This document shows, piece by piece, positions 1 to 52,972 of a stretch of 52,972 bases of DNA. A program made the position numbers and the translations under genes. Source of the stretch: Oscillospiraceae bacterium (GTDB taxonomy: Bacteria; Bacillota; Clostridia; Oscillospirales; Acutalibacteraceae). The notes beneath the pieces were generated by a model. That model ran no database searches. It was not told the DNA's origin and saw nothing but the letters and a program-made list of their open reading frames with translations. Every line of letters starts with the position of its first letter. Position 1 is the stretch's first letter. Location: contig SVPU01000010.1 in NCBI GenBank assembly GCA_015065685.1, forward strand, positions 1-52,972, read 5' to 3'.

Positions 1-1
1 G

Positions 2-121
2 CTCAGGAGAGTGATAGACAGAATCGAGGTAGACCACAACGGAAACGTTGAGGTCTTCCTCAAACTCTTCCGTGAACTTGGCATAGACGAAACCGTTCCA
101 ATTTGTAACGACCGCACATAA
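2..121 (+). CDS. C-terminal end of a probable site-specific (serine-type) recombinase, partial
   Basis: The frame is open from the window edge to the TAA at 119-121 and encodes about 39 residues beginning LRRVIDRIEVDHNGNVEVF. The pattern 'hydrophobic-I-(D/E)-RIEV-D-x-(D/N)-G-x' followed by an alternating hydrophobic strand resembles the extreme C-terminus of large serine recombinases, whose genes often sit at the edge of the element they move. No catalytic domain is in the window, so the assignment rests on this short tail and on the context: the reading frame ends inside sequence that in another frame encodes SpoIIID. An unrelated protein with a similar tail is possible. Confidence 0.5.
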   Translation, partial: LRRVIDRIEVDHNGNVEVFLKLFRELGIDETVPICNDRT

Positions 122-251
122 GGATGTTACCGAGCGCTTGCGATATGATAACCCGCAGCTTTACCGCGAGGTAAAAGAGGTTTTGGAGAAAAATAAGCGC
201 GAACGCCACATAAGAGGCGGTATGGCGACAAGAAGAAAATATAAGGGATAA
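87..251 (+). pseudogene. spoIIID: SpoIIID C-terminal fragment; 5' part missing (interrupted gene)
   Basis: From codon 114 this frame encodes AHKDVTERL, then NPQLYREVKEVLEKNK, then RHIRGGMATRRKYKG and a TAA at 249-251. These match the conserved second half of the sporulation mother-cell regulator SpoIIID (known pattern: HKD-TERL, NP-L--EVK, RHLRGG-AT--KYK). A normal SpoIIID has about 85-93 residues with a helix-turn-helix N-terminus. Here the frame is closed by a TAG at 84-86, only ten codons before the conserved block, and the residues in between (TKPFQFVTT) do not look like SpoIIID. About half the protein is therefore absent from the window. Because a recombinase-like frame ends at 119-121 inside this fragment, the simplest reading is that an element is inserted in spoIIID. 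Identification of the fragment is secure; how the gene came to be split is inferred. Confidence 0.85.
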
Positions 252-287
252 AAAGAAGAGTTTAAGCATTGCTTAAACTCTTCTTTT
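251..287. terminator. Bidirectional terminator, 17-bp perfect stem
   Basis: Positions 251-267 and 271-287 form a perfect 17-bp inverted repeat with a 3-base loop, with A and T runs on its two ends. It lies between the spoIIID stop (251) and the end of the convergent MATE gene (289), so it can terminate both transcripts. Confidence 0.9.
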
Positions 288-288
288 G

Positions 289-1674
289 CTATTTTATAAT
301 ATTTTGTATCCAAATCCCTTTTTTTATCATAAAAAATCCAATTATACATTTACCTAATTCTAATGCCTGCACCAAGAAAAAGACCAACAGGATAGGTAAT
401 GCAGTATATTTTGAAAGAATAAATGCGGTGGGTACAACTAATCCCCAGGTGAAGGCGCTGTCAAACAAGAAGATAATCAGCGTTCGGCCTCCCGACCTTA
501 GCGCAAAATAACAGTTATGCGCAAAAGCGAAAATTGGCATCATAAGAGCCACAACCAATAAAAAGCTTGTTGCCATTTCACGCACTTCTTCTTGTGTGTT
601 ATATATTTTGGGAACAAGTGGCGCTATTGCCGCCATTAAAGTGCCCATAACCAGACAGGTTGCAACGGCGAGACTGAGAAGCTGCCATATAGCCTTTTTG
701 GCTTCTTCAATTTGGTTGGCACCGAGGTGCTGACCGATTATTATTGCAACAGCATTTCCCATAGTTAAAAACACAACATTAAAGAGATTGTTTACAGTAT
801 TTGAAATATTCACTGCGGCAACAACCTGTATACCGCGCACAGAATAACATTGGAGAAGAATTGCCATTCCAAGCGACCACAAAAATTCGTTTACCAAAAG
901 GGGCATACCTTTGGTTAAAATCTTTTTACAAAGCGATAAGGGGATATATAAACTTTTGAAAGCACCTATTATAAATGTGAATTGATTTCTTTTAACCGCA
1001 ACCGCAATTGCTATAATCAACGCTTCCACAAATCTTGACATAACCGTTGCAATTGCAGCACCCGCAACGCCAAGCTTCGGAAAACCAAACTTTCCGAAAA
1101 TAAGCAAATAATTGAATATGAAATTAGTTAATATTGCAAATACACTTGCAATCATTGGAAGCTTTGTTTCACCAAGTTCTCTTAATGAGCTTGCATAGAT
1201 TTGGGTAATTGTGAACGGTAAAAGACCGATAAGCATAATCCTTAGATATGTCCCTGCGTGGCCCAAGGTTGCGACTGCTTCGGCAGGAGTTGTGGTCTCG
1301 GAGATATATGCTTTTATTAGTGGGTTTGGGAAAATGAGAAAAACCGCAAGGGATATAACAAGCATAAAAAATCCTATTAATATTTTTGCGCGGAAGCAAT
1401 ATCGCACACCCTCGGTATCTTTTGCGCCGGCATATTGCGTGGCGAAAATACCTGCACCTGCCATACCGCCAAAAATGCATAGCATAAATACGAAGAGAAG
1501 CTGGTTAACTATTGCCACGGCTGACATTTCAAGTGTGCCCACTCGCCCAATCATAATATTATCTAAAAGACTAACAACATTTGTTATGGTGTTTTGAATT
1601 ATCATAGGTAAAACAATTGTTATTACTCTGATATAAAATTCTTTTGTTCCAATAAGAGTTGATTTGATTCCCAT
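289..1674 (-). CDS. MATE family multidrug/Na+ antiporter
   Basis: A 461-residue integral membrane protein with about twelve hydrophobic segments. It has MATE features: early VLPMIIQNTITNVVSLLDNIMIGRVG, then a second-half repeat (LTKGMPLLVNEFLWSLGMAILL). The family exports cationic drugs or metabolites in exchange for Na+ or H+ across the cytoplasmic membrane. An in-frame ATG lies nine codons upstream at 1701, but the ATG at 1674 is preceded at the right distance by GAGGAAAT, so I take 1674 as the start. The gene converges on spoIIID and diverges from the T-box unit that follows. The substrate cannot be read from sequence. Confidence 0.9.
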   Translation of the reverse strand: MGIKSTLIGTKEFYIRVITIVLPMIIQNTITNVVSLLDNIMIGRVGTLEMSAVAIVNQLLFVFMLCIFGGMAGAGIFATQYAGAKDTEGVRYCFRAKILIGFFMLVISLAVFLIFPNPLIKAYISETTTPAEAVATLGHAGTYLRIMLIGLLPFTITQIYASSLRELGETKLPMIASVFAILTNFIFNYLLIFGKFGFPKLGVAGAAIATVMSRFVEALIIAIAVAVKRNQFTFIIGAFKSLYIPLSLCKKILTKGMPLLVNEFLWSLGMAILLQCYSVRGIQVVAAVNISNTVNNLFNVVFLTMGNAVAIIIGQHLGANQIEEAKKAIWQLLSLAVATCLVMGTLMAAIAPLVPKIYNTQEEVREMATSFLLVVALMMPIFAFAHNCYFALRSGGRTLIIFLFDSAFTWGLVVPTAFILSKYTALPILLVFFLVQALELGKCIIGFFMIKKGIWIQNIIK

Positions 1675-1707
1675 TTTAATTTCCTCTTTTTTAATTTCCA
1701 AGAATGT

Positions 1708-1736
1708 AATATAACATAATAAGAATCAAAAGTAAA
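1708..1736 (-). promoter_or_regulatory. Possible sigma-A promoter for the MATE gene
   Basis: On the minus strand TTTACT (1731-1736) and TATATT (1708-1713) are 17 bp apart, upstream of the MATE start. The -35 match is weak, so this is tentative. Confidence 0.35.
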
Positions 1737-1756
1737 TAATAAATTTTAAAAAAGTA

Positions 1757-1785
1757 TTGACAAAGTTATTTTTGAGTGCTATAAT
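1757..1785 (+). promoter_or_regulatory. Consensus sigma-A promoter of T-box unit 1
   Basis: A perfect TTGACA (1757-1762) and a perfect TATAAT (1780-1785) are separated by 17 bp. Transcription would start near 1792, at the beginning of the T-box leader. Confidence 0.85.
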
Positions 1786-1789
1786 ACAT

Positions 1790-2060
1790 AAAAATTATTA
1801 AAAAAGCTTTGACGAAGACGGTTTTGAAAACTGATTTTAAGAGAGTCGGCGGTTGGTGTGAGCCGATAGTGAGTGTTCAAGAAAAACCCATCACTTCCGA
1901 GCTGAAGAGCTGAAATAACAGTAGGTTCTTTCGTGATTGCTGCGTAAAGGCATAAGGGTTGTTAGACCCTGAGTGGCAGATTTTCTGCAATTTGAGTGGT
2001 ACCGCGGATGTTAATTCACATTCGTCTCAAAGAAATTTGAGGCGAATGTTTTTTATTTTT
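1790..2060 (+). promoter_or_regulatory. T-box riboswitch leader 1, specifier codon ATC (Ile)
   Basis: The region has T-box hallmarks: a TGACGAAGA start of Stem I, an AGAGAG segment, the T-box core GAGTGGTACCGCGG (about 1994-2007), and a terminator whose arms 2018-2031 and 2036-2049 are followed by a T run. In Stem I, GAAG near the 5' base pairs with CTTC at 1894-1897, and the run GGTTTT pairs with AAAACC. The internal loop between them holds CATCA on the 3' side, which places ATC at 1890-1892 in the specifier position followed by the usual purine. Uncharged tRNA-Ile is therefore the predicted ligand. Binding would favour the antiterminator and raise expression of the downstream HTH and ligase genes during isoleucine shortage. 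The leader is certain; the specifier was read by hand. Confidence 0.92.
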
Positions 2061-2086
2061 AAAATATAGTAAAGGAGAAATGGAAA

Positions 2087-2398
2087 ATGAACACAAGTAA
2101 CACATTAACGCAACTTTCGGAGATTGCCGCAAGAATTAAGGAGTTACGTGATATTATGGGTTGGAATACGGCTCAGATGGCTGAAAAAACCCAAATCACC
2201 GAAGAACAGTATGCTCTTTATGAAAGCGGTAAGGTTGATATTCCTTTTACTTTTATACATAAATGTGCCGTGGCTTTTGATGTTGAAATGACCGAGCTTT
2301 TGGAGGGCCATTCTGCAAGACTTTCTAGCTACACTGTAACCCGAAAGGGACAGGGACAGGGCACGGCTAAAGAGGATGGTATTGATATTCCAATTTAG
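2087..2398 (+). CDS. XRE-type HTH protein, detached N-terminal part of HTH-cupin-ligase copy 1
   Basis: 103 residues with an XRE helix-turn-helix at about residues 14-70 (IKELRDIMGWNTAQMAEKT, then YALYESGKVDIP). The start at 2087 follows AAAGGAG at 2071-2077. The protein aligns with the N-terminus of the single 765-residue protein at 4748, down to the shared SYTVTR and GxGQ region, but stops at a TAG where the paralogue continues into a cupin domain. The continuation (YSNLAPKFKDKLAEP) is present in the other frame from about 2386, so one base appears to be missing near 2380-2388. Likely roles are DNA binding, or effector-linked regulation if joined to the cupin. It is either a frameshifted gene, a sequencing error, or a newly separated regulator. 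Confidence 0.8.
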   Translation: MNTSNTLTQLSEIAARIKELRDIMGWNTAQMAEKTQITEEQYALYESGKVDIPFTFIHKCAVAFDVEMTELLEGHSARLSSYTVTRKGQGQGTAKEDGIDIPI

Positions 2399-2418
2399 CA
2401 CCCAAATTCAAGGATAAA

Positions 2419-4353
2419 TTGGCTGAGCCATATTGGGTTAAATATGAATATTCGGCTTCTCAGCAAAACAAACCCATACATCTCACCACACACTCGGGTC
2501 AGGAATTCGACCTTGTATTGAGCGGAAGACTCAAGGTTCAGGTTGGTAATCACACAGAAATTCTTGATGAGGGCGACAGTATTTATTACAATTCTTCAAC
2601 CCCGCACGGAATGATTGCAGTTGATGGTAAGGATTGTGTTTTCTGTGCGGTTGTAATGTCGGGTGAAGACACTGCTGAAACAGTGGTTAGAAAAAGTGTT
2701 ATGGCTGCTAAAAAGTCAGAAAACCTTATCTGTGAGGAATTTGTTGAAACTACCGAGGACGAAAACGGAGCACTTAAAGATATAAAATTTAAAAACACCG
2801 AGAGATTTAACTTTGGATTTGATATTGTTGATAAAATTGCCGATAAATATCCCGATAAATTGGCAATGCTCCATCTCGATGTTAACAAGAACGAGCGCCG
2901 CTTCACATTTAAAGATATCAAGCGCGCTTCAAATCAGGTGGCAAACTATTTCACCTCTTTAGGAATAAAGAGGGGAGATAAGGTTATGCTTGTTCTCAAG
3001 CGCCATTATCAGTTCTGGTTTAGCATGGTGGCTCTTCACAAAATCGGTGCGGTTGCCATTCCTGCAACAAATCAGCTTAAAGAACACGATTTTGAATATA
3101 GATATAATTCTGCCGGTGTTAAGGCAATTGTCTGCACGGCGGACGGAGATACCGCAGAAATTGCACAAAGTGCCGCCCGTAAATGCCCGCAGGTTGAAAA
3201 GCTAATTATGGTTGGCGGCAAGCGTGATGGCTGGCACGATTTTGATAATGAGTATAAGCTTTTCTCGGGTAAGTATGATAGATCCGAGGATGCTTCAGCT
3301 GGGGAAGAGACAGCGCTAATGTTCTTCACATCCGGCACCACAGGAAATCCCAAAATGGCAGCCCACAAGCACACCTATGCTTTAGGTCATTTTGTAACTG
3401 CTAAATATTGGCATTGTTGCGAAAGAGATGGCTTGCATCTCACGATTTCAGATACCGGTTGGGGTAAATCTCTATGGGGTAAGCTCTATGGTCAGTGGCT
3501 TTGCGAGGGTGCAGTTTTTGTTTACGATTTCGACAGATTCGATGAAAACGACATTTTACCGATGTTTGCCAAATACGGCATAACCACATTCTGTGCACCG
3601 CCGACAATGCTCAGAATGTTAATCAGAGGCGACCTTTCTAAGTTTGACCTTTCATCAATTCATCATATGACCACCGCGGGCGAGGCACTTAATCCCGAGG
3701 TATTCAAGCAGTTTAAAGCGGCAACAGGCCTTGAAATTATGGAAGGCTTCGGTCAGACCGAAACCACCCTTGCCATTGCTAACCTTTATGGCACAACACC
3801 GAAAATCGGCGCAATGGGCAAGGCTTCACCGCAGTTTGATATTGATGTTGTTGACCCCGACGGCAACAGCGTGGCAACAGGTGAGGTTGGCGAAATCGTT
3901 ATCCATACCGACAAAGAAGTGCCTTGCGGACTCTTTAAGGAATACTATCTTGACAGCGAAAAAACCAGCGAGGCTTGGCACGACGGTATGTACCACACGG
4001 GCGATACCGCTTGGCGCGATGAGGATGGATATTTCTGGTATGTTGGCCGCGTGGATGATGTTATTAAGTCTTCGGGCTATAGAATTGGACCCTTTGAAAT
4101 TGAGAGCGTTATTATGGAGCTTCCTTATGTTCTCGAATGCGGTGTTTCGGCTGAGCCTGACGAAATAAGAGGTCAGGTTGTTAAGGCAAGCATTGTGTTG
4201 ACAAAAGGCACTAAGCCCTCAGATGAGCTCAAAAAAGAGATTCAGGCTTATGTTAAATCCCACACGGCGCCTTATAAGTATCCGAGAGTGGTTGTATTCA
4301 GAGATGAGCTGCCCAAAACCATAAGCGGAAAAATTCAGCGTAATAAACTATAA
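2419..4353 (+). CDS. Cupin domain plus AMP-forming acyl-CoA ligase, copy 1 (predicted 2-methylbutyrate-type)
   Basis: From a TTG at 2419 the frame encodes 644 residues. A cupin barrel is at about 20-90 (HSGQEFDLVLSG, then GDSIYYNSSTPHGM). An acyl-CoA synthetase follows, with the P-loop TSGTTGNPK at about 301, GEALNPEVF, GFGQTE, YHTGDTAW, GRVDDVIKSSGYR and the C-terminal catalytic lysine in SGKIQR. The enzyme would activate a carboxylic acid with ATP and CoA. AAGGA lies just before the TTG, but codons upstream of it (YSNLAPKFKDK) still match the paralogue, so the true gene probably starts at 2087 and is frameshifted. The Ile-type T-box upstream suggests a precursor of isoleucine such as 2-methylbutyrate. 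That substrate is inferred. Confidence 0.85.
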   Translation: MAEPYWVKYEYSASQQNKPIHLTTHSGQEFDLVLSGRLKVQVGNHTEILDEGDSIYYNSSTPHGMIAVDGKDCVFCAVVMSGEDTAETVVRKSVMAAKKSENLICEEFVETTEDENGALKDIKFKNTERFNFGFDIVDKIADKYPDKLAMLHLDVNKNERRFTFKDIKRASNQVANYFTSLGIKRGDKVMLVLKRHYQFWFSMVALHKIGAVAIPATNQLKEHDFEYRYNSAGVKAIVCTADGDTAEIAQSAARKCPQVEKLIMVGGKRDGWHDFDNEYKLFSGKYDRSEDASAGEETALMFFTSGTTGNPKMAAHKHTYALGHFVTAKYWHCCERDGLHLTISDTGWGKSLWGKLYGQWLCEGAVFVYDFDRFDENDILPMFAKYGITTFCAPPTMLRMLIRGDLSKFDLSSIHHMTTAGEALNPEVFKQFKAATGLEIMEGFGQTETTLAIANLYGTTPKIGAMGKASPQFDIDVVDPDGNSVATGEVGEIVIHTDKEVPCGLFKEYYLDSEKTSEAWHDGMYHTGDTAWRDEDGYFWYVGRVDDVIKSSGYRIGPFEIESVIMELPYVLECGVSAEPDEIRGQVVKASIVLTKGTKPSDELKKEIQAYVKSHTAPYKYPRVVVFRDELPKTISGKIQRNKL

Positions 4354-4401
4354 TTCCGGATATTTTCGGTTTATATATAGCATTAATTCAATTAAAATGT
4401 A

Positions 4402-4430
4402 TTGACAAACACCAAACCTTATGATAAAAT
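4402..4430 (+). promoter_or_regulatory. Sigma-A promoter of T-box unit 2
   Basis: TTGACA (4402-4407) and TAAAAT (4425-4430) are spaced 17 bp apart, directly before the second T-box leader. The position matches the promoter of unit 1. Confidence 0.8.
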
Positions 4431-4431
4431 G

Positions 4432-4716
4432 AACTCTGTAAAAGGCTTTGACGAAGAGGGCGCTTAAATAGCATCTTTAGAGAGGCGGCGGGTGGTGCAA
4501 GCCGTTGGTGCGAAATTTGCGTTTGTAGCTTCTGAGCCGAGGGGAAGAAAGGCTTTAAAGTTTAGTAGAACCTCTCCGTGATTGCTGCGTAAAGGCATAG
4601 GAATTGTTTGATTCCAAGAGTGGCGGTTTTTAACTGCAATTTGAGTGGTACCGCGGGTTAATGTTAAATCATTGCTCGTCTCAAAGTCATAGCTTTGGGG
4701 CGAGCGTTTGTTATTT
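4432..4716 (+). promoter_or_regulatory. T-box riboswitch leader 2, specifier codon GTA (Val)
   Basis: The leader is homologous in layout to the first: TGACGAAGA start, AGAGAG, the core GAGTGGTACCGCGG (about 4643-4656), and a terminator with arms 4674-4686 and 4693-4705 plus a T-rich tail. The GAAG/CTTC base of Stem I closes on a 3' loop reading GTAG, which puts GTA at 4525-4527 in the place occupied by ATC in leader 1. Valine tRNA is the predicted ligand. Antitermination on valine starvation would turn on the whole run of genes to 11378, because no further terminator is visible before 11388. Confidence 0.92.
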
Positions 4717-4747
4717 AATTCGAGTGCCGCCCGAAATGGAGGAAAAT

Positions 4748-7045
4748 ATGCAACAGATTACAGGACTTGATTTTAAAATCAAAGAAATGGCGGGCAGAAT
4801 TAGGGAACTCCGTGAGATTATGGGGATGTCCGTTGCTGAAATGGCGGCAAAAACCGCTGTTACAGAAAGTGAATATATTGCGTGTGAAAATGGTGAGAGC
4901 GACCTTAACTTTGCTTTCATCTACCGTTGCGCTTTGGCTTTTAATGTCGATGTTACTGATATTATTGAAGGCTATAGCCCAAAGCTTAAATCTTATACTG
5001 TAACCCGTGCGGGTGAGGGTCAAAAAATTGAAAAGGCTCACGGCATGACCTATTACAACTTGGCTTATGCTTTTAAAAACCGTATTGCTGAGCCGCTTTA
5101 TGTTGAAAGTGTTTACAGTGAAGAAGCGCAATTAAGAGATATCGAGCTTACAACCCACGCAGGTCAGGAATGCGACCTTGTAATTGAGGGACATCTTAAG
5201 GTTCAGGTTGGTGAGCACACGGTAGTACTTGGTCCCGGGGACAGTATTTATTACGATTCATCCACTCCGCACGGAATGATTGCGGTTGAGGGGGAAAATT
5301 GCAAATTCTATGCAATAGTGCTTAATCCCACTGGTGAGCCGATACCTGAGCTTTCCAATATACATCCCGAGCCGATTAAGAAGGTAGCAAAGGTTGTTAA
5401 GAAAGACAAAAAACAGCGCATTTATAAGAAATACATAGAAACAGAAGAAAACGAGAACGGAACACCCACATCAATCAAGTTCAAGAACACAGAAAAATTC
5501 AACTTTGCTTTTGATTTGGTTGATGAATTGGCAGAGCGCGAGCCTGAAAAGCTGGCTCTTCTTCATATTTCGCGCGACGGTGCAGAGCGCAGATTTACCT
5601 TTAAGGATATTAAAAAGGCATCTAACCAGTGCGCTAACTATTTCAAGTCGCTCGGTATTAAAAAGGGCGATAGGGTAATGTTGGTACTTAAAAGACATTA
5701 TCAGTTCTGGTTCTGTATGATGGCACTTAATAAGTTGGGCGCAATCGTAATCCCTGCAACCAATCAGCTGCAGGAGCACGATTTTGAATACCGTTTTCAG
5801 TCTGCGGGAATTTCAGCAGTTGTTTGCACAGCTGATGGCGATACTGCAAACCAGATTGACCTTGCAGCAGAAAAATGTCCAACACTCAAACACAAAATGG
5901 TGGTTAATGGCGAGAAAGAGGGCTGGAGAACCTTTGATGAGGAGTATACACTCTACAGCACTCACTATAACCGCACTGAAGATACTGCTTGCGGCGAAGA
6001 TTTAATGCTTATGTATTTCACTTCGGGCACAAGTGGTTATCCGAAAATTGCGGCTCATAATTATAAGTATCCTTTGGGACATTTCCACACTGCTAAATAT
6101 TGGCACAATGTTGACCCCGATGGCTTGCATTTTACCATTTCGGATACAGGCTGGGCAAAGGCAATGTGGGGCAAGCTTTATGGCCAATGGCTATGTGAGG
6201 CGGCAATATTCGTTTACGATTTTGACCGTTTTGATGCGGCTGAAATATTGCCTATGTTCCAAAAACACAATATAACAACCTTCTGCGCACCGCCAACAAT
6301 GCTCAGAATGCTTATCAAGCAGGATATTAGTCAATATGATTTATCTTCTGTTAAGCATATGACGACAGCGGGCGAGGCGCTCAACCCCGAGGTTTACCGA
6401 CAGTTTGAAAAAATCACAGGTCTTCAGATTCTTGAAGGCTTTGGTCAGACTGAAAGCACTATGATTATCGGTAATATGACAGGTGCTTCTCACAAGATTG
6501 GCTCAATGGGTAAACCTGCACCGATTTACGATGTTCATATTGTTGATACTGACGGTAACGACGTTGCAGTTGGTGAAACGGGTGAGATTGTAATCAACAT
6601 TGAAAACGGTCGTCCTTGCGGTCTTGCAACCTGTTATTACGGGGACGAAGAAAAAACTGCTGAAACATGGGACGGCAAGTATTACCATACAGGTGACACC
6701 GCTTGGATGGATGAGGACGGTTTCCTTTGGTATGTTGGCCGAGTTGATGATGTTATCAAGTCCTCGGGCTACAGAATCGGACCCTTCGAAATCGAGAGCG
6801 TTATTATGGAGCTTCCATATGTTCTCGAGTGCGGTGTGTCTGCCGCACCCGATGAGGTTAGAGGTCAGGTTGTTAAGGCGAGCATTGTTCTTGTGAACGG
6901 TACTGAGGGTACAGAGGAATTAAAGAAAGAAATTCAAAACTACGTTAAAGAAAGAACTGCGCCTTATAAATACCCGAGAATTGTGGTATTTAGAGATAGT
7001 CTTCCTAAAACCACAAGCGGCAAAATTCAACGTAATAAGCTGTGA
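4748..7045 (+). CDS. XRE HTH-cupin-acyl-CoA ligase fusion, copy 2 (predicted isobutyrate-type)
   Basis: A 765-residue three-part protein. XRE helix-turn-helix at about 10-70 (RIRELREIMGMSVAEMAAK), cupin at about 120-185 (HAGQECDLVIEGHLKVQVG, then DSSTPHGM), AMP-forming acyl-CoA ligase from about 225 to the end. The ligase has TSGTSGYPK at about 425, GFGQTE, YHTGDTAW and the terminal SGKIQRNKL lysine. An earlier in-frame ATG at 4661 lies inside the T-box and is rejected; ATG 4748 has GGAGG at 4738-4742. The ligase would convert a short branched acid to its CoA ester for the reductive carboxylase encoded downstream; the Val T-box points to isobutyrate. HTH-cupin proteins are usually separate regulators, so fusion to the enzyme is unusual and may let a ligand-sensing regulator sit on its own enzyme. 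Confidence 0.9.
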   Translation: MQQITGLDFKIKEMAGRIRELREIMGMSVAEMAAKTAVTESEYIACENGESDLNFAFIYRCALAFNVDVTDIIEGYSPKLKSYTVTRAGEGQKIEKAHGMTYYNLAYAFKNRIAEPLYVESVYSEEAQLRDIELTTHAGQECDLVIEGHLKVQVGEHTVVLGPGDSIYYDSSTPHGMIAVEGENCKFYAIVLNPTGEPIPELSNIHPEPIKKVAKVVKKDKKQRIYKKYIETEENENGTPTSIKFKNTEKFNFAFDLVDELAEREPEKLALLHISRDGAERRFTFKDIKKASNQCANYFKSLGIKKGDRVMLVLKRHYQFWFCMMALNKLGAIVIPATNQLQEHDFEYRFQSAGISAVVCTADGDTANQIDLAAEKCPTLKHKMVVNGEKEGWRTFDEEYTLYSTHYNRTEDTACGEDLMLMYFTSGTSGYPKIAAHNYKYPLGHFHTAKYWHNVDPDGLHFTISDTGWAKAMWGKLYGQWLCEAAIFVYDFDRFDAAEILPMFQKHNITTFCAPPTMLRMLIKQDISQYDLSSVKHMTTAGEALNPEVYRQFEKITGLQILEGFGQTESTMIIGNMTGASHKIGSMGKPAPIYDVHIVDTDGNDVAVGETGEIVINIENGRPCGLATCYYGDEEKTAETWDGKYYHTGDTAWMDEDGFLWYVGRVDDVIKSSGYRIGPFEIESVIMELPYVLECGVSAAPDEVRGQVVKASIVLVNGTEGTEELKKEIQNYVKERTAPYKYPRIVVFRDSLPKTTSGKIQRNKL

Positions 7046-7713
7046 TTGATATGGAATATAAAAGAATTACATTACTTTGCGGTCATTATGGAAGCGGCAA
7101 AACAAATGTTGCAATAAATATGGCATTTGATATAAACAAAAGCTATGAAAATGTTGTTATTGCGGATTTGGATATTGTCAACCCCTATTTCAGAACCAAG
7201 GACAGTGCAAAGGAATTAGAGCAAAACGGAATAAAACTGATTGCTTCCGAATATGCGGGAACAAACGTTGATATTCCGGCACTGCCTGCCGAGATGTATT
7301 CATTAACCGATGATAAATCGGCAAGGGCGGTAATAGATGTTGGCGGAGATGACCGCGGTGCCTTGGCACTTGGAAGACTTTCGCCCGCTATAATCGAAGA
7401 AAACGATTATGAATGCTTGCTTGTTATAAATAAATTCAGGCCCCTAACCCCTGATGCAGAATCCACCCTTGAGGTTATGAGAGAAATTGAGAATGCAGGA
7501 AAAATTAAATTCACGGGGCTTGTGAATAATTCAAATTTGGGGGAAGAAACCTCAGCTAGTGATGTGCTTGGTTCTGTGGAATATGCAAAAAGGGTGTCTG
7601 AAATCACGGGGCTTCCGATAAAGTGCACAACAGTGAATAAAAAGCTTTATAATGAGCTTTGCGGCAAAATTGAAAATATTTTCCCGCTTAGCCTTCAGAA
7701 AAAAATTAATTAA
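7042..7713 (+). CDS. P-loop ATPase of the MinD/ParA/CobQ type in the 2-oxoacid oxidoreductase operon
   Basis: About 223 residues (220 from the alternative ATG at 7051) with a Walker A motif GHYGSGKTNVAIN near the N-terminus, ADLDIVNPYFR as a switch region, and VIDVGGDDRGALALGR as the likely Walker B area. The fold class is the deviant-Walker/SIMIBI-like family used in partitioning, cofactor insertion and nitrogenase-type activation. The GTG at 7042 overlaps the preceding stop by four bases, so translation is probably coupled; there is no clear ribosome site for either candidate start. Its place between the ligase and the ferredoxin subunit suggests a role in assembling or energising the oxidoreductase, for example Fe-S insertion. 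This function is an inference only. Confidence 0.75.
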   Translation: MIDMEYKRITLLCGHYGSGKTNVAINMAFDINKSYENVVIADLDIVNPYFRTKDSAKELEQNGIKLIASEYAGTNVDIPALPAEMYSLTDDKSARAVIDVGGDDRGALALGRLSPAIIEENDYECLLVINKFRPLTPDAESTLEVMREIENAGKIKFTGLVNNSNLGEETSASDVLGSVEYAKRVSEITGLPIKCTTVNKKLYNELCGKIENIFPLSLQKKIN

Positions 7714-7739
7714 CTTAAATTTAAAAGGAGTGCTTTAAA

Positions 7740-7946
7740 ATGGCAAAGCTAACCTTCAAAACAGACAAGTGTAAGGGCTGCGGACTTTGTGTGGATGCAT
7801 GTCCCAAACAGGTTTTGGCATTAGCTAAAGACAAAATCAACAAAAAAGGTCATCACCCTGTAGAAGCAGTGAATGAAGAGGCTTGTATTGGCTGTGCATT
7901 CTGCGCTACAATGTGTCCTGACTGTATAATCAAGGTAGAAAGGTAA
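7740..7946 (+). CDS. vorD: 2-oxoacid:ferredoxin oxidoreductase, ferredoxin (delta) subunit
   Basis: 68 residues with two [4Fe-4S] motifs: CKGCGLCVDACPK near residues 12-24 and CIGCAFCATMCPDC near 50-63. This small dicluster protein passes electrons between ferredoxin and the TPP-containing core. The ATG at 7740 follows AAAGGAG. It is the first of four adjacent subunit genes, the usual arrangement of KorDABC/VorDBAC-type enzymes in anaerobes. The specific naming as Vor rests on the neighbouring branched-chain aminotransferase and Val T-box rather than on the sequence alone. Confidence 0.88.
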   Translation: MAKLTFKTDKCKGCGLCVDACPKQVLALAKDKINKKGHHPVEAVNEEACIGCAFCATMCPDCIIKVER

Positions 7947-7957
7947 GGTGAACGCAA

Positions 7958-9019
7958 ATGGCTGATAAGGTTTTAATGAAAGGTAACGAAGCTATTGCGG
8001 AGGCTGCTATTATTGCAGGCTGCCGCCATTATTTCGGTTATCCTATAACCCCTCAAACAGAAATTGCTGCTTATATGGCAAAAAGAATGCCCAAAATCGG
8101 CGGTTGCTTCTTGCAGGCAGAAAGTGAAATTGCTGCTATTAATATGGTTTACGGTGTTGCTTCAACAGGACATAGAGTAATGACCTCTTCTTCAAGTCCA
8201 GGTGTATCTCTTAAGGGCGAGGGTCTTTCATATTTAGCAGGTGCAGACCTTCCCTCCCTCATAGTTAACGTTCAGCGTGGCGGTCCCGGTCTTGGCGGAA
8301 TTCAGCCCTCTCAGTCTGATTATTTTCAGGCAACAAAGGGCGGCGCTCACGGCGACTTCCATATGATAGTTTTAGCCCCCTCATCTGTTCAAGAAATGGC
8401 AGACCTTACTGTTAAGGGCTTCGAGCTTGCGGATAAATACCGTATGACTTCTATGATTTTGGCCGACGGTACAATGGGTCAGATGATGGAGCCTGTTTCT
8501 CTTGATTATGAAATCGCTGAGGCTCCCGCAAAGCCTTGGGCAACAACGGGAACTAATATGGAAAGAGAACACAACATTGTTAACTCACTCTTTTTAGCAC
8601 CCGAAAAGCTTGAAGAGGTTAACTTTGAGCGTTATGAGCGCTATAAGGTTATCGAAGAAACGGAAGCAATGTATGAAGAATATATGATGGATGATGCCGA
8701 GATTTGCGTTACTGCTTTCGGTATTGCTGCGCGAGTTGCTAAGAATGCAATAAATGAGGCAAGAAAGCAGGGAATAAAGGTTGGTCTTATCCGTCCTATC
8801 ACACTTTGGCCGTTCCCTGTAGCACCCTATAAAAAGGCTGCAGACAAGGTAAAGGAAGTTATTTCTGTTGAGCTTTCTATGGGTCAGATGATTGAAGATG
8901 TTCGCCTTGCAACCGAGTGCAAAGTTCCCGTAACACTTTGCAACAGAGCAGGCGGTATGATACCTTCTCCCGAGCAGGTATTAGAAGCTATTGTTAAGGC
9001 TAATGGAGGTGCAAAATAA
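7958..9019 (+). CDS. vorB: 2-oxoacid:ferredoxin oxidoreductase, alpha subunit (VorB/KorA-like)
   Basis: 353 residues. The N-terminus GNEAIAEAAIIAGCRHYFGYPITPQTEI and the block QAESEIAAINMVYGVASTG with SSSSPGVSLKGEGLSYLAG are the standard pyrimidine-binding half of the TPP site in this family. With the beta, gamma and delta subunits it interconverts a 2-oxoacid plus CoA and an acyl-CoA plus CO2, with ferredoxin as electron carrier. In this operon the direction is probably synthetic: acyl-CoA made by the upstream ligase is carboxylated to 2-oxoisovalerate. Oxidation of oxoacids is also possible. It starts 11 bases after the delta gene, and its stop overlaps the start of the beta gene. Confidence 0.9.
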   Translation: MADKVLMKGNEAIAEAAIIAGCRHYFGYPITPQTEIAAYMAKRMPKIGGCFLQAESEIAAINMVYGVASTGHRVMTSSSSPGVSLKGEGLSYLAGADLPSLIVNVQRGGPGLGGIQPSQSDYFQATKGGAHGDFHMIVLAPSSVQEMADLTVKGFELADKYRMTSMILADGTMGQMMEPVSLDYEIAEAPAKPWATTGTNMEREHNIVNSLFLAPEKLEEVNFERYERYKVIEETEAMYEEYMMDDAEICVTAFGIAARVAKNAINEARKQGIKVGLIRPITLWPFPVAPYKKAADKVKEVISVELSMGQMIEDVRLATECKVPVTLCNRAGGMIPSPEQVLEAIVKANGGAK

Positions 9020-9768
9020 TGGTAGTATTTGATAAACCACATGCTCTTTGCGATGTGCCGCTTCATTATTGTCCCGGTTGTACTCACGGTATAGTTCACC
9101 GTTTGGTTGCCGAGGTTATGGATGAGCTTGGCATCGAGGGTAAAACAGTTGGTATTGCTCCCGTTGGTTGTTCTGTTATGGCTTACGATTATTTTAACTG
9201 CGATATGATTGAGGCGGCTCACGGTCGTGCTCCCGCAGTTGCAACAGGTGTTAAACGCGCATTGCCCGAAAATATTGTGTTTACATATCAGGGTGACGGT
9301 GATTTAGCATCAATCGGTATGGCAGAAACAGTTCACGCGGCTGCAAGAAATGAAAATATCACAATTATATTTATAAATAACGCTATTTACGGTATGACAG
9401 GCGGTCAGATGGCTCCCACATCCTTACCCGGTCAGGTAACACAGACTTCGCCCTATGGCCGCGATGTTAACCACTGCGGTTTTCCAATTAAGGTTTGCGA
9501 AATGCTTTCTCAGCTTGATGGCGCCGAATATTTAGAGCGTGTTGCAGTTAACAATGTTAAAAATGTTAAGGCGGCAAAGAAGGCAATTAAAAAGGCTTTT
9601 CAGAATCAGGTTGAGGGCAAGGGCTTCTCTTTGGTTGAGGTTGTTTCAAGCTGTCCTACAAACTGGGGTATGACACCTAAAAAGGCTCTCGAATGGATAG
9701 ATGAAAAAATGATTCCTTATTATCCTTTAGGTGTTTATAAGGACCGTTCTGCAAAGGAGGAAAACTAA
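9019..9768 (+). CDS. vorA: 2-oxoacid:ferredoxin oxidoreductase, beta (TPP-binding) subunit (VorA/KorB-like)
   Basis: 249 residues. HYCPGCTHGIVHRL at about 15-28 carries the conserved CPGC, and GDGDLASIGMAETVHAAARN followed by NNAIYGMTGGQ is the TPP/Mg2+ motif (GDG to NN). This subunit holds the thiamine diphosphate that performs the carboxylation or decarboxylation. The gene overlaps its neighbours by one base on each side (ATG at 9019; stop at 9768 within the next start), so subunits are probably made in fixed ratio. Confidence 0.92.
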   Translation: MVVFDKPHALCDVPLHYCPGCTHGIVHRLVAEVMDELGIEGKTVGIAPVGCSVMAYDYFNCDMIEAAHGRAPAVATGVKRALPENIVFTYQGDGDLASIGMAETVHAAARNENITIIFINNAIYGMTGGQMAPTSLPGQVTQTSPYGRDVNHCGFPIKVCEMLSQLDGAEYLERVAVNNVKNVKAAKKAIKKAFQNQVEGKGFSLVEVVSSCPTNWGMTPKKALEWIDEKMIPYYPLGVYKDRSAKEEN

Positions 9769-10301
9769 TGGCTACAACACAGTTTTTATTCGCAGGCTTC
9801 GGCGGTCAGGGTATACTTTTCTCGGGCAAATTCTTAGCTTATAAGGGCCTTATGGAAAATAAGCAGGTAAGCTGGCTTCCGTCATACGGCCCAGAAATGC
9901 GTGGCGGCACAGCGAGCTGTTCTGTTATAATCAGTGATACACCCGTTGGCTCACCAATTGTTTCAAAGCCCGATGTTTTGGTGGCTATGAATCTTCCCTC
10001 ACTCGATAAATATGAGGATTCTGTTGTTCCCGGCGGCACAATTTATGTTGATTCAACACTTATTGAGCGCAAGGTTAAGCGTAGTGATGTTACTGTTCAT
10101 TATATTAATGCAACAGGTCTTGCTAATGAAAATTCAATGCCCACACTTGCTAATATGATTATTGTTGGTAAGATTTTGGGTGAAATGAATGAGTTCAGCG
10201 AAGAGGGAATTAAAGCTGCTCTCGGCAAGGTAATATCTGCTCGTCATGCAGATATGCTCGATTTTAACTTAAAGGCCTTGAATATAGGTAAAGATAATTA
10301 A
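9768..10301 (+). CDS. vorC: 2-oxoacid:ferredoxin oxidoreductase, gamma subunit (VorC/KorC-like)
   Basis: 177 residues with the family signature [17 protein letters not shown] at the N-terminus, [16 protein letters not shown] and [20 protein letters not shown]. In this enzyme class the gamma domain contributes to the CoA site and the subunit interface. The ATG follows AAAGGAGGAAAACTA. Twelve bases separate its stop from the aminotransferase start, which supports one transcript for ligase, oxidoreductase and transaminase. Confidence 0.92.
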
Positions 10302-10313
10302 GAGGTGATAGAA

Positions 10314-11378
10314 ATGGAAATTAAAATCACTAAAGCTGAAGTTTTAAAGGAAAAGCCCGATAGCGCAACCTTGGGCTTTGGCAAAAAGTTTACTGACCAT
10401 ATGTTTATGATGGATTGGAATAGCGAAAAGGGCTGGTATAATGCGCGTATAGTTCCTTTTGAGAATATTTCTCTACATCCCGCTTCAACTGTTCTTCATT
10501 ATGGCTCTGAAATTTTTGAGGGCTTAAAGGCTTACCGCCGTGCAGACGGTAAGGTACAGATGTTTAGACCCATTGAAAATATCCGCAGAATGAATCGTTC
10601 GGCAGAGCGCTTGTGTCTGCCACAGATTCCTGAAGATATGGCAATGGAAATTTTCGAAACCTTTGTCTCACTTGAGCAGGATTGGACACCCTCTGCAGAG
10701 GGCACATCACTTTATCTTCGCCCTTTCTTGTTTGGTAACGATGAATCCTTAGGTGTTCACGCAGTTCATAATGCAACCTATGTTATAATTGCTTCTCCTG
10801 TTGGAAGCTATTATGCAGAGGGCATCAACCCCGTTAAAATTATGATTGAAGATGAAGATGTTCGTGCCGTAAGAGGCGGTACAGGTTACGCTAAATGCGG
10901 CGGTAACTATGCGGCTTCAAACCGTGCGGGCGAGCGTGCAGCACAAAAGGGTTACAGTCAGGTTTTATGGCTTGATGGTGTTGAAAGAAAGTATATCGAA
11001 GAAGTTGGCGCTATGAACGTTATGTTCAAAATCGGCGATGAAATCGTAACACCAATGCTTTCAGGCTCAATTCTTCCCGGTATCACAAGAATGTCTTGTA
11101 TTGAAGTTCTTAAATCAAAGGGCTACAAGGTGAGTGAAAGACTTTTAAGCATTGATGAGTTGGCTGAAGCACTCCAAAACGGCACTCTTAAAGAGGCTTG
11201 GGGCTGCGGTACAGCGGCAGTTGTATCACCCATTGGTGAGCTTTGCTACAAGGATGTTAAATATCCTATCAACAACGGCGAGATTGGTGAAACCACCCAA
11301 ATGCTTTACGATACCTTAACAGGTATTCAGTGGGGCAGAATCGAAGATACTTTCGGTTGGATAAAAGAAATTAAATAG
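10314..11378 (+). CDS. ilvE: Branched-chain amino acid aminotransferase
   Basis: 354 residues of the class IV PLP aminotransferase fold. FEGLKAYRRADGKVQMFRP is the N-terminal signature, YAKCGGNYAAS contains the PLP lysine (about residue 202), and YIEEVGAMNVMF is also conserved. The enzyme would transaminate 2-oxoisovalerate, 3-methyl-2-oxovalerate or 2-oxoisocaproate with glutamate to give Val, Ile or Leu. The ATG at 10314 is preceded by AGAGGTGAT, so it is preferred to the GTG at 10305. Last gene of the T-box 2 operon; a strong hairpin follows at 11388. Confidence 0.92.
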   Translation: MEIKITKAEVLKEKPDSATLGFGKKFTDHMFMMDWNSEKGWYNARIVPFENISLHPASTVLHYGSEIFEGLKAYRRADGKVQMFRPIENIRRMNRSAERLCLPQIPEDMAMEIFETFVSLEQDWTPSAEGTSLYLRPFLFGNDESLGVHAVHNATYVIIASPVGSYYAEGINPVKIMIEDEDVRAVRGGTGYAKCGGNYAASNRAGERAAQKGYSQVLWLDGVERKYIEEVGAMNVMFKIGDEIVTPMLSGSILPGITRMSCIEVLKSKGYKVSERLLSIDELAEALQNGTLKEAWGCGTAAVVSPIGELCYKDVKYPINNGEIGETTQMLYDTLTGIQWGRIEDTFGWIKEIK

Positions 11379-11387
11379 ACAAAAATT

Positions 11388-11417
11388 AAACCCCTTTGAG
11401 TTAACTCAAAGGGGTTT
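11388..11417. terminator. Bidirectional terminator, 30-base perfect palindrome
   Basis: Positions 11388-11402 are the exact reverse complement of 11403-11417. The stem ends the ilvE operon on the plus strand. For the convergent minus-strand gene it is followed by a good T run, whereas the plus-side T tract is weak. Confidence 0.85.
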
Positions 11418-11589
11418 AATAATCTCTTTCAACGCTTTCTAGGGTTTTTCTTTTAGCTTCTTCTAATATCTCATCATCAATTGTTGCATAGATACAAGCT
11501 GTACATTGACCGAGTATATCAAGGCTTACGCATTCTAATATACACTTATTTTCAGAATTATAAATACAAAAAATATTTTCACATTGCAT
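11416..11589 (-). CDS. Small Cys-rich protein of unknown function
   Basis: 57 residues starting MQCENIFCIYNSENKC, with six cysteines in the pattern C-x4-C-x7-C-x3-C-x9-C-x2-C, suggestive of metal binding or disulfides, then an acidic/basic helix. The start at 11589 is supported by GGGTGAT upstream; a longer frame to 11625 would put a TATAAT-like sequence inside the coding part. Its stop overlaps the terminator palindrome. I do not recognise a named function. Confidence 0.6.
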   Translation of the reverse strand: MQCENIFCIYNSENKCILECVSLDILGQCTACIYATIDDEILEEAKRKTLESVERDY

Positions 11590-11699
11590 TTTTATCACCC
11601 ATTTAATATTATAACACCTACGCATTGCGAATGCAATGCATATTTTATTGAATTTTTGCCGTAAAATAAAAGCAAGACAAAAGTATTGCGAGGTATGGT

Positions 11700-11870
11700 A
11701 TGGCTAAATTTAAAATTCCGTTAGTTCCACCAACTGTTAATAAAACAATAAGATTTCCAAACGATGTTGTTGAAGGTGTGGAAAATGCTATTAAGGGTAA
11801 AGACTGCACATTTTCGGCTTTTGTTATTGCTGCTGTTAGAAATGCCCTTGAAGATATAGACAACACATAA
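11700..11870 (+). CDS. Small ribbon-helix-helix-like protein A
   Basis: 56 residues: MAKFKIPLVPPTVNKTIRFP, then NDVVEGVENAIKGKDCTFSAFVIAA and VRNALEDID. A short beta strand (NKTIRF) followed by two helices separated by a turn fits an Arc/MetJ-type ribbon-helix-helix DNA-binding fold. The start ATG follows GCGAGG. Such proteins occur as regulators, antitoxins or relaxosome accessory factors of mobile elements. It is followed 12 bases later by a second protein of the same fold, so the pair is probably co-expressed. The partner or target is unknown. Confidence 0.7.
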   Translation: MAKFKIPLVPPTVNKTIRFPNDVVEGVENAIKGKDCTFSAFVIAAVRNALEDIDNT

Positions 11871-11882
11871 TGGTGATTTGAT

Positions 11883-12056
11883 ATGTTTAGAATTGAAAAA
11901 GAACTTAAGAATGCTAATATTCCCAGAACAGTCCGTTTCACAGAAGCCTTATTTGAAGAACTCAATAAAACTGCCTCTGAAAATGATATTTCTTTCAATC
12001 TTTTAGTTTTGCAATGCTGTAAATATGCGTTAGAACATAAGGAAAAAGATAATTAA
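11883..12056 (+). CDS. Small ribbon-helix-helix-like protein B
   Basis: 57 residues: MFRIEKELKNANIPRTVRF, then TEALFEELNKTASENDISFNLLVLQ and CCKYALEHKE. The PRTVRF strand, the helix-turn-helix spacing and the length match protein A just upstream, so the two look like diverged relatives. It lies before a hairpin-rich non-coding stretch, which fits a DNA-binding protein acting on nearby sites. No toxin-like gene is adjacent. Confidence 0.7.
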   Translation: MFRIEKELKNANIPRTVRFTEALFEELNKTASENDISFNLLVLQCCKYALEHKEKDN

Positions 12057-12084
12057 TTATCAAATTGTATGGATATAAACGGGT

Positions 12085-12335
12085 CAAGGGTGAAACCCTT
12101 GTCGTTTAGGGTGATGGCTGTGTCGGCGCACAAATTTATTTTTTAATAAAAACTCGCCTTTGGATTGAGAATAAAATTCTCGCTTTCCAAAGGCGTTTTT
12201 TGTGTTTTTATTTCCGACATAGCAAAGGGGGAATCGAAATCCCCCTTTTAAAAGCGAATCTTTCCACCCTTGTCATTAGCTTACACAAGAAAGGGTGTGC
12301 CCGTCGCGGCAGGAGCGACGAGGCAGTAAATTTGT
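12085..12335. other. Hairpin-rich non-coding stretch, possible mobile-element remnant
   Basis: About 290 bases without a convincing gene hold several inverted repeats: 12085-12090 with 12096-12101 (CAAGGG/CCCTTG), a terminator at 12155-12195, 12224-12249 (a run of G pairing with a run of C), CACCCTTGT with an imperfect partner near 12270-12295, and CGTCGC/GCGACG near 12302-12320. Dense short hairpins beside small ribbon-helix-helix genes are seen at transfer origins and element ends. I cannot identify a nick site or direct repeats, so this remains a suggestion. Confidence 0.35.
12155..12201 (+). terminator. Rho-independent terminator after the RHH gene pair
   Basis: CGCCTTTGG (12155-12163) pairs with CCAAAGGCG (12187-12195), with a nested GAGAAT/ATTCTC stem in the loop, followed by TTTTTT. 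Confidence 0.75.
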
Positions 12336-12350
12336 ACTTAGGTTTTAATA

Positions 12351-13883
12351 TTATAGCACGGGAATTAAAATCATTTTGCCTTGCGGTAAGATTTCGTTTT
12401 CAAGCGAGTTTATATTCATAATCTCATCAACGCTCGCGTTATATTTTCGCGCAATATCCCAGACAGCCTCATTATCATCGGCAAAATAAATGGTCATAGC
12501 AAATTCATTTTTATTTTCAATGGGGCGGGTCTCATTCAGCGAAATATCAGAGATTAAGGAAAGCTCCTTTTTCTCATAAACCGATGCATTGATTTTCAGT
12601 TCAATGCTAAGCTCAATTCGGTTGGCAGAGGTGAGCGTAAACCCTTTTGAAATTATTTCAATTTGCGGACTGCAATGCGGTGTTCCAAGGCTACAGCTCA
12701 CGGGATATCTATATTCAAAATCAATAGGCTTTTCGGTGTAGATTACGGCCTCATTTTCATCACACAAAACCATTCCTGCAATAATCGTTCCGCAAATAAG
12801 CATTTCGCAGTTTTCAAATTTTGTAACAAAAGACTGCACATCGCACCACATATCAATTATTTCGGCAATGCTTTCCTCGGTTTCAACTGTTTTTTTGCAA
12901 TGATAGGTTTCGTTTATATCGTGGGTGATTTTTTCTATCGGAATTTTATTTTGCGATATATCTGATTCAAATTTTCTTGAAAAGGCATCAAGAATAACAG
13001 CAATTTCGTTGCTGCAATAAGCATCAACAGTAAGCAAAATTTTAGCAGTGAGAGAAAAGCACTTGTTTTCGCCCGAAACCGAAAGTCTGGGCTTTACCTC
13101 CAAAAATGAAAGCTTGGAAAGCGTTTCAGCGCGGCAATCCTCGGTTACACCTTTAATATCAATGATTTGGCTGAAAGGCAGAATGGTTTTAACAATCTGC
13201 GGCTTGCAACTGTTTTCGGGACAATAAAGAATGTTAACGCAAAGCTCACCTTTTACTACCGCTTTATCTGTTATTAGCTTGGTTTCTTTCACATAACTGT
13301 TGGCATCATATCGGATTATTTTCTCAATATTGGGCTGACCTTGGCCGATATGTATTTCTTCTTCAACCGTAAGATATTTTTCTGCATAGCCCATTGGCAA
13401 GGTTGCAGGCATTATAAGGCGCTTTAGCTCTATGTTCTCATCATCGAAATCTGAAACTATTTCGGTGTCGCAGCGCTTAAACAGCTTAATATGTATTCTA
13501 ACCGCTCCGTGAATATCAACCTTTCTGCCGGTTATTGCGCGGCAGTTTATATATTCTGTTTTGGCTTTGCAAGAAATACTCGCTTCGCTTGTGTCGCAAG
13601 GGGTATCAATAGTTTTTGAAAAAGGGTATTGATATTCATAAGAACAAAGTCGGTTTTCACGGTCAGAATAAAGCAGTGTCAGGTCTACTTGCCCCTCAAT
13701 TACAATGCTTTTGCCACTTAATTCCTTTGAAGTTATTCTCGGCATTGCACGGCACTTGAAAATTTTTGAAATATCGGGACAAAAATCAGGCAGAGTGAAA
13801 TCAATATCTATCGGTTGTTCAAGGGAATCGTGAAATATAGTATTATTCAGGCAAACGGTTGTTTTTAAACATTTTTGTTCCAT
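12351..13883 (-). CDS. sipL: SPOCS (DUF3794) and LysM protein, SipL-like spore coat/engulfment protein
   Basis: 510 residues. Repeated beta-rich SPOCS-type segments fill the first ~450 residues (for example PIDIDFTLPDFCPDISKI near the N-terminus). The last ~48 residues form a LysM domain (AVWDIARKYNASVDEIMNINSLE, ending GKMILIPV). Length and order match clostridial SipL, the SpoIVA-interacting morphogenetic protein that functionally replaces SpoVID and anchors the coat around the forespore. The ATG at 13883 follows AGAGGATA; an upstream ATG at 13904 lacks such a site. It lies downstream of the ABC exporter pair on the same strand but about 90 bases away, so it may have its own mother-cell promoter. 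Confidence 0.85.
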   Translation of the reverse strand: MEQKCLKTTVCLNNTIFHDSLEQPIDIDFTLPDFCPDISKIFKCRAMPRITSKELSGKSIVIEGQVDLTLLYSDRENRLCSYEYQYPFSKTIDTPCDTSEASISCKAKTEYINCRAITGRKVDIHGAVRIHIKLFKRCDTEIVSDFDDENIELKRLIMPATLPMGYAEKYLTVEEEIHIGQGQPNIEKIIRYDANSYVKETKLITDKAVVKGELCVNILYCPENSCKPQIVKTILPFSQIIDIKGVTEDCRAETLSKLSFLEVKPRLSVSGENKCFSLTAKILLTVDAYCSNEIAVILDAFSRKFESDISQNKIPIEKITHDINETYHCKKTVETEESIAEIIDMWCDVQSFVTKFENCEMLICGTIIAGMVLCDENEAVIYTEKPIDFEYRYPVSCSLGTPHCSPQIEIISKGFTLTSANRIELSIELKINASVYEKKELSLISDISLNETRPIENKNEFAMTIYFADDNEAVWDIARKYNASVDEIMNINSLENEILPQGKMILIPVL

Positions 13884-13971
13884 AAAAATATCCTCTCTTC
13901 GCATATAACGGACAACCCGTTAGTTAGATTACTATTATATAGTATTCTTGCAAAGAGAGGATTATTACTTA

Positions 13972-15933
13972 TTATTCTAATTCGAATGCGCCGGTGTAAA
14001 GCTGATAGTATTTACCCTTGGCCTCAATGAGTGCTTCGTGTGTTCCGCGCTCAATTATTCGGCCTGCCTCCAACACCATAATAACATCGGAATTCTTGAT
14101 GGTTGAAAGGCGGTGCGCAATAACAAACACGGTTCTGCCTTGCATGAGTCTATCCATTCCGCGTTGCACAATGGCCTCAGTTCTTGTATCAATACTCGAG
14201 GTTGCCTCATCAAGAATCATAACGGGTGGGTCAGCAACGGCCGCGCGGGCAATGGCAATTAACTGCCGTTGACCTTGTGAAAGATTTGAGCCGTTGTTTG
14301 AAAGCTCGGTTTCATAACCCTTGGGCAGACGTCTTATAAAATCATCTGCACCCGAAAGGCGAGCGGCTTCAATACATTCCTCATCGGTGGCATCAAGTCG
14401 GCCATAACGGATGTTTTCCATAACTGTTCCTGTGAAGAGGTTTGTTTCTTGCAAAACAATGCCGAGAGAACGCCTTAAATCGCTTTTTTTGATTTTATTG
14501 ATGTTTATACCGTCATATCTTATCTTTCCGTCCGCAATGTCATAAAAGCGGTTTAAAAGGTTTGTGATTGTGGTTTTTCCGGCGCCCGTTGCACCAACAA
14601 AAGCAACCTTTTGACCCGGCTCGGCATAGATATCAATGTTATGAAGCACGGTTTTTTCGGGTGTGTAACCAAAATCAACATCGAAAAGTCGCACATCGCC
14701 CTCAAGCTTTGTATAGGTGATGGTACCGTCAGTGTGGGGATGCTTCCAAGCCCAAATGCCTGTTCGTTTGTTGCTTTCGGTGATGTTTCCATCCTTATCA
14801 AGCTCAGCGTTAACAAGTGTTACATAACCGTCATCAACCTCGGGCGCTGCATCCATAAGCTCGAAAACACGCTCTGCACCCGCAAGACCCATAACAACCG
14901 AGTTGATTTGCTGAGAAAGCTGATTAACGTTGCCTGTGAATTGCTTTGTCATATTAAGGAAGGGAATAACCACACTAATTCCGAAAATTATTTCTCTGCC
15001 AAAAAGCTTTGAAAGGCTTATATTAACAAAACCGTCAGACAAAAGGAAAATACCGCCAACTGTAGCGATTATAACATAAAGAATATTGCCTATATTCATA
15101 TTTATAGGACCCAAAAGGTTTGCATAAGCGTGGGCACGGTTGGCATCCTTAAAGAGCTCCTCGTTAACCTTATCGAAGTTTTCTTTGGTTTTATCTTCGT
15201 GGCAGAAAACCTTAATAACCTTTTGGCCGCTCATCATTTCTTGAATAAAGCCTTCGGTTTTACCAATGGATTTTTGCTGGCGAATAAAATATTTAGCACT
15301 GCCTCCGCCAACGGTTTTTGTGATGCTAAATAAAGCAAATACACCTAAAATAACAACCAAGGTTATCCAAATGCTATACAATAGCATAATAAAAAATACA
15401 CTTACAACAACAATTCCCGCCTGCAAAAGTGTGGGCAGCGACTGTGAAACCAACTGGCGAAGAGTGTCAATATCATTTGTGTAATGGCTCATTATATCGC
15501 CGTGCTTGTTTGTATCAAAATATTTAATTGGTAAATTCTGCATACTCTCAAACAAGCTTTTTCTCATCTTACCGAGAAAGCCTTGAGTTATATATGCCAT
15601 CAACTGTGTGTGGGTGAAAACCGAAAGCAGAGAAACCACATAAAGCGAAGCAAGTGTTATGATTTTAGGGATTATAATATCCTTGGCACTTGCCCAGTCT
15701 CTGCTTAAATACCAATCCTCAATAGCAGCAATTATCTGTTGATTGAAAATCGCAGGCATTGTTGCAATAATGGCGGAAAAAATGATGCAAAGAAGGGTGA
15801 GTGGCAATAAAACGGGGTACGATTTAAAGAGAAGCTTTATAACCCTTTTGAAAGCCGCACCGTTAAATTTTCTCACGGCAGGAACGCCTTTTGGTAGGTT
15901 GCGGGGCATATTGTTATTAGGCGTTTTCATCAT
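13972..15933 (-). CDS. Heterodimeric ABC exporter subunit with canonical ATP site
   Basis: 653 residues: six-helix exporter transmembrane domain, an insertion with a basic/charged stretch before the nucleotide-binding domain, then Walker A GATGAGKTT, signature NLSQGQRQL, Walker B VMILDEATSSID and H-loop FVIAHRLST. All catalytic residues are present. The ATG at 15933 lies five bases after GGAGG and overlaps the end of the partner gene by 17 bases, so translation is coupled. This is the BmrCD/LmrCD-like arrangement for multidrug or peptide efflux; the substrate is unknown. Confidence 0.9.
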   Translation of the reverse strand: MMKTPNNNMPRNLPKGVPAVRKFNGAAFKRVIKLLFKSYPVLLPLTLLCIIFSAIIATMPAIFNQQIIAAIEDWYLSRDWASAKDIIIPKIITLASLYVVSLLSVFTHTQLMAYITQGFLGKMRKSLFESMQNLPIKYFDTNKHGDIMSHYTNDIDTLRQLVSQSLPTLLQAGIVVVSVFFIMLLYSIWITLVVILGVFALFSITKTVGGGSAKYFIRQQKSIGKTEGFIQEMMSGQKVIKVFCHEDKTKENFDKVNEELFKDANRAHAYANLLGPINMNIGNILYVIIATVGGIFLLSDGFVNISLSKLFGREIIFGISVVIPFLNMTKQFTGNVNQLSQQINSVVMGLAGAERVFELMDAAPEVDDGYVTLVNAELDKDGNITESNKRTGIWAWKHPHTDGTITYTKLEGDVRLFDVDFGYTPEKTVLHNIDIYAEPGQKVAFVGATGAGKTTITNLLNRFYDIADGKIRYDGININKIKKSDLRRSLGIVLQETNLFTGTVMENIRYGRLDATDEECIEAARLSGADDFIRRLPKGYETELSNNGSNLSQGQRQLIAIARAAVADPPVMILDEATSSIDTRTEAIVQRGMDRLMQGRTVFVIAHRLSTIKNSDVIMVLEAGRIIERGTHEALIEAKGKYYQLYTGAFELE

Positions 15934-17665
15934 TTTCACCTCCCGTGGTTTGTTGCTCGTAAACCTCGCGGTAAATTTCGCTTGTCTTCAAAAGCTCGTC
16001 GTGTTTGCCCAATGCCGAGATTTTGCCGTTATCCATAACAATTATCATATCTGCTTCCTCAACAGAGGCAACACGCTGTGCAATGATAATCTTAGTGGTT
16101 TCGGGAATAAATTCCTTAAAGCCCTTTCGGATTAATGCATCGGTTTTAGTGTCAACCGCGCTTGTGGAGTCATCAAGAATAAGAATTTTTGGTTTTTTAA
16201 GCAGTGCTCGGGCAATGCAAAGACGCTGCTTTTGTCCACCCGAAACATTGGTGCCGCCTTGTTCTATATATGTGTCATATTTGTCATCAAAGGTCTCAAT
16301 AAATTCATCAGCTTGAGCCAATTTGCAAACCGCAACAATTTCTTCATCTGTGGCGTTTTCATTGCCCCAACGAAGATTTTCCTTAATTGTTCCTGAGAAA
16401 AGCTGATTTTTCTGAAGCACCATTGCAACGCTGTTACGAAGGGCATTAAGGTCATAGTTTTTAACATTAACACCGCCAACCAATACTTCACCCTTGGTTG
16501 TATCATAAAGTCGGGGGATAAGCTGAACAAGTGAAGATTTACTCGAGCCCGTTCCGCCTATAATACCAACGGTCATTCCCGATTTAATGTTAAGATTAAT
16601 GTCTTCCAGAGCAAACAGCTCGGCCGTTTCTGAATATTTAAAGCTAACATCACTAAATGAGATGGAGCCATCCTTAACCTCTGTTATGGGGTTTTCGGGG
16701 TTGACAAGCGATGGCTCTTCGTTAAGTACTTCGCAGATACGCTTCATCGATTCAAGGGATATTGTAATCATAACGTAAATCATTGAAAGCATCATAAGCG
16801 ACATAAGAATCTGCACACCGTAAGTCAGCATTGCCGAAATCTGACCAACATCAACCTTTAATCCGCCGCTTGTGATTGTAAGATATGAACCTAAAAATAA
16901 AATCACAACAGTGTTGAAATACATACAAAACTGCATAATAGGTGTGTTTAGCGCTACAATTCTTTCAGCTTTTGTGAAATCCTCTGTTATGCCATCAGCC
17001 GCTTTTGCAAACTTTTGCTTTTCATAATTTTCTCTTGAAAAACCTTTAACCACGCGCATTCCGCGAACATTTTCTTCAATCGATTCATTGAGCTTATCAT
17101 ATTTTTTGAAAACTCTTCTGAAAGCGGGCATTGCTTTTCGGCTCACAAATAAAAGACCGAAAATAAGCACAGGAATAACCACAACAAAGGAAGTGGCAAG
17201 TGCGCCACCCATTGTGTAAGCCATAACAACCGAGAAGATAAACATCATAGGACTTCTTATAGCAGTTCTTATAATCATCATATAAGACATTTGCACATGC
17301 GTTACATCGGTTGTGAGTCTTGTAACAAGAGAGGTGGATGAGAATTTATCAATGTTCGCAAACGAAAAATCTTGAATTTTTATGAACATATCGTGTCGCA
17401 AATTCTTAGCAAAGCCTGAAGAGGCTTTTGCACAGGTGATTGCCGCAATGCCGCCGCAGCAAAGGGAAATGAGAGCCAACGCAATAAGCAAAACTCCGGT
17501 TTTAATAACCGACTCTATCGGTGCACCTGCCTTAATGTTATTCACAAGATCTGCAGTGAAGAAGGGAATTAAAACCTCAATCACAACCTCGCCCATAATA
17601 AAAATAAGTGTGAGAAGGGAAGGCAGTTTATATTCTCTAACACTTTTTATTAATGTTTTAATCAT
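15917..17665 (-). CDS. Heterodimeric ABC exporter subunit with degenerate ATP site
   Basis: 582 residues with six transmembrane helices and one nucleotide-binding domain. Walker A reads GGTGSSKSS, the signature NVSGGQKQR is intact, but Walker B ends ILILDDSTSAVD (Asp where the catalytic Glu normally is) and the H-loop reads IIAQRVAS (Gln for His). This is the pattern of the non-hydrolysing half in asymmetric exporters. The ATG at 17665 follows TATGGAGG and overlaps the MarR stop by eight bases, giving a three-gene operon MarR-ABC-ABC. Confidence 0.9.
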   Translation of the reverse strand: MIKTLIKSVREYKLPSLLTLIFIMGEVVIEVLIPFFTADLVNNIKAGAPIESVIKTGVLLIALALISLCCGGIAAITCAKASSGFAKNLRHDMFIKIQDFSFANIDKFSSTSLVTRLTTDVTHVQMSYMMIIRTAIRSPMMFIFSVVMAYTMGGALATSFVVVIPVLIFGLLFVSRKAMPAFRRVFKKYDKLNESIEENVRGMRVVKGFSRENYEKQKFAKAADGITEDFTKAERIVALNTPIMQFCMYFNTVVILFLGSYLTITSGGLKVDVGQISAMLTYGVQILMSLMMLSMIYVMITISLESMKRICEVLNEEPSLVNPENPITEVKDGSISFSDVSFKYSETAELFALEDINLNIKSGMTVGIIGGTGSSKSSLVQLIPRLYDTTKGEVLVGGVNVKNYDLNALRNSVAMVLQKNQLFSGTIKENLRWGNENATDEEIVAVCKLAQADEFIETFDDKYDTYIEQGGTNVSGGQKQRLCIARALLKKPKILILDDSTSAVDTKTDALIRKGFKEFIPETTKIIIAQRVASVEEADMIIVMDNGKISALGKHDELLKTSEIYREVYEQQTTGGENDENA

Positions 17666-18104
17666 TTTTATCCTCCATATTTGCCGAGAGTTTTTGCATA
17701 ACCTTAAAAAATGTGCCAAGCTCCTCTTGGCTTATTCCTTCACGCAGCCGTTTTTCACGGGCGTTGATTTCTTGGGTTATTCTTTTGTGAAGCTCGATAG
17801 CCTTTTCGGTAAGCACGATTTTTTTAAGGCGAGCATCCTCTTTAACACTCACGCGCTCAATTAGCTCTTTTTGCTCCATTGTTTTTAAAATATTACTTGC
17901 GGTTGAACGCCTGATAGAAAATTTTTCCTCAAAATCCTTTTGGAAAATATCCTTATCTCTGTTTTCATATAAATAGGCAATTGCCCAACCGTTTATGCCT
18001 TTTATGGGGTCAAGCCCCAGCCTTGCGCGCGATTTTTCAACATCCCTTTTAATAAGATTCGAAAGCCTGCGCACAGTAAAGCCAATATCCTTTTCTCTGT
18101 TCAT
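17658..18104 (-). CDS. MarR family transcriptional regulator
   Basis: 148 residues with the MarR winged helix: FSIRRSTASNILKTMEQKELIERV as recognition helix and wing start, then VKEDARLKKIVLTEKAIELHKRI (the D-R--K---LT signature). Members usually repress the efflux genes they sit with and release DNA on binding a phenolic or drug ligand. It is the first gene of the exporter operon. A 14-bp inverted repeat lies just downstream of its own -10 box, which supports autorepression. Confidence 0.9.
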   Translation of the reverse strand: MNREKDIGFTVRRLSNLIKRDVEKSRARLGLDPIKGINGWAIAYLYENRDKDIFQKDFEEKFSIRRSTASNILKTMEQKELIERVSVKEDARLKKIVLTEKAIELHKRITQEINAREKRLREGISQEELGTFFKVMQKLSANMEDKND

Positions 18105-18125
18105 AAAACACCAGATTTCATAATT

Positions 18126-18139
18126 GTTAGTCTGCTAAC
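18126..18139. promoter_or_regulatory. Probable MarR operator
   Basis: GTTAG-TCTG-CTAAC is a perfect 5-bp inverted repeat with a 4-bp centre, one base downstream of the -10 box of the marR promoter. A regulator bound there would block transcription initiation. Confidence 0.6.
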
Positions 18140-18140
18140 T

Positions 18141-18169
18141 ATTATAAAACTATCCCACCCTCATGTCAA
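18141..18169 (-). promoter_or_regulatory. Consensus sigma-A promoter of the marR-ABC operon
   Basis: On the minus strand TTGACA (18164-18169) and TATAAT (18141-18146) are separated by exactly 17 bp. Confidence 0.85.
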
Positions 18170-18212
18170 TAGAAACAGCCCAATTATTTGTTAAATTTTC
18201 ATTAATAAAAAT

Positions 18213-18248
18213 AGTTCCCAATAAGAAACCTCATTTCTATTGGGAACT
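18213..18248 (-). terminator. Terminator after enolase
   Basis: AGTTCCCAATA (from 18213) pairs with TATTGGGAACT (to 18248), with a GAAA/TTTC extension. On the minus strand a T-rich tract follows. Confidence 0.8.
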
Positions 18249-18255
18249 AACGATT

Positions 18256-20131
<1,876 letters not shown>

Positions 20132-20147
20132 AGAAAACTCTCCTTTA

Positions 20148-21362
20148 TTATAGATAATTTAAAAATGCCTCGTGAATAGCTTCAACTGCCTTGTCGGCAT
20201 ATTTAACATCAATAAGAACAGAAATTTTAATTTCGCTTGTTGAAATCATTTGAATATTAATTCCTGCATCGCAAAGTGCTTCAAACATTTTAGAAGCAAC
20301 ACCTGGATGGCTTTCCATACCTGCACCGACGATTGAAACCTTGCTGATGGTTTCATCGATGCTAACTTCTTGGAAATTGAGGCTGCCTTCTAGCGAATCG
20401 ATAGCTTCTTTTGCAAGTAAAGCCTGATCCTTAGGAACGGTGAAGGTAATGTCCTTTGTGCCGTGGCGACCAACCGACTGAAGAATTATATCAACATTTA
20501 CTTTATATTGAGCAAGCTTATTGAATAATTTGAAAGCAATACCGGGGGTATCCTGCAAGCCAACGATAGAGATTCTTGCAACGTTATTGTCCTTTGCAAC
20601 ACCTTTGATTAAAGTTTTTTCCATTTTAACTATCTCCTTTACAATTGTTCCGGGTTTCTTCTCAAGACTTGAAAGAACTTCAAGTTCAACGTTATATTTT
20701 TTAGCCATTTCAACCGAACGGTTATTAAGTACCTGTGCACCCAAGGTTGCAAGCTCAAGCATTTCATCATAACTGATTTCATCCATCTTGCGAGCGTTGG
20801 GAACTTTTCTTGGGTCGGCAGAGTAAACACCGTCAACATCGGTGTAAATCTGGCAAAGGTCGGCCTTTAAAGCAGCTGCCAAAGCTACAGCACTTGTATC
20901 GGAACCACCACGACCAAGGGTTGTTATATCATCATATTTATTAAGGCCTTGGAAGCCTGCCACGATTACAATATTGCGCTTTGCAATTTCATTTTTGATG
21001 CGTTCAGTGTTAATGTTTTTAATGCGTGCAATAGTGTGGTGTGAATCGGTTTGGAAACCTGCTTGCCAACCAAGCAAAGATTTTGCGGGGAAACCTAATT
21101 TTTCAATAGCCATTGCAAGAAGTGAAATTGAAATTTGTTCACCTGCAGAAAGCAACATATCCATCTCACGCTTTGAAGCACCTGTTGGATTGATTTCCAA
21201 CGCTTTTTCAATCAAATCGTCAGTTGTGTCGCCTTGGGCCGAAACAACAACAATAACGTCGTTACCCTCTTTATAATCTTCGATTATTCGGTTAGCAACA
21301 TTAAAAACTCTTTCGGCATTTGCAACAGAAGAGCCACCGAACTTTTTAACAATAAGTGCCAT
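20148..21362 (-). CDS. lysC: Aspartate kinase (monofunctional, ACT domains)
   Basis: 404 residues. The kinase domain starts VKKFGGSSVANAERVFNVA, with GWQAGFQTDS, LGRGGSDTSAVALAAAL and YTDVDGVYSADPRKVPNA in order. Two ACT units follow from about residue 265 (ARISIVGLQDTPGIAFKLFN and SKVSIVGAGMESHPGVASKMF), the usual site for lysine/threonine feedback. It makes aspartyl phosphate, the first step to Lys, Thr, Met and Ile. It lies 19 bases after hom on the same strand. Confidence 0.95.
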   Translation of the reverse strand: MALIVKKFGGSSVANAERVFNVANRIIEDYKEGNDVIVVVSAQGDTTDDLIEKALEINPTGASKREMDMLLSAGEQISISLLAMAIEKLGFPAKSLLGWQAGFQTDSHHTIARIKNINTERIKNEIAKRNIVIVAGFQGLNKYDDITTLGRGGSDTSAVALAAALKADLCQIYTDVDGVYSADPRKVPNARKMDEISYDEMLELATLGAQVLNNRSVEMAKKYNVELEVLSSLEKKPGTIVKEIVKMEKTLIKGVAKDNNVARISIVGLQDTPGIAFKLFNKLAQYKVNVDIILQSVGRHGTKDITFTVPKDQALLAKEAIDSLEGSLNFQEVSIDETISKVSIVGAGMESHPGVASKMFEALCDAGINIQMISTSEIKISVLIDVKYADKAVEAIHEAFLNYL

Positions 21363-21381
21363 ATTCTAAACCTCCAGTAAA

Positions 21382-22614
21382 TTAACACATGGTATGAAGA
21401 ACTTTAATTTCACAGTCTTCAAAATTTTCTAATTTATTAAGCAAATCCTTTTTGGAAATGGGTTGTGTTATAAGCGAAATGGTGTTTTGATATTTATTTT
21501 CAACAAAACTCATTTCGTTATCCATTAAAATTTCAGAGAAGGAATTTTTCATCTTGCCATAATCATTCGATTTAAGGCTAACATAAAATTTCCCGAACTC
21601 ATTATCAGAAGAATCAACATAATTTTCTTCTGCTTCTTCCCAGAAAAGATATTTTCTAGCCTTCAGGTGCTTTGCACAGTCCATAATATCAGCAACAACA
21701 GCGCTTGCAGTGGCTTCCTTGCCTGCGCCCTTGCCGTAGAACATAACTTCTCCTGTTTGGTCGCCATTCACGAGCACGGCATTAAACACACCGTCAACCC
21801 CAGAAATAATCGAACCTCTGCTAACAAGCGTTGGTCTTACACTTGCTTTGATTTTTCCGTTATTAAGCTTTTCTGTGTGTGCGATAAGCTTAATAACATA
21901 TCCAAGAGTATCGGCTGCCTCAACATCACCGAGTGTTATTGCGGTGATGCCTTCGGTGTAAACACTTTCGGGGTAAACATGCTTTCCAAAAGCGAGCGTG
22001 GCTAAAATACAAATTTTTCTGCAAGCATCATGGCCTTCAATGTCGGCAGTGGGGTCTTTTTCGGCATAACCCAACTCTTGCGCTAACCTGAGCGCAGAAT
22101 CAAAATCCATATTATCCACTATCATTTTATTTAAAATAAAGTTTGTTGTTCCGTTTAAAATGCCCGAAATTTCGGTAATCTCATTTGCGGCAAGGCATTG
22201 ACAGATGGGTCTGAGCACAGGAATACCACCGCCTACGCTTGCTTCAAATAAAAAGTTAACATTCTTTTCTTTTGCAATTCTTATAAGCTCAGCGCCCTTT
22301 GCAGCAACCAGCTCTTTGTTTGATGTAACAACACTTTTGCCTGCTTGTAAGCATTTCTTAACGAAATCATAGGCGGGATTGATACCACCCATGGCTTCTG
22401 CCACAATTTGAACATCGCCATCGTTAAGGATGATATTGAAATCTTTTACGAATTTATCGGAATAAGAAAGATTTTCAAAATCGCGCAAATCGAGAATGTA
22501 TTTAACATTAACATCATCTTTAACACTATTGTCAATACGCTCTTTGTGGTGAATTAAAATTTCAGCAACACCTGAGCCTACAACACCGTGTCCCATAATA
22601 GCTACATTAACCAT
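21382..22614 (-). CDS. hom: Homoserine dehydrogenase
   Basis: 410 residues. NAD(P)-binding start VNVAIMGHGVVGSGVAEIL, SNKELVAAKG, then the catalytic core EASVGGGIPVLRPI, GILNGTTNFIL, GYAEKDPTADIEGHDACRKICILA and the C-terminal ACT-like region. It reduces aspartate semialdehyde to homoserine for Thr, Met and Ile. The ATG follows AAGGAGG. First gene of hom-lysC-DUF4364; no lysine riboswitch or T-box was seen in the ~80-base leader. Confidence 0.95.
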   Translation of the reverse strand: MVNVAIMGHGVVGSGVAEILIHHKERIDNSVKDDVNVKYILDLRDFENLSYSDKFVKDFNIILNDGDVQIVAEAMGGINPAYDFVKKCLQAGKSVVTSNKELVAAKGAELIRIAKEKNVNFLFEASVGGGIPVLRPICQCLAANEITEISGILNGTTNFILNKMIVDNMDFDSALRLAQELGYAEKDPTADIEGHDACRKICILATLAFGKHVYPESVYTEGITAITLGDVEAADTLGYVIKLIAHTEKLNNGKIKASVRPTLVSRGSIISGVDGVFNAVLVNGDQTGEVMFYGKGAGKEATASAVVADIMDCAKHLKARKYLFWEEAEENYVDSSDNEFGKFYVSLKSNDYGKMKNSFSEILMDNEMSFVENKYQNTISLITQPISKKDLLNKLENFEDCEIKVLHTMC

Positions 22615-22697
22615 TGTTTCCTCCTTAGCTAATTTAAGGAATATTAGTGAATATATTTTAAATAATATATATAATTATCCAAAATAATATATAGAAC

Positions 22698-22726
22698 ATT
22701 ATATTACAATTTTTTACCAAAATCAA
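22698..22726 (-). promoter_or_regulatory. Sigma-A promoter of the hom operon
   Basis: On the minus strand TTGATT (22721-22726) and a perfect TATAAT (22698-22703) lie 17 bp apart. Confidence 0.7.
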
Positions 22727-22793
22727 TAATAAAAAGCAAGGAATTGCATTTTTTTAAGATAATCACAAAAAAGCAGACTCAGGGGGATACAAA

Positions 22794-23840
22794 TTGGAAC
22801 AAGATACCAAAAAGAAGTTTTTAATAGATGTGTTATTTATTGCGGTTGTTATTTTTTTATGCTTTTTAGGTGGAAAGCTTTTGTTCAAATATATGTTTCC
22901 GTTTATTCCCGCGGTGTTTATTGCGTGGCTTGTTCAAAAACCTGCAGAGTTTATTTCACGCAAAACAAGAATAAAAAAAGAAATTTCGGCGTTGCTTATG
23001 GCACTTTTAAGCTATGCTTTTTTTGCTGTTATTATTTTTGCTGCATTATATTCGGCGATAGTTGGTTCTAAGGAAATTTTAAAATATTTTTCACGGTTTT
23101 CGGGCGAGCTTTCTCTGTTTTTTGAAAGGGCGAAAAACGGATTGTTAAGTGTTTTTAATAATGCTTCTCCTGAACTGATTGAAAAAATAGAAGAAATGAT
23201 TTTTAATGTTTTCAAAAACGCACAAAACAGCTTGTCAAGGCTTTTATCAAGCCTTGCAACCACCACGGCAAAATCGGTTGTAAACATAGCTTTTAACAGC
23301 CTTATAAGCCTTGTTGCTTGCTGTTATATAGCGAAGGATTTTACTAAGCTTATAAAATTTTTAAAAGGTATTTTAAGTGAAAAAATATGCGCTAATATAG
23401 TGAAAATCAAGGAGATTTTAACCGATAGTGTCTTTAAAATAATAAGAGGTTATTTGTTGCTCTTGGCAATAACCTTTGCCGAGCTTTCTTTGGGGTATAT
23501 GCTTCTAAGAGTAAGGTTTTCACTTTTGCTTGCGGCAGCAACAGCGTTGGTTGATTTATTGCCCGTTTTAGGAACGGGAACGGTGCTGATTCCTTGGTCG
23601 GTTTTGGAGTTTGTTTTTGGTAACAGCACAAGGGCAATTCTTGTTTTATTGCTTTATTTTATTGTAACTGTTGTAAGGAATTTTTTAGAGCCGAAAATCA
23701 TTGGCAAAAAAATGGGAATTAACCCGTTGTTTGTGCTTTTTGCTATGTTTTTAGGTATAAAATTCTTTGGTTTCATAGGGGTTATTATACTTCCTTTAAT
23801 ACTCATTGTTACAATAAAATTTTACACCGAGGAAATTTAA
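22794..23840 (+). CDS. ytvI: Sporulation integral membrane protein YtvI (AI-2E transporter fold)
   Basis: 348 residues with about seven or eight membrane segments. The N-terminal hairpin FKYMFPFIPAVFIAWLVQKPAEF and the C-terminal LVDLLPVLGTGTVLIPW, then FLEPKIIGKKMGINPLFVLFAMFLG are the hallmarks of the AI-2E/PerM-type family and its sporulation branch YtvI. It starts at a TTG six bases after AGGGGGA. YtvI is known as a mother-cell sporulation protein, with transport function unresolved. It diverges from hom. Confidence 0.85.
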   Translation: MEQDTKKKFLIDVLFIAVVIFLCFLGGKLLFKYMFPFIPAVFIAWLVQKPAEFISRKTRIKKEISALLMALLSYAFFAVIIFAALYSAIVGSKEILKYFSRFSGELSLFFERAKNGLLSVFNNASPELIEKIEEMIFNVFKNAQNSLSRLLSSLATTTAKSVVNIAFNSLISLVACCYIAKDFTKLIKFLKGILSEKICANIVKIKEILTDSVFKIIRGYLLLLAITFAELSLGYMLLRVRFSLLLAAATALVDLLPVLGTGTVLIPWSVLEFVFGNSTRAILVLLLYFIVTVVRNFLEPKIIGKKMGINPLFVLFAMFLGIKFFGFIGVIILPLILIVTIKFYTEEI

Positions 23841-23847
23841 AATTGGC

Positions 23848-23990
23848 TTGTCAAACAAAGCAGAAAATGCATACAATGTAATGTGTTATAGCCAAAGCAT
23901 TTAAACCCGAACCAGCCTTAAAGGGCTGATTTTAGGCGGCTTTCGGCTTATTCACACACAAAAGGCTATAAGTGAAAAACTTATGCTTTT
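23848..23990 (+). promoter_or_regulatory. Possible promoter and structured leader before the DUF3343-desulfurase pair
   Basis: TTGTCA (23848-23853) and TACAAT (23872-23877), 18 bp apart, could form a promoter. Downstream, TATAGCC (23887-23893) can pair with GGCTATA (23964-23970), AAGCAT (23895-23900) with ATGCTT (23983-23988), CAGCC with GGCTG around 23914-23929, and ATAAGT with ACTTAT near 23968-23983. The first two long-range pairs cross, which would be a pseudoknot or two alternative states. I do not recognise a known riboswitch class. Confidence 0.35.
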
Positions 23991-24015
23991 TAGGTGATTT
24001 TTCGGAGTGAAACGA

Positions 24016-24228
24016 ATGAAAGGGTTAATCATTACAACAGGAAGTATAACACATGCGATAAAGGGAAGAGATTTGCTCAGAAAAAACGGTTTTAAAGCGA
24101 GGATTTCAAAGCGAATATCAGGAAAAAATGCCAATGGCTGCGCCTATGAAATATATGTTGATTCCAATGATTATTCTATAGAAAATCTGCTTTTAAAATC
24201 GGGAATAAAAATTGTTGATATTAATTAA
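24016..24228 (+). CDS. DUF3343 family protein (putative Se/S carrier-like)
   Basis: 70 residues, MKGLIITTGSITHAIKGRD, then LRKNGFKARISKRISGK, NGCAYEIYV and a final strand. The small ferredoxin-like fold with a C-terminal 'xGCAYxIxV' segment fits DUF3343, a family proposed to carry selenium or sulfur and commonly encoded next to a cysteine desulfurase, as here. The ATG at 24016 lies eight bases after GGAG; a GTG at 24007 is the alternative. No selenophosphate synthetase is in the window. Confidence 0.7.
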   Translation: MKGLIITTGSITHAIKGRDLLRKNGFKARISKRISGKNANGCAYEIYVDSNDYSIENLLLKSGIKIVDIN

Positions 24229-24237
24229 ATTAAACTC

Positions 24238-24258
24238 AAAGGGCGTTTTACGCCCTTT
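24238..24258 (+). terminator. Intergenic hairpin between DUF3343 and the desulfurase
   Basis: AAAGGGCG (24238-24245) pairs with CGCCCTTT (24251-24258), followed by only a short T stretch. It may be an attenuating or processing hairpin rather than a full terminator. Confidence 0.5.
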
Positions 24259-24276
24259 TGTAATGTGGGTGATAAA

Positions 24277-25416
24277 ATGATATATTTTGATAATGCGGCA
24301 ACCACAGGCAAAAAGCCCTTGGCGGTAATAAAAACGGTAACGACTGCTCTGCAAGAATATTCGGCAAATCCCGGAAGAAGCGGACACAATTTATCCATAA
24401 AAACGGCAACCGCCGTTTACAATGTGCGTGAAAAGGTGGCGAATTTTTTTGGGGCTTCAGGGGCGGAAAATGTGGTTTTTACGCTCAACTGCACTCAGAG
24501 CATTAACCTTGTTTTAAAGGGCGTTTTAAAAAGAGGCGACCATGTGATAGTTTCTTCACTTGAACATAATGCGGTTATGCGACCGCTAAAAAAAATCGGC
24601 ATTTCATTTGATGTTGCAAAGGTTTCTTTAGAGGATGATGAAAAAACCCTTGAGGCGTTTAAAAATGCGATAAAACCCAACACAAAAATGATTTTTTGCA
24701 CCGCCGCTTCTAATGTTTGCGGCAAGCTTTTGCCGCTTGAAGCGATAGGAAAGCTTTGTCTAAAACGGCATTTATTATTCGGTGTCGATGCGGCTCAAGG
24801 TGCGGGAGTTTTACCTATTAATATGGGTAGAATGAACATAGATTATCTTTGTGTTGCACCCCATAAGGGACTCTATGCACCTATGGGAATTGGCATTTTG
24901 ATTTGCCAAAAGGATATAGAAAACACTATTATTGAGGGCGGCACGGGAACAAACTCTTTAGAGCTGTTTCAGCCTACAATTTTGCCCGAAAAATTCGAGA
25001 GCGGCACGGTGAATGTTCCTGCGATTTTAGGGGTTGGCGCGGGGCTCGAATATGTTGAAAAATTAGGCCTTGATAAAATATACACGCACGAAATGATGCT
25101 TATAAAAAATCTTTATAAAAGCCTTAGCAAAATGGACGAAATAAGGCTTTACACGCCCCCGCCGCAGAAGGATTTATATGCTCCTGTTTTGGCTTTCAAT
25201 TACGGCGATTATAAAAGCGATTATGTGGCGGAATATCTGTCGCAAAACGGCGTTGCGGTGCGGGGAGGATACCATTGCGCACCCATAGCGCACAAGCATT
25301 TGGGAACGCTTGAAAACGGTGCTGTGAGGGTATCGGTGGCCACTTTTAACACAGCAAAAGAAATAGAAAGCCTTGTGCATTTGTTAAACAGTAAAAAAAT
25401 TAGAAAAAAGTTGTAA
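24277..25416 (+). CDS. Cysteine desulfurase family aminotransferase (class V)
   Basis: 379 residues. MIYFDNAATTGKKPLAV at the start, GRSGHNLSIKTA, SLEHNAVMRPL, GVDAAQGAGVLPI and the PLP lysine in CVAPHKGLYAPMG near residue 200 define a class V NifS/CsdA/SufS-like enzyme that releases sulfur (or selenium) from cysteine (or selenocysteine). VRGGYHCAPIAHKHLGT carries a cysteine in the place of the sulfur-accepting residue. The ATG at 24277 follows GGGTGAT. With the upstream DUF3343 carrier it probably forms a sulfur/selenium delivery pair. Confidence 0.88.
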   Translation: MIYFDNAATTGKKPLAVIKTVTTALQEYSANPGRSGHNLSIKTATAVYNVREKVANFFGASGAENVVFTLNCTQSINLVLKGVLKRGDHVIVSSLEHNAVMRPLKKIGISFDVAKVSLEDDEKTLEAFKNAIKPNTKMIFCTAASNVCGKLLPLEAIGKLCLKRHLLFGVDAAQGAGVLPINMGRMNIDYLCVAPHKGLYAPMGIGILICQKDIENTIIEGGTGTNSLELFQPTILPEKFESGTVNVPAILGVGAGLEYVEKLGLDKIYTHEMMLIKNLYKSLSKMDEIRLYTPPPQKDLYAPVLAFNYGDYKSDYVAEYLSQNGVAVRGGYHCAPIAHKHLGTLENGAVRVSVATFNTAKEIESLVHLLNSKKIRKKL

Positions 25417-25491
25417 AAATGGGTTGAATGATTTCTCCTATTATGATAAGATAATAATAGTATAATATATCTTATTAGGGGAGGTTGTGCT

Positions 25492-26400
25492 GTGAACAGC
25501 GTTTTTGATGCGATATATTCGATTTGGAATCAGATTATTTTTGCAATATCAAATCTTAGAATTCCGTTCGATATAATCGATATTCTCGCAATGGCTTATA
25601 TAATTTATAAAGCCATTGGATTTTTGCGCGAAACCCGTGCGGGTCAGCTTGTTAAGGGTCTCGTAATTCTGTTCGTGGTTTATGCTTTGGCAGGATGGTG
25701 GAAATTAGCAACTATTCAGTGGGTGCTTTCACGAGTGGTTGATTCTGCAATTATTGCAGCTGCCGTTATTTTCCAACCCGAGCTTCGCCGTTTGCTTGAG
25801 CGTGTGGGACGAACAAACTTTAGCAAAAGTCAGATTTTTGATAGCAAAACAAATCGGTTGGCTGAATGCATTTCATCTGTGTGTAAGGCTGCGGCAACAA
25901 TGCAGGAAAAACGCATAGGTGCTTTGATTGTTTTTGAACGCACAACCCAGCTTGGTGAAATTATAAACACAGGAACTGTAATAGACGCTGAAAGCTCAGT
26001 TTCAATAATAAACAACATTTTCTTCCCCAAATCCCCTTTGCATGACGGTGCAATGATTATAAGAGAGGGCAGAATTTATGCCGCCGCCTGTATTTTGCCG
26101 CTCACACAAAGGCAGGATATAAGCGCACAGCTTGGCACTCGCCACAGAGCTGCTATCGGTATGACAGAGAATTCTGATGCGGTTGTGCTTGTTGTGTCTG
26201 AAGAAACGGGGATAATTTCCATTGTTTCTAATGGTCAGATAACTCGTAATTACAGCGCAGTTTCAGCCGAAGCCGAGCTTATGAGTATATTGGTTGAGAG
26301 CGATCAGAACAAGAAAGGCAACAATGTTAAGCAAATTATAAATAAGATTTTGCCTAACAAGAAAAGCGGAAAGGATGAGGGTAACGATGAAACTGCTTAA
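25492..26400 (+). CDS. cdaA: Diadenylate cyclase CdaA (c-di-AMP synthase)
   Basis: 302 residues with a hydrophobic N-terminus (about three transmembrane segments, IDILAMAYIIYKAIGFL and VKGLVILFVVYALAGWW). The DAC domain follows, with SPLHDGAMII at about 180-189 and the RHR of LGTRHRAAIG at about 214-223. It joins two ATP into cyclic di-AMP, which controls potassium and cell-wall homeostasis. The start is GTG at 25492, seven bases after GGGGAGG. Its stop overlaps cdaR by 14 bases. Confidence 0.94.
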   Translation: MNSVFDAIYSIWNQIIFAISNLRIPFDIIDILAMAYIIYKAIGFLRETRAGQLVKGLVILFVVYALAGWWKLATIQWVLSRVVDSAIIAAAVIFQPELRRLLERVGRTNFSKSQIFDSKTNRLAECISSVCKAAATMQEKRIGALIVFERTTQLGEIINTGTVIDAESSVSIINNIFFPKSPLHDGAMIIREGRIYAAACILPLTQRQDISAQLGTRHRAAIGMTENSDAVVLVVSEETGIISIVSNGQITRNYSAVSAEAELMSILVESDQNKKGNNVKQIINKILPNKKSGKDEGNDETA

Positions 26401-27652
26401 AAACTTTTCGTTAAGAAAATTGCTTTATAATAAAAAATTCACCATTCCTTTCTCCATTTTCTTGGCTTTTGCGCTCTGGCTTACCATTATGATTAACGAA
26501 AAGGAGATAATGGACCGTACCTTTACAGATTTAACCGCAAATGTTAATATTGAAAACACCTTTGCTTCGGAAAATGATATGAGCATAATCGGTGATATTT
26601 CAGCACAGAGATTTACCGTGTTGGTAAGAGGTCCGAGTTACTTGGTTGGAACGCTCACTTCTTCCGATATCTCTCTTTATGCTTCTGCGGCAACGGTTGA
26701 TGCACCCGGTGAATATAGCTTAGAGGTTGCGGCTATGAGAAACGCAACTAACAGCGAATATGAAATTATAAGTATTTCGCCATCAACCATAAATGTTAGC
26801 TTCGATTATATTGATACAAAGGAATTCACAATAACTCCGAGTGCTTTGGGTGCTGTGGCATCTGAGGGACTAATTGCAGAAAACGGCGTTGTCAGCGGAA
26901 CCGAAAGCAATACTGTAACAATTAAAGGCCCGCGTGCTGTTATAAACAAAATTGAAAAGGTAATGGCTGTGGCAGAGGTTAATAAAACACTCTCCTCCAG
27001 TGCAACCTTTGATGCTAATATTGTGCTTTATGATGAGGAAGAAAAGGTTATAGACCAAACCAACCTCACACTTAGCACACAAAAGGTTAAGGTTACAGTG
27101 CCGATTTCTAAGAAAAAGACTGTGCCCGTTAAGGTTGAGTATGCAAATCTTCCGGTTGGCTTTAATAAGGATTCTATTATGGCAACGGTTGACCATCCCA
27201 CAGTAACGGTTATCGGAACACCCGAAACCGTTGATAAAACAACCCATGTTTCACTTTCTCCCATTGATATAACAACCGTTTCGGCTGCTTCATCAAGCTT
27301 TGATGTTTCACCAAAGCTTCCCGAGGGAGTAAGACTTCTTGACAGTATAGATTCATTTACTGTTACGCTTAACACCAGAGGCTATATTGAAAAGACAATA
27401 TCGGTTTCAAAGGTTGAATATTCGGGACTTGGCTCCGGTCTTAAGGCGAGCGGTGCGACTACAATCCAAAACGTTAAGATTTACGGACCGCGTGCCGCAG
27501 TTAATAAAATTAATGCAACAAATGCCGTTGCCGTGCTTGTGCTTACTGATAAAAAGGCAGGCGAGCACACCGTTACAGCCTCCATTAAATTTGAGGGCTA
27601 TGATAATGTTTGGGCAGTGGGCACTTATAACACCTCGGTAACAATTAAATGA
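26387..27652 (+). CDS. cdaR: CdaR, YbbR-domain regulator of diadenylate cyclase
   Basis: 421 residues: one N-terminal membrane anchor (IPFSIFLAFALWLTIMI) followed by extracellular YbbR-type repeats, each with a conserved V-x-GP-x-x-x-(V/I) turn (VRGPSYLVG, IKGPRAVIN, VIGTPETVD, IYGPRAAVN), so about four repeats. CdaR binds CdaA at the membrane and tunes c-di-AMP output. ATG 26387 is chosen over 26375 because AGGGT precedes it. The usual third gene, glmM, is not next in line here. Confidence 0.9.
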   Translation: MKLLKNFSLRKLLYNKKFTIPFSIFLAFALWLTIMINEKEIMDRTFTDLTANVNIENTFASENDMSIIGDISAQRFTVLVRGPSYLVGTLTSSDISLYASAATVDAPGEYSLEVAAMRNATNSEYEIISISPSTINVSFDYIDTKEFTITPSALGAVASEGLIAENGVVSGTESNTVTIKGPRAVINKIEKVMAVAEVNKTLSSSATFDANIVLYDEEEKVIDQTNLTLSTQKVKVTVPISKKKTVPVKVEYANLPVGFNKDSIMATVDHPTVTVIGTPETVDKTTHVSLSPIDITTVSAASSSFDVSPKLPEGVRLLDSIDSFTVTLNTRGYIEKTISVSKVEYSGLGSGLKASGATTIQNVKIYGPRAAVNKINATNAVAVLVLTDKKAGEHTVTASIKFEGYDNVWAVGTYNTSVTIK

Positions 27653-27661
27653 GTTTTAAAT

Positions 27662-27692
27662 AAAAGGGGCGCTTTTTGAAGTCGTCCCTTTT
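27662..27692 (+). terminator. Hairpin after cdaR
   Basis: AAAAGGGGCG (27662-27671) pairs with CGTCCCTTTT (27683-27692) including one G-U pair. There is no long T run, so termination may be partial. Confidence 0.5.
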
Positions 27693-27760
27693 AGGCTTTA
27701 AAATGGAAATGTCAATTCTTGGTTCTTTTGCATATTATTTTATTATGGGGAGGAACTGAA

Positions 27761-28090
27761 ATGATTGAAATTATTCTTATTTTATTGGCTTTAATACCAA
27801 CAATCTGGGGCCTTGCTGAGATATTACATAAGCTGAGACTGAAAATCATATCTCCGCGAGAGGTGCCGCCAACATATGTGATTATGTATTTATACGGCGA
27901 TATGCCGAGACAACAAATTCTATATGCTGCCGAAAAATATTTTTGGCAGGGGAAAAAGTATATAAGTAATATAATTTTGCTAAACACATTTTTAAACGGC
28001 GAAGACTTTGAAGAATGCAAAAAAATTGCCGAGCATTACGGTTTTATTTTCTGTAGTGATAATGAAATTTCTAATATAATCGGTCAATAG
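27761..28090 (+). CDS. Small membrane-anchored protein of unknown function
   Basis: 109 residues. A single N-terminal hydrophobic helix (MIEIILILLALIPTIWG) is followed by a soluble part with QQILYAAEKYFWQGKKYIS and a closing IAEHYGFIFCSD. The start ATG lies seven bases after GGGGAGG; an upstream in-frame ATG at 27719 has no such site. It lies 16 bases before recD2 on the same strand. I do not recognise the family. Confidence 0.65.
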   Translation: MIEIILILLALIPTIWGLAEILHKLRLKIISPREVPPTYVIMYLYGDMPRQQILYAAEKYFWQGKKYISNIILLNTFLNGEDFEECKKIAEHYGFIFCSDNEISNIIGQ

Positions 28091-28106
28091 GAAGGGAGGC
28101 GGCAAT

Positions 28107-30326
28107 ATGCAAGGGAGCATTGATTCTGAAAAAATGCAGAAGCTTTCGGGAACTGTAAAGAAAATCACATTCCAGAATCAAAGTAACTGGTATACTGTTG
28201 CCGAACTGAGCGCCGATAAGGAAAATATCACAGTTGTAGGAATATTGCCGTTTTTAAACGAGGGCGATATTGCAGAGTTTACTGGGAAATTCATAGTTCA
28301 TTCAACATATGGAAGACAGTTTTCTTGTGAGAGCTTTGAAAAACGCGCACCCGAGAATTCTGCGGCAATTCTAAGATATCTTTCTGCGGGAGCAATCAAG
28401 GGAATAGGCCCGTCTACTGCCCTTAAAATTGTTGAACGATTCGGTGAGGATTCCCTTAATGTTATTTCCGAAAGACCGCAGGAGTTAATCGTTATAAAGG
28501 GAATTTCTTTGCAAAAAGCAATGCAAATTTCCGAGGAATATAAAAAGCAATATGGCATTAAAGATATTATGCTGATGTTGTCTAAATATAAAGTTTCACC
28601 CGAAAGATGCCTTAAAATTTATAAAAAATTCGGGTCTAAATCGGTGGATATTATAACCCAAAACCCTTATGTTTTGTGTGAGGAGGGTTTGGAATTCGGT
28701 TTTGAAATATGCGAAGATATTGCCGCGGATTTGGGATTTCAGAATGATAATGAGTTCAGAATTTGCGCGGGAATTGAATATGTGCTCAGAAAAAATCTTT
28801 ATAACGGGCACACCTGCCTTCCGCGTGATAAATTCATACCCGTTGCTTGCAAATTGTTAGAGGCAAAGGAAAGCACGGTTGAAATTTGTTGCGACAGACT
28901 AATTGAATGTTTTAGAATTTCAAACGAGTTTATAAACGGTAAGGAATATGTTTCAATTCCCGATTACCGCGCGGCAGAGCAGTTTATTGCGGCGAGACTG
29001 TTATCGGTTAAAAATCATATCAACAGTGCGGTAACGGTTGATGAGCTTGAAATACAAAATGTTGAAAATCGCCTTGGGATAAAGTTTGAGGATTTGCAAA
29101 GAGAGGCTATAACTGAAGCCTTTAAAAGCGGAATTTTGGTTTTAACGGGCGGACCCGGAACGGGCAAAACCACAACGCTTAATGCAATTATAAAGCTTTT
29201 TGAGGGTAGAAATTTCGAGATTGAATTAGCCGCCCCCACCGGCAGAGCGGCAAAACGAATGACCGAACTCACAGGCAGAGAATCGAAAACCATTCACAGA
29301 CTTTTAGAGGTTGAGTGGTCTGATGGCGAGAAAAGGCGGTTTTCGAGAAATGAGCGCAATCCGCTTAATTGCGATGTGATTATAGTTGATGAGGCCTCAA
29401 TGATTGATGCTATTCTTTTCAGCGATTTGCTAAAGGCATTAAAGCTTTCTTGCAGAATCATTCTGGTGGGTGATTCCGACCAGCTGCCAAGCATTGGCGC
29501 GGGAAATGTGTTGGGGGATATTTTATCATCAGAGGCGTTTCCTTCAATAAGACTCAAAAAGATTTTCCGCCAAGCAGAAAAGAGCAAAATTATAACCAAC
29601 GCTCACGCGATAATCAATAATGAAAAAGCGGATTTTGATTCAAAGGATTCGGATTTCTTTTTTCTTCAAAGAAACGATAAGTACTCGGCTTTGGAAACGG
29701 TGATAGATTTAGTAACAGAGCGGTTGCCTTCGGCTTATGGGGTGGATTCTATTAAGGATATCCAGCTGCTGTGCCCTTCAAGAATGATGGATTTGGGAAC
29801 GGTTAATCTTAACAATCTGCTTCAAGAAAGGTTGAATCCGCATAAAAAGGGCAATCCGCAACTGTTTTTCAAGGGATTTTATTTCCGTGTGAATGACAAG
29901 GTTATGCAGATTAAAAATAATTACGATTTGCAATACCGTAAGGATAACGGAGAAATAGGTCTTGGCGTTTTCAACGGCGATGTTGGATATATTACCGATA
30001 TTGATATCAGAGCTAATATACTCAAGGTGCGTTTTGAAGATAGAACGGTTACATATTTCCCCGAGGATTTGGGACAATTGGAATTGGCTTATGCTGTAAC
30101 AGTTCACAAAAGTCAGGGCAGTGAATATGATTATGTGGTGTTACCTCTTTTTGATGTTCCAAGCAAGTTGAAATACAGAAATTTGCTTTACACCGCGGTA
30201 ACCCGTGCTAAAAAGATGCTTATTGTGGTGGGACTGGAACAAATTTGGAACGAAATGGCGGCTAATGACAAAAAAACACTCAGATACACAATGCTTAGCA
30301 CATTTATTGAGGAAGGTAAAAGATGA
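28107..30326 (+). CDS. recD2: RecD2-type ATP-dependent DNA helicase
   Basis: 739 residues. An OB-like N-terminus, helix-hairpin-helix repeats (AGAIKGIGPSTALKIVERFG at about 92-111 and ELIVIKGISLQKAM), then SF1B helicase motifs: Walker A GGPGTGKTTTLNA at about 348, DVIIVDEASMID, GDSDQLPSIGAGNVLGDIL, and the C-terminal AYAVTVHKSQGSEYDYV and YTAVTRAKK. Acts in DNA repair as a 5'-3' helicase outside RecBCD. Start supported by GGGAGG. Overlaps comFC by four bases (ATGA). Confidence 0.93.
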   Translation: MQGSIDSEKMQKLSGTVKKITFQNQSNWYTVAELSADKENITVVGILPFLNEGDIAEFTGKFIVHSTYGRQFSCESFEKRAPENSAAILRYLSAGAIKGIGPSTALKIVERFGEDSLNVISERPQELIVIKGISLQKAMQISEEYKKQYGIKDIMLMLSKYKVSPERCLKIYKKFGSKSVDIITQNPYVLCEEGLEFGFEICEDIAADLGFQNDNEFRICAGIEYVLRKNLYNGHTCLPRDKFIPVACKLLEAKESTVEICCDRLIECFRISNEFINGKEYVSIPDYRAAEQFIAARLLSVKNHINSAVTVDELEIQNVENRLGIKFEDLQREAITEAFKSGILVLTGGPGTGKTTTLNAIIKLFEGRNFEIELAAPTGRAAKRMTELTGRESKTIHRLLEVEWSDGEKRRFSRNERNPLNCDVIIVDEASMIDAILFSDLLKALKLSCRIILVGDSDQLPSIGAGNVLGDILSSEAFPSIRLKKIFRQAEKSKIITNAHAIINNEKADFDSKDSDFFFLQRNDKYSALETVIDLVTERLPSAYGVDSIKDIQLLCPSRMMDLGTVNLNNLLQERLNPHKKGNPQLFFKGFYFRVNDKVMQIKNNYDLQYRKDNGEIGLGVFNGDVGYITDIDIRANILKVRFEDRTVTYFPEDLGQLELAYAVTVHKSQGSEYDYVVLPLFDVPSKLKYRNLLYTAVTRAKKMLIVVGLEQIWNEMAANDKKTLRYTMLSTFIEEGKR

Positions 30327-31030
30327 AAAAGTTTTTAGGGCTTTTAAGTGAAATACTGTTTCCAAATATCTGTGTTGGCTGCGGAGAAATATTAGAACAA
30401 GATGAATATTTGTGTGATTATTGCTTTGAAATGTCCAAGCGGTGCCTTGCGGACAAGCTCTGCCTTAAATGCGGCTTGCCGAAAAACAGATGCGCGTGTA
30501 AAAGAGCGGTCTTTTGTTTTGACGGCGCAATAGCCCCGTTTTATAATGACGGACCCGTGCGCATAGCAATGCACAAATTCAAGTTCAGAAGAAAGGAACA
30601 CTTTGCCGAGTTTTTCGCACGGGAAATGGCACTTTGCATTAAACAGTGCTTTAGCGATGTGAGTTTTGATTTTGTTTGCTGTGTACCAATGTCTAAAATA
30701 GGTAAAATCAAAAGAGGTTATAACCAAAGTGAGCTGTTAAGTTTCGAAATTTCAAAAATTCTTGGAATAAGACATTTTAAAGACTGTTTACAAACAGTAG
30801 GCAAAAAGAAAACACAGCACCTATTATCCTTTGAGGATAGGGTTAAAAATGTGCGTGATGTTTTTAAATGCAACCGCAATATAAACGGCAAAACAGTTCT
30901 ATTGGTTGATGATATTAAAACAACGGGCGCCACACTTAATGAGTGTGCAAAGCAGTTGCTTATTGCGGGTGCAAGTAAGGTTTATTGCGTAACCGCACTT
31001 GCAACAAATAAAAAAGAAAAAAAATCATAA
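30323..31030 (+). CDS. comFC: ComFC-like phosphoribosyltransferase-fold protein
   Basis: 235 residues with an N-terminal zinc-binding cluster (CVGCGEILEQDEYLCDYCF and CLKCGLPKNRCACK). The C-terminal PRTase fold carries VLLVDDIKTTGATLNECAKQL near residue 192-212, the PRPP-binding signature. In competent bacteria ComFC helps DNA uptake and single-strand processing; here it is translationally coupled to recD2, which supports a DNA-metabolism role. No other competence genes are in view. Confidence 0.88.
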   Translation: MKKFLGLLSEILFPNICVGCGEILEQDEYLCDYCFEMSKRCLADKLCLKCGLPKNRCACKRAVFCFDGAIAPFYNDGPVRIAMHKFKFRRKEHFAEFFAREMALCIKQCFSDVSFDFVCCVPMSKIGKIKRGYNQSELLSFEISKILGIRHFKDCLQTVGKKKTQHLLSFEDRVKNVRDVFKCNRNINGKTVLLVDDIKTTGATLNECAKQLLIAGASKVYCVTALATNKKEKKS

Positions 31031-31047
31031 AAATAAGGAGTAAGCAA

Positions 31048-32070
31048 ATGGCTACTGATATTGGAATAGATTTAGGAACTTCTAAAACGGTTATTTTTTC
31101 GAGTTCTAAAATTGTGCTTGAACTGCCGAGCGCGGTAACGGTTGATGCAGAGAGCTGGGAGCCGATTTATTTCGGTGAAAAAGCAAAGCAGACAATGGGC
31201 AGAACACCCGATAGTCTTGTTTGCGTGAACCCAATTGAGCACGGAGTTATTGCCGATTATGATATTGCAGAAGCAATGCTTAAAACATATATGCAAAAGG
31301 CCTTTGGTAACAAGGTGCTGCGACCGCGAATAATGGCGACATTACCTGCAGGACTTACCGAGCTTCAACACCATTCACTTGCAAATGTTGTTGAATCGGC
31401 AGGCGGAAGAAACATTTCGGTAATTGAAGGTCCGCTTGCAATTGCATTCGGCTTGGATTTGGACTTCACCGCACCTCACGGAACGCTTATTGTTGATATT
31501 GGGGCAGGCACTACCGATGTTGCGGTGGTTTCAATGGGCGGCATTGCTGCGTGTGATTCGGTTAAAATTGCTTCACTTGATTTTGATGCGCAAATTATTA
31601 AATATATCCGCAAGGAATATAATATCGAAATTGGCCCTTTGACTGCCGAAACCATTAAAATTAAAATCGGCAGTGCGGTAAAACGCGATATTGAGGTTGC
31701 AATAATTGCAAAGGGAAGAAATGTGTTTACGGGTCTTCCTGAAAGCTTTGAAATCTCAAGTGCAGAAATTTATGATGCCATAAGCGAAACGGTTAATGCT
31801 ATTTGCAACGGTATCAGACAGGTTATAAATAAAACCGACCCAGATTTAGTATCTGATATTATGGCGGACGGGCTTTATCTTACAGGTGGCGGCTCACAGC
31901 TCTTTGGTTTAGAGCAAAAAATAGAAGAGTATATCGGTGTTAAGGTTCATATGTTGCCCGACCCCGCTTACAGTGTTGTTAAGGGCGCTGCGGCGGCGCT
32001 TAAGAAAAGCGAGCTTCTTAAAAATGTCAATTATCAGTTGAGATCTATCAAAGAATTAGAGATAGAATAG
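31048..32070 (+). CDS. mreB: MreB/Mbl-family bacterial actin
   Basis: 340 residues of the actin fold: DIGIDLGTSKTVIF at the start (phosphate 1), TLIVDIGAGTTDVAVVSMGG (phosphate 2) near 150-170, and GLYLTGGGSQLFGLEQKI (adenosine motif) near 275. It assembles filaments under the membrane that guide cell-wall synthesis. No mreC or mreD follows, so it could be an Mbl- or MreBH-like paralogue. The ATG follows AAGGAG. Nothing else but the aromatic operon lies downstream. Confidence 0.88.
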   Translation: MATDIGIDLGTSKTVIFSSSKIVLELPSAVTVDAESWEPIYFGEKAKQTMGRTPDSLVCVNPIEHGVIADYDIAEAMLKTYMQKAFGNKVLRPRIMATLPAGLTELQHHSLANVVESAGGRNISVIEGPLAIAFGLDLDFTAPHGTLIVDIGAGTTDVAVVSMGGIAACDSVKIASLDFDAQIIKYIRKEYNIEIGPLTAETIKIKIGSAVKRDIEVAIIAKGRNVFTGLPESFEISSAEIYDAISETVNAICNGIRQVINKTDPDLVSDIMADGLYLTGGGSQLFGLEQKIEEYIGVKVHMLPDPAYSVVKGAAAALKKSELLKNVNYQLRSIKELEIE

Positions 32071-32112
32071 TTTTAACGCTTTAAATAATTAAAGTTTTTT
32101 TAAATTCACCCC

Positions 32113-32141
32113 TTGACAAAAGCAGAAAAAAGTATTAAACT
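32113..32141 (+). promoter_or_regulatory. Sigma-A promoter of the aromatic amino acid operon
   Basis: A perfect TTGACA (32113-32118) is followed after 17 bp by TAAACT (32136-32141). Transcription would start near 32148, just before the leader peptide. Confidence 0.7.
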
Positions 32142-32175
32142 TATCTCATAATTTGATTTTAAGGAGTGTGCACTT

Positions 32176-32244
32176 GTGTTCGGTTTTAAGTTTTTTTACT
32201 TTTACTTTATTAATGCGGACTGTTTGTGCACCAAAAAAGCTTAA
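32176..32244 (+). CDS. Phe/Tyr-rich attenuator leader peptide
   Basis: A 22-codon frame starts with GTG at 32176, nine bases after AAGGAG (32161-32166), and ends with TAA at 32242. It encodes MFGFKFFYFYF, then INADCLCTKKA. Eight of the ten residues after the start are Phe (six) or Tyr (two). It lies between a promoter and a terminator-like hairpin, ahead of the Phe/Tyr biosynthetic genes. That is the arrangement of a ribosome-mediated attenuator: when charged tRNA-Phe or tRNA-Tyr is scarce the ribosome stalls on these codons and the downstream terminator is avoided. The biological role is inferred from composition and position. Confidence 0.8.
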   Translation: MFGFKFFYFYFINADCLCTKKA

Positions 32245-32269
32245 ATTTAGCTTTTAGTTTGTTACATTC

Positions 32270-32322
32270 AGCCTGCTTTTCGTTGCACTTTTTTAAGTTT
32301 AACGAGTAGCAGGCTTTATTAT
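32270..32322 (+). terminator. Attenuator terminator of the aromatic operon
   Basis: AGCCTGCT (32270-32277) pairs with AGCAGGCT (32308-32315), extended by TCGTT/AACGA, and is followed by TTATTATTTT. It lies between the leader peptide and the first structural gene. A competing pairing of 32226-32237 with 32277-32288 (10 of 12 positions) is visible, but the full antiterminator fold was not resolved by hand. Confidence 0.75.
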
Positions 32323-32340
32323 TTTAAAGGAGAAATATAA

Positions 32341-33525
32341 ATGATATCTGAAAAAATGATGAGTCTTGGCAAAAAACGTTCTGTGATAAGAGAGATTTTT
32401 GAATACGGAAATAAAAGAAGAGCCGAAATAGGAGCTGAAAATGTTTTTGATTTCAGCCTTGGAAACCCAAGCATCCCAGCACCCGAAAAGGTAAGAGAGG
32501 TTATGAGCAAGCTTATTTTGGAAAAGGATGCAGTTGCTCTCCACGGTTATACATCTGCACAGGGTGCACCGAATGTTAGAAAAGCTATCAGTGATGATAT
32601 TAAGGCGAGATTTGGCATTAACGCTTCGCCGGATTCAATTTATATGACCTGCGGCGCTGCCGCTTCGCTCACAATTTCTTTGACTGCGATTATAAATAGC
32701 GGTGATGAGGTTATAGTTTTGGCGCCGTTTTTCCCCGAATACAGAGTTTTTGCCGAAAAAGCGGGGGCTAATGTTAAAGTGGTTAAATGCCGCGAAAGCG
32801 ATTTGCAGATTGATTTTGAAGCACTCGAAAAGGCAATAACAAACAAAACTAAGGCAATTATCGTGAATTCTCCCAACAATCCGAGCGGTGTTGTTTTAAG
32901 CGAAGAAACCATTATAGAGCTCAGCAGATTATTAAATCAAAAATCGCAAGAACTAGGCACAGATATTTATATCATAGCAGATGAGCCTTATAGAGAGCTG
33001 GTTTATGGTGATAAAGTAGTGCCTTATATCCCGAATTACTATGATAACACGCTTGTTTGCTATTCTTTTAGTAAATCATTATCCCTACCGGGCGAGAGAA
33101 TAGGTTACATATTCGTTCCCGAAAGTGTTAAGGCTTCTAAGGATGTTTATGCAGCGGTTTGCGGAGCAGGAAGAGCACTCGGATTTGTTTGCGCACCGAG
33201 CCTTTTGCAATATACAGTTGCAGAATGCTTGGGACTGACTGCAGATATTTCTATTTATGAAAAGAACAGAAATATGCTTTTTAATGCCTTGAGCGAATAT
33301 GGATTTAATGTTGTAAAGCCCGACGGCGCTTTTTATCTCTTTATGAAGTCCCCCGAAAGTGATGCAAACGCTTTTTGCGAAAAGGCTAAAAAATATGAGC
33401 TTTTATTAGTTCCGGGTGATGATTTCGGTTATGAGGGCTATGTTAGAATCAGTTACTGCGTGAAGCCCGAGATGATTGAAAAATCGTTACCGGCATTTGA
33501 AAAATTAATGAACGAATATAGGTGA
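32341..33525 (+). CDS. PLP-dependent class I aminotransferase (probable aromatic amino acid aminotransferase)
   Basis: 394 residues of the aspartate-aminotransferase fold: FDFSLGNPSIPAP, HGYTSAQGAPNVRKAIS, IVNSPNNPSGVVLS, YIIADEPYREL and the PLP lysine in CYSFSKSLSLPGERIGY near residue 240. First structural gene after the Phe/Tyr leader, and directly before pheA, so the likely job is transamination of phenylpyruvate and 4-hydroxyphenylpyruvate; the sequence alone would also allow aspartate. The start at 32341 follows AAAGGAG. Confidence 0.88.
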   Translation: MISEKMMSLGKKRSVIREIFEYGNKRRAEIGAENVFDFSLGNPSIPAPEKVREVMSKLILEKDAVALHGYTSAQGAPNVRKAISDDIKARFGINASPDSIYMTCGAAASLTISLTAIINSGDEVIVLAPFFPEYRVFAEKAGANVKVVKCRESDLQIDFEALEKAITNKTKAIIVNSPNNPSGVVLSEETIIELSRLLNQKSQELGTDIYIIADEPYRELVYGDKVVPYIPNYYDNTLVCYSFSKSLSLPGERIGYIFVPESVKASKDVYAAVCGAGRALGFVCAPSLLQYTVAECLGLTADISIYEKNRNMLFNALSEYGFNVVKPDGAFYLFMKSPESDANAFCEKAKKYELLLVPGDDFGYEGYVRISYCVKPEMIEKSLPAFEKLMNEYR

Positions 33526-33529
33526 AAAA

Positions 33530-34618
33530 ATGACTGAACTTGAAAAAGCAAGGCAGACTATTAATTCTGTTGATAAAAAAATGGCTGAGCTGTTTTGTGA
33601 GCGTATGGCTGCCGCAAGGACAGTTGCCGAATATAAAAAAGAACACGGCCTGCAAATAACCGATGCTGCGCGTGAGCAGGAAGTTATAAAACGCAATTCC
33701 GAGTTGATTGCGGATGAAGATTTAAAGTCTTATTATGTGAATTTTTTGCAGAATAACATAGACATTTCTAAAAATTATCAGCACAAGCTGCTCGAAGGAA
33801 TGCGGGTTGCCTTTAGCGGAACAGAGGGCGCATTTGCCAATATAGCTGCAAATAGGGTTTTCCCTGATGCAAACACAGTGCCTTATCCTGATTTTAAGTC
33901 GGCTTATGATTCGGTGGGGAACGGCGAGTGCGACTGTGTTATTTTGCCGATTGAAAACAGCTATAACGGCGATGTGGGACAGGTTATGGACCTTGCCTTC
34001 TTCGGTTCTCTTTATATTAACGGTATCTATGATATTGGCGTTGTGCAAAACCTTTTGGCTATCAAGGGCACAACAATGGACCAGATAAAAACCGTTATCA
34101 GCCACCCGCAAGCACTTGGGCAGTGTGCGGAATACATAAAAAAGCATAATTTCGAGGTTATCGAGGCTGTTAATACTGCAGTTGCCGCAAAGCAGGTCGC
34201 TGAAATGGGCAGAAATGATATTGCTGCAATTGCAAGTGATGAAGCAGCAGTGAAATACAATCTCAAAAAGCTCGAAGCACATATTAACCAAAGCAATAGC
34301 AACACAACACGCTTTGCGGTTTTTTCGCGCACCTATAAGGCACCGAGCAATAGTGATAACCATTTTATATTGCTCTTCACGGTTACTAATGAGGCGGGTT
34401 CGCTCGGAAAGGCTATTTCAATAATCGGTGAAAACGGATTTAACCTTAAAGCCTTAAAGAGCAGACCCACAAAGGAGCTTATCTGGAGTTATTATTTCTA
34501 TGCCGAGGGCGAAGGAAATATCAATACCGATAAGGGTGCCAAAATGCTTAAAGAATTAAAGGAAAAGTGCAGTGAAGTAAGAGTTATTGGAAATTTCGAA
34601 AAGGAAATATCCCTTTAA
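33530..34618 (+). CDS. pheA: Bifunctional chorismate mutase-prephenate dehydratase
   Basis: 362 residues in three parts. A chorismate mutase (AroQ class) covers residues 1-85 (LEKARQTINSVDKKMAELF, ERMAAARTVAEYKK). Prephenate dehydratase is at about 88-270, with GTEGAFANIAA, LPIENSYNGDVG and the catalytic NTTRFAVFSR. The ACT domain at about 278-355 has GSLGKAI and LKSRP, the Phe-binding ESRP-type motif. It makes phenylpyruvate from chorismate and is likely inhibited by phenylalanine. Five bases separate it from the aminotransferase. Confidence 0.95.
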   Translation: MTELEKARQTINSVDKKMAELFCERMAAARTVAEYKKEHGLQITDAAREQEVIKRNSELIADEDLKSYYVNFLQNNIDISKNYQHKLLEGMRVAFSGTEGAFANIAANRVFPDANTVPYPDFKSAYDSVGNGECDCVILPIENSYNGDVGQVMDLAFFGSLYINGIYDIGVVQNLLAIKGTTMDQIKTVISHPQALGQCAEYIKKHNFEVIEAVNTAVAAKQVAEMGRNDIAAIASDEAAVKYNLKKLEAHINQSNSNTTRFAVFSRTYKAPSNSDNHFILLFTVTNEAGSLGKAISIIGENGFNLKALKSRPTKELIWSYYFYAEGEGNINTDKGAKMLKELKEKCSEVRVIGNFEKEISL

Positions 34619-34642
34619 TATTTTGAATTTTGGAGAAAAGTA

Positions 34643-35656
34643 ATGATTATTCCTATTAAAACCTCAAGTGGCGGCTATAACATAGTTTTAGAAAGAAAAA
34701 GTCTTCAAAAATTAGCTGAACACTTGAATTTAAAACGCAAGGTGCTTATTGTTACAGATAGCGGTGTGCCTAGTGAATATTCTGCCCTTGCGGCAAAGCA
34801 GTGCGAGCATCCCTTTATTGTTGTGATTAACGAGGGCGAGGCTTCAAAGAATTTTGAAAACTTTAAAATGTTGCTATCAAAAATGGTGGAATATGGCTTC
34901 ACTAGGACCGACTGTGTTATGGCGGTTGGCGGTGGAGTCGTGGGCGACCTTGCGGGCTTTGTTGCAGCTTCATTTATGCGTGGAATAGATTTTTACAATA
35001 TCCCAACAACCGTGCTTTCTCAGGTGGATTCTTCCATTGGCGGAAAGGTTGCCATTGATTTTGAGGGCTATAAAAACATTGTTGGTGCCTTTTACCCGCC
35101 AAAAGCGGTTATAATTGACCCTGAAACCCTTAAAACATTACCAAAAAGACAAATTTCAAACGGTCTTGCAGAAGCGGTTAAAATGGCAATGACCTGTGAT
35201 GAAAAGCTGTTTTCACTGTTTGAGCAGTGCGATGCATTTGAAAATATTGATGAAATTATTGAAGGATCGCTTAAGATTAAAGGCTATGTGGTTGAAAACG
35301 ATGAAAAGGAAAACGGCTTAAGAAAGGTGCTGAATTTCGGGCACACCTTGGGCCACGCCATCGAATCACAGAAAAAAATGCAGGATTTATATCACGGCGA
35401 ATGTGTGGCACTTGGTATGCTGCCCATGTGCTCAGAGGGTGTTAAACAAAGGTTGATTCCTGTGTTAGAAAAATTGGAATTGCCTTTAAATGTGAACTAT
35501 GAAGCAGAGAAAATTATAGAGGCTGCAAGCCACGATAAAAAGAAAAACGGCGAGTATATTTCGGTGGTTTATGTTGAAAAAATAGGCACATTCGAATTCA
35601 AGAATATGCCCTTTAGTGAGTTTGTAAATCAGATTGAAGAGGTGATAGATAAATGA
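34643..35656 (+). CDS. aroB: 3-dehydroquinate synthase
   Basis: 337 residues. VTDSGVPSEYS, NEGEASKNFENF, the glycine-rich MAVGGGVVGDLAGFVAASFMRG (NAD site), TTVLSQVDSSIGGK, NGLAEAVKMA and the metal ligands in NFGHTLGHAIES and YHGECVALGM are all in place. It converts DAHP to 3-dehydroquinate, the second shikimate-pathway step. The start follows TTGGAGAA. The stop overlaps the aroC start by four bases. Confidence 0.95.
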   Translation: MIIPIKTSSGGYNIVLERKSLQKLAEHLNLKRKVLIVTDSGVPSEYSALAAKQCEHPFIVVINEGEASKNFENFKMLLSKMVEYGFTRTDCVMAVGGGVVGDLAGFVAASFMRGIDFYNIPTTVLSQVDSSIGGKVAIDFEGYKNIVGAFYPPKAVIIDPETLKTLPKRQISNGLAEAVKMAMTCDEKLFSLFEQCDAFENIDEIIEGSLKIKGYVVENDEKENGLRKVLNFGHTLGHAIESQKKMQDLYHGECVALGMLPMCSEGVKQRLIPVLEKLELPLNVNYEAEKIIEAASHDKKKNGEYISVVYVEKIGTFEFKNMPFSEFVNQIEEVIDK

Positions 35657-36744
35657 AAAACACCATTGGAAACAATGTGGCAGTAACCATTTTTGGCGAG
35701 AGCCACGGCCAAGCAATAGGTGCTGTGATAGATGGCTTAGCAGCGGGAATAAAGGTGGATACAGATTTTATTGAGAGTCAGTTATCTTTAAGGCGTCCTA
35801 ATGGAAGCATCTCAACCGCTAGAAGCGAAGCGGATAAATTTAATATCGTGAGCGGTGTGTTTGGCGGTTACACAACAGGAACACCGATTTGCATTGTAAT
35901 CCCTAATGAAGATAAAAAATCTAAGGATTATAGTGAAATCAAGGGAAAAGCGCGTCCGTCTCACGCGGATTTTACAGCCTTTTCAAAATATAACGGCTTT
36001 GAGGACTATCGCGGTGGGGGACATTTCTCCGGCAGAATAACAGCTGCCATAGTTGCCGCAGGTGCAATCATAATATCCGCCTTAAAGCAAAAGGGTATCA
36101 ACATCGGAACACATATTTCGCGTTGCGCTCAGATTGATGATATTAGTTTTAGTGATTATTTGAGCGATATTGAAAGCTTAAATAAAAAACAGTTTGCAGT
36201 TTTAGATGATAATATCGGCCAAGAAATGCAGAATAGAATAATTGCTGCTAAAACCGATGGCGATAGCGTTGGCGGAGTTCTTGAAACAGTGGTTTTAGGT
36301 CTACCGTCAGGTATTGGAGAGCCTTGGTTTGACACGCTTGAGGGAATGCTTTCGCACGCTTTGTTTTCGGTGCCTGCTGTAAAGGGTGTTGAATTCGGCG
36401 CTGGCTTTGCTATTGCCGATATGAAGGGCAGCGCTGCTAACGATGCCTTTGCTATTGAAAACAAGGAAATAGTAACAACCACTAATAACAATGGCGGTAT
36501 CAATGGTGGAATAAGCAATGGAATGCCCATAGTTTTCAGATGTGCGGTGAAACCAACGCCAACGATTTTAAAACTGCAGAAAACTGTGGATTTTGAAAAT
36601 ATGAAAGAAATTGAGTTTAAAGCGAGCGGCAGACACGACCCTTGCATAGTTCACAGAGCGCGAGTTGTGGTTGACAGTATCACAGCAATCGTTTTATGTG
36701 ATATGTTGTCTACTAAGTTCGGCACAGATTGGTTGGTAAGCTAA
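35653..36744 (+). CDS. aroC: Chorismate synthase
   Basis: 363 residues. GESHGQAIGAVIDGLAAG near the N-terminus, RPSHADFTAFSKY (with the flavin-site histidine region), RGGGHFSGRITAA, and the C-terminal NGGINGGISNGMPIVFR and SGRHDPCIVHRARVV are family signatures. It removes phosphate from EPSP to give chorismate and needs reduced FMN. It is translationally coupled on both sides (ATGA with aroB, TAATG with aroE-aroK). Confidence 0.95.
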   Translation: MKNTIGNNVAVTIFGESHGQAIGAVIDGLAAGIKVDTDFIESQLSLRRPNGSISTARSEADKFNIVSGVFGGYTTGTPICIVIPNEDKKSKDYSEIKGKARPSHADFTAFSKYNGFEDYRGGGHFSGRITAAIVAAGAIIISALKQKGINIGTHISRCAQIDDISFSDYLSDIESLNKKQFAVLDDNIGQEMQNRIIAAKTDGDSVGGVLETVVLGLPSGIGEPWFDTLEGMLSHALFSVPAVKGVEFGAGFAIADMKGSAANDAFAIENKEIVTTTNNNGGINGGISNGMPIVFRCAVKPTPTILKLQKTVDFENMKEIEFKASGRHDPCIVHRARVVVDSITAIVLCDMLSTKFGTDWLVS

Positions 36745-37997
36745 TGGAATACGGTTGTATTGGCAAAAAGCTCTCTCACAGTTTTTCAAAATTAATTCAT
36801 AATGAGTTAGCAGATTATGAATATGAACTCAAAGAAATTGATGAAAACGAGTTAGATGAGTTTTTTGAAAAATCTGATTTTAAGGCAATTAACGTTACAA
36901 TACCTTACAAATTGGATGTAATCAAATATTTAGATTTCATTGATGATACTGCACGCGATATAGGTGCCGTTAATACCATCGTTAATAAAAACGGCAAGCT
37001 ATATGGCTATAATACCGATTTTTTAGGGCTCAAGGCATTGATTGAGTTTGCAAAAATCAGTCTTTTAAATAAAAAGGTTTTAATTTTGGGAACAGGCGGC
37101 ACCTCTCTCACAGCAATGGCCGTTGCAAAGGCTATGGGAGCTAATGAGGTTATTCGTGTTTCGCGTTCAAGCTCGCAAGATACCATTACTTATGAATGTG
37201 CCGAAAAGTGTCATACAGATGCAGACATAATTATTAACACAACGCCTTGCGGAATGTTTCCCAATATAGGCACCTCTGCTATTAATCTTGATGACTTTAA
37301 TAAGCTTTCGGGTGTTGTTGATGCAGTTTATAATCCACTTGCTTCACAGCTTATAGTAAGCGCAAAGCAAAAAGGAATAAACGCAATCGGCGGTTTATAT
37401 ATGCTTGTGGCCCAAGCGGTTTTTGCGGTTGAAAAATTTTTAGAAAAAGAGTTTGAGTTTTCAGAAATTGAGCGCATTTTTAATAAGCTTTTTAAGCAAA
37501 AACAAAATTTGTGCTTAATTGGAATGCCCTCTTGCGGCAAGACAACAATCGGCAAAGAAATTGCGCGCGAGCTCCAAAAAGAGTTTATTGATAGCGATGA
37601 AGAAATAGTAAAGCTCACTAAAATGTCAATACCGGATATTTTCGAAAATTACGGTGAAGCGCATTTCAGAGAGCTGGAGTCTATGGTAATAGCAAACCTT
37701 GCATTAAAGCAGAATTGCGTTATTGCAACGGGTGGCGGCTCGGTTTTGAATAAGAGAAATGTTGAACTATTAAAGCAAAACGGTATGCTGATATTTTTAG
37801 ACAGACCCATAGAACAGCTTATCACCACAGATGACCGTCCGCTTTCGAGCAGCAGAGAGCTTCTTGAAAAAAGATATAAAGAGAGATACGGAATATATCT
37901 TTCTGTCGCAGACAAAGTGGTAAACATACATTCAGATATACAAAAAAATATTAATTTGGTTAAAGAAGGCTTTTTAAATGAAAATTCTTGTAATTAA
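36744..37997 (+). CDS. Fused shikimate dehydrogenase-shikimate kinase
   Basis: 417 residues joining two enzymes. Residues 1-250 are AroE: GCIGKKLSHSFSKLIHN, KAINVTIPYKLDVI with the catalytic Lys, GYNTDFLG, and an NADP-site GTGGTS. Residues about 255-417 are AroK: P-loop LIGMPSCGKTTIGKEIA at about 259, FIDSDEEIV, FRELESMV and IATGGGSVL, then LDRP. It would reduce 3-dehydroshikimate and then phosphorylate shikimate. The ATG at 36744 overlaps the aroC stop (TAATG); a start at 36729 would lie inside aroC without benefit. The order AroE then AroK in one chain is uncommon. Confidence 0.93.
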   Translation: MEYGCIGKKLSHSFSKLIHNELADYEYELKEIDENELDEFFEKSDFKAINVTIPYKLDVIKYLDFIDDTARDIGAVNTIVNKNGKLYGYNTDFLGLKALIEFAKISLLNKKVLILGTGGTSLTAMAVAKAMGANEVIRVSRSSSQDTITYECAEKCHTDADIIINTTPCGMFPNIGTSAINLDDFNKLSGVVDAVYNPLASQLIVSAKQKGINAIGGLYMLVAQAVFAVEKFLEKEFEFSEIERIFNKLFKQKQNLCLIGMPSCGKTTIGKEIARELQKEFIDSDEEIVKLTKMSIPDIFENYGEAHFRELESMVIANLALKQNCVIATGGGSVLNKRNVELLKQNGMLIFLDRPIEQLITTDDRPLSSSRELLEKRYKERYGIYLSVADKVVNIHSDIQKNINLVKEGFLNENSCN

Positions 37998-38415
37998 CGG
38001 CCCGAATTTAAATATGTTAGGGGTTAGAGAGCCCGAGATTTACGGCAAGGAAACCTACGAAACACTTTGTGAGAGCATAAAGGATCATGCCAACAAAAAG
38101 GGAATTGAGGTAGAGCTTTTTCAGTCTAACCACGAGGGTGCCTTGGTGGATGAAATCCAAGCCGCTTATAAAAGGTTTGATGGAATAGTAATCAATCCCG
38201 CGGCTTACACTCACACAAGTGTTGCTCTGCTTGATGCAGTTAAAGCAGTGGGAATTCCAACCGTTGAGGTGCATATTTCTGCAGTGGATACCCGTGAGGA
38301 TTTCAGACAAATAAGCTATATCAGAAAGGCTTGCGTTAAAACAATTAGCGGCAAGGGACTAAAGGGCTATTTAGAAGCCATAGATTTTTTGATTGGGATG
38401 CTCGGTGAAAATTAA
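37978..38415 (+). CDS. aroQ: 3-dehydroquinate dehydratase, type II
   Basis: 145 residues. VINGPNLNMLGVREPEIYG at the start holds the catalytic Tyr region, QSNHEGALVDEIQ and the block NPAAYTHTSVALLDA follow, and EVHISAVDTREDFRQ closes the active site. It dehydrates 3-dehydroquinate to 3-dehydroshikimate. Its ATG lies 20 bases inside the end of the aroE-aroK fusion, and its stop overlaps aroA (TAATG). Confidence 0.95.
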   Translation: MKILVINGPNLNMLGVREPEIYGKETYETLCESIKDHANKKGIEVELFQSNHEGALVDEIQAAYKRFDGIVINPAAYTHTSVALLDAVKAVGIPTVEVHISAVDTREDFRQISYIRKACVKTISGKGLKGYLEAIDFLIGMLGEN

Positions 38416-39620
38416 TGACAGTTTTAATTGAAAAAGGAACGGCTGCGGGCAGAGTTAAAGCGCCGCCCTCTAAAAGTATGGCGCACCGATATCTTATTTG
38501 CGGCGCATTTTCGGGGAAAAGCCTTATAAAAGGCATTGAATTATCGCAAGATATTAAGGCCACTTTAGAATGTCTCTCATCCCTCGGAGCAGAAATAAAG
38601 ATGAGCGGCGGTAACATAGAAATCGGTGGTATAGATTTTAAAAATTTAAAATCCAATGTTTTGTTTTGCAATGAAAGCGGTAGCACCTTAAGGTTTTTAT
38701 TGCCCGTTTGTTTGCTTTTTGATAAGGAAATAACGCTAAAGGGCAGTGAAAGACTATTTTCACGCTCGCTATCGGTTTATAAAGAGCTTTGCGAATCGCA
38801 GGGAATTTATTTCAGCGAAACCACGACCGGTGTTACGGTTAAAGGAAAGCTACAAAGCGGTAAATATTCGGTTCGCGGAGATATTTCGAGTCAGTTTATA
38901 AGTGGACTGATTTTTGCGTTATCGTGTTTGCAAGGAGAGAGCACCATTGAAATCACGGGTGATATTGAAAGCGGGTCTTATTTATCACTCACAATAAAAG
39001 CACTTGCTGATTTTGGTGTGAGAGTTAGCCGAATTGATGAACGCACCATATTTATTAAGGGCGGAATTGCTTATAAAAATCGTGAGATTTCGGTGGAGGG
39101 CGATTATTCGAATGCTGCTTTTTTAGAAGCGTTTAACTATCTGGGCGGAAATGTTGTTGTTAAGGGACTTAAAGCCGATAGTCTGCAAGGGGATAGAGTT
39201 TATAAGAGAATCTTTGATTTGCTCGAAAGCGGAACGCCCACTGTGGATGTTTCGGACTGCCCCGATTTAGCGCCCATTTTAATAACTATGGCAGCCATAA
39301 AAAACGGAGCAGTTTTCACAGGCACCAAAAGGCTTAAAATTAAAGAGAGCGACCGTGGTGCTGCGATGAGCAGTGAGCTTTCAAAATTCGGTTGCAGTGT
39401 TTTGGTGGAAGAAAACAGGATAACTGTTGAAAAAAGAGAAATAAAGAAACCGCGAACTGTTTTATTAGGTCATAACGACCACCGCATTGTAATGTCGCTT
39501 GCGGTTATATCAACACTAACGGGCGGTGAAATTCTTGGTGCCGAGGCGGTTAGCAAAAGTTTTCCTGATTTCTTCGAAAAACTAAAAACTCTCGGCATAG
39601 ATATCAAGGTGAAGAAATAG
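38415..39620 (+). CDS. aroA: EPSP synthase (3-phosphoshikimate 1-carboxyvinyltransferase)
   Basis: 401 residues. KAPPSKSMAHRYLICGAFS near the N-terminus, LFCNESGSTLRFLLPV, the central RGDISSQFISGLIFAL, then KIKESDRGAAMSSEL and LGHNDHRIVMSLAV are conserved in AroA. It joins shikimate-3-phosphate and PEP. The segment after LFCN reads ESGSTLRF rather than the NAGT-x-x-R of classical enzymes, as in many Firmicutes. Overlaps its neighbours by one base each side. Confidence 0.94.
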   Translation: MTVLIEKGTAAGRVKAPPSKSMAHRYLICGAFSGKSLIKGIELSQDIKATLECLSSLGAEIKMSGGNIEIGGIDFKNLKSNVLFCNESGSTLRFLLPVCLLFDKEITLKGSERLFSRSLSVYKELCESQGIYFSETTTGVTVKGKLQSGKYSVRGDISSQFISGLIFALSCLQGESTIEITGDIESGSYLSLTIKALADFGVRVSRIDERTIFIKGGIAYKNREISVEGDYSNAAFLEAFNYLGGNVVVKGLKADSLQGDRVYKRIFDLLESGTPTVDVSDCPDLAPILITMAAIKNGAVFTGTKRLKIKESDRGAAMSSELSKFGCSVLVEENRITVEKREIKKPRTVLLGHNDHRIVMSLAVISTLTGGEILGAEAVSKSFPDFFEKLKTLGIDIKVKK

Positions 39621-40480
39621 TGAAATTAATTAAAAAAGTAAATATTTTGATTGTGGGCTTAGGCCTTTTGGGCGGAAGCTATGCCAAAGCGCTTAAAAGA
39701 CTGGGCTTTACTGTTAAAGCAATAACCAAAGATAAAGCTTCGGTTGAATATGCTTTAGAAAACGGCATAATCGATTATGGCACCACCGAAATCGAGCCTG
39801 AGATTATAGGCGAGGCAGATTTAGTTATTTTTGCGCTTTATCCACACATTTTTACCGAATGGATAAAAGAACATCAGCAGTACTTTAAAAGCGGTGCGGT
39901 ACTCACCGATGTTACGGGTGTTAAGGGCTGCATTGTTGAACATATTCAAAGTATTTTAAGAAATGATGTTGAATATATCGCGGCTCACCCAATGGCCGGT
40001 AAAGAGGTATCGGGTGTTGAGAACAGTGATGATTCAATTTTTAAAGGTGCTAACTATATTGTTGTTCCAACCGAGAAAAACACCCCTGAGGCGATAGAAC
40101 TTTGCAGAAATTTGGGCGAGCTTTTGGGCTTTAAGCAGGTTGCGGAATTATCGGTTACAGAGCACGATAAAATGATAGCCTTTCTCTCGCAGTTAACTCA
40201 CTGTATAGCAGTTTCTTTAATGTGCAGCAACGATTCGGAGGGGTTGGAGGCTTATACGGGAGACTCTTTCAGAGACCTCACAAGAATCGCAAGAATCAAT
40301 GATGAAATGTGGAGTGAGTTGTTTTTAAGCAACAAACAACCGCTTCTTGATGAAATGGATAAATTCAGAGCTTCCTTTGATGCTCTTTATGAGAAAATTA
40401 AAAGCAACGACCGTGACGCTGTTCGCGAAATGATGAAAATTTCAACTAAACGCCGCGCTCTGTTTGATAAAAAAATATAG
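39620..40480 (+). CDS. tyrA: Prephenate dehydrogenase
   Basis: 286 residues. NAD site ILIVGLGLLGGSYAKALKRLG at the N-terminus, LVIFALYPH, LTDVTGVKG, AAHPMAGKEVSGVENS and the C-terminal helical domain with FLSQLTHCIAVSL and GDSFRDLTRIA. It oxidatively decarboxylates prephenate to 4-hydroxyphenylpyruvate, the tyrosine branch. No ACT domain is present. The GTG start overlaps the aroA stop (TAGTG). Confidence 0.93.
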   Translation: MKLIKKVNILIVGLGLLGGSYAKALKRLGFTVKAITKDKASVEYALENGIIDYGTTEIEPEIIGEADLVIFALYPHIFTEWIKEHQQYFKSGAVLTDVTGVKGCIVEHIQSILRNDVEYIAAHPMAGKEVSGVENSDDSIFKGANYIVVPTEKNTPEAIELCRNLGELLGFKQVAELSVTEHDKMIAFLSQLTHCIAVSLMCSNDSEGLEAYTGDSFRDLTRIARINDEMWSELFLSNKQPLLDEMDKFRASFDALYEKIKSNDRDAVREMMKISTKRRALFDKKI

Positions 40481-40496
40481 TTTAGGAGAAATATTT

Positions 40497-41522
40497 ATGG
40501 AATTTTTAAGAAAACTACCGATTCCTCAGCAAATTAAAAACCGTTATCCCTTAACCGAGGAATTAGCAAAATTAAAGCAACAAAGAGATAACGAAATTAA
40601 AGATATTTTTGAGGGCAAGAGCGATAAATTTATGCTAATAATCGGTCCGTGCTCGGCCGACAACAGAGAAGCGGTGCTTGATTATATCTCAAGACTTCGC
40701 TTGCTTCAGGATGAGGTTAAGGATAAAATATTCATCATTCCGAGAATTTATACAAATAAGCCTCGCACTACGGGGGATGGATACAAGGGTATGCTCCATC
40801 AACCCGACCCTGATGAGAGACCTGATATGCTAAAGGGCATATTAGCAATCAGAGATTTGCATATGAGTGCTATTAAGGACTATGGCTTCACCTGTGCAGA
40901 TGAGATGCTTTATCCCGAGAATTACCGCTATCTTTCGGATATTTTGGGCTATGTTGCAATTGGTGCACGCTCGGTTGAAAATCAGCAGCACAGACTCACT
41001 TCAAGCGGAATTAATATTCCCGTTGGAATGAAAAACCCAACCGGCGGCGATTTATCTGTAATGATGAACGCAATAACCGCAGCTCAACATAAGCACACCT
41101 TTATTTATAGAGGCTGGGAGGTTATGAGTGATGGTAACCCGCTTGCACACGCTATTATGAGAGGCTACACCGATTATTCGGGCAAAAGCATTTCTAATTA
41201 TCATTATGAAGACTTGGTTAAGCTGAACGAATTATATAAAAATTCAGGTCTTGCAAACCCTGCCGCTATTATAGACACAAACCACGCAAACTCAGGCAAG
41301 AAATATCTTGAGCAGGTGAGAATTGCTAAGGATATTGTGTATAGCAGAAATCATAACGATGAGATTAAGAGCCTTGTTAAAGGCCTTATGATTGAAAGCT
41401 ATATTGAGGATGGCGCACAAAAGATTGGCGAGCATATTTACGGTAAATCCATAACCGATCCATGTCTCGGCTGGGAAAAGACAAAAGACTTGGTGCTTAA
41501 CCTTGCTGATACAATTAAATAA
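40497..41522 (+). CDS. DAHP synthase, class I (AroF/G/H type)
   Basis: 341 residues. LIIGPCSADNREAVLDYI, PRIYTNKPRTTGDGYKG, ADEMLYPENYRYLSDI, AIGARSVENQQHR, VGMKNPTGGDL and IDTNHANSGKK with the metal histidine match the class I enzyme that condenses PEP and erythrose-4-phosphate, the entry to the pathway. The ATG at 40497 follows TAGGAGAAA; the upstream ATG at 40464 lies inside tyrA. Last gene of the operon; a shared terminator follows. Feedback class (Phe, Tyr or Trp) cannot be told. Confidence 0.93.
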   Translation: MEFLRKLPIPQQIKNRYPLTEELAKLKQQRDNEIKDIFEGKSDKFMLIIGPCSADNREAVLDYISRLRLLQDEVKDKIFIIPRIYTNKPRTTGDGYKGMLHQPDPDERPDMLKGILAIRDLHMSAIKDYGFTCADEMLYPENYRYLSDILGYVAIGARSVENQQHRLTSSGINIPVGMKNPTGGDLSVMMNAITAAQHKHTFIYRGWEVMSDGNPLAHAIMRGYTDYSGKSISNYHYEDLVKLNELYKNSGLANPAAIIDTNHANSGKKYLEQVRIAKDIVYSRNHNDEIKSLVKGLMIESYIEDGAQKIGEHIYGKSITDPCLGWEKTKDLVLNLADTIK

Positions 41523-41524
41523 GA

Positions 41525-41560
41525 AAAAAAGAAGGCTCATTTTATGAGCCTTCTTTTTTA
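41525..41560. terminator. Bidirectional terminator of the aromatic operon and the solute-binding protein genes
   Basis: GAAGGCTCAT (41531-41540) pairs with ATGAGCCTTC (41544-41553), flanked by an A run on the left and a T run on the right, so it works for transcription from both sides. Confidence 0.9.
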
Positions 41561-41578
41561 TGTGGTTAATAATTATTT

Positions 41579-43774
41579 TTAATTGAATTCACTGTAAATC
41601 TTTTGAAGATTTGCTTCGATAATAGTTGAATAAACGTTAACTCTTGAATCAACGTTTGCAACACCACAGGTGGCGAGGTAGTAGTTTTCATAATAATAAT
41701 TATAGTCGCCACCGAAGTTTGTTATAGCATGTGAGAGTTGGAAGGTTTTGGGTTGTGCCCAAAGATAATTGTTAAATTCCGCAACCGAATTACTCATCCA
41801 AATAGGATAATCTTTTGGAGCGTAATCAGGATTTTGCCAATATTCAAGAACATAAGAAGCAGCTTCGATGTTTCTGGCGCCGTCAACAAATCCCCAAAGT
41901 TGAGCGTCACAAGGAACAACAATTTCACCGTCAGGTGTGGGAAGAGGAGCAAATCCCACATTGAAATCAAGATTGTCAAGTTGACCGGCTTGTAAAATCC
42001 AGTTATCAACAACATACATTGCACATTCTTCGTTCTTAAAGGTACCGTGGTCGCCGTAGTGAAGAATTTGGTGTTCGCCGCAAAGTGAAATATTGTTAAG
42101 CCACTTGTAACCGTTGCGGTAAATCTGATTTGATGTGTTGTTTACTAATCTACCGTTTTTATCAAAGATAACACCGTCCACACCGCATGTTTGAACAAGT
42201 CTATGACCCTGATAACCCGCCGAAACAGGATAAATATTTGTTCTTGCGAGAAGTTTTTTGCCGAGTTTTACGAAATTATCCCAATTCCAAGTTCCTTCTT
42301 GCCAATATTCATACGGAGTTTTAAGATCAGCAAAATCGAAAATATCTTTATTATAAAGCATAACACCCATATTCATATGAACTGAATTTTTAAAGATGGC
42401 ACCGTATTGTGTACCGTTCCATTTGAGTTTATTCATAGTTTCAAGGTCTAAAACATCGGAGTTTGAAAGGTCGAGTTTACTCTCGGAAAGAGGGCGGAAC
42501 AAACCCTGTAGATACATTGAAGGATATGTGGTGGATGTTGTGGCACAGGCAATATCGGGAGCGGCACCCATAACACGCAGAGACGCAACCTTCTGAACAT
42601 AAGCGCTAGCGTCATCTGTCCAGTCAGCCACAATGAATTTTGTTTTAATGCCGGTTTTTTCTTGGAAATTTTCCATCTGGATTAATTCGCGCTCTGAAGG
42701 AGTCCACCAAGTAACGATAGAAACAGTTGTTTTACCGTCTTTATATTTTGCAGGAACTCTTTCAAGCAATGTTAGTTTTCTCATAACAGCCAGATATTCA
42801 CCAATAGCAGTTTTATATATATTGTTATATGCATTGGCGTTGGCTTTTTGAGTAGCATTGCCATTATTTAGTGCATGGGCTATAAAATCGGCATAAGAAG
42901 TTTTGATTACCGAACCAAAGGTATAAAAAGCGCCGGATTTAACGTATGGAACAATAGTATATTGTTTAGCAGAGTTTTTAATGGATATATTACTTATATC
43001 AACAGCCTTAATAGCATCTTCTGCAAATGTTATATTAGCATCTGCATTACTAATGTCATTTTCATTGTAGTCGTTACCCTGTCTGTAAACTAAAGCACCT
43101 TTTGTTGTAACAACATCTATATCAACAATACCATCTGAGGGAAAGTCCAAGTTAACCCTCAATTTATTGCTACCAAAGCTTCCCTGTATCCCTGAAGCAC
43201 CCAAACCGAATTCGCCTTCACCAACACTGTAAGGAGTCGAAGCTTCCCAGTGTCCTTCTTCGGCAGCTTTAAGGTTGGGAGTCGATTGACCTTCATATGC
43301 GGGGCTACCTGTTAAAGCATAATATGCATCAAGAATAGCGTTAATTTCCGCATTATATGTTTGACCGTCTTTTTTAGAAACCAACCATTCGGTATAAGAA
43401 ACTGTGAAGGGTTCGGCGTATAATTTACCACCGTTAACAACTGCATATGGCTTTACACAGAAAACATTTTTAATACCTGCAAGGGATATTCCTGAAATTG
43501 AAAAGGCGGCATTATTACTTAAACCGTTAATGTCGGTAGCGGTTGATTCGCCTTTGTCTTGGCGCCAAACCAAAGCACCGTATCCGGTTGCATCGGCATT
43601 TGCTGTTATTTTAAAAGATACGTTATAGAAGAATTTAAAAGAACCTGTGAGAGTTCCTTTAGTTGCAGTAACCGAAGCCGCAGTAACTACAGAGGTACCT
43701 GTAAATATCGTGCATATCATAGAGAAAAACAGTACGATTGCCAAACATTTGCTAATAAAATTTTTCTTTTTCAT
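41579..43774 (-). CDS. Large family 1 extracellular solute-binding protein with duplicated N-terminal domain
   Basis: 731 residues. A signal peptide (MKKKNFISKCLAIVLFF to about residue 33, no lipobox) is followed by two related ~130-residue segments: one with GALVWRQDKGES and VKPYAVVNGGKLYAEPFTVS, the second with GALVYRQGNDYNE and IVPYVKSGAFYTFGSVIK. From about residue 340 a family 1 sugar-binding-type domain begins (VSIVTWWTPSERELIQMENF, later GAAPDIACATTS, YNKDIFDFADLK). The start follows AAAGGTGG. It lies 12 bases after the second binding-protein gene, and no ABC permease or ATPase is nearby. Function as a sugar binder is a family-level inference; the N-terminal repeats are unrecognised. 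Confidence 0.8.
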   Translation of the reverse strand: MKKKNFISKCLAIVLFFSMICTIFTGTSVVTAASVTATKGTLTGSFKFFYNVSFKITANADATGYGALVWRQDKGESTATDINGLSNNAAFSISGISLAGIKNVFCVKPYAVVNGGKLYAEPFTVSYTEWLVSKKDGQTYNAEINAILDAYYALTGSPAYEGQSTPNLKAAEEGHWEASTPYSVGEGEFGLGASGIQGSFGSNKLRVNLDFPSDGIVDIDVVTTKGALVYRQGNDYNENDISNADANITFAEDAIKAVDISNISIKNSAKQYTIVPYVKSGAFYTFGSVIKTSYADFIAHALNNGNATQKANANAYNNIYKTAIGEYLAVMRKLTLLERVPAKYKDGKTTVSIVTWWTPSERELIQMENFQEKTGIKTKFIVADWTDDASAYVQKVASLRVMGAAPDIACATTSTTYPSMYLQGLFRPLSESKLDLSNSDVLDLETMNKLKWNGTQYGAIFKNSVHMNMGVMLYNKDIFDFADLKTPYEYWQEGTWNWDNFVKLGKKLLARTNIYPVSAGYQGHRLVQTCGVDGVIFDKNGRLVNNTSNQIYRNGYKWLNNISLCGEHQILHYGDHGTFKNEECAMYVVDNWILQAGQLDNLDFNVGFAPLPTPDGEIVVPCDAQLWGFVDGARNIEAASYVLEYWQNPDYAPKDYPIWMSNSVAEFNNYLWAQPKTFQLSHAITNFGGDYNYYYENYYLATCGVANVDSRVNVYSTIIEANLQKIYSEFN

Positions 43775-43786
43775 AATGACCACCTT

Positions 43787-45259
43787 TTAATCTTTTTTAA
43801 CGATAAATGAAAAATCAATATATCCGTTTTCGGCTTCCATCACAACATTGCTCAGGGCTTTAGAATAGGCAAGGTCGGTTGTTTGGAAAAGGATTGGAAC
43901 TATATTGGCATTTCTTAAAATGTTTTCTTGAATTTTATCCAACGGCTCATTATTATAAGCCACACCGAATTTATTTAGATATTCATAAATCTCGTGGCTA
44001 TCTGCACGAACGGGGAACAGCGCCATTTTATAGGTCTGACTTTTAAGCTCGGGGGTGAGAAGTGAGCTTTTTGAAACCGCCTCAATATTAACAAAGGCTG
44101 AAAGGTTGCTCTGCCAATGGCCAACAATATCTGTTACGGTGTTTTTAATGAATCCGTCATCATAATAATAAAGAACTACATCCGATGGGAATTTCTTACC
44201 CTCTAATTTTTCGAGCTCTTTTAAATAAAGCTGTTTAGCAACCTCTTTGTTATATGGTGTTAATCCTGTTGCAGTTTGCTCCGATTCGAAAATGTGCGGA
44301 TAAATTGAGTTAGCAGCGGTATATCCGCTTGGTAAGCTGCCCGAAAAAATGCTTTTATCTATAAGCATTATAAATGATTTTCGCATATCAAGAGAAAAAT
44401 CATTGCTAAGGGTTAAAAACCAACAAATGTTTTCAACCGAGGTGCTTTGGAGTCCTATTTTTTCAATTTCGGGTTTAAGTGCAGAATCAACAAATGCCAT
44501 ATCAATGTGGTTTTTTTCCAGCTTTTCGAGTAGTGGGTCTTCGGTATCACAGGTGATAAAAACCGCGGCGTTTTTCGAAATGAAATCACCGCTATATTCT
44601 TCGTTTCGATAAAGCCTTATGCCAAACGGGTCTTTGCGCCAACGGGTTAATTCATAGCTTCCGTTGCTGAGCATATTGCTTGCAGTAAGCCCATATTTAC
44701 CCGCCGCATCACAGAAGAATTTTTCGTTACACGGCATTGCAACCGATGTGGCAAGACTTTCCTTAAAGTTGGGGTCGGCTTCACTAAGGGTTATTTTAAG
44801 CGTTTTTTCATTAACCGCCATAACGCCGAGCTGTTGGGAGGATAAGGTGCCGCTGTGAACTGCCTTGGCATTTTCTATTGCAAAAAGGCGAGATGCAAAG
44901 GGTGCCTTTGTTTCGGGCAAAAGCGCTCTTTTAAGGGCAAACTCAAAATCGAAAGCCGTTAGCTTTTCACCGTTGCTCCATTTAGCATCCTCTCTTATTT
45001 TAAAGGTGTATACAAGGCCGTTTTCCTTAAAGCTTTCTGCCGCGCCTAAAACGGTTTTTCCGTTACTGTCTTTTCTGAAAAGCCCTTCATAACAGTTTTT
45101 AATTATTAAAAGCTCGGAATCCTCCGAAGCGGTTTGAGGGTCAAGCGTGGAAGGGGTTTTCGGAAGCTCAAAATAAATATATTCATCATCTGTGCTGCTG
45201 CAACCAACGGCAGTTAAAATTAAACATAGGCTCAGAATTAAACTAATTATTCTTTTCAA
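43787..45259 (-). CDS. Family 5 peptide/nickel-type solute-binding lipoprotein
   Basis: 490 residues with a lipoprotein signal (IISLILSLCLILTAVGCSS, lipobox LTAVGC). The core is a family 5 substrate-binding domain: LPKTPSTLDPQTASEDSELLII, YEGLFRKDSNGK and IREDAKWSNGEKLTAFDFEFALKR are the OppA/DppA-like signature region. It starts with TTG after AAGGAAGGG. It sits 22 bases downstream of prfC. No oligopeptide permease genes accompany it, so it must use a transporter encoded elsewhere or act as a sensor. Confidence 0.85.
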   Translation of the reverse strand: MKRIISLILSLCLILTAVGCSSTDDEYIYFELPKTPSTLDPQTASEDSELLIIKNCYEGLFRKDSNGKTVLGAAESFKENGLVYTFKIREDAKWSNGEKLTAFDFEFALKRALLPETKAPFASRLFAIENAKAVHSGTLSSQQLGVMAVNEKTLKITLSEADPNFKESLATSVAMPCNEKFFCDAAGKYGLTASNMLSNGSYELTRWRKDPFGIRLYRNEEYSGDFISKNAAVFITCDTEDPLLEKLEKNHIDMAFVDSALKPEIEKIGLQSTSVENICWFLTLSNDFSLDMRKSFIMLIDKSIFSGSLPSGYTAANSIYPHIFESEQTATGLTPYNKEVAKQLYLKELEKLEGKKFPSDVVLYYYDDGFIKNTVTDIVGHWQSNLSAFVNIEAVSKSSLLTPELKSQTYKMALFPVRADSHEIYEYLNKFGVAYNNEPLDKIQENILRNANIVPILFQTTDLAYSKALSNVVMEAENGYIDFSFIVKKD

Positions 45260-45281
45260 CTTATCCCTTCCTTTCTTTTTA

Positions 45282-46874
45282 TTAATCAGTACTGAAGTCC
45301 TCTAAAATAAGACCTTCATTGCGCTCAAGCGCCCAATTTATATTCCATTCACTCGTGAAAATTAGCAAATCGTTACCTTTAAAATCCTGCACCCACTTAG
45401 TATCGGATGTGAGATTTAGTTTTTTGATATCAATGTTTTTGTTTTTAACCCAACGAATAAATTGATAAGAGAGATTGTTGCGTGTTACATCAACGTTGTA
45501 TTCATTTTTAAGGCGATATTCCAGCACTTCAAACTGAAGCACACCGACAACGCCCACAATAACCCTTTCCATACCTGTGTTAGGCTCGTGGAAAATCTGA
45601 ATTGCACCTTCCTGTGCTATCTGCTCAACACCCTTAACGAACTGTTTACGCTTTAAGCTGTCAGTTTGTTCAATCATTGCGAAGTGTTCGGGCGCAAAGG
45701 TTGGGATACCCTCAAACAGAATTTTCTTTTTGGGTGAACAAACTGTATCGCCAATAGAATAAATACCGGGGTCGAACACACCGATAATATCGCCCGCATA
45801 GGCTTCGTTTATAATCTGGCGCTCTTCGGCCATCATTTGCTGCGGCTGAGATAGGCGAACGGGTTTTCCTGCCTGAACATGAAAATAATCTGCTCCGCGT
45901 TCAAATTTACCCGAGCAAATTCTGAAGAATGTGATTCGGTCGCGGTGGTTTTTATTCATATTAGCCTGAATTTTGAACGCAAAGGCTGAAAATTCTTCAT
46001 CAAACGGGTCAACAACTGTATCCCCCGAAACACGAGGCAGTGGGGAGGTTGTCATCTTAAGGAAATTTTCCAAAAATTGCTCAACACCAAAGTTTGTAAG
46101 CGCTGAGCCAAAGAAAACAGGGGAGAGCTCTCCGCAACGAACTTTTTCGAGGTCGAATTCAAAGCTTGCACCATCCAAGAGCTCAATCTGGTCAACGAGC
46201 TCTGCGCGTTGATATTCGCCTATAAGCTCATCAAGCTTTGCAATGTCGGTTATATCACAAGGTGTGGGCTTGATTTTATTTTGACCCTTGTGCAGATCGC
46301 TAAAGGATAAAATCTCGCGCTTGTCGCGGTCGAAAACACCTTTAAAGCTAACACCGCAGCCAATCGGCCAGTTAACAGGGTAGGTTCCTATTCCGAATTC
46401 CTTTTCAAGCTCGTCTAAAAGCTCAAACGGGTCGCGTGCTTCGCGGTCAAGCTTATTGATAAATGTGAAAATCGGAATATGCCTTCTCGCACAAACCTTA
46501 AAAAGCTTTCTGGTTTGCGCTTCAATGCCTTTAGCGGCATCAATAACCATAACAACACTATCTGCCGCCATAAGTGTGCGGTAAGTGTCCTCCGAGAAAT
46601 CCTGGTGTCCGGGTGTGTCAAGAATATTTATACAGTATCCGTCATATTCAAATTGCATAACCGAAGAGGTAATAGAAATACCTCTTTGTTTTTCAAGCTC
46701 CATCCAGTCGCTCACAGCGTGTTTTGCGGTGGCTTTTCCCTTAACCGAGCCCGCGGTTTGAATTGCACCGCCATAAAGCAAGAATTTTTCTGTTAATGTG
46801 GTTTTACCTGCGTCAGGGTGAGAGATTATAGCAAAAGTTCTTCTTCTTTCAATCTCGTGCTTCAAATTTGCCAC
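45282..46874 (-). CDS. prfC: Peptide chain release factor 3
   Basis: 530 residues. GTPase motifs: AIISHPDAGKTTLTEKF (G1), RGISITSSVMQF (G2), NILDTPGHQDFSEDTYR (G3) and TFINKLDREARD (G4). The domain II and RF3 C-terminal region include QIFHEPNTGMERVIVGVVGVLQFEV. RF3 recycles RF1/RF2 after peptide release. The GTG start follows AAAGGAG by about nine bases. It is followed on the same strand by two solute-binding protein genes, an unexpected neighbour pairing. Confidence 0.95.
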   Translation of the reverse strand: MANLKHEIERRRTFAIISHPDAGKTTLTEKFLLYGGAIQTAGSVKGKATAKHAVSDWMELEKQRGISITSSVMQFEYDGYCINILDTPGHQDFSEDTYRTLMAADSVVMVIDAAKGIEAQTRKLFKVCARRHIPIFTFINKLDREARDPFELLDELEKEFGIGTYPVNWPIGCGVSFKGVFDRDKREILSFSDLHKGQNKIKPTPCDITDIAKLDELIGEYQRAELVDQIELLDGASFEFDLEKVRCGELSPVFFGSALTNFGVEQFLENFLKMTTSPLPRVSGDTVVDPFDEEFSAFAFKIQANMNKNHRDRITFFRICSGKFERGADYFHVQAGKPVRLSQPQQMMAEERQIINEAYAGDIIGVFDPGIYSIGDTVCSPKKKILFEGIPTFAPEHFAMIEQTDSLKRKQFVKGVEQIAQEGAIQIFHEPNTGMERVIVGVVGVLQFEVLEYRLKNEYNVDVTRNNLSYQFIRWVKNKNIDIKKLNLTSDTKWVQDFKGNDLLIFTSEWNINWALERNEGLILEDFSTD

Positions 46875-46925
46875 GAATAGTTTCTCCTTTGTAAAAAAAT
46901 CACCAATTATTTTACCATAACTTAA

Positions 46926-47582
46926 TCAGTTTATCAAGGCTTCGGTTTTAAGTTTTTGTAGAATTTCAGTTTCACTTAGTTCTTCAATATCAAGGCTAGT
47001 CGCATTTGAACAAACCGAAACAATAAAGTCCTTGCGAATAAAGGTTTTAATATCTTTTGAAATTTCCTCACTTGTTACATCGAAAGAGTTAAGAGGAACG
47101 GTTATTCCCGTGCCGCTTTTCTTCAAAAATGCTTCTTTTTTAGTCCAAATTTCAAAAAAACGCTTATTTTTGTTAAACACAGAACAGTTTATATAGTCTA
47201 TCTCCGCTTTTGCAAAATAGCGGTTTGCAATTTTTGTGTTGCACTTGCGAAGCTTTTCTATATCAATTCCGATTTCGTTATTCGAAAACGCCACCGCAAT
47301 CATATCTTTTGAGTGTGAAATGTTAAATTTAAGCTCACTCGCATTTTCAAAATATGGTTTTCCGTTTTCTGTTTTTGATAATTTGAGCTGTGTGGCTTTT
47401 TTGGATGTAAATTCCGCGCCGAAAAGAAGTGCAACTAACCTTGCTAAACAAGAAGAATAAAAGTTCGCAAAAGCCTTGCTGTTTTGTCCTTTGGGCTCTT
47501 TTAGGTTTAGAAGGTTTATTGCACATTTTAAAATTTCTTTATTAGCATGAGGATTTACTTTTAAAAAATAAATTTTGTTCAT
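46926..47582 (-). CDS. 4'-phosphopantetheinyl transferase superfamily protein (Sfp-like)
   Basis: 218 residues. KFNISHSKDMIAVAFSNNEIGIDIEKL contains the Mg2+-binding GIDIE motif, and FFEIWTKKEAFLKKSGTGI the WxxKEA signature. It moves phosphopantetheine from CoA to a carrier-protein serine. Sfp-like members act on peptide or polyketide synthetases or on acyl carrier protein; no such synthetase is in the window. The start ATG follows TTAGGAG. It is about 50 bases before prfC. Confidence 0.9.
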   Translation of the reverse strand: MNKIYFLKVNPHANKEILKCAINLLNLKEPKGQNSKAFANFYSSCLARLVALLFGAEFTSKKATQLKLSKTENGKPYFENASELKFNISHSKDMIAVAFSNNEIGIDIEKLRKCNTKIANRYFAKAEIDYINCSVFNKNKRFFEIWTKKEAFLKKSGTGITVPLNSFDVTSEEISKDIKTFIRKDFIVSVCSNATSLDIEELSETEILQKLKTEALIN

Positions 47583-47652
47583 TTTTTCTCCTAATGTTTT
47601 TTTAAATAATACACCATTTTAATAATATTTTCAATAAATATGGCCTATTTAT

Positions 47653-47681
47653 TTGACAAAAGCTGTAATTTGTTGTAATAT
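47653..47681 (+). promoter_or_regulatory. Sigma-A promoter of the CBS-domain membrane protein pair
   Basis: A perfect TTGACA (47653-47658) and TAATAT (47676-47681) are 17 bp apart. Confidence 0.7.
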
Positions 47682-47728
47682 TGGTTTAAATACCATGGCG
47701 AAATTTTTTTGAATTAGGAGATGGTTCT

Positions 47729-48742
47729 GTGGACGACAGTCCTGCGGGGAGTATAATACTCTTCGTGCTGCTAATGTTTGGCAGCGCTTATTTTTCAGGT
47801 ACCGAAATTTCTTTGGCTTCGGTTAACCGAATTCATATGATGAGCAAGGCTTCAAAGGGTGTCAAGAGTGCCGAAAGGGTTTTAAAAATACTTGATAATT
47901 TTGATGAAGCTCTATCGGTTTTGCTTATTGGCAACAATATTGTGAATATCGGCTGTGCAACTCTCGCAACGGTTATAGCAACAGAAATTTGGGGTACCAA
48001 AGCGGTTACTTTTTCAACCGTGCTCACAACAATCGTGATTTTCCTTTTCGGTGAAATGCTTCCTAAAAGCTTTGCACATTCTTGTAATGAGCACTTTGCT
48101 GAGGCGGTTTCGGGCTCATTGCTTGTTTTAATGAAGCTGCTTAAACCTTTTTCTGCTTTATTCACGGCACTTTCGGGCTTGGTTTCACGCCCCTTTAAAA
48201 AGCACACGGAAAATCAGGTAACTATCACCGATGATGAACTCAGTGAAATTGTTGAAAATATTTCTGAGGAAGACGGGTTTGATGAAGAAACGGGAAAACT
48301 CGTTAAATCTGCGCTTCAGTTTTCAAATTCCAAAGCGGGCGAGATTATGGTGCCTTGGGATGAGGTCAAGAAAATATCAACAGTTCTCAAAGCCCCTGAA
48401 ATTTTGAAAATTGTTAAAGATTCTGTTCATTCAAGAATGCCCGTTGTTGACCGCAAGGGAAATTTAAAGGGAATTTTGCAGATTAGAAAATTCCTCAAGG
48501 CATATTTAAAATCTAAACATAGCATCGTTCTTGCCAGCGTGGTTGATTATCCATATTATGTTGATGCAGATGAGCCTATTGATGAGGTGCTAACAGAGCT
48601 TAGTAACCATCGCAGAAATCTTGCAATTGTGCGCGGGGAAAACGGCGAAATTGTCGGTATTCTCACAGTTGAAGATATCTTGGAAGAATTAGTTGGCGAG
48701 ATTTACGATGAAGATGACAGGGGAGGAAACGAAGATGAATGA
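47729..48742 (+). CDS. Hemolysin/CorC-like membrane protein: DUF21 (CNNM) and CBS domains
   Basis: 337 residues. An N-terminal DUF21/CNNM membrane domain (SAYFSGTEISLASVNRIHMMSK, then VLLIGNNIVNIGCATLATVI, LFGEMLPKSFAHS) is followed by two CBS repeats (EIMVPWDEVKKIS and ASVVDYPYYVDADEPI). It ends after the second CBS domain at DILEELVGEIYDEDD, so it lacks the C-terminal CorC_HlyC domain of its neighbour. The family is linked to Mg2+/Co2+ handling. The start is GTG after TAGGAGATGG. Overlaps the next gene by eight bases. Confidence 0.88.
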   Translation: MDDSPAGSIILFVLLMFGSAYFSGTEISLASVNRIHMMSKASKGVKSAERVLKILDNFDEALSVLLIGNNIVNIGCATLATVIATEIWGTKAVTFSTVLTTIVIFLFGEMLPKSFAHSCNEHFAEAVSGSLLVLMKLLKPFSALFTALSGLVSRPFKKHTENQVTITDDELSEIVENISEEDGFDEETGKLVKSALQFSNSKAGEIMVPWDEVKKISTVLKAPEILKIVKDSVHSRMPVVDRKGNLKGILQIRKFLKAYLKSKHSIVLASVVDYPYYVDADEPIDEVLTELSNHRRNLAIVRGENGEIVGILTVEDILEELVGEIYDEDDRGGNEDE

Positions 48743-50000
48743 TTCCTTCCGTTATATAGCTATTGTTATTTTAATTTTGGTTTCGGCTTTCTTTTCCGCA
48801 ACCGAAATAGCCTATGCTAGTGTTAATCCTGCAAGGCTTAAATCAAGGCGGCAGCAAAAAGATGACCTTGCCCTTTCGCTTGCAAGCCGAATCGTTGATG
48901 ATTATAATAACACTTTGGGCGCAATTCTTATCGGCAATAACCTTGCTAACACGGCATCTTCTGCTATTGCCACACTTATTGTTATCGATTTGTTCGGCGA
49001 AAATTATGTGTGGTTAGCAACTGTTTCGATGACAGTGTTGGTTTTAACCTTCGGTGAAATTATTCCAAAGGTTTTGGCTAAACAGATGGCCGAGCAGTTC
49101 TGTTATATCACTGCAATTCCGATTTATGCATTGTCGGTAATTTTAAAGCCTGTAACATGGATTATTATGGGCATTGTTAAATTCGGTTCACTTTTCTGGA
49201 AGGAGAGCATATCGGATAGTGATTCGGTTTCTGAGGATGATTTTGAAAATATAATTGAAATCGTTGAAGATGAGGGCGTGCTTGATGAAGAACAGTGCGA
49301 CCTTTTGCAGAATGCTCTTGAATTTGATGAAGTTTTGGCTTACGAGATTATCACACCCCGTGTTGATATGGAAGCGCTTGATATCAGAGACCCTTATGAA
49401 GTTAATATTCGCAAAATTGATGAAGCGACCTATTCGAGACTTCCCATTTTTGAGGACACACCCGATAACATAATCGGCATACTCCACCTAAATCATTTTT
49501 ATAAAGCCTTTGTTGAAAAGGAAAAGGTGAGTATCAGAGAGCTTATGCTGCCAGTAACCTTTGTTCATAAAACAATGCCGCTTCCCGATGTTTTGGAAAA
49601 GATGAAGGAAAGCAAAACCCATATGGTTGTTGTTTTGGATGAATATGGCGGCACAATGGGAATTCTCACAATGGAAGATGTTCTTGAACAACTGGTTGGT
49701 GAGATTTTCGATGAAACCGATGAAATCGAAAGAGAGTTTGTTTGTATTGATGATACTCATTTCGAAGCCGATGGGGACATGCGTGTTTATGATTTCTTTG
49801 ATGAATTTGATATTGATATAGAGGATGAAGAAACCCTTGAGGGAGACACTGCAACCATTGGAGGTTGGGTGGTTTCTATGCTTGATGGCAGCTCCGAAGA
49901 GGGAGATTCCTTTGTTTTTGAAAATCTTCGTATAACCGTTAAACAGTCTGACGGTGTGCGTATCGAAAAGATTTTAGTTGAGGAAATCGAAGAAGAATAA
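48735..50000 (+). CDS. Hemolysin/CorC-like membrane protein with CorC_HlyC domain
   Basis: 421 residues with the same order as the gene upstream plus a full-length C-terminus. DUF21 (SAFFSATEIAYASVNPARLKSR, ILIGNNLANTASSAI, LTFGEIIPKVLAKQ), a CBS pair (YEIITPRVDMEALDIRD, MLPVTFVHKTMPLPDVLEKM), then the CorC_HlyC domain (DTHFEADGDMRVYDFFDEF). The ATG at 48735 lies eight bases after GGGGAGG and inside the preceding gene's stop. The two look like a tandem duplication in one operon and may form a heteromer. Confidence 0.9.
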   Translation: MNDSFRYIAIVILILVSAFFSATEIAYASVNPARLKSRRQQKDDLALSLASRIVDDYNNTLGAILIGNNLANTASSAIATLIVIDLFGENYVWLATVSMTVLVLTFGEIIPKVLAKQMAEQFCYITAIPIYALSVILKPVTWIIMGIVKFGSLFWKESISDSDSVSEDDFENIIEIVEDEGVLDEEQCDLLQNALEFDEVLAYEIITPRVDMEALDIRDPYEVNIRKIDEATYSRLPIFEDTPDNIIGILHLNHFYKAFVEKEKVSIRELMLPVTFVHKTMPLPDVLEKMKESKTHMVVVLDEYGGTMGILTMEDVLEQLVGEIFDETDEIEREFVCIDDTHFEADGDMRVYDFFDEFDIDIEDEETLEGDTATIGGWVVSMLDGSSEEGDSFVFENLRITVKQSDGVRIEKILVEEIEEE

Positions 50001-50006
50001 AATAAA

Positions 50007-50038
50007 AATAACCGACTCGATTTTGTCGGTTATTTTTT
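50007..50038 (+). terminator. Terminator after the CBS membrane protein pair
   Basis: AATAACCGA (50007-50015) pairs with TCGGTTATT (50026-50034), followed by a T run. Confidence 0.85.
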
Positions 50039-50366
50039 ATGTTAAAATGTAAATTAATGCAAACAAAAGCATTTTATCGTTGCTGTCGCTTATAAGCAAA
50101 AGCAACAGTCCAATAATCAACGCGGTATCACCATCTATGTTAAGCTGCTCTAAAAAAGAGGAGCCCAAACCTTTATTATGTGTGGATTTATTTTCTAAAG
50201 TGGCAGTTTTTTCCTTATTTTCCGCTTTTAAAGGGTTTTGGGCGTTGTTTTGCTTACACGCTTGTGCGTGTGGTTGGTTGGGCCGTTTGGCATTTGCACG
50301 CGCGTTCATTTCTTTCATATGCTCAATATGTGTTCTTTGTTGATTTAGAAAATCGTTATTAGTCAT
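50037..50366 (-). CDS. Small C-tail-anchored protein of unknown function
   Basis: 109 residues. The first ~65 are polar and rich in Asn, Lys, Gln and His (RTHIEHMKEMNARANAK), then LGSSFLEQLNIDGDTALIIG leads into a hydrophobic C-terminal stretch (LLLLLISDSNDKMLLFALIYI). Last of three short minus-strand genes. I do not recognise the family; the tail suggests membrane association. Confidence 0.6.
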   Translation of the reverse strand: MTNNDFLNQQRTHIEHMKEMNARANAKRPNQPHAQACKQNNAQNPLKAENKEKTATLENKSTHNKGLGSSFLEQLNIDGDTALIIGLLLLLISDSNDKMLLFALIYILT

Positions 50367-50378
50367 AATAAGGCCTCT

Positions 50379-50726
50379 TTAAAAGTTTAATATTCCGCTA
50401 TCCTTGATAAGAGGCAGAATTTCGATCACCTTTAAAATTTTAATTGCGGTGTCAACCTTTTCTTGCCGCGGCTCACTTAAATGCGGCTTTAGGGCAGAAA
50501 GCAAATTTGTGCGCGGATTTTCTCTCGAATTTTTAAGGCGGTTTATAATTGAAATTAAAGAGCCTATATCTATGTTTCCAAAAGCATCGGAAAAATTGGT
50601 GTTAGGGTTTGCGTTTTCTTCTGATTTTGGTTGCTCGCCAAGTAAATTTTCTGCCATTTTGCGCATTCTTTCCATACTTTCGGGGTCATTTAAAAGCTCT
50701 GATAGTTTACTGCTTAAATCATCCAT
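50379..50726 (-). CDS. Small helical protein of unknown function
   Basis: 115 residues, mostly helical: MDDLSSKLSELLNDPESMER at the start, a low-complexity linker (SEENANPNTNFSD), NIDIGSLISIINRLKNSRENPR, then RTNLLSALKPHLSEPRQEKVD and a hydrophobic end. Its ATG overlaps the stop of the preceding 70-residue gene by eight bases, so the two are coupled. Function unknown. Confidence 0.65.
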   Translation of the reverse strand: MDDLSSKLSELLNDPESMERMRKMAENLLGEQPKSEENANPNTNFSDAFGNIDIGSLISIINRLKNSRENPRTNLLSALKPHLSEPRQEKVDTAIKILKVIEILPLIKDSGILNF

Positions 50727-50931
50727 TTTTTCCTCCGAGCATTTTAAGTATTAGCATAGCCTCGGGGCTCGAAAGAATGGAATTGAGGGCATTTTTATCC
50801 TTTAGAATTTCATTGATTTTTTGCTTGTCATCATTAGAGAGGCTATCTAATAATTTATCGGTGTTGCCGTTTTGTGCAGCCTTAATGGCTTCGGGACTTA
50901 TATTTGCATTGCCGAAAAGTTTTTTATCCAT
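50719..50931 (-). CDS. Small helical protein of unknown function, first of a three-gene set
   Basis: 70 residues: MDKKLFGNANISPEAIKAA, KLLDSLSNDDKQKINEILKD and SSPEAMLILKMLGGKNG. It shares a 'helix of short polar/hydrophobic turns, then -LLGG or -MLGG' character with the next gene (SPEAM versus DPESM), so the two may be distant paralogues. Function unknown. Confidence 0.6.
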   Translation of the reverse strand: MDKKLFGNANISPEAIKAAQNGNTDKLLDSLSNDDKQKINEILKDKNALNSILSSPEAMLILKMLGGKNG

Positions 50932-51009
50932 AAAAATTCCCCCAAAATAAAAGAGTCAGTGTTATATAATATGTAGGTTTAGTATTTTGTAGAATAAGGT
51001 GGCTTTAAA

Positions 51010-51483
51010 ATGAGAATTTTGGTTTTATCCGATTCGCACGGCAGAACAAATGTGATAGACAAGATTTTATCCGAACAACCCGAAACGGAATATGTTTTCT
51101 TTTTGGGCGACAAAACCTCTGATATTGAGGATTTTGAATTCATTTACCCGCAAAAGCAATTTTTTGTTGTTTGTGGCAACTGTGATTATTGTTCATCTTA
51201 TCCCTCGGTTTCTGTTGCAAATGTTTGCGGTAAAAGAATTCTTTTCACCCACGGGCATAATTTTTCGGTTAAATACGGAACACAAAGGTTACTTGCCGCG
51301 GCAAAGGAAAATAATTATGATATCGTGCTTTTTGGGCACACTCATATCCCAACAACATTATATGAAGACGGGGTGTATTTGGTGAATCCCGGGTCTTGCG
51401 GGAACTCTAGAGAGGGTGCTCCTTCGTATGCGGTAATAGATATAACCGATTCGGGAGTTATGCCAATAATTATCAGAATATAA
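51010..51483 (+). CDS. YfcE/MJ0936-type metallophosphoesterase
   Basis: 157 residues. The calcineurin-like motifs are in order: LVLSDSHGRTNVID (first metal site), FFLGDKTSDIEDFE (GD-x), VVCGNCDYC (GNCD, the N-H/D pair), ILFTHGHNFSV and FGHTHIP (the last histidines). The family hydrolyses phosphodiesters or phosphomonoesters with divalent metals; the natural substrate is unknown. It stands alone between convergent units and has its own terminator. Confidence 0.9.
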   Translation: MRILVLSDSHGRTNVIDKILSEQPETEYVFFLGDKTSDIEDFEFIYPQKQFFVVCGNCDYCSSYPSVSVANVCGKRILFTHGHNFSVKYGTQRLLAAAKENNYDIVLFGHTHIPTTLYEDGVYLVNPGSCGNSREGAPSYAVIDITDSGVMPIIIRI

Positions 51484-51510
51484 AGGTCGGACATATTGTC
51501 CGGCCTTTTT
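51483..51510 (+). terminator. Terminator of the phosphoesterase gene
   Basis: GGTCGGACA and TGTCCGGCC (one G-U pair) form a stem at about 51485-51505, followed by TTTTTT. Confidence 0.85.
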
Positions 51511-51590
51511 TGTCGGCGTATGGCAACCTTTTACTGAATAATATTAAATGGGGTGTTGGTAATAACCTTATTTTATATTAGGAGGTAATT

Positions 51591-52601
51591 ATGTTTAAAA
51601 TAGCACTTAATGCGGGCCACGGGTTATATACGGCGGGAAAACGCTGCCTTAAATCCATTGACCCGAATGAAACGAGAGAATGGTCATTAAATAGCAGAAT
51701 TTGCAGAAAAATTGAGGAGAAACTTGCGCGTTACACGGGGTATGAGCTTATCCGCCTTGATGATATAAGCGGCGAAACCGATGTTGCGCTTAAAAAGAGA
51801 ACCGACAAGGCAAACGAATTCGGTGCACAGTTTTATTTGTCCATTCATCACAATGCGGGTATAAAAGGCGGTGAGGGTGGTGGTGTTATCGCCATTGTTT
51901 ATCCAAGGGTTGATAACACCACTCTCGAATGGCAAAAAGAGCTTTATACTGCCGTGATAGAACAAACAGGGCTTAAGGGTAATCGTTCTGTGCCGCTTAG
52001 TAAACAAGATTTGCACGAATTAAGAGAAAGCAATATGCCCGCGGTGATTTTAGAATGCGGATTTATGGATTCACGAATTGATACACCGATTATCTTAACT
52101 GAAAATTTTGCAGATAGTGTTGCGGAAGCGTGTGTAAGCGTTTTGGTAAAAAGGGGAGGGCTCACCCTTAAAAAAAGCGGAAATGAAGCAACCACTCCCA
52201 AAAATGATGTTATATATCAGGTTTGGGAAGATGTTGGAAACCGTTGGCTCCCTAATGTTAAAAACCTTGAAGATTATGCGGGAATTTTCGGCCGAGATGT
52301 TTGCTGTGTGTTTGCCAATTTAACAAGAGGAAATATAATTTATAAAGTTCACACAAAAGGCGGCAGATGGTTACCCGAAGTTAGAAACCGCGAGGATTAT
52401 GCGGGTATTTTCAACCGACCCATTGATGCAGTAATGATGAAAACCGATACGGGTGAAAAGCTCAGCTATGCAGTTCATTTAAGACGGCAAAAAAGGTGGT
52501 TGCCCTTTGTTGATGGCTATAGCGAGCTTAATAGCAATAACGGTTATGCGGGAATTATAGGTCAAGAAATCGATGCAATTAAAATTTATTTTAAGGAGTA
52601 A
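51591..52601 (+). CDS. N-acetylmuramoyl-L-alanine amidase (Amidase_3) with C-terminal repeats
   Basis: 336 residues. The amidase domain (1-190) has the zinc-site LNAGHGLYTAGKRC, YLSIHHNAGIKGGEGGG and the catalytic Glu in VILECGFMDS. From about residue 205 three ~45-residue repeats follow: VWEDVGNRWLPNVKNLEDYAGIF, VHTKGGRWLPEVRNREDYAG and VHLRRQKRWLPFVDGY with NGYAGIIGQEIDAIKI. The pattern V-x-GRWLP-x-V to YAGI resembles the clostridial hydrophobic W (ChW) wall-binding repeat. No signal peptide is seen, as in phage endolysins, and a holin gene follows after three bases. The start follows TTAGGAGGT. Confidence 0.9.
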   Translation: MFKIALNAGHGLYTAGKRCLKSIDPNETREWSLNSRICRKIEEKLARYTGYELIRLDDISGETDVALKKRTDKANEFGAQFYLSIHHNAGIKGGEGGGVIAIVYPRVDNTTLEWQKELYTAVIEQTGLKGNRSVPLSKQDLHELRESNMPAVILECGFMDSRIDTPIILTENFADSVAEACVSVLVKRGGLTLKKSGNEATTPKNDVIYQVWEDVGNRWLPNVKNLEDYAGIFGRDVCCVFANLTRGNIIYKVHTKGGRWLPEVRNREDYAGIFNRPIDAVMMKTDTGEKLSYAVHLRRQKRWLPFVDGYSELNSNNGYAGIIGQEIDAIKIYFKE

Positions 52602-52604
52602 AAA

Positions 52605-52808
52605 ATGAACAAAGAAAAAATCTTAAAATGGCTTAAAGCGGCGGCAATAAGAGCGGTTAAAACAATAGCGCAAACCGCCGCTGCAACAATAGGCACAGCG
52701 GCAATACTTAGCTCTGTTGATTGGAAACTTGTGATATCCGCTTCGCTGTTAGCGGGTTTATTATCGCTTTTAACATCTGTAGGCGGTCTGCCTGAAATTA
52801 AAGAATAA
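52605..52808 (+). CDS. Phage holin, r1t-like family
   Basis: 67 residues. A basic start (NKEKILKWLKAAAIRAVKTI) leads into a first hydrophobic helix (AQTAAATIGTAAILSSVDW) and a second (LVISASLLAGLLSLLTSVGGL). This matches the r1t-type holin of phage lysis cassettes, which opens the membrane for the endolysin. It is three bases after the amidase gene and has its own ATG after AAGGAG. No other phage gene is in the window. Confidence 0.82.
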   Translation: MNKEKILKWLKAAAIRAVKTIAQTAAATIGTAAILSSVDWKLVISASLLAGLLSLLTSVGGLPEIKE

Positions 52809-52815
52809 AAAAAGA

Positions 52816-52846
52816 CCTCAATACACAAATTGTATTGAGGTTTTCA
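52816..52846 (+). terminator. Terminator after the amidase-holin pair
   Basis: ACCTCAATACA (52816-52826) pairs with TGTATTGAGGT (52832-52842), followed by TTTT. Confidence 0.85.
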
Positions 52847-52859
52847 TTGGTGTCTTTAG

Positions 52860-52972
52860 ACGTGGAAATAAACCCCCAGTTCTACTGGGGGAATATAAAA
52901 AGAGTAGGGCTACAATAAAAAGTGGCGAGGCGAGTGCCAAGCCACAAAGAAATATTGGAAAGAATTAAACCT
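52860..52972 (+). mobile_element. Possible left end of an IS200/IS605-type element (truncated by window)
   Basis: CCCCCAGT (52873-52880) pairs with ACTGGGGG (52884-52891) with a TCT loop, an 8-bp perfect hairpin of the sort found near IS200/IS605 ends. It is followed by a second hairpin (GTGGC/GCCAC near 52922-52945) and an A-rich stretch without a gene. The transposase would lie beyond the window. I recall similar leaders in gut Clostridia but cannot confirm it. Confidence 0.4.

Follow-up and report, generated by a model that had tools for sequence, protein, structure and literature searches.

A mobile element with a large serine recombinase splits the sporulation gene spoIIID in gut Clostridia and is probably excised in the mother cell

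SpoIIID is a transcription factor that acts early in the mother cell of sporulating bacteria. In the genome studied here, the 3′ half of its gene directly follows the end of a large serine recombinase gene, and in relatives the gene is found in two pieces split at the same site. We consider it probable (roughly 0.7) that spoIIID is split, within the codons for KSTVHKDVT, by a mobile element that carries a large serine integrase, and that this element is removed in the mother cell by an excision driven by sigE. In growing cells, the recombinase alone would hold the element integrated. After asymmetric division, sigE would transcribe both the 5′ half of spoIIID and a small protein encoded by the element; acting as a recombination directionality factor (RDF), the latter would cause the element to be excised in the mother cell, spoIIID would be rejoined there, and the forespore would retain the element.

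The junction at the start of the window

The window, i.e. the whole 52,972-nucleotide stretch analysed (G000:C2:1-52972), belongs to a genome assembly of 1,481,746 bases in 24 contigs (91.41% complete), and the split-gene junction lies in the first bases of its contig (Table 1). The frame from base 2 translates into 39 residues as LRRVIDRIEVDHNGNVEVFLKLFRELGIDETVPICNDRT. With 46.7 bits, these align to the C-terminal positions 473-511 of a 511-position model of the recombinase family; the sole other match to this model in the same genome, a 503-residue frame at 34 bits, is a different recombinase. Over 119 nt, window positions 2-120 share 95.8% identity with the end of a full-length recombinase gene (L191, genome G125) from another family of the same order. 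The stop codon of the recombinase is contained in the crossover core of attR. A second frame reads AHKDVTERLRYDNPQLYREVKEVLEKNKRERHIRGGMATRRKYKG, and the SpoIIID profile PF12116 matches window 108-248 (+) with 72 bits, above its cut-off, over profile positions 34-80 of 82. Positions 115-251 are closest to the intact spoIIID of the window's own genus (79% over 135 nt). The junction is thus a true chimera, whose two parts differ in history and meet at the core, at about 115-121.

Table 1. Features of the window (coordinates in nucleotides)
Feature	Position	Strand	Description
Large serine recombinase, 3′ end	1..121	+	last 39 codons 2-118, stop TAA 119-121; remainder off contig
attR	89..121	+	element arm GAAACCGTTCC..GTAACGACCG and crossover core ACATAA (116-121)
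spoIIID, 3′ half	108..251	+	residues AHKDVTERL..RRKYKG, stop TAA 249-251
Probable intrinsic terminator	253..290	+	inverted repeat then T run just 3′ of spoIIID, read by eye
T-box leader	1800-2032		RF00230, 114 bits; upstream of broken tandem copy
Tandem gene, first copy	2087-4353		broken by frameshift at about 2385-2398
Tandem gene, second copy	4661-7045		apparently same gene as first copy

The original prediction, made from the window's letters, of a spoIIID 3′ half directly preceded by the 3′ end of a recombinase gene is therefore borne out on both counts. Its start for the half-gene at position 84 needs correction, however: the half-gene is real, but 84 is merely the previous stop in the frame, and spoIIID proper begins at about 111-117. 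The prediction had also called for a search for the 5′ half and for a second copy. In the own assembly neither was found, the only other match at E ≤ 10 scoring 11.7 bits, below the cut-off, and the rest of the recombinase gene was likewise sought there and not found. The contig begins only 115 bases ahead of the core, so that a 5′ half in this genome would lie beyond its edge.

Elsewhere in the window stand two tandem copies of apparently one gene, with what we take to be XRE, cupin and AMP-ligase parts. The first is broken into open reading frames (ORFs) of 103 and 644 residues, where the second has a single one of 794.

Split spoIIID genes in other genomes

A SpoIIID match is present in 49 of 60 genomes (own genome included) and absent from the other 11, and in several of the 60 SpoIIID is in two pieces that end near profile position ~34-43. 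In a survey of the order, 336 of 394 sampled genomes had a SpoIIID match, and 24 rows (own genome included) were chosen by eye for a weak best E-value, between 7e-14 and 7e-21. With the junctions read, 21 of the 336 SpoIIID-positive genomes are split at the same site as the window. Both halves lie on one contig in 14 and on two contigs in two (G125, G243), while five (G000, G053, G115, G205, G254) have one half carrying an att arm; in G205 and G243 the arms are of another type. Three candidates were dropped: G238 (a frameshift in a contiguous gene), G363 (truncation at a contig edge) and G054 (ambiguous).

The 14 one-contig splits have the two halves 6.7-34.9 kb apart. In 13 of them, all except G106, which lacks this usual arrangement, the last gene before the 3′ half is a same-strand recombinase of 500-542 residues, whose end lies at -41 to +18 nt relative to where the 3′ half match starts. 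It is the C-terminus of this family that the window frame matches. The anatomy of these 14 genomes as a whole supports the predicted skin-like element with a serine recombinase at its edge. Two genomes (G294, G024) possess a whole spoIIID besides a 5′ half. An extra 5′ half without att arms also occurs at L178 (G134:C23, 1622-1745), in addition to the split spoIIID of that genome.

A degenerate attR pattern, built to miss most intact genes and applied to a named genome collection, found at least 118 stretches, counts that do not represent a prevalence. Among the 118 matches listed, 110 are a spoIIID 3′ half without an in-frame 5′ half, 74 have a recombinase match and 8 are due to chance. As in the window, the match lies ≤130 bases from a contig start in 12 of 80 matches listed (L048, L055, L072, L083, L085, L097, L098, L099, L101, L109, L111, L116). 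The shared recombinase end probably breaks metagenome assemblies, so that many split spoIIID genes may be hidden.

Eight named genomes were searched whole: Sporofaciens musculi WCA-9-b2, Schaedlerella arabinosiphila DSM 106076, Blautia glucerasea MSK.21.93, Clostridium sp. Marseille-P3244, Marasmitruncus massiliensis Marseille-P3646, Blautia sp. An249, Lachnospiraceae C77 and Clostridia bacterium PG1894_211. All eight have both halves on one strand of one contig, and an intact spoIIID was found in none of them. Blautia sp. An249 carries the small gene and the recombinase at the left end of its element. In M. massiliensis, where the halves are ~125 kb apart, and in PG1894_211 (~60 kb), the arms are of other types and a recombinase of this family is missing beside the 3′ half. 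Since arms and recombinases differ among these genomes, several integrases have reached the same spoIIID codons.

Attachment sites and rejoining of the halves

The insertion site is precise and falls within the coding part of a sporulation gene. Left ends typically read ..ACCGTACATA..GTAACAAAATAGAACGGTTT and right ends ..GAAACCGTTCTAATT..GACNACCGTACATAARGA, with variation; by eye, a window-like att arm is present in 11 of the 14 complete splits and weak or absent in G106, G382 and G424. In the inferred attP sites the arms form an inverted repeat around GTACATA, in the same register in 17 of 17 and with p ≤ 0.05 by shuffling in 14 of 17. The exact shared core measures 1-12 nt, commonly GTACATA, and is a single nucleotide in G106 and G331.

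Joining the halves in silico gave a stop-free SpoIIID of 82-96 residues in all 14 complete splits. The joined proteins score 121-139 bits, compared with 132-167 for the 28 intact genes that built the model. Comparison with uninterrupted relatives, also proposed at the outset, gave a concordant picture: when G331 was compared with two congeners whose gene is intact, and G175, G225 and G346 with one apiece, the near flanks (~130-180 nt) of all four split genes abut in the intact gene with an overlap of 5-13 bp, the farther flanks aligning only partly.

The recombinase and its small partner gene

The Pfam domains Resolvase, Recombinase and Zn ribbon are present in both full-length recombinases scanned. 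For two proteins of the family, the nearest NCBIfam models are CcrB (155-167 bits) and XisF (115-125 bits), scores far below the curated cut-offs of 900 and 375 bits, respectively. Between G118 and G331, from two families, the recombinases are 94.9% identical and the SpoIIIDs 56.1%, which indicates recent transfer between families.

Upstream of the recombinase, and on its strand, stands a small ORF with the motif KLNYRFHNPN, which an iterated model detects at 43 of 61 recombinase loci, at one of them weakly (14 bits); the 18 without it include loci with little upstream DNA and others with 2-4 kb. No known family gives the small protein a good match: the best E-value for two members against Pfam and PHROGs was 0.02, none of 30 matched NCBIfam, and its profile reached E 0.03 or worse against solved structures.

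In the set of 60 genomes, a recombinase above 890 bits occurs in five (G053, G044, G035, G028, G050), each time abutting a split 3′ half; the next-best scores 450 bits, and 24 of 60 match at E 1e-20 when weaker ones are included. The small gene is confined to the same five, although these five are rows of the small-gene model and three of them rows of the recombinase model, so that the informative part is the absence elsewhere. At threshold, neither gene is found in the split genomes G000, G030 and G024, where the half lies at a contig end. From its position, its pairing with the recombinase and its promoter, the small protein is a candidate RDF.

Promoters

The -35 element has been given as ATA for sigE and as AC for sigK (PMC3789822). 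We trained a sigE matrix on 29 intact spoIIID upstream regions (ATA, 16 nt, CATACAAT). Its scores passed the 99% level of shuffled sequences for 21 of 29 further spoIIID upstreams and 16 of 42 upstreams of the small gene, and for none of 57 recombinase upstreams. At the 95% level 24 of the 42 small-gene upstreams passed, and 26 failed the 99% level. The shuffles were mononucleotide and the sequences are related, so that these promoter counts are non-independent. The dyad ACTA-16-CATA occurs in 10 of 42 small-gene upstreams, against a shuffled maximum of 4-5. Some -35 boxes are ACTA, which could suit sigK.

A sigA-type box matching at 10 or more of 12 positions is present in 14 of 57 recombinase upstreams, compared with 5% in shuffles, a modest excess (mean 8.6 vs 8.3 matches). 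In 34 of the 57, against 2% of shuffled sequences, the word GTAACAGAACG is present with at least 9 of 11 matches, at about -50 and just behind the -10 box. It resembles the right half of attB, coded by VTER. Self-repression of the recombinase or feedback by SpoIIID would be possible roles for this copy.

These promoters bear on an initial concern that SpoIIID acts early in the mother cell, and that excision would have to precede or accompany it. The concern is fair, and a plausible answer is a vegetative-type promoter for the recombinase combined with a sigE-type promoter for the small gene that would need no SpoIIID. The word GTAACAGAACG also resembles the SpoIIID box, TGTAACAAT (PMC5025042).

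Viral form and cargo of the element

The recombinase (884-887 bits) and the small protein are both encoded on four IMG/VR contigs of 50-119 kb, which came to light in a protein search; three of them are alike in recombinase and attP. The viral contigs carry an unbroken attP directly 3′ of the recombinase end, e.g. GTGACTCCTGTACATACAGGAGTAACAAAATAGAACGGTT, and none of the four records, which are possibly fragments, has a SpoIIID match. IMGVR_UViG_3300028833_003189 encodes tape measure, tail and virion structural proteins and an endolysin; as these tail and lysis genes accompany the recombinase and attP, at least one member is a tailed phage. By eye, the small genes of L221 and L222 are also preceded by ATA or CTA and, 16 nt further on, by CATA.

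Searches of the phage and plasmid collections matched 564 and 477 records, all below 60% identity, and among the matches listed no relative above 56% is found in annotated phages or plasmids. The best match in the phage collection, at 55.7%, is MT838016.1 (L217), a 6.4-kb "Bacteriophage sp." record that was considered as an excised form and rejected: because it holds a spoIIID 3′ half at 3625-3766 behind the recombinase, it is bacterial DNA in a virome. A palindromic DNA pattern for free attP in viral contigs was likewise discarded, its five stretches having no recombinase and being taken as chance matches.

The cargo of the islands was scanned in 9 of the 14 elements (100 of 200 listed ORFs, each 120 residues or longer) and comprises riboflavin genes, glycosyltransferases, restriction-modification, conjugation/relaxase, flagellin and sugar-nucleotide genes. 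Virion families were absent from the chromosomal elements among the matches listed (25 of 80, and 25 of 26 at E 1e-25). The 7.7-kb element of G198 (L170) was assigned riboflavin synthesis cargo from its ORF sizes.

Constraint on the split gene and alternative explanations

Both halves of the split gene are under constraint. For 3′ halves, compared in three identity bands (116 split sequences with 18, 280 and 1139 pairs; 32 intact ones with 3, 1 and 111 pairs), pN/pS was 0.042, 0.122 and 0.169 in split genes vs 0, 0.121 and 0.199 in intact ones, with 1.98, 0.98 and 1.02 in a shifted-frame control. The 30 split 5′ halves gave 0.135, 0.172 and 0.332 vs 0.081, 0.156 and 0.275 for intact ones, and 1.4-1.7 in the shifted frame. 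SpoIVA is present in 22 of 24 genomes tested, mostly split ones and including that of the window; G035 and G024 lack it. M. massiliensis Marseille-P3646T is described as spore-forming, with spores seen on micrographs (PMC9584879), and the only spoIIID found in it is split, by an element of another type; this example bears on split spoIIID generally and not on the window-type integrase. In G353 (L186, 3769-10550) the recombinase frame of a decayed element breaks off after ~50 codons; there the 5′ half is present a second time, in front of the 3′ half, and yields a whole spoIIID, as expected if the gene matters.

These data weigh on three other accounts of the split. Ordinary temperate phages and islands might use spoIIID as their attB and leave only under stress, their lysogens remaining asporogenous until cured. 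The unbroken attP of the viral contigs and the recent transfer between families do attest mobility, and with 11 of 60 genomes lacking a SpoIIID match, loss of the gene may be common. Such hosts would nevertheless be hard to square with the low pN/pS of both halves, the prevalence of SpoIVA, a type strain described as spore-forming in which the one spoIIID found is split, and the sigE-like promoter of the small gene, discernible by eye in the viral contigs too; we regard this account as unlikely, if the most serious of the three. A dead insertion, with the element unable to leave and the host without a working spoIIID, was named as the alternative from the start. It would fit the absence of the 5′ half and most of the recombinase from the window's assembly, as well as the decay in G353, yet the missing part in the window coincides with a contig end, the cut recombinase of G353 accompanies a whole spoIIID, and 13 of 14 complete splits keep a full-length recombinase between constrained halves. 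Together with the type strain, though its element is of another type, this makes a dead insertion very improbable. Least credible is an assembly artefact in which two unrelated pieces were fused at the contig start: the junction does sit at base 1 of a contig in a 24-contig assembly, but the same join at the same codon recurs inside large contigs elsewhere (G044 is a single 3.0-Mb contig) and in named isolates.

Excision in the mother cell therefore remains our preferred reading. A wider proposal, for and against which the odds seem to us about even, is that spoIIID is a standing hot spot for several serine integrases in gut Clostridia, and that at least one phage family has a sigE-promoted RDF, so that the second tier of mother-cell expression would run only after the element leaves; through the copy of GTAACAGAACG found at many recombinase promoters, the integrase or the rejoined SpoIIID may switch the recombinase gene off.

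Implications and comparison with known systems

Split spoIIID genes are not rare (21 of 336) and occur in named gut isolates, which makes the proposal directly testable, and the system supplies integrase, attP, attB and a candidate RDF as a set. The findings also suggest that genuine spore formers may be annotated as lacking spoIIID. We recognised no element in spoIIID in the open-access literature searched. Developmentally excised intervening elements are already known as a kind, from sigK, gerE, spsM, yabG and kamA; what appears new is spoIIID as the target, along with the small protein and the phage form.

In Clostridioides difficile, the skin element in sigK has a vegetative recombinase, CD1231, and a 72-residue RDF, CD1234, under the control of sigE and SpoIIID (PMC5025042). 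The element described here shares with it a large serine recombinase, a small separate gene and a split gene for a mother-cell regulator, and, to judge by the promoters, would also pair a vegetative recombinase with a small gene under sigE. It differs in its target, spoIIID rather than sigK, and in its trigger, which cannot need SpoIIID, whereas CD1234 does. As SpoIIID helps to trigger the excision in sigK in C. difficile, interruption of its own gene would place control one step higher.

The gin element in gerE of Bacillus cereus ATCC10987 is described in the cited text as an island without phage genes and with three recombinase genes (PMC5595907). It too splits a small mother-cell regulator gene; here, in contrast, there is one recombinase, usually beside attR, and a phage relative. 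SPbeta in spsM, yin in yabG and prophages in kamA are excised to restore the gene (PMC4191935, PMC10747680, PMC6957869), and like them the present element is phage-like and occupies a sporulation-linked gene, which here, unlike there, encodes an early mother-cell transcription factor. Finally, the staphylococcal cassette chromosome (Ccr) and XisF of the fdxN element provide the nearest NCBIfam models and a likeness in variable cargo beside one recombinase; the scores, however, are far under the cut-offs, and the target genes are others.
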